Part shown: positions 1-20,507 of the stretch, piece after piece
How the letters are laid out: the number at the start of each line of letters is the position of its first letter
Position numbering within the stretch: the first letter of the stretch is position 1
From: Chromera velia
Taxonomy: Eukaryota > Sar > Chromeraceae
NCBI GenBank assembly: GCA_018398765.1
Contig: JAHBMJ010000138.1
Location: forward strand, 35,089-55,595
DNA length: 20,507 bases
Direction: 5' to 3'
The notes under the pieces: generated by a model
Database searches by the model: none
Seen by the model: only the letters and a program-made list of their open reading frames with translations
What the model was told of the DNA's origin: nothing
Translations under genes and position numbers: made by a program

Positions 1-676
1 GCGCAGGACAAGGAAATCGAGAGTGAGATGAAGTTCGTGCGAGAGGAAGTTGAACAGCCGCTCCTCAGGAGGGTCACAGGACAGAACAAAGGCGACTTCA
101 CCGGAGAGGTTAGTGAGCAAATATTTTCCCTCTCGGAATTATTTTTCCCGATGGCCATTTATTCACGAGCTCGAGAAAATTACCCATGGTTGTTTATCCC
201 ATCTGTCAGGGAGTAGTTGGCCAAAATGTCCAGTACTTGAAGCAACTCGCGGTGAAGCTCACTGCCAAGCTACTAGAGGGGGCTGCGCGAAACAAGCGAA
301 AACAGCCCCTGCTTACCGATGTCTACGAGAGGTCGGGTCCTCGACCACGATTATCTACGTCGAGAGAGCGCATCTTTCTTGCTTTTGTCCCGTCACAGAA
401 CCTTCTTCACTCGGTGACTCTTCGCTCGTTCACTGCAGACTGAAGCTACGAGGCAAGATTGGGCTCCAGCCGCCGTACCTCAACAAGATGAATCGCGTCT
501 ACAAGACCAGCAGAGCAAACACAAACCACTTCCCTTCACAGGGGTGGCAAGACACGCCGCTTTCCCCCTTCGAGGCACGGTCCCACGAAACAGCGGCAAG
601 CCGAGTGCTTCGCTCGCTCGGCAAAGCGCTGGAACCTGTCATGCCCGAGAGGTATTCAGGAGGAGATTTCAAGTGA
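1..676 (+). CDS. 3' end of an unrecognised intron-containing gene (partial)
   Basis: Three exons join with consistent phases: 1-108 (open at the left edge, frame 1, ends GAG before gttagtgag, phase 0), 210-331 (after ctgtcag; ends AG before gtcggg, phase 2) and 439-676 (after cactgcag, ending at a TGA stop). The introns are 101 and 107 nt, much shorter than in the next gene. The visible C-terminal product is about 156 residues. It begins charged and helical (AQDKEIESEMKFVREEVEQP), continues through a lysine/leucine-rich helix (LKQLAVKLTAKLLEG), and ends in a basic, proline- and serine-containing tail (MPERYSGGDFK). I recognise no domain or family. The support is the three phase-compatible joins and the absence of stops, not homology. 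An internal ATG at 28 could suggest a start, but the frame is open to the window edge, so the gene most likely begins further left. Confidence 0.55.
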
Positions 677-2429
677 TTCATCAACAAGCCTTAGGCCCGG
701 GCCGGGCCCTCATCGTCTGGAGCTCTTTCAAAGCCTCTTTTTCATGCACACAGTTTGCATATTTCAAGATGACAGCAAAAAAGCTGCTGGCCGTTCATGT
801 CTTCAAAAGTACTTATACTGACCTTCTTAACTAATGTCACTAATTGAGAAATTTTTACCGAAACCAAGACCAAATTTTAGTATCATAAACAATTTAATTT
901 AGGCAATTTTAGCAGGTATTAATTAACACATATAGGAGTTGGCGCATGTTGCTTAGAAATCTGGGCTCCAGTTGAAGTCTTCTAGGAAGTTTTTTATTTT
1001 AGTAAGGATTCTAGCTCTTAGTGTAGGGGCTAGCTTTTATTTTAAGAAAAGAAAAAGAAGTGAAAATTGAACTGGGGGAAAGGCGGAGACTAGGGTGGAG
1101 AGGGGAGAGAAAAGAAAGAAGAAAGAATGCACTGGTGGTCGCCATGTTTTACACAAGATTTAGTGTTATCCCGGGAATTTATCTGATGTACAGCTTATAA
1201 AGAAAGCGCCTAGATGCACACCAAAAAGTCTGATCGATCGACTAGCTGAGCGAGAGCTATATAAAGTTGTGAATTGATGTATCCAATGTATCTAGCCAAA
1301 ATCTGAGGGGTCGGGTGGATGTATATTACTAAGCCAGATGTAGCCAAAGTTTTCCAATATTTTTAGTAGTATAAATTTTATTTTTTAAGGTTTTACTTTT
1401 ATAGTAAAAACGATAAATTATACCCCCACCTCTCTGTTATATCCCCCCCCCTTCTGCCCTCCCCCCCCGCCCGACGCCCTAGCCAATACCCCCCCCCTTC
1501 CCCGGTTAACTCCTAAGGGACCTCCCCCAGGGGGATAGGGTGGGATGAGGTGTGAAAGAGGGGGAAGGGGGACTAAAAAAGCTCAATCATAAGCCTTAAT
1601 ATGAGCCCTGGGTAGGCTTTGCCCCCCTAAATCCCTCCATAGGCCGTATATCTAATGTATCCAAAAGATTCCAAATATATCTAATGTATTCAAACTTATG
1701 ATCTCAATGGATATATCAATAGATGTATCCAACCATTTTGTAACTCTGGAGCTATAAATTTAGTATAAAGCAAAAAGCGCAGTATTATATCTAATGAGGA
1801 CGTTAACAATAACGCAGCTAGAAAGGTAGTTAGCGTAACATAAGAACATGAAGTTGCATAGGCCATACGCAGAGTCTAAGGACTGTCAGATCTAAAGGCA
1901 AGCACAAAGACGGACAGAAGATCATGTTGTCACTCTGATTCATTGGATGGGATTGACAGATTGAATTGTATGCGATGGAGCTGATTGATGCCTTGCGCGG
2001 CCCTGGAAAGCCCTAGGTCCGGCAAAGCGGTCTTGCTATCTGCGTGCGGGCCAGCCGTCGGGCGGCGGCACACAACACAAATACCTTTTTTCTTCTTTTA
2101 TTTTTCGGAAGTTTCTCCTTGAGTTGCATGCGTGCGTTTGATTTGCATGGAAATAAGAGGGGCAACGCGTGCGATGGCGGCCATGTGCACGCGTTCGGCC
2201 GCGGGTGTCCGATGCTGGACCGATGATGTCCGTTCATATCCATTTCAACAGGGTGCAGCCTTGCAAGCGGGTGGAGTAATTCCCTCTTTTTTCTCCAGTG
2301 AGAAGAGGGTGAAGAGGCACCTTTCGACAGAGAGGCTTTTCGATCCTGCTTCCTTCAGCAGCGGTAGAGACAAGAGGACGCAATCCCGTGCCGTCTCCGC
2401 AAGCTTCCACACCCTTCACTGCCTGAAAA
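677..2429. other. Intergenic spacer between the upstream gene and NOC1
   Basis: No coding exon is supported here. The left part (about 830-1430 and 1570-1900) is AT-rich with stops in all frames. It holds several scattered direct copies of an ATGTATCCAA-like word, near 1277, 1657 and 1730, with an atgtattcaa variant near 1683. A C-rich then G-rich tract lies at 1431-1572. From about 1990 to 2429 the composition rises to that of the genes, so this part probably holds the NOC1 promoter and 5' UTR; I see no clear TATA box. A TGA stop at 2424-2426, in frame with the NOC1 ATG, closes the reading frame upstream. Confidence 0.6.
1431..1572. repeat. C-rich to G-rich imperfect palindromic tract
   Basis: The + strand carries runs of 5-10 C (1434-1500), then a short hairpin ctcccccagggggat near 1522-1536, then G runs (gagggggaaggggg, about 1558-1571). 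The left word cccccccttcccc matches the reverse complement of the right G-rich word in part, so the tract could fold on itself. No coding or transposon signature is visible in it. Confidence 0.5.
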
Positions 2430-3829
2430 ATGAAGAAAAAGGACAAGGCAGCCAAGGGACCGAAACCAAAACCTGCAGAGGAGGAGGAGGATCTGGACTG
2501 GTTGCGTTCTTATGACGGGAATTGGTACGATTTGGATATCAGGGGTGTTCAAACCAGCAGGGAGGCATGCGAGGGAGAAGGAGAAGGACCACCCCTGTCA
2601 ATTTCCTTCTCGGGCCCTGCAGGTGTGAGGGACGCTGTGGACTCCCTCCTGCAGACAGCCAAGGAGAGACACGCAGAGAGGACAAAACAGTTCGGGAAAT
2701 TGGCCAATGAGGACACGGAGCAGCAGTTCGTGAGGAACTATGCGACTAAGGAGGGATCCACTCTGACTGATAAGGTGAGGTAAAGGTGCGGTAAATGGAT
2801 CTCCAGTGAAATGAAATTTGCGCCATCCGATAGAACGAGAGTGAAACAACTGACAGGTGAAATGACGCGATCAAGAAAGCGGTGCACTCCGACTGACAAG
2901 GTCAATTCATGCCCTAACCCATCTGTTCCAGCCGTCTCCAACGTTCCCCCACTCTTCAATAAAGCCAAATAGAAACCAAAAGAGCCTTTGTCCCCTGTAT
3001 GCAGGTGAATTCTCTGATCATTCTGGTACAGCAGTCTCCGATTTTCAACTCCTGGGCCCTGACGTCTCTGTTGAATTTATGCGGCAGGCTGAAGAGCAAC
3101 AGGGCCCAGCCGGTTCTCAACGCTCTGCACGATCTCTTCCTTCACCCCCTTTTGCCCGTCTCCAGAAAATTGCGTTTTTTTCATCAGCAGCCGCAGATCA
3201 AACAGGAAAGACTGGAGTCTCGGTTCAATGAGGAATTGAAGAAGTGGAAGGAGACGCACAGGAAGACCCACGTGAAGGCCAAGAAGAACAAAAACAAACC
3301 ACAGGAACGGATGACCTTGAACCTCTTTCTGGAAGAACGAACGGCAGTTGTGTGGTACTTTGAGGATCTCTTGAAAACTGCGTTTGCCGGGTTTGTGCAG
3401 GTCGGTGCGTCTGTCAGTGGGTCTGTCGATCAGTCGCACCACAGAAAAGAACGAAAGCCGCATTTCCTTCCGCCTGTTTGTTCTCTTCAAAAGTCGCCTC
3501 CAAGAAAAGAGGCACCTCTGTCGTGCTGCGGCATTTGTTTGCCTCTCTTGGTCTGTCTCTCCTTTTCCATTTAGTGATGGGCCTTTGGGTGTCTGTCTGA
3601 CGATCCTGTTCTCTACTCTTTTTTTTTCTGTGTCCTGCCTCCTACTTCTTCGTTTTTGTTCCTCAATTCCATTCATTCTCCCCCCTCCTCGTTTTTCCTT
3701 TTTGGCATCAAGATGGAGCTTCGAGGGGTTGAACTTTCCCCCTGCACATGCACAGAAGACTTTCTTGTTGTTTCCTGCGCCCAGGCTTCTTCTGGATGCA
3801 CTTTTTGGCGCGCGCAAGCGTGTGTGTGA

Positions 3830-3869
<40 letters not shown>

Positions 3870-4059
3870 CTGCTTGCCGCTGCCACTCTGGACCCTCTGG
3901 AAATTTTTCGCCGCCGCTCTCTGACGATCTGCTGCTCTCTTCTGAAGAGTAGACCTGAGCAGGAAGGGGCGCTGTTGGAGAGACTGGTGACCAGACTAGG
4001 CGACTCGGATAACAGGACCGCGTCGCTGGCGGCAATGTGCATCAAGGAGGTCAGTCAAG

Positions 4060-4090
<31 letters not shown>

Positions 4091-5910
4091 AGGCTTCAGC
4101 GTGTTTTGTGTGACTGGTCTTGTTGTATGTGCGCACCATTTTTGTGGCATGTCTGCATGTGTCTAGTCCCCTTTTTGTGGCTCTGTGCACGATAGAGGCC
4201 CGTGAGGTCATTCGATAGTTCACCTTTTCAGTCAGAAGGCGCGTGATGCAGTGAGACAGCCATGTCGTATGTATAACTATGACTATGACTATGGCGCGCC
4301 ATTGTTATCCGTATCCAGAGCTAACTGGATACTTCTAACGTTAGGCAGTGTTGCTATTTCCTAGGATGCGACGCTACACTGTCTGAGTCATGCAGTAGTA
4401 AGATTTTATTGAACAGACTCTGTGCAGGTAGGCCAAGCGGTGAAGCAAGCGGCTTTAATTTGTCTTGCAGAAGCTGTCTGGATATGTTTTGAAAAAATCT
4501 CTTTCCTTTGGTTTGACTCCGCAAAGTTCCTTAATTGTCATCGTCTTCTCTGATTTTTTTTTTTCTTGTCGTCGTCTTCTCTGATTTAGCTCGAGCTGAC
4601 TCTCCTCGACTTCTCTCTTCTCTATCCCCTTCCCTGTCCCCCCTCTGTGCAGGTGTTGGAGGAGCACCCGGCCATGGGTGTCGTAGTGGTGTCCTCCATC
4701 TCGGAGCTCGTGCAGAAGAGCATCATGCAGCTTAACGAAATGCCACCCCCCAGCAGGCACATGGGGGGGAGAGGGAGAGGGAGAGGTCGGGGCAGAGGAC
4801 GAGGCTCTAAGTTGAGGTTTGAGCAGCAGAAGGAAGAGGCAAAGCAGGCCGAGAGGGACAGGAGACGGGGGATGGAGAGGAGACGGGAGGGGGCATACAG
4901 AGGGCTCCTTCTGCTCTCGGAGCTCAAATTGAGGAGGTCAGCAATGTCGTCATGTTTTTTTGTGTTTGGATCGGAATGGTGCCACTCACAGATTCCTGAA
5001 CGATTGGATGCGAGACTCGTGATGGGAGGGAGGGAGAAGATCTGCATCTCTTTTCTCTCTCTGACTGCGTTCATCTTTCGTTTCCGCACATGAGAAGGGA
5101 AGGTCTTTGGGAGAACAGGAGACGAGAGAGAAAGAGAAGATCCTTGCTCGTATGCTTCAGGTCTCAAGACAAATCTTTCGGGGTTGTCTCTTTCTTTTCG
5201 TCTCTCTCTGGGCATATACGGGAACACAAAAGGAAGGAAGATTGCGTAACTTCTTGTGTCCTTTTCATGGGAGGGACCAATCGGATTCTTTCCCTTCTGT
5301 TGAATGTGCATGTATGTATGTATGTATGTATGTATGTATGTGCCTGTCCTTGCATCTGCCTGCGTTCATCCAGAGGACAGCCCGAGGTTGCAGAACGACT
5401 TGCCGACGCGTACCTCTCGGCCCTCGGGGTTCTCTTGGGGGGGGCTGCTGAGGGAGAGGGAGGGGAGGGGGGAGTGGCTGTTGAAAATGGGGGGGGAGGG
5501 GCAATGCACCACGGGGCGATCGAAAATGGTGGGTGGGACCATGCGATCGTCGATCTCTTTTTGCCCTTTCTTTTTTTCTGGAAAGGAAGCCCGTTCTTGG
5601 CTCCCCTCGCACGTACCCTCGTGTGCTACTCGATCAACGTCCTTTCTCTCTTTGCTTCTCCTGTCATTCTCTGCCAATTTTGTCTTCCTTCGTGTCTTCA
5701 ACCTTTGCTGCTCTGTCGGATGGACCCTTTCCCTTGTGCCGCCACGGCATCTTTTTCCTTCTTTCTTCCTTTCTGTGTCGTTCTCTTCTCTGCATGCCCT
5801 CCGGACCTGATACCATCATCTGGTCAAATGCAAAGAGAATGAATGCATTGTATTGCCCCGTGTGATTCTTTCTGTATTCTGCATCGGATACTCCAAATGC
5901 ACTTCTCCCG

Positions 5911-5947
<37 letters not shown>

Positions 5948-7469
5948 GCCTGCCTGTCTGTCTGTCTGTCTGTGTGTCTGTCTGTCTGTCTGTCCTTCCG
6001 TCTGTCTGTCCTTCCGTCTGTCTGTGTGTCTGTCTGTCTGTCTGTGTCTGTCTCTCCGTCTGTCTGTCCTTCTGTCTGTCTGTCTGTCTGTCAGGAGGCG
6101 TCGGTGAAGAGGGCAGAAGGAGAGGGCGAGGAAGGGGCCTATGGAGGGGCAGAGGGGGAAGGGGAAGAGGGGGCATGTTTGGTTTCTCTGCATCCTCCTC
6201 GGCTTGGACCTCTCAAAGGAAAAGTATGGACAAGAGATCGAAAGTGGGTCGGTCTTTTTTTGTTTGTTTGTTTGTTTGTCGTCAAACAATCAGACTCCAT
6301 TTTGTATCTCTGTCACATGTACACTGTCTCCTTCTTCCCCCTCCTCCGTATTCTCTCTCTGTTTTCCTGTCTCAAAAACAAAATTGAGTGCATACCCTTC
6401 ATCCTTCGCTGTCCACTCCCTCCTTCCTTCATCCCTCCCTGATTGCAGGCCAGCGGCATTTCAGAGAAGATGTTCGGAATTCTCCGGGCCCTCTTGTCAG
6501 GCCTCCACAGAGTCTTTCCTTATCTCCCAGACCCATCAGATGGCAAAGAGGAAGGGGAGAAAAAGGAAGGAGGGGAAGAGAACAAGAAGGATAAAGGGAG
6601 AGTGGCTCTTGCGACGAAATTGGAGAGCAGGGTCGACTCTCTCTTCAAGATGTGCCACTTGGTCCCCTCCCCTCCTCTGGTTATACTCTGTCTTCTTGTG
6701 CTCAAGAGACTTGCAAGCGCATACAGGTGTGTGTGTTCGGTCGACGTTGGACCGTGTGGCCTCCCTCTTATGAGGGCGTGTCGCAGTTTCTTTCGCATTG
6801 GGACGGCGGATGGGGGGAGACTTTATGAAGGGCGCTGAGAGTGGACAAAGAAGCATGTGTCGCACTTCTGTTCAAGAGAACACGCATGCCGGTTTCCCAT
6901 TTTTTCTCTTCTCTGCTGTCTGATGCGATCCTTTGTGATCTGATAATTACTTTTGGTCTTTTTTTGTCGTGTACTTCTTGATCCCGCTGGCACTCCTCGC
7001 TTTCTTTCCTGACTAGCGGTGGGCTTGATGGATGATGCACTTAGCCGCGCTTTCTTCAGTTGATTGATTCATGCAGCGGTTGACTTTTGACTCACCTCCC
7101 GTCCCGAGATTCAGTAGACATTCTTCTTTCTGCCTTTGCGATGGATGCAGTCTGAGCTCGGATCGGTTTCTCCGTCTCCTCTACGCACAGCTGGGCAGGG
7201 TGGATCTTTTCAGCGTGAGTTTTTTTTTTCAATTATTGTTATTTTTTTTTTTTTTTAAAAAGGGTGGATCCTTTTAGTGTGAGGTTTTTTTTTTTTTTAA
7301 AAAAAAAAAAGGTGGATCTTTTTAGTGTGATTTTTTTTGTTTTGTTTTTTAATGAGGGTGGATCTTCTCAGTGTGAGTTTTTGTTTTTCTTCTTTCTGAG
7401 TGATGGCAGGGCGTTGCCGGAGTGCTAGATCTGAATGGGACGACCGATCCGTTGCATCCATCGATGATG

Positions 7470-7502
<33 letters not shown>

Positions 7503-10500
7503 GCCCACTTTGTCTGAGTTGTCGTGATGTTCTTTTGTCTTTGTTGCTTTCTTTCTTTCTGTCTATTGTGTTCATGAAGAAAGGAAGGGAGAAGAAGAAA
7601 CAGATAGTCTGTCTGTCTGTCTGAGTTTTCCTTCCTTCCTTCCTTCCTTCCTTCACCTTGGAGGAAGGTACACACATACATCTTGTATCTGTTTGCGCCT
7701 AGGCCCTTTTGGGGTGTCAAAAGCGATCCGAAAAGCTGCGGATCGTGCTGCGTGCTGCTGCTTTCTATAAGGGCGTGCACTCGCGCAGAGAGAGAGAAGG
7801 AGAGAGGGGGAGGGAGAGAGACAGCGCCGTGGGCAAGGGAGACTGCTGCGTTTCTCCGTGTGTTCTTCAGGCAATTTGTTCTGATCTTCGCTTCGTTCAC
7901 TGCATGCAAGAAGCTTTTCTTTCCTCATTTTCGTGTTTCGTGCGTGCAGGCCCGCAACAGACATCAGCTTCTGAGTCTGGTCGAGCACACCCTGGAGGAG
8001 GGCGAAGAGGAGAGGCCGCCCAGGTGAGGCATGCAGGGCAGAAGAAGAAGAAAGGGTTGCGTTGCGTTGGGGCAGTGGGAGTTGGTACTCGGGGGGGCAG
8101 AAAGAAAGTGGGTCGGCAGGGAAAAAAAGGAGCGGGGCAGAAAGAAAAGCGTAAGAGGAGACAAGGGGGAACAGAAGGAAAAGCGTAGATGGGAAACAGA
8201 AAGAAAAGGCAGGGGCAGAAAGGAGGCAAAATATGGACAAGTGCAAAGAAACGGAACCGGGCAGAAGCACGCTTCGTCTCTTCCTTCTGTTTTGCGTCCT
8301 CAAAAAGAGAAGCGACACCGAAAGAGTGCGGGCAGGGCGGCCCGTTTGGCGACAGACAAGAACGAGTCTGGTGTGTTTCTGTGTCTAGATCATCTACTCT
8401 CCTTCCTGTTTTACTGCCCCTTCCCTTCCCTCTCCCACCTGATTCCTCCTCCCTGCCTGCAGAGTGTTTGCCCTTCTGCGGCGGCTCCTCGCGTCCGTGG
8501 CCCTCCACTGGGACTCTGCCGATTTGGAGGCCCATGGGTTGGAGACGCTGGGGGGGGCTCTGTGCTCGGGTCGTGTCAGACAGGCCGTGGCGTTGGACCT
8601 TGTCTCAAGGTCTGAGGGTGCGATTGTGATGGATGCAGAGGGGGAGGAGGAGCTTGGTAGGGGGGAGAGGGAGGAGGAGGAAGACGAAGAGGAGGGAGAG
8701 GGGAGAGAGGAGAAGAATCAACTCGCTCTGAAAGGATTCGACTGCAACAAGAGAGAGCCCATCTTCTCGAAGGTGAGTTGTTAAAGGATGAAATCGGTGT
8801 GAGGAGGAGTGTCCAAATGAATCCTTGGATGGATGGATGGATGGATGGATAGATAGATGGATCAGCAATAAGGGCCCAAAAAAGTGTCGGAATGCCCCGA
8901 GTGCACTGTTCGGGTGAATCGCTTGTACTTCCTGCGGAATTTGAAAGGATTCGTGTGAAAGAAAGGGATGAAAGGAGGGGTGCACACATAAATAAGTACT
9001 TGGTGTTACGCACCTGGAGGTTGTCGCTGTTTCGATCGTTCTTTGTGTCATTTTCCTTTCGGCCTGCCCTTCCAGTTGGTGTGCATGTGTGTACATTTAT
9101 GTACCTGTGCCCCCCCCCCCCCCCCCCCCCCNNNNNNNNNNNNNNNNNNNNNNNNNNNNNNNNNNNNNNNNNNNNNNCCCGCCTCCCTCTTCATGCAGGC
9201 TGACAGAACTCCCCTGTGGGAGCTGCACCTGCTGAGTTGCGACGTGCACCCGACGGTGGGTGAGGTTGCGTCCAGGCTGATAGAGGAGCCCTCAGTCGCA
9301 GAGTCTTTGCCTGGTAAGGCAGCGGGGCTGGCTCGTTTGGCGGTGGGGCAGCTGAAGGTATTGGAGCAACGTGCGGCGGCGGCAAAGGAAAAGGCGGAGA
9401 GACGACGGCAGGACGCGGAGGGGAAGGGGGAGAAGGCGGGTGGGGGGTCTCAAAGAGAAGAGAGGGAGAGGTTTGGAGTGGAGTTGAAAAAACTGGAGAC
9501 CTCAAAGGTTTGTTCTTCCCTCGAATTTTGCCTCCTGTGAATAGATTTGCCTCTTTGTTGCTTTGGAAAGGGAATCGGTACAAAACTGAACTGATCAATT
9601 GCTGTGGGGGGTTCCTCAGATTCAGCAGTATGTGGGTCGGTCGAAGAGAAGACGGGGGGGGCGAGACACGAAGAGAAGAAAAAACGAGGGCGTGGAAGAA
9701 AAGAGAGCACAGCGGGCACGCATACGTGCATTCTGATTATCTCGAATCCTCTATGTGTTTGTCAAAACAAACATACGTGATATTTTTCTTTTTGTTCTCT
9801 GCTTTTTCATCAAACAACAAGGGAGACAAGAGTTCTTTCGGCACTCATTTTTTCTTCCTTCCTTCCTTCTTTCCTTCCACAGATCCTCAACGCCCTCACA
9901 TACGCACCAGTCGAAGTGGACGTCGAGACTGAGGTAAGGCTGTCTGTCTCTCTCTCTCTGTCTCTCTGTTTCAAAAGAAAAAAAAAATCGTACAATCTGT
10001 CTGTTTGTTTCTTCCCATCTGTTTGCCTCTTAATCGCATTGATTTCCTGCAGGGCAGAGGCAGAGGGATCTTTTGATTGTCTTCCCGTCTTTGTCTGTCA
10101 TCCCGTTCATTAATTCTTATGATTTCCTCATCTCAGAATGTTGTGCCTTGCATATGACCGCGGTCTAGTCCCTTTGTCTCTGTGCATGCGTCTCTGTGTG
10201 CATGCTCCCTTTGTCTCTGTGCATGCGTCTCTGTGTGCATGCTCCTTTCTGGATTTGTGTACATGCAAAGTGAGTCTGGAGAGAGGGAGAGAGAGAGAGA
10301 GAGAGAGTGTGTGTGTGTGTGTGCAGGGCAAAAAAGCGGACGGCCAACGTGCGACCGTCTCGACGGAGGTGATCATGTCGGAAGGGTGTCTGTGGCCCTC
10401 CATGGCCGATTTCTTTCGGAAGGATCGGAAGGAAAAGGCGAAGGCGGGGGGGATGGGGGAGCAGGGCAAAGGGAAGCAGAAAAAAGAGAGTTTAGGCGGC

Positions 10501-13071
10501 AAGGGAAAGGGAACACCGGCTCTCTCAGAAACTCCAGGGGCCTTCATTGCAGGGGTCAAGGAGGCGAGGGCAAAGGCACGCAAAAGACTGCCCCCACATC
10601 TCCGGTTCTTCGCAGAGTTTTTTATGGTCTGTCAGCCTGCAGGGCCTTGCTTGTCTGTCTGTCTGTCTGTATGTATGTCTGTTTCTGTCAGAAGACACCA
10701 TCTTTTATACTCTTGTCTGAATTTTTTTGATCTTTGTTGCTTTTCCGAATCTTTTTCATCTTTGTTGCTTGTCCGAATCCTTTTCATCTTTGTTGCTTGT
10801 CCGAATCTTTTTCATTTTTGTTGCTTGTCCGAATCCTTTTCATCTTTGTTGCTTGTCCGAATCCTTTTCATCTTTGTTGCTTGTCCGAATCTTTTTCATC
10901 TTTGTTGCTTGTCCGAATCCTTTTCATCTTTGTTGCTTGTCCGAATCTTTTTCAGTTTTTTGTTGCTTGTCCGAATCCTTTTCATCTTTGTTGCTTGTCC
11001 GAATCCTTTTCATCTTTGTTGCTTGTCCGAATCCTTTTCAGTTTTGTTGCTTGTCCGAATCCTTTTCATTTTTGTTGCTTGTCCGAATCCTTTTCATCTT
11101 TGTTGCTTGTCCGAATCTTTTTCATTTTTGTTGCTTGACCGAATCTTTTTCATTTTTGTTGCTTGTCCGACCTGCTTCGTCTTCTTTCTTTATGGAACTT
11201 GCGTGATCTTTTTGTTGTCTGTTTCTCCGTTTCACTGGAGTTACGTTCTCTGATTGTCGCTGCCTTCTTCTCTCTCAACACCCCATCACCCCAGCTCTCT
11301 CTCCACTTTCCTCTTTCTGCCTTTGTCGCTCTCTGTCTCAAAGAAACCCCCTTCTCTCCATCTCAGTATCCGGCAGCGCTGCAAGAGAGCGAGAAGAGCG
11401 AACGAAATGCGTGCACAAAACTTTCCATGACGCCCTCACCTCACTTCCTGTGTATCCATCCTCTCCCCCCCCTTCTCTCGCTCTCCCTCTTCCTTCCTTC
11501 CTTCCTTCCTTCCTTCCTGTCAGGACCCGGCGGTGCTGGAGGAAAGAGAGATCAGAGAGGCAAAGCGACGAGACGAGAGCGGGATCGACAAGGCTGCCCT
11601 GGAGGAGATGTATGATGAGGAGCTAGGGGGGGAGGACGAGGACGAGGAAGCTGCGGAGAGAGATGTCAGTTCACTGCTTTGCATCGATCTGTTGTCATTT
11701 GTTTAAGAGAGATCCACATGCAGTCAACATAAGAAGCCGGACAGGGAAGGCAGAGGAAGATGGACGAGAAAGCTGCCGAGAGGGATGTGGAGGGGCGGAC
11801 TCACGGACATTTAATTCAGGCCGGCGCAGAAAGCAGCAACGGCCCCAAGAGAAATAACAGGACGGAGAAGAAATAAACTGTGAAGAAAAGACGATACCCC
11901 CCCCCCCCTTTCAATTTGTTTGCGTGTGTGTACGTGCGTACTTTTTGGGTCCTTAGTGTTGGTGTGTGTATGTGATCTGTGAGGGCATCAGATTCGCTCA
12001 CTTCCCTTCTTTTCCTCCCTTCCTCTTGTCTCTATTTCTCTTTCTTTGTCCTCTGCCGTCTCTCTCTGTGTCAGGCGGATGCCTTTTTTGAGTCTGTCCT
12101 GAGGGGCGAGATGGGAGGGGAGGGACTGTCAGACGAGGAGGAAGACGAAGACGAGGAAGGACTTTCTGAGGGGGAGGGGGGGGAAGACGGAGAGGACCAG
12201 TTTGGCAAATGGGACATGGGGCCTGAGGGAGACGGCGACTCAGAGGAGGGGGGGTCTGACTTTGAGGAAGAGGACGAGCTGCTTCCCTCAGGGATGGGTG
12301 AAGACGGAGACGAAGAAGAAGAAGGAGAGGATGAAGAGTTTGAGTTCGAGGAAGAGGATGAGGAGGAAGAGCAGACGGGAAGGGGCCGAGCTAAAAAGAG
12401 AAGCGCTGAACAAGGTGCGATGCTCGAAGATCTCTCTGAGTGCACGTGGCGTTTCATTTTTTCGTCCATTTGTGTTGTCTTGCAGTTCGCGTAAGCTTTC
12501 TCCTGAATTTTCAAATCAGCAAGCCAGTTTGAAGGCTTCTGTATCCATTATCCATTCGTATCTATACGTGTGGAAAGAAAAGGACTCGTTCGTTGGTGTG
12601 CCGTTCAGTGAATGGACGAGGACGAAAAAGGAAGAGAGGGGGAGTGACAGAGCAGAGGAACTGGAGAGAGAGAAAAAGGAAGATGGCGCATGTGTGTGAG
12701 CAGGCGTGGGTTCGTCCATTTTTGCGTTCGTGTTCAGGTGTCTGTGCGTGCTTGCGCGCGTGTTTGCATGATCTGCATACCTCTTCACTCTGGAGACTGG
12801 AATCGCCCAGGAAAACCTGCATGAGTCCATACATTCGTCTCTACGTTCATGGAAATCAAAAGGTCCATGCACATTTCTGTTGACCCGCGTACTTTGTGCA
12901 GCTGACAAAGAGAGAACTACGGGACGAGGCGCCATGGAGGAGGTCCGGGGGCCTTCGAAAAAGAAAAAACGAGAAAATAAAACAAAGCTGAAGGGGGCCC
13001 CCTCGTTTGCGTCAGCAAGTGATTACTTAGAGATGATTGAAAAGGACTTTGAAGATCAAGGAACCGACTGA
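2430..13071 (+). CDS. NOC1: NOC1/MAK21/CEBPZ-family 60S ribosome assembly factor
   Basis: In its family this nucleolar protein acts with NOC2 on early pre-60S particles and intranuclear pre-ribosome transport. Exon model: 2430-2774, 3005-3400, 3870-4049, 4653-4936, 5374-5528, 6095-6243, 6449-6726, 7151-7214, 7950-8023, 8463-8772, 9199-9507, 9883-9933, 10327-10630, 11367-11410, 11524-11664, 12075-12414, 12902-13071 (TGA). Every join is GT..AG and phase-compatible; the sum is 3594 nt, or 1197 residues, against just over 1000 for human or yeast homologues. Recognition rests on exon 1-2 [17 protein letters not shown], then [11 protein letters not shown]; exon 3 [19 protein letters not shown]; exon 7 [19 protein letters not shown]; exons 10-11 [30 protein letters not shown] (CBF/Mak21 domain core); the acidic C-terminal region; and a [14 protein letters not shown] ending. 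The start ATG follows an in-frame TGA at 2424. Exons 6, 13 and 14 are the least certain. The extra length comes from RG-rich, GE-rich and KE-rich insertions. Confidence 0.93.
2885..2904 (+). repeat. Duplicate of the exon 1 donor junction inside NOC1 intron 1
   Basis: CACTCCGACTGACAAGGTCA at 2885 matches CACTCTGACTGATAAGGTGA at 2759, which contains the real exon 1 donor (GT at 2775): 17 of 20 bases agree, with an offset of 126 nt. The copy keeps AAG/GT, so it is a potential decoy or alternative 5' splice site. Confidence 0.7.
3831..3869 (+). repeat. (GT)n microsatellite forming the intron 2 acceptor
   Basis: A run of GT dinucleotides continues straight into gtgcag and the exon 3 start at 3870. 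Confidence 0.9.
4062..4091 (+). repeat. (CAGG)n microsatellite in NOC1 intron 3
   Basis: About seven tandem CAGG/GGCA units lie just inside the exon 3 donor. The complementary strand is CCTG. Confidence 0.9.
4311..4332. other. Perfect 8-bp hairpin in NOC1 intron 3
   Basis: GTATCCAG and CTGGATAC flank a six-base loop. A palindrome CTAACGTTAG follows within a few bases. Intron 3 (4050-4652) lacks the pyrimidine bias of the other introns around this point. The hairpin may be chance or part of a structured intronic RNA; no clear snoRNA box pair was found. Confidence 0.35.
5302..5342 (+). repeat. (ATGT)n microsatellite in NOC1 intron 4
   Basis: Tandem ATGT units lie about 30 nt upstream of the exon 5 acceptor (5374). 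Confidence 0.9.
5910..6094 (+). repeat. (TCTG)n tetranucleotide array abutting the exon 6 acceptor
   Basis: About 185 bp of TCTG units with interruptions (ccttccg, tgtg, ctgcctgcc) runs directly into tcag at 6091-6094. Reading frames through it (SVCLSVCLS, and TDRQTDRQ on the reverse strand) are artefacts of the repeat. Confidence 0.9.
7198..7379 (+). repeat. Four-copy array of the exon 8/intron 8 donor junction
   Basis: The real junction GGGTGGATCTTTTCAGCGTG begins at 7198, with its donor GT at 7215. Degenerate copies begin at 7262, about 7310 and 7356, each followed by a T-rich run. The fourth copy, GGGTGGATCTTCTCAGTGTG, differs from the first at 2 of 20 positions and keeps GTGAGT. Copies are separated by poly-T and poly-A stretches. 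The extra copies lie inside intron 8 (7215-7949). Confidence 0.85.
7469..7655 (+). repeat. TCTG and CTTC microsatellites in NOC1 intron 8
   Basis: TCTG units lie at about 7469-7503 and 7605-7623, followed by CTTC units at about 7630-7655. All lie within intron 8. The rest of this intron is pyrimidine-rich with no exon support. Confidence 0.85.
8030..8275 (+). repeat. Degenerate purine repeat (GGGCAGAAAGAAA-like) in NOC1 intron 9
   Basis: The word gggcagaa(a)gaaa recurs about five or six times (near 8037, 8095, 8137, 8213 and 8259), and aaaagcgta occurs twice. This purine-rich stretch is opposite in strand bias to most other introns of the gene. Confidence 0.55.
8827..8862 (+). repeat. (GGAT)n microsatellite in NOC1 intron 10
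   Basis: About eight GGAT/AGAT units lie shortly after the exon 10 donor. Confidence 0.9.
9109..9180. other. Poly-C run interrupted by a 46-base N gap
   Basis: C runs from 9109 to 9131, N from 9132 to 9177, then C resumes. This is an assembly gap at a homopolymer inside intron 10. The exon 11 acceptor (atgcag, exon from 9199) is intact, so no coding sequence needs to be missing. Confidence 0.95.
10170..10243 (+). repeat. 37-bp exact tandem duplication in NOC1 intron 12
   Basis: The unit beginning ccctttgtctctgtgcatgc is present at 10170-10206 and again at 10207-10243. Confidence 0.85.
10279..10326 (+). repeat. (GA)n(GT)n microsatellite forming the exon 13 acceptor
   Basis: A GA run passes into a GT run and ends gtgcag immediately before exon 13 at 10327. 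Confidence 0.9.
10712..11173 (+). repeat. 28-bp minisatellite, about 16 units, in NOC1 intron 13
   Basis: The unit, read from gttgcttgtccgaatc then cttttcatcttt, repeats with few changes. A C/T variant (tcctttt or tcttttt) splits units into two types in a mixed order, and one unit is 2 bp longer (near 10950). Because 28 is not a multiple of 3 and no frame has a stop, all three forward frames stay open and give an 84-nt, 28-residue super-repeat ([20 protein letters not shown]). It lies between the exon 13 donor and the exon 14 acceptor, so the open frame is judged non-coding. Confidence 0.9.
11490..11523 (+). repeat. (CTTC)n microsatellite at the exon 15 acceptor
   Basis: CTTC units are followed by ctgtcag and exon 15 at 11524. 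A similar CTTC run precedes exon 12 (9856-9882). Confidence 0.85.
11763..11788 (+). repeat. Duplicate of the exon 15 donor junction inside NOC1 intron 15
   Basis: The 26 bases from 11763 match those from 11641 (exon 15 end plus donor GT at 11665) at 23 positions, with an offset of 122 nt. The shared core is AAGCTGC then GAGAG then GATGT. The copy retains GAT/GT, so it could act as an alternative donor. Confidence 0.75.
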
Positions 13072-13466
13072 TTGAAACAGATATGCAAATTAAATAACCA
13101 TACATGAAGGTAATAGAAAGTAATATGATCGAGTTTTATGACCTGTCCAATAACTTGACAATAAATCTAGGGGTGGACACTAAAGTTTTAAAAAAAAAAA
13201 AATTGTTAAAGTTTTTTTTTTTTTCCCACTCCAGACTTTATTTTAGAAAAATCGTTTTCAATTTAATCGTTTTTCAATGTATTTAAATGGGTCCTTAATT
13301 AAGTCAGTCATATAACTACATATAAAAAGTCTGGGCTAAAAATCTGAGTTTAGATCTGAGTGTAATTCTAGTCTCGTAGATAAGGGATAAGAGTCATCTT
13401 AAGGGGTTTTATCGGTGCCCGCATACAATGAGGTGCACCCCATTGCCATTTGTGGAAGGCATACAA
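13072..13466. other. NOC1 3' flank
   Basis: AT-rich DNA after the NOC1 stop. It holds an AATAAA at about 13160 and paired poly-A (13191-13202) and poly-T (13213-13224) runs. No gene is seen. Confidence 0.5.
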
Positions 13467-14230
13467 CCCTGCGAAGACCTAGGAATTTAAACAGAAATTT
13501 AGAGGAATTTAGACACGAATTTAGCTAGAAATCCTCTAGTAAATCCTAATAGAATTCTACAGGTAAAGGAATTAAAACTCCTAAATTCTTATATTTTAGA
13601 TATCAATTTCTCATGATCGAGTCATAACTTTTTTAAAAGTATGATGACTTAGAACTTAATGTTGGCAGTGCTTTAATATATATACACCTATTAATTATTA
13701 TGTCACCTAATATATGGCTATAAGCTACTATAAGCATCTTTAATAATAATCAAGCTAGGTGTGTTCTATAAAGTTATTTTTATAATAAAGTCTGACCACA
13801 GACTTTAGACTTTAAAACTTCTTTGGTAAGTTTGGTTTTAAAACTTTAAGAATAAAAAGTTTGAAGATATTAATTTGCTGTTTAGGATTAATCGTTTAGC
13901 TTTTTAAAACATTTTTCAATATATGACAAAAAACTTTTAAAGTCCATTTCAAAAGTTATATTTTAGAGTTTATAGACTTAAACCAGACTTTAAACTTCAT
14001 TTGAAATTCACTTTAAAAGTTTACAGATCACACTCAGTAATCAAGCTACATATGAAGTTCTAATTCATCTAACACAGTTCATGAGAAATCGACCTCTAAA
14101 GTTTGCTGAATTCCTATAAATTCTTGTCTCTAATAAAAATTTAAATTCCTTTTAATTCCTAGCTAAATTCCTCTAAGCTCCTGTCTAAATTCTTTCAAAT
14201 TCCTGTATAAATCCCTAGGTCCTTGCAGGG
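13467..14230. mobile_element. Foldback element with about 150-190-bp inverted arms
   Basis: The left arm starts CCCTGCGAAGACCTAGGAAT (13467). The reverse complement of the right arm starts CCCTGCAAGGACCTAGGGAT (14230 leftward). Similarity continues through shared GAATTTAGACA, AGAGGAATTTAG and TTTCTCATGA words to 13616 and 14079, which are 150 and 152 bp from the two ends. A further TTAGAACTT pair lies at about 13650 and 14060. The interior is AT-rich and full of actttaaa/tttaaagt words. No open frame or convincing target-site duplication is visible, so the class is unknown; a MITE or foldback transposon fits best. Confidence 0.7.
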
Positions 14231-14341
14231 AATGAACGATATTTAAAAGATAAAACGGTGCGTCATTTTTTTTATTTGTCTAGTTATTTGTGTGTGCAGG
14301 TGTTTTCACTTATTCTTATAGACCAATTATACTTTCTACTA

Positions 14342-14890
14342 CACATGTAACCAGTTGGTAACCAATCTGTCTAGGCAACTAGGCTAGAATCCAATGGTTA
14401 CCAAGAATTGGTAACCAATTTTTGGTAACCAACGGTCTCAGCCATTGCTAAAACAAAGCTAAAACAAAGCAAATTGCATTGCTAAAATGAAAACATCTTG
14501 CCTATCTAAGGCTCATTTTCTTTAGTCTTCAATACCAAATATTCCCGATCGAGCTGAAGATGATCGAGGATGATCGTTGCCAACTAGCTTGCCAATTTTT
14601 TTGGAGTGGATGGGTCGTAGGTTTAACCCTAGCTATAATTTCAATAATTTTGAAATCAAGTTTGGGATTTAAAGTGTGTTAAAAGAAGTTTAAAGTTGTT
14701 CTAACCTAGTTTAGATATTTTTCTACTCAAAAACTATAAAAACTAGTATAAAAAAGTTTTTGATTACATAAGGATTCGTAACCAATCCACGTAAAAATTC
14801 ATTACCAGCGTTTTTTCAAAATTGACTAGAAAATTGATTACCTACCAGTTAAGCTAGCAATTAAGATTGGTAACCAATTGGTTACATATG
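14342..14890. mobile_element. MITE-like element with 27-bp terminal inverted repeats
   Basis: The left end reads CACATGTAACCAGTTGG then TAACCAATCT. The reverse complement of the right end reads CATATGTAACCAATTGG then TTACCAATCT (24 of 27 match). TA stands outside both ends, the pattern of a TA target-site duplication; the longer flanking words TACTTTCTAC (14330) and TACTTTCTGC (14891) are also similar. The near-palindrome TTGGTAACCAA recurs at 14355, 14408, 14422 and 14867, with degenerate copies near 14395 and 14776. There is no open frame, so this is a non-autonomous element. Superfamily is unresolved; Tc1/mariner-like by the TA. Confidence 0.65.
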
Positions 14891-15281
14891 TACTTTCTGC
14901 AAATAAGATCCAAGAACCAGAATAAGAGAGCGGTCATGCATACGCCAACAGGCTTCCAAACCTCTTTTTTTCTGACTCGGATACATCTTATTCTGACAAT
15001 GTAGCTTCCTATATATTTTAGAACAAATTTTGGTTTTAAAGATTTTTTAAAGGGGCAATTCGATCCTGGTTTGCTGTATTAATATTATGTATATCAGAAT
15101 TCCAGTTCAACATGTGTTCATTTAAAACTTCACTATCCATCACTGTACAGCTTGACATTCCTGCTTCTTGCAAAAGTCTTTTTCACTGTTTCATTCTTTG
15201 CTGCAATGAAAAGTGCAGCTGGAGACCATCTTTTCAGTAATCTATGAAGTTCAATCTGCAAACAAAGGAGAAAAGCTGTGT
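14891..15281. other. 3' flank of the exonuclease gene
   Basis: AT-rich up to about 15120. From 15133 to 15258 the minus strand is open (for example IELHRLLKRWSPAALF) behind a good acceptor-like tttgtttgcag. The only nearby donor (GTGAAC at the stop codon) would give a 30-nt intron and a frame that stops at once. I treat the stretch as 3' UTR or an unused exon. Confidence 0.4.
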
Positions 15282-17000
15282 TCACGATAAGCCCCGGCGT
15301 GGTTCGAGTGCCCTGAGGAGGCAAAGAGTCGCTGCAGCATCCTCAAGCGCAGAGTGAAAACATCTCTGTTGTATTCGCACACCAAGAAGTGCTGCAGTTG
15401 CACGTTCCAAAGAAATGGAGGCACAACGTTTCTTGTTCGATTCTTTGTTCCTGCTCTTTTCATCGTTTTTCAACGCGGACGCGCCAACAGAAAATTGGCA
15501 ATCCAGATCGTCTGCTTCCTCGGCGCAAAACTTCTGAAGCCTCTCACGCACATCCACACGCCTGTGGGAACCCACCGCCGTCTCCAGACCCAAAGCCTTC
15601 AGGTCCTGCACGAGGTCAAACCCAACGACAATCGGCCTCGCAGCACTCCCGACCTCTTCAAAAGAATGGTCCACTTCTTTCTTACAGTCTTCCATCAACA
15701 TTCTTCTGGCCTCTCTGGCGAGTCCCTGAAAGTCCCTAGACCGGGAGGACATCAACACACGACCACAAAGACTCACTATGGCAACCTCATCGCCCTCACA
15801 ATCCACACCCACAACATTGTCTCCCCCATATTGAGACAAAGAAAAGGCAGCGCTGCCCTTTTGACTCTCTTTCGTTTGACTTGCCCGACTTGCCTCCAAA
15901 ATCTCCTCAATAACTCTCTCTGTGGGGGTATCAAAATTGGGCTCTGAGTTTTCGACTGTCGGCGGTATCCCCAAAAGAGACCCTTTGGACAGCGAGGGGA
16001 CTAGAGAAGAATAATCACTCAAAAAGCTTGAGTCGCAATCTGAACTTTCAATCTCTGTGGAAGACCAGGAAGGAGAGGGCGAGACTCGTCTTGTATCGGA
16101 CTCACGCATGTACCGCAGGGGTGAGAGAGGCGTGCGGGCAGTGCGGAGCATTTTGAGAAGTGTGTCCGTCGCCTGCACACACACACACACACACACACGT
16201 ACTCACACACACACGCGCGCGCGCGCGAAAAAGGTTCTCATCACTTTTCTTGTCGACATTTTCAAAAAGCTCATACAGGATGTGCGCGGGCTGCATATTT
16301 GATGACTTCAAATGCAGAAAGAGTAACGAGGAGGAGAAAGAAACGAAGGAAAAGAAAAGGCAAGCACGTTGAGAAGGCAGAAATAACAGAGAAGAAAAAA
16401 GGGGCAGAGAGAGGGAGAGAGACATCAATTTTAACAAAGAGAGAAATCGACAAATCGAGTCTCTGATTCATCAATCCTGTCATCGAGCACTTGGAATGCA
16501 GCTGTCATTAAATTTTGTGCCATTCCACCTGTGAGGACATCAGAACGCAAGCGCAAAACACGTGAAACTCTTCTTCAAGCAACCCGAGTTGACCCACCCT
16601 TTCACCAGTCCACATGTCTGCGCGCTCCGGTAGCGCCTCTCCAAACACTCCGTTGTCCTCCACCACCCTGCCGAGGAGGTCTCTTTGAAGGGATCTGCGG
16701 GTCCTCCTAGGCTCCTTCAGACAGGGAGGACCTCCATCGGCACCCACCACCTTCTCGCCTCTACGTGCGATTCGGAAAGGGAAAATGGGGTCACGAAGAA
16801 ATCCAAATGAAAGGGGGAAGGTACAGAAAGCTAGGGGACAGAATGCATGAGACAAAGAAACAGCTCGGAAGAGGGAGAGCGAATCTAGATTTCACAAGGA
16901 CTCAGACATGAACAAAGTCTTCAGGGCACAGCACATGGGACATGTTAATTCAACTGCTCTCCTGGCAGGCAGATTTCCATATGCATTCACAAGCCGGGAT

Positions 17001-17087
<87 letters not shown>

Positions 17088-17348
17088 CACACACACACAG
17101 ACGACGCACCTGCAATTGTACAAAGTCAACCCTGAATTGGCGTAGACGCTCTTGCTCGGTGTCTCATTTTCTCCTTCTTCACCTATTTCCTCTGAAGGGA
17201 CCCTCATATCCTCGCCCAGAGAAGCTGATTCAGAAAGAGAAAGGATGGCGGGGACCTCGTGTGACTCTACAGCCCTGTTCAAAGAAGAGAAGGCCCTCTT
17301 ATCTGCGCCGACACGACTCGAGCGCTTTCTGATTTGCCTCTGCTGCAT
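15282..17348 (-). CDS. DEDDh 3'-5' exonuclease, REX4/ISG20-like
   Basis: Such enzymes trim RNA (or single-stranded DNA) 3' ends using two metal ions; REX-type members act on pre-rRNA and other structured RNAs. Phase-checked minus-strand exons: 17348-17110, 16961-16896, 16760-16529, 16290-16258 and 16172-15282, about 486 residues. The last exon holds the domain: Exo I VVGVDCEGDEVAIVSL (Asp and Glu of DCE), Exo II VVGFDLVQDLKALGL (Asp of QDL), and SLERATAALLGVRIQQRCFH then SALEDA, giving His and Asp of Exo III (H and D five residues apart, the DEDDh form). The VTDYRT..SGI segment usual in REX4 between Exo I and II is missing, so the domain is short. The N-terminal ~190 residues are unrecognised apart from a CPMC pair. 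The first four exons are the less certain part. Convergent with NOC1. Confidence 0.8.
16176..16226. repeat. (CA)n then (CG)n microsatellite in the exonuclease gene
   Basis: CA and CG dinucleotides on the + strand read GT and GC on the coding strand. The GT part ends in gtgcag, the acceptor of the last exon at 16172. Confidence 0.9.
17000..17099. repeat. (CA)n microsatellite in exonuclease intron 1
   Basis: About 100 bp of CA with a few CG interruptions. It fills most of the 148-nt intron (17109-16962, minus strand). Confidence 0.9.
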
Positions 17349-18243
17349 GCAGAGCGATCAAGCACAGAGGAGAGGCGGAACAGGCGGCCTTGTGGACTGC
17401 CACGCAGAGAGGGACGTGTCTGCTCTCTGTGTACAATCGTGAGTGTGTTACTCATTCACACGTGAAGTGTTTCTGGGGCGAAAGGGTGGGACGGCGGCAA
17501 CTTTGCCTCTCGAGACTTTGGGGTGCTAGATTGTTCGTCATGCGCGACTAGCTTTGAGTAAGGACTTTAAAGTTGAGTGATCATGCAGGATATATAAAAT
17601 GTTTGTGTGAGATGCACTCAAAAAAAGGCAAAGCCGAAGATGCGTCCACGCCAGACTTCATGTCTCCAAAAGAAAACTTGCACGGCGTGCCATACTGTCT
17701 ATACACATGTATGAGCCTATCGGTATGCCATACAGTTCACTCACCAGCCGAGCGAGCTGAAAGAGCGACGCCTGTCTCCTTGGAACAGCCCGGCAATCTC
17801 GGTATCCGAATGTTGTCGTTGCAAAAGGATTGGAGGCGCAAGGACGACCTCCGCGGCCAATCATTGCAAAAGCAAGAGATAGAAACACAGCGGACAGATG
17901 CATTGGTCTATGGCTGCGGCACTTGCATGACTTTGGTGCGCCGATCAAAAATTACGCGTGTCGACGTCTCCGTCTACGTACGTGTGTCGATTGCCTTCGA
18001 AACAACACATGCAGCACTGATTCTTTGCAGGGCCAAACCGGCACTAAGTAAAGAATGAAGAACTTCAACCAGCTGTGATGAGCCATAATCAGGCCTCTTC
18101 TTAGTGAGGTTCGGGTGTTCATAGCACGCGTCCCTCTAGAGCGGCGAGAGATGGCGAGAGCAGGCTGTGCGTGCGTCATCCGTCATGCAGGCTCATGTCA
18201 GGCTCGCAGATTTAGCGTCCGAGTAGGTCCGAGCTAAGCTAGG
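17349..18243. other. Upstream flank of the exonuclease gene, no confident gene
   Basis: Probably holds the promoter of the minus-strand exonuclease gene and possibly further 5' exons. A 161-codon open frame on the + strand (17573-18058, beginning MSDHAGYIKCLCEMHSKKGK) and a 96-codon frame on the minus strand (17948-17658) overlap each other. Neither shows a recognisable domain, and both sit in about 50% GC sequence where such lengths arise by chance. Confidence 0.4.
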
Positions 18244-18385
18244 ATTGCATGCATGCATGCATCCCGCGCGGGCCGGCGGCCCGGCGCCTATATCGCGGCC
18301 AAAGCGCGGCTCGGCGCCTGCGGCCTATACCGGCAAAAGCGGCCATCGCCATGCAATCGCCGCCTACCGGCCGAGGCGGCCTTCC
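18244..18385. other. GC-rich patch with short palindromes
   Basis: (GCAT)4 at about 18246-18262 is followed by dense CGCGGGCCGGCGGCCCGGCG-type sequence and three cgcctata/gcctatac words. It contrasts sharply with the flanks. A weakly similar GC-rich word set (cacctatatcggcc, gcgcgggcc) occurs inside the hAT-like element near 20031-20060. Possibly a fragment of a repeat family. Confidence 0.4.
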
Positions 18386-18426
18386 CAGATCAAAAACTTA
18401 CCAGTATCAGGGGGGTAGGCTAAACG

Positions 18427-18510
18427 ACTCTGGAACTGATATGTCAGGACTGACTTTTTTGCTGTATTGTCGCCAAATGACTGTGAAACTGACGTGTCAG
18501 GACTGTGACG
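18427..18510 (+). repeat. 53-bp repeat, left pair of copies
   Basis: One full unit (18427-18479) carries gtcaggactgactttttt and then gtattgtcgccaaatg. It is followed by a partial second unit (18480-18510). The same unit recurs at 19203-19424. Confidence 0.75.
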
Positions 18511-19207
18511 TGAGTGTGGGTCGAGGGGCAAGCAGATGTAAGCGCCTCGACCGACCGCCGCGATCGGTGTTACCGCCACGATGATGAGAGAGTCAGTACG
18601 TATGCATACATTGCGGGACCGAGATTGAAAGTGAGCGCGCGCATCGTTGCATGTATTTTAGCCACATGAATTATCAGTCAAGTTTCTCTTGCGTGTGAGC
18701 ATGAGATCAGACTGACAGCAAGCCAGACGCTGGAAATACAAACAGCCTAGACTCTGAACGACGGTCTTTCCAACTAATAAACCTTTATACTGCCTAGACC
18801 ACGTACACATTACAGGTGGTAGCAGAGCCCTTGTTCTGACCAAGGGGATAAGAGAGGCGTCGTTCGTTGATTGAGCCCACGTGTTCAGTCGAGAGAACCC
18901 ATAACATATGGTTGTTGGAGCATCAGCACGCAGCTTGTTGTGCAGTTGTTCACGACCAGTCAGGAGCTACAAATCAGTAGAAAACCCTGTAATAAAAGCA
19001 GTAGAACTCAGTAGATTGATGAGAACATTCTTCGATAGAGCCGAAGAAATGTTTGTGTTTGGAGGAAAGATAGAGCGTCTCCGTCTTCAGACATTCAAGA
19101 AAAGTCATACAGACTTTCACGCTGTAATTGTAGAGGTATGTCAACTTGCGAGCACCTTCGATCAGAAGGACTGTTGTTTTTGCTCTATTATTGCAAAAAG
19201 ATTATGA
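18495..19207 (+). mobile_element. LTR-retrotransposon remnant (LTR end, primer binding site, gag-side start)
   Basis: TGGTAGCAGAG at 18817-18827 is the complement of the conserved 3' end of eukaryotic initiator tRNA-Met. Two bases upstream the sequence ends in CA (18813-18814), as a 5' LTR would, with an AATAAA at about 18776. The LTR start is uncertain; TGTCAGGACT at 18495 would give a 320-bp LTR opening in TG. Downstream, an open frame (18908-19207, beginning MVVGASARSLLC) runs about 99 codons and its last codons run into the 53-bp repeat. No pol domain or 3' LTR is present, so the element is truncated. The gag identity of the frame is inference. Confidence 0.45.
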
Positions 19208-19424
19208 AATTGACGTGTTAGGACTGACTTTTTGCTCTATTGTCGCCAAATGACTGTAAAACTTAGTGAAACTAACATGTCATGACTGACTTTTTCAATC
19301 TTTACTAGAATCTTTATCGATCTTTATGCCTTAATCAGGGCTAAAAAACTGTGAAACTGACGTGTAAAAACTGACTTTTTTGCTCTATTGTCGCCACGTA
19401 ACTGTGAAACTGATGTGTCAGGAG
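19203..19424 (+). repeat. 53-bp repeat, right group of four copies
   Basis: Copies at about 19203-19252, 19253-19296, 19348-19399 and 19400-19424 carry versions of aaactgacgtgtcaggactg and tgctctattgtcgcca. The last copy is cut by the hAT-like insertion at 19425. Confidence 0.75.
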
Positions 19425-20198
19425 TAGTGCTAGGAAAAGGTTCAAGGTTTAAGGTGTAAGGTTCACTTCGAAGTAATGAACCTAAATCAGGTTCAAAAAC
19501 AGGTTCAAAAACAGGTTCACTTTTAATTAATAGAAACCTCATTTTTTCGTATTATTTTATGCCTTTAAATTAGGCTTTAATGCATTTTTAGAACGTTTTA
19601 TTATAGAATCTATGCCTTAGTAGTGTTTTTTAATAGTTTAAATCAATATTTACGCTCACATTAGGTGCTAGTCTCAAGTTATTCACTGTTTATAGTCGAA
19701 AATTAGTAATCAAAAAAGCCTAAAAAAATTGAAAAATGCCATAATTAAATTTATATGATCGTATCAATCATGACAATTACACTGTCGTGCAGACTGCTGC
19801 CAAACAAACTCTATACTTCCTCATTCCTTCAGTGAAGACTGTCCGTTTTGATGCGGGGCCTTACAAGTGGAAAACTTGGTAAGTCACGTGTACTTCTTCA
19901 CTTCTACAATGGTCAGCATGAGTTTTTATGCTGATATATGATGCTGACATATGTTGATATGCGTCTGTCCGACATAATAGATTGAACCGGCTGGGGACAG
20001 TTGCTGTGCGTGTGGCTCCGGCTCTTTATTTCACCTATATCGGCCGTGGGCGGCGCGGGCCTGACCGGCCTTGTGCCAGTGGCCGCGCGTCTGGCCTCCA
20101 AAACAGGTTTAAAACAGGTTCAACAGGTTCAAAACAGGTTTAACAGGTTTACTTTTTCAGATTTGAACCTTTTCTCAATAAACCTTTTCCCAGCCCTA
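19425..20198. mobile_element. hAT-like non-autonomous transposon, 774 bp
   Basis: The left end TAGTGCTAGGAAAAGG and the reverse complement of the right end TAGGGCTGGGAAAAGG match at 14 of 16 bases. Identical 8-bp flanks gtcaggag (19417-19424 and 20199-20206) are the target-site duplication, the length made by hAT transposases. Subterminal aacaggttc repeats cluster at both ends (19493-19518 and 20102-20148), as in hAT elements. No transposase frame is present; the longest frames (for example SEPVFEPVFEPD on the minus strand) only read the repeats. Confidence 0.85.
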
Positions 20199-20206
20199 GT
20201 CAGGAG

Positions 20207-20507
20207 TCTCCGGACTAATAAACAACTCTTATAAAACAAGAAATTTATTTCATACAAAACACACTTTTAAGTTCAATAAGAAAAGGCCAGCATAGGGCAG
20301 TAGCAGCCTGAGGGCATCTAGTACAAAAGGACAAGCTTGTGACAGTGCATGCTCTCGATCAATATATAAAAGTAAAGTCGCCCTATATAATAAAATAGCT
20401 AGTTATATCGACTTATCATCATAAAGTTTAATCTAGGCGATGCACAGTGGTAAAAAAAAAAAAAAGAATAGACATGTCAAGATTTTTTTTTTCTTTTTTT
20501 TTTTTTA
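20207..20507. other. Non-coding AT-rich end of the window
   Basis: No gene is seen. It contains aataaa/ttataaaa words near 20216 and 20230, and poly-A (20452-20464) and poly-T runs at the edge. Confidence 0.5.

Follow-up and report, generated by a model that had tools for sequence, protein, structure and literature searches.

Duplication of sequence across a splice boundary has been described as a source of new introns. A potato gene gained an intron through a tandem duplication that spans one of its intron-exon boundaries (PMC4974935), and a tandem-duplication model of intron gain, in which an exonic AGGT is duplicated, has been reviewed (PMC3443670). Introners are reported to duplicate 3-9 bp of their target in some previously characterized families (PMC9860276) and to have direct repeats of 3-5 nt in Amoebophrya (PMC7789003). 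Direct repeats of 4-30 bp (mean 11.4) near intron splice sites have been ascribed to insertion and repair (PMC11782384). More than one donor per exon end is also a property of tandem alternative donors (PMC1779574, PMC2878309, PMC8055015), for which 2-12 nt between sites is given (PMC2878309).

The lengthening of an intron and the origin of spare splice sites are rarely caught in the act. Here, we describe a 20,507-nt stretch of Chromera velia DNA (the window; C138:35089-55595 of a 177.8-Mb assembly), in which the donor junction of one exon is present in four direct, tandem copies. As in the potato gene (PMC4974935), the duplication spans a splice boundary and includes copies of the splice signal, and differences between the copies argue against assembly error; in potato, however, the acceptor side was duplicated, a new intron resulted and the case has RNA support and relatives, whereas the array described here concerns the donor side, in four copies, and shows no new intron. 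In the reviewed model (PMC3443670), as in the array, the duplicated segment contains splice-like sequence, but there an exonic AGGT yields a new intron, while here an existing junction was copied and an existing intron lengthened. The repeats surveyed in PMC11782384 emerge from comparison of an intron's two ends, whereas the array consists of copies of a single junction, all on the same side. The donors of the array lie 46-64 nt apart and stem from sequence duplication, as against the 2-12 nt of tandem donors (PMC2878309).

The gene and its exon 8

The gene around the array encodes a MAK21/NOC1/CEBPZ-type ribosome biogenesis factor, as judged from homology of the spliced product. The product of exons 7-11 matches the Pfam CBF family (PF03914) with an E-value of 2.7e-16 and yeast MAK21 (8e5t) with an E-value of 1.3e-4 for the whole match; a Pfam search at 0.001 with the product of exons 1-4 gave no match. 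Eleven exons were placed in the gene. Exon 8 keeps the name given in an earlier, sequence-only reading, and the exons between 4936 and 6449 are provisional. Exon 8 (64 nt, 7151-7214, forward strand) follows the acceptor GATGCAG/TCTGAG and is supported by the CBF and yeast MAK21 matches of the spliced product. Intron 8 occupies 7215-7949 on the same strand, between the donor at 7215 and the acceptor GTGCAG/GCCCGC at 7950, and exon 9 (7950-8023, forward strand) was placed by that acceptor and the yeast MAK21 alignment.

Protein homology favors 7215 as the working donor. Splicing from 7215 gives a CBF score of 61 bits, versus 52 bits from an in-frame, donor-like GT at 7200, and the exon 8/9 join is gapless in the alignment to yeast MAK21 (this stretch alone is weak, at 12.6 bits with an i-Evalue of 0.67). 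An exon 8 end at 7200 was rejected on the 9-bit drop in Pfam score, and the end at 7214 put forward in the sequence-only reading is supported. Position 7215 is presumably also the donor used in RNA. The base at donor position -1 is C in exon 8, versus G in all 10 of the other donors assigned in the gene. Across the gene (window 2430-10626), TGCAG closes 9 of the 10 assigned acceptors, and GTC, in place of the common GTRAGT, opens 4 of the 11 donors.

Four copies of the exon 8 donor junction

The repeated unit of 25 nt consists of the final 18 nt of exon 8 (7197-7214) and 7 nt of intron 8, and its direct copies start at 7197, 7261, 7309 and 7355 on the forward strand. Copy 1 (7197-7221) contains the exon end and the donor GTGAGT favored by homology, with its GT at 7215. 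Copy 2 (7261-7285; AGT/GTGAGG, GT at 7279) and copy 3 (7309-7333; AGT/GTGATT, GT at 7327) are each identical to copy 1 at 21 of 25 positions, and copy 4 (7355-7379; AGT/GTGAGT, GT at 7373) at 23 of 25. The AGT of the intronic copies versus the AGC of the exon is a synonymous difference. Successive GT dinucleotides are spaced by 64, 48 and 46 nt. The sequence-only reading had described the exon 8 end as recurring four times in a row in steps of 46-64 nt, with an almost identical fourth copy and its GTGAGT intact, and all of this agrees with the measurements. It had also extended the GTGAG to all three intronic copies, which is correct for copies 2 and 4 only, since the donor of copy 3 is altered to GTGATT; of the positions it gave, 7215, 7279 and 7373 stand, and the third is 7327 rather than about 7326.

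The copies are separated by three unlike spacers. The first (7222-7260) is T-rich and runs into T15A5 at 7242-7261, the second (7286-7308) is a T run followed by an A run, found as an inverted repeat (T14A12 at 7285-7310), and the third (7334-7354) is T-rich with no foldback. The lengths of these T/A runs may be uncertain.

A 22-nt version of the unit, allowing up to 3 mismatches, finds 7198-7219, 7262-7283, 7310-7331 and 7356-7377 as its sole four matches in the window and has no match in 100 dinucleotide shuffles; the array is also reported by Tandem Repeats Finder (TRF). A genome-wide search with this degenerate 22-nt pattern gave 12 matches, namely the four of the array and eight scattered singletons with 2-3 mismatches, and the reversed control has six. 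We rejected the idea that the repeated unit is a dispersed element, given eight outside singletons versus six for the reversed control. The best outside match (C969, L005), read by eye, is a single copy and looks like intronic sequence from an unrelated gene on the opposite strand. Searches of the array by the junction pattern and by TATGAAAAT identified no insert common to many loci, as an introner would be; the array consists of direct tandem copies of a single junction, with both its exonic and its intronic part.

Duplicated splice junctions elsewhere in the genome

Ten further loci in the same genome were read as having a duplicated junction, eight involving acceptors (L029, L035, L036, L053, L073, L089, L092 and L098) and two involving donors (L101 and L103). 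Exon borders at these loci were judged by eye unless a Pfam or PDB match is given. Seven of the ten contain the foldback core described in the next section, five of those seven having been fetched for holding it.

Five of the acceptor loci came from a scan for clusters of direct repeats (22 nt with 20 or more matches, spaced by 22-150 nt, low complexity excluded) over 286,319 nt, comprising the window and 79 loci, some overlapping, that had been selected by Pfam families, pattern or DNA hits (L001-L004, L060 and L084 were omitted as repeats of other loci). The scan gave 15 clusters, of which six were read as spanning a junction: the window donor and the acceptors of L029, L035, L036, L053 and L073. 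By a rough binomial calculation, 6 of 15 has a P of 0.002, 0.017, 0.06, 0.15 or 0.28 at chance fractions of 10, 15, 20, 25 or 30%, and the window gene, with its 11 placed exons, gives a chance fraction of 0.17 to 0.28 when clusters are 64 to 110 nt long. Enrichment of duplications at splice junctions is thus not firm. A stricter scan of the zones around Pfam-matched exons (74 matches) returned 12 array rows from eight loci, none of which was counted as a junction duplication.

Where homology is usable (L035, L036 and L053), the protein match agrees with the exon that follows the exon-proximal copy. L035, a DDX6/DHH1 gene, has a 41-nt perfect tandem duplication across an exon's acceptor (144-227) that includes the exon start; no insert lies between the copies, and use of the upstream acceptor copy would shift the frame. 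The first residue of the L035 homology query runs into the acceptor and is provisional. In L036, the exon starts a DEAD domain (E-value 2.3e-15 for the fragment alone versus Pfam), and in L053, inclusion of the exon behind the exon-proximal acceptor raises the AAA score from 76.4 to 102.8 bits. The L029 fragment alone has a weak DEAD match (18.5 bits, E-value 0.0018), under the 26-bit curated cut-off. Among the eight fragments scanned alone against Pfam at 0.1, those of L053, L073, L103, L096, L089 and L092 had no match.

For L073, L089, L092, L098, L101 and L103, the reading as junction duplications rests on open frames and splice consensus. We take L092, L098 and L089 (four copies) to be acceptor cases and L101 and L103 to be donor cases. 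L101 has an apparent donor, TTCACACAA/GTGAGT, three times at intervals of 111 nt (oriented positions 36, 147 and 258) with foldback inserts between, and L103 has two copies of the apparent donor GTCCTCAG/GTGGG. These two loci are alike in plan to the window array, but the latter lacks TATGAAAAT and has T/A runs as spacers. The locus nearest in kind to the window array is L029, in which a T-rich insert separates two copies of an acceptor junction. Junctions, both donors and acceptors, in two to four tandem copies offer a natural series for measuring the choice that the spliceosome makes between nearly identical sites, and the same series lets the decay of decoy splice sites be measured. Of L027, L040 and L079, from the stricter scan and inspected individually, L027 and L079 have apparent donors that continue into short GGTG-type repeats (GTGGGTGGGTGGG and TCGGTGAGTGGGTGGG, respectively).

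A foldback core flanked by long direct repeats

In L036 and L073, a short insert lies between the copies of the junction; its ends are inverted and the two loci have a common core, AAAAGAATTNTGTATGAAAAT. Allowing up to 2 mismatches, this core occurs at 1,326 places in the genome (676 forward and 650 reverse), while the core read backwards, as a control, occurs at 0 and 1 places. The core family is, as for introners, an insert common to many loci. Several cores lie in tandem at 66-129 nt, among the 100 places listed. We fetched 20 short core contexts (L086-L105), five chosen for being tandem and 15 as single hits; L093 and L094, both included, are near copies of each other. Each of the five tandem contexts has three or four core copies. 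When the two flanks of the core were aligned, 10 of the 15 single-hit contexts beat all 200 letter shuffles of one flank, and in the other five the score was reached by 1 to 67 of 200 shuffles. The flanks of L036 and L073, which were found through their repeats and lie outside the 15, were matched by 0 of 200 shuffles. L100 and L101 hold further, diverged units, so their flank alignments include insert sequence; these two apart, the clear host direct repeats extend over 16 to 62 aligned columns.

The core family resembles introners (PMC9860276, PMC7789003) in that its repeated inserts are short, contain inverted repeats, lie next to splice sites and are flanked by direct repeats of the target. 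Its clear repeats of 16-62 nt are longer than the ranges given for introners in these two reports, and in part exceed the 4-30 bp of the survey of intron ends (PMC11782384); the window array has no such insert. The junction cases of the core family that we read are at existing splice sites, copied or moved, and no whole intron created by a core insert was identified among them. Within the literature covered (titles and abstract openings, with few subscription journals), we found no description of such an array or of splice-junction inserts with direct repeats of this length. If the link of the duplicated junctions to a short foldback repeat with long host direct repeats holds, the known range of introner-like insertion would be extended.

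We speculated that these loci reflect an ongoing process in the genome, in which short foldback inserts arrive at or beside splice sites, produce unusually long target duplications (16-62 nt) that bring the site with them, and then multiply as units in tandem. We regard this as tentative, and a single process behind both the core-bearing loci and the window array is similarly doubtful: the array has no core and its spacers are T/A runs, so that a common origin has to be inferred. If the junction-copying process is real, introns would grow from their ends without harm to the protein, each step adding a spare splice site, and the insert of the window array would be, or would have decayed to, a T/A foldback.

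Origin of the donor array

We consider it likely that the array arose when the junction of exon 8 and intron 8 was duplicated locally and in tandem, a change that lengthened the intron and was near neutral; of the readings considered, a harmless route of intron growth is the most likely. A segment spanning the junction would have been duplicated in tandem, repeatedly, up to four copies. Copy 1 would have remained attached to the exon, where it supplies the donor at 7215, and copies 2-4 would have landed inside intron 8, adding about 158 nt and leaving decoy donors subject to mutational decay. Since each duplicated segment includes its own splice site, the coding sequence would stay intact and the change would be close to neutral. 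The sequence-only reading had offered intron growth by tandem duplication as one of two possibilities, and it is now the better supported, because the array is made of direct, tandem copies and the genome contains comparable cases, which may have arisen by the same process. Tandem growth is further supported by tandem arrays in other apparent introns of this gene, described below, and by 63 TRF rows with a period of 15 or more in the fetched loci (288,165 nt searched, with overlapping rows and overlapping loci counted).

A possible but rather unlikely origin is insertion, in which a short T/A foldback inserted beside the splice site, leaving a duplicate of the target, with the junction in it, on either side, and the unit of junction and insert then multiplied in tandem. 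The same scheme is visible at loci with the 1,326-copy core, in the host repeats that beat every shuffle in 10 of the 15 single-hit contexts, in the tandem units of three or four cores in L086-L090 (chosen for being tandem), and in L101 and L103, read as donor cases. T15A5 and T14A12 in the window spacers and the T-rich insert of L029 are likewise consistent with it. However, TATGAAAAT has no match in the window, the spacers are plain T/A runs and the third has no foldback, and the flank alignments of 5 of the 15 contexts were reached by 1 to 67 of 200 shuffles. Slippage or unequal exchange accounts for the array with no element needed.

The other possibility raised in the sequence-only reading was that the copies are competing donors and a site of alternative splicing. 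In its functional form, the extra donors would conditionally produce nonsense-containing transcripts that tune the level of MAK21, as a poison extension, and we consider this improbable. A simple count of U1 pairing gives 6.0, 5.0, 5.0 and 6.0 for copies 1-4, compared with 5 to 7.5 for the other 10 donors assigned in the gene; a GT at 7312 within copy 3 also scores 6.0. Copy 4, which equals copy 1 in this count and has GTGAGT, could in principle compete with it, and a decoy might be used, because the exon 8 donor, with C in place of G, is weak at -1. However, when the donor at 7215 is skipped, translation onward from 7214 meets the first in-frame stop, TAG, at 7275-7277 (forward strand), within copy 2. 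Splicing from 7279, 7327 or 7373 would extend the exon by 64, 112 or 158 nt, each time retaining this stop and shifting the frame, which makes productive alternative splicing from any of these donors unlikely. Their use would give a truncated transcript, probably targeted by nonsense-mediated decay (NMD), and no protein variant. The altered donor of copy 3 also speaks against function. The predicted fold of the array region is no more stable than that of shuffles (z 0.09), and RNA structure hiding the donors was rejected on this result.

That the array is an assembly artefact is very improbable. Long T/A runs assemble poorly and the contig has a run of N at about 9132-9177, but a simple assembly duplication would not readily explain copies that depart from copy 1 at 2-4 of 25 positions, or spacers of unequal length, and the locus has a single full-length match in the assembly. 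Least credible is a nascent microexon in copy 3 (AAG/GTGGATCTTTTTAGT/GTGATT, 7312-7326). On a reading of the sequence, this exon would be in frame and would encode VDLFS a second time, but it would have only 15 nt, its flanking signals are poor and the upstream intron required would be short (<100 nt).

Other features of the window

No Rfam family reached its gathering score in the window. A search for the plastid marker psbA (PF00124) gave no match. A genome-wide search for the CBF/Mak21 domain gave a sole match at C2085:9875-10219 (L083, 46.9 bits); the MAK21-type gene of the window is missing from it, probably as a result of the domain being divided among exons. An open frame of 304 amino acids at 15282-16196 on the reverse strand presumably resembles a 3'-5' exonuclease, with no match in Pfam at 0.001. 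Intron 8 also contains, separate from the donor array and adjoining TGTC microsatellites, a dispersed repeat of about 123 nt (7501-7623; DNA similarity search), with at least 47 matches beyond the window of about 115 nt or longer at 85-98% identity; this count is a lower bound, from 141 match rows with 40 of 1,029 candidates scored. The assembly gap at about 9132-9177 lies within the MAK21-type gene and follows a C homopolymer. Further tandem repeats lie in apparent introns of the same gene, namely a 37-nt unit present twice at 10169-10245 and a 28-nt unit present 16 times at 10712-11170.
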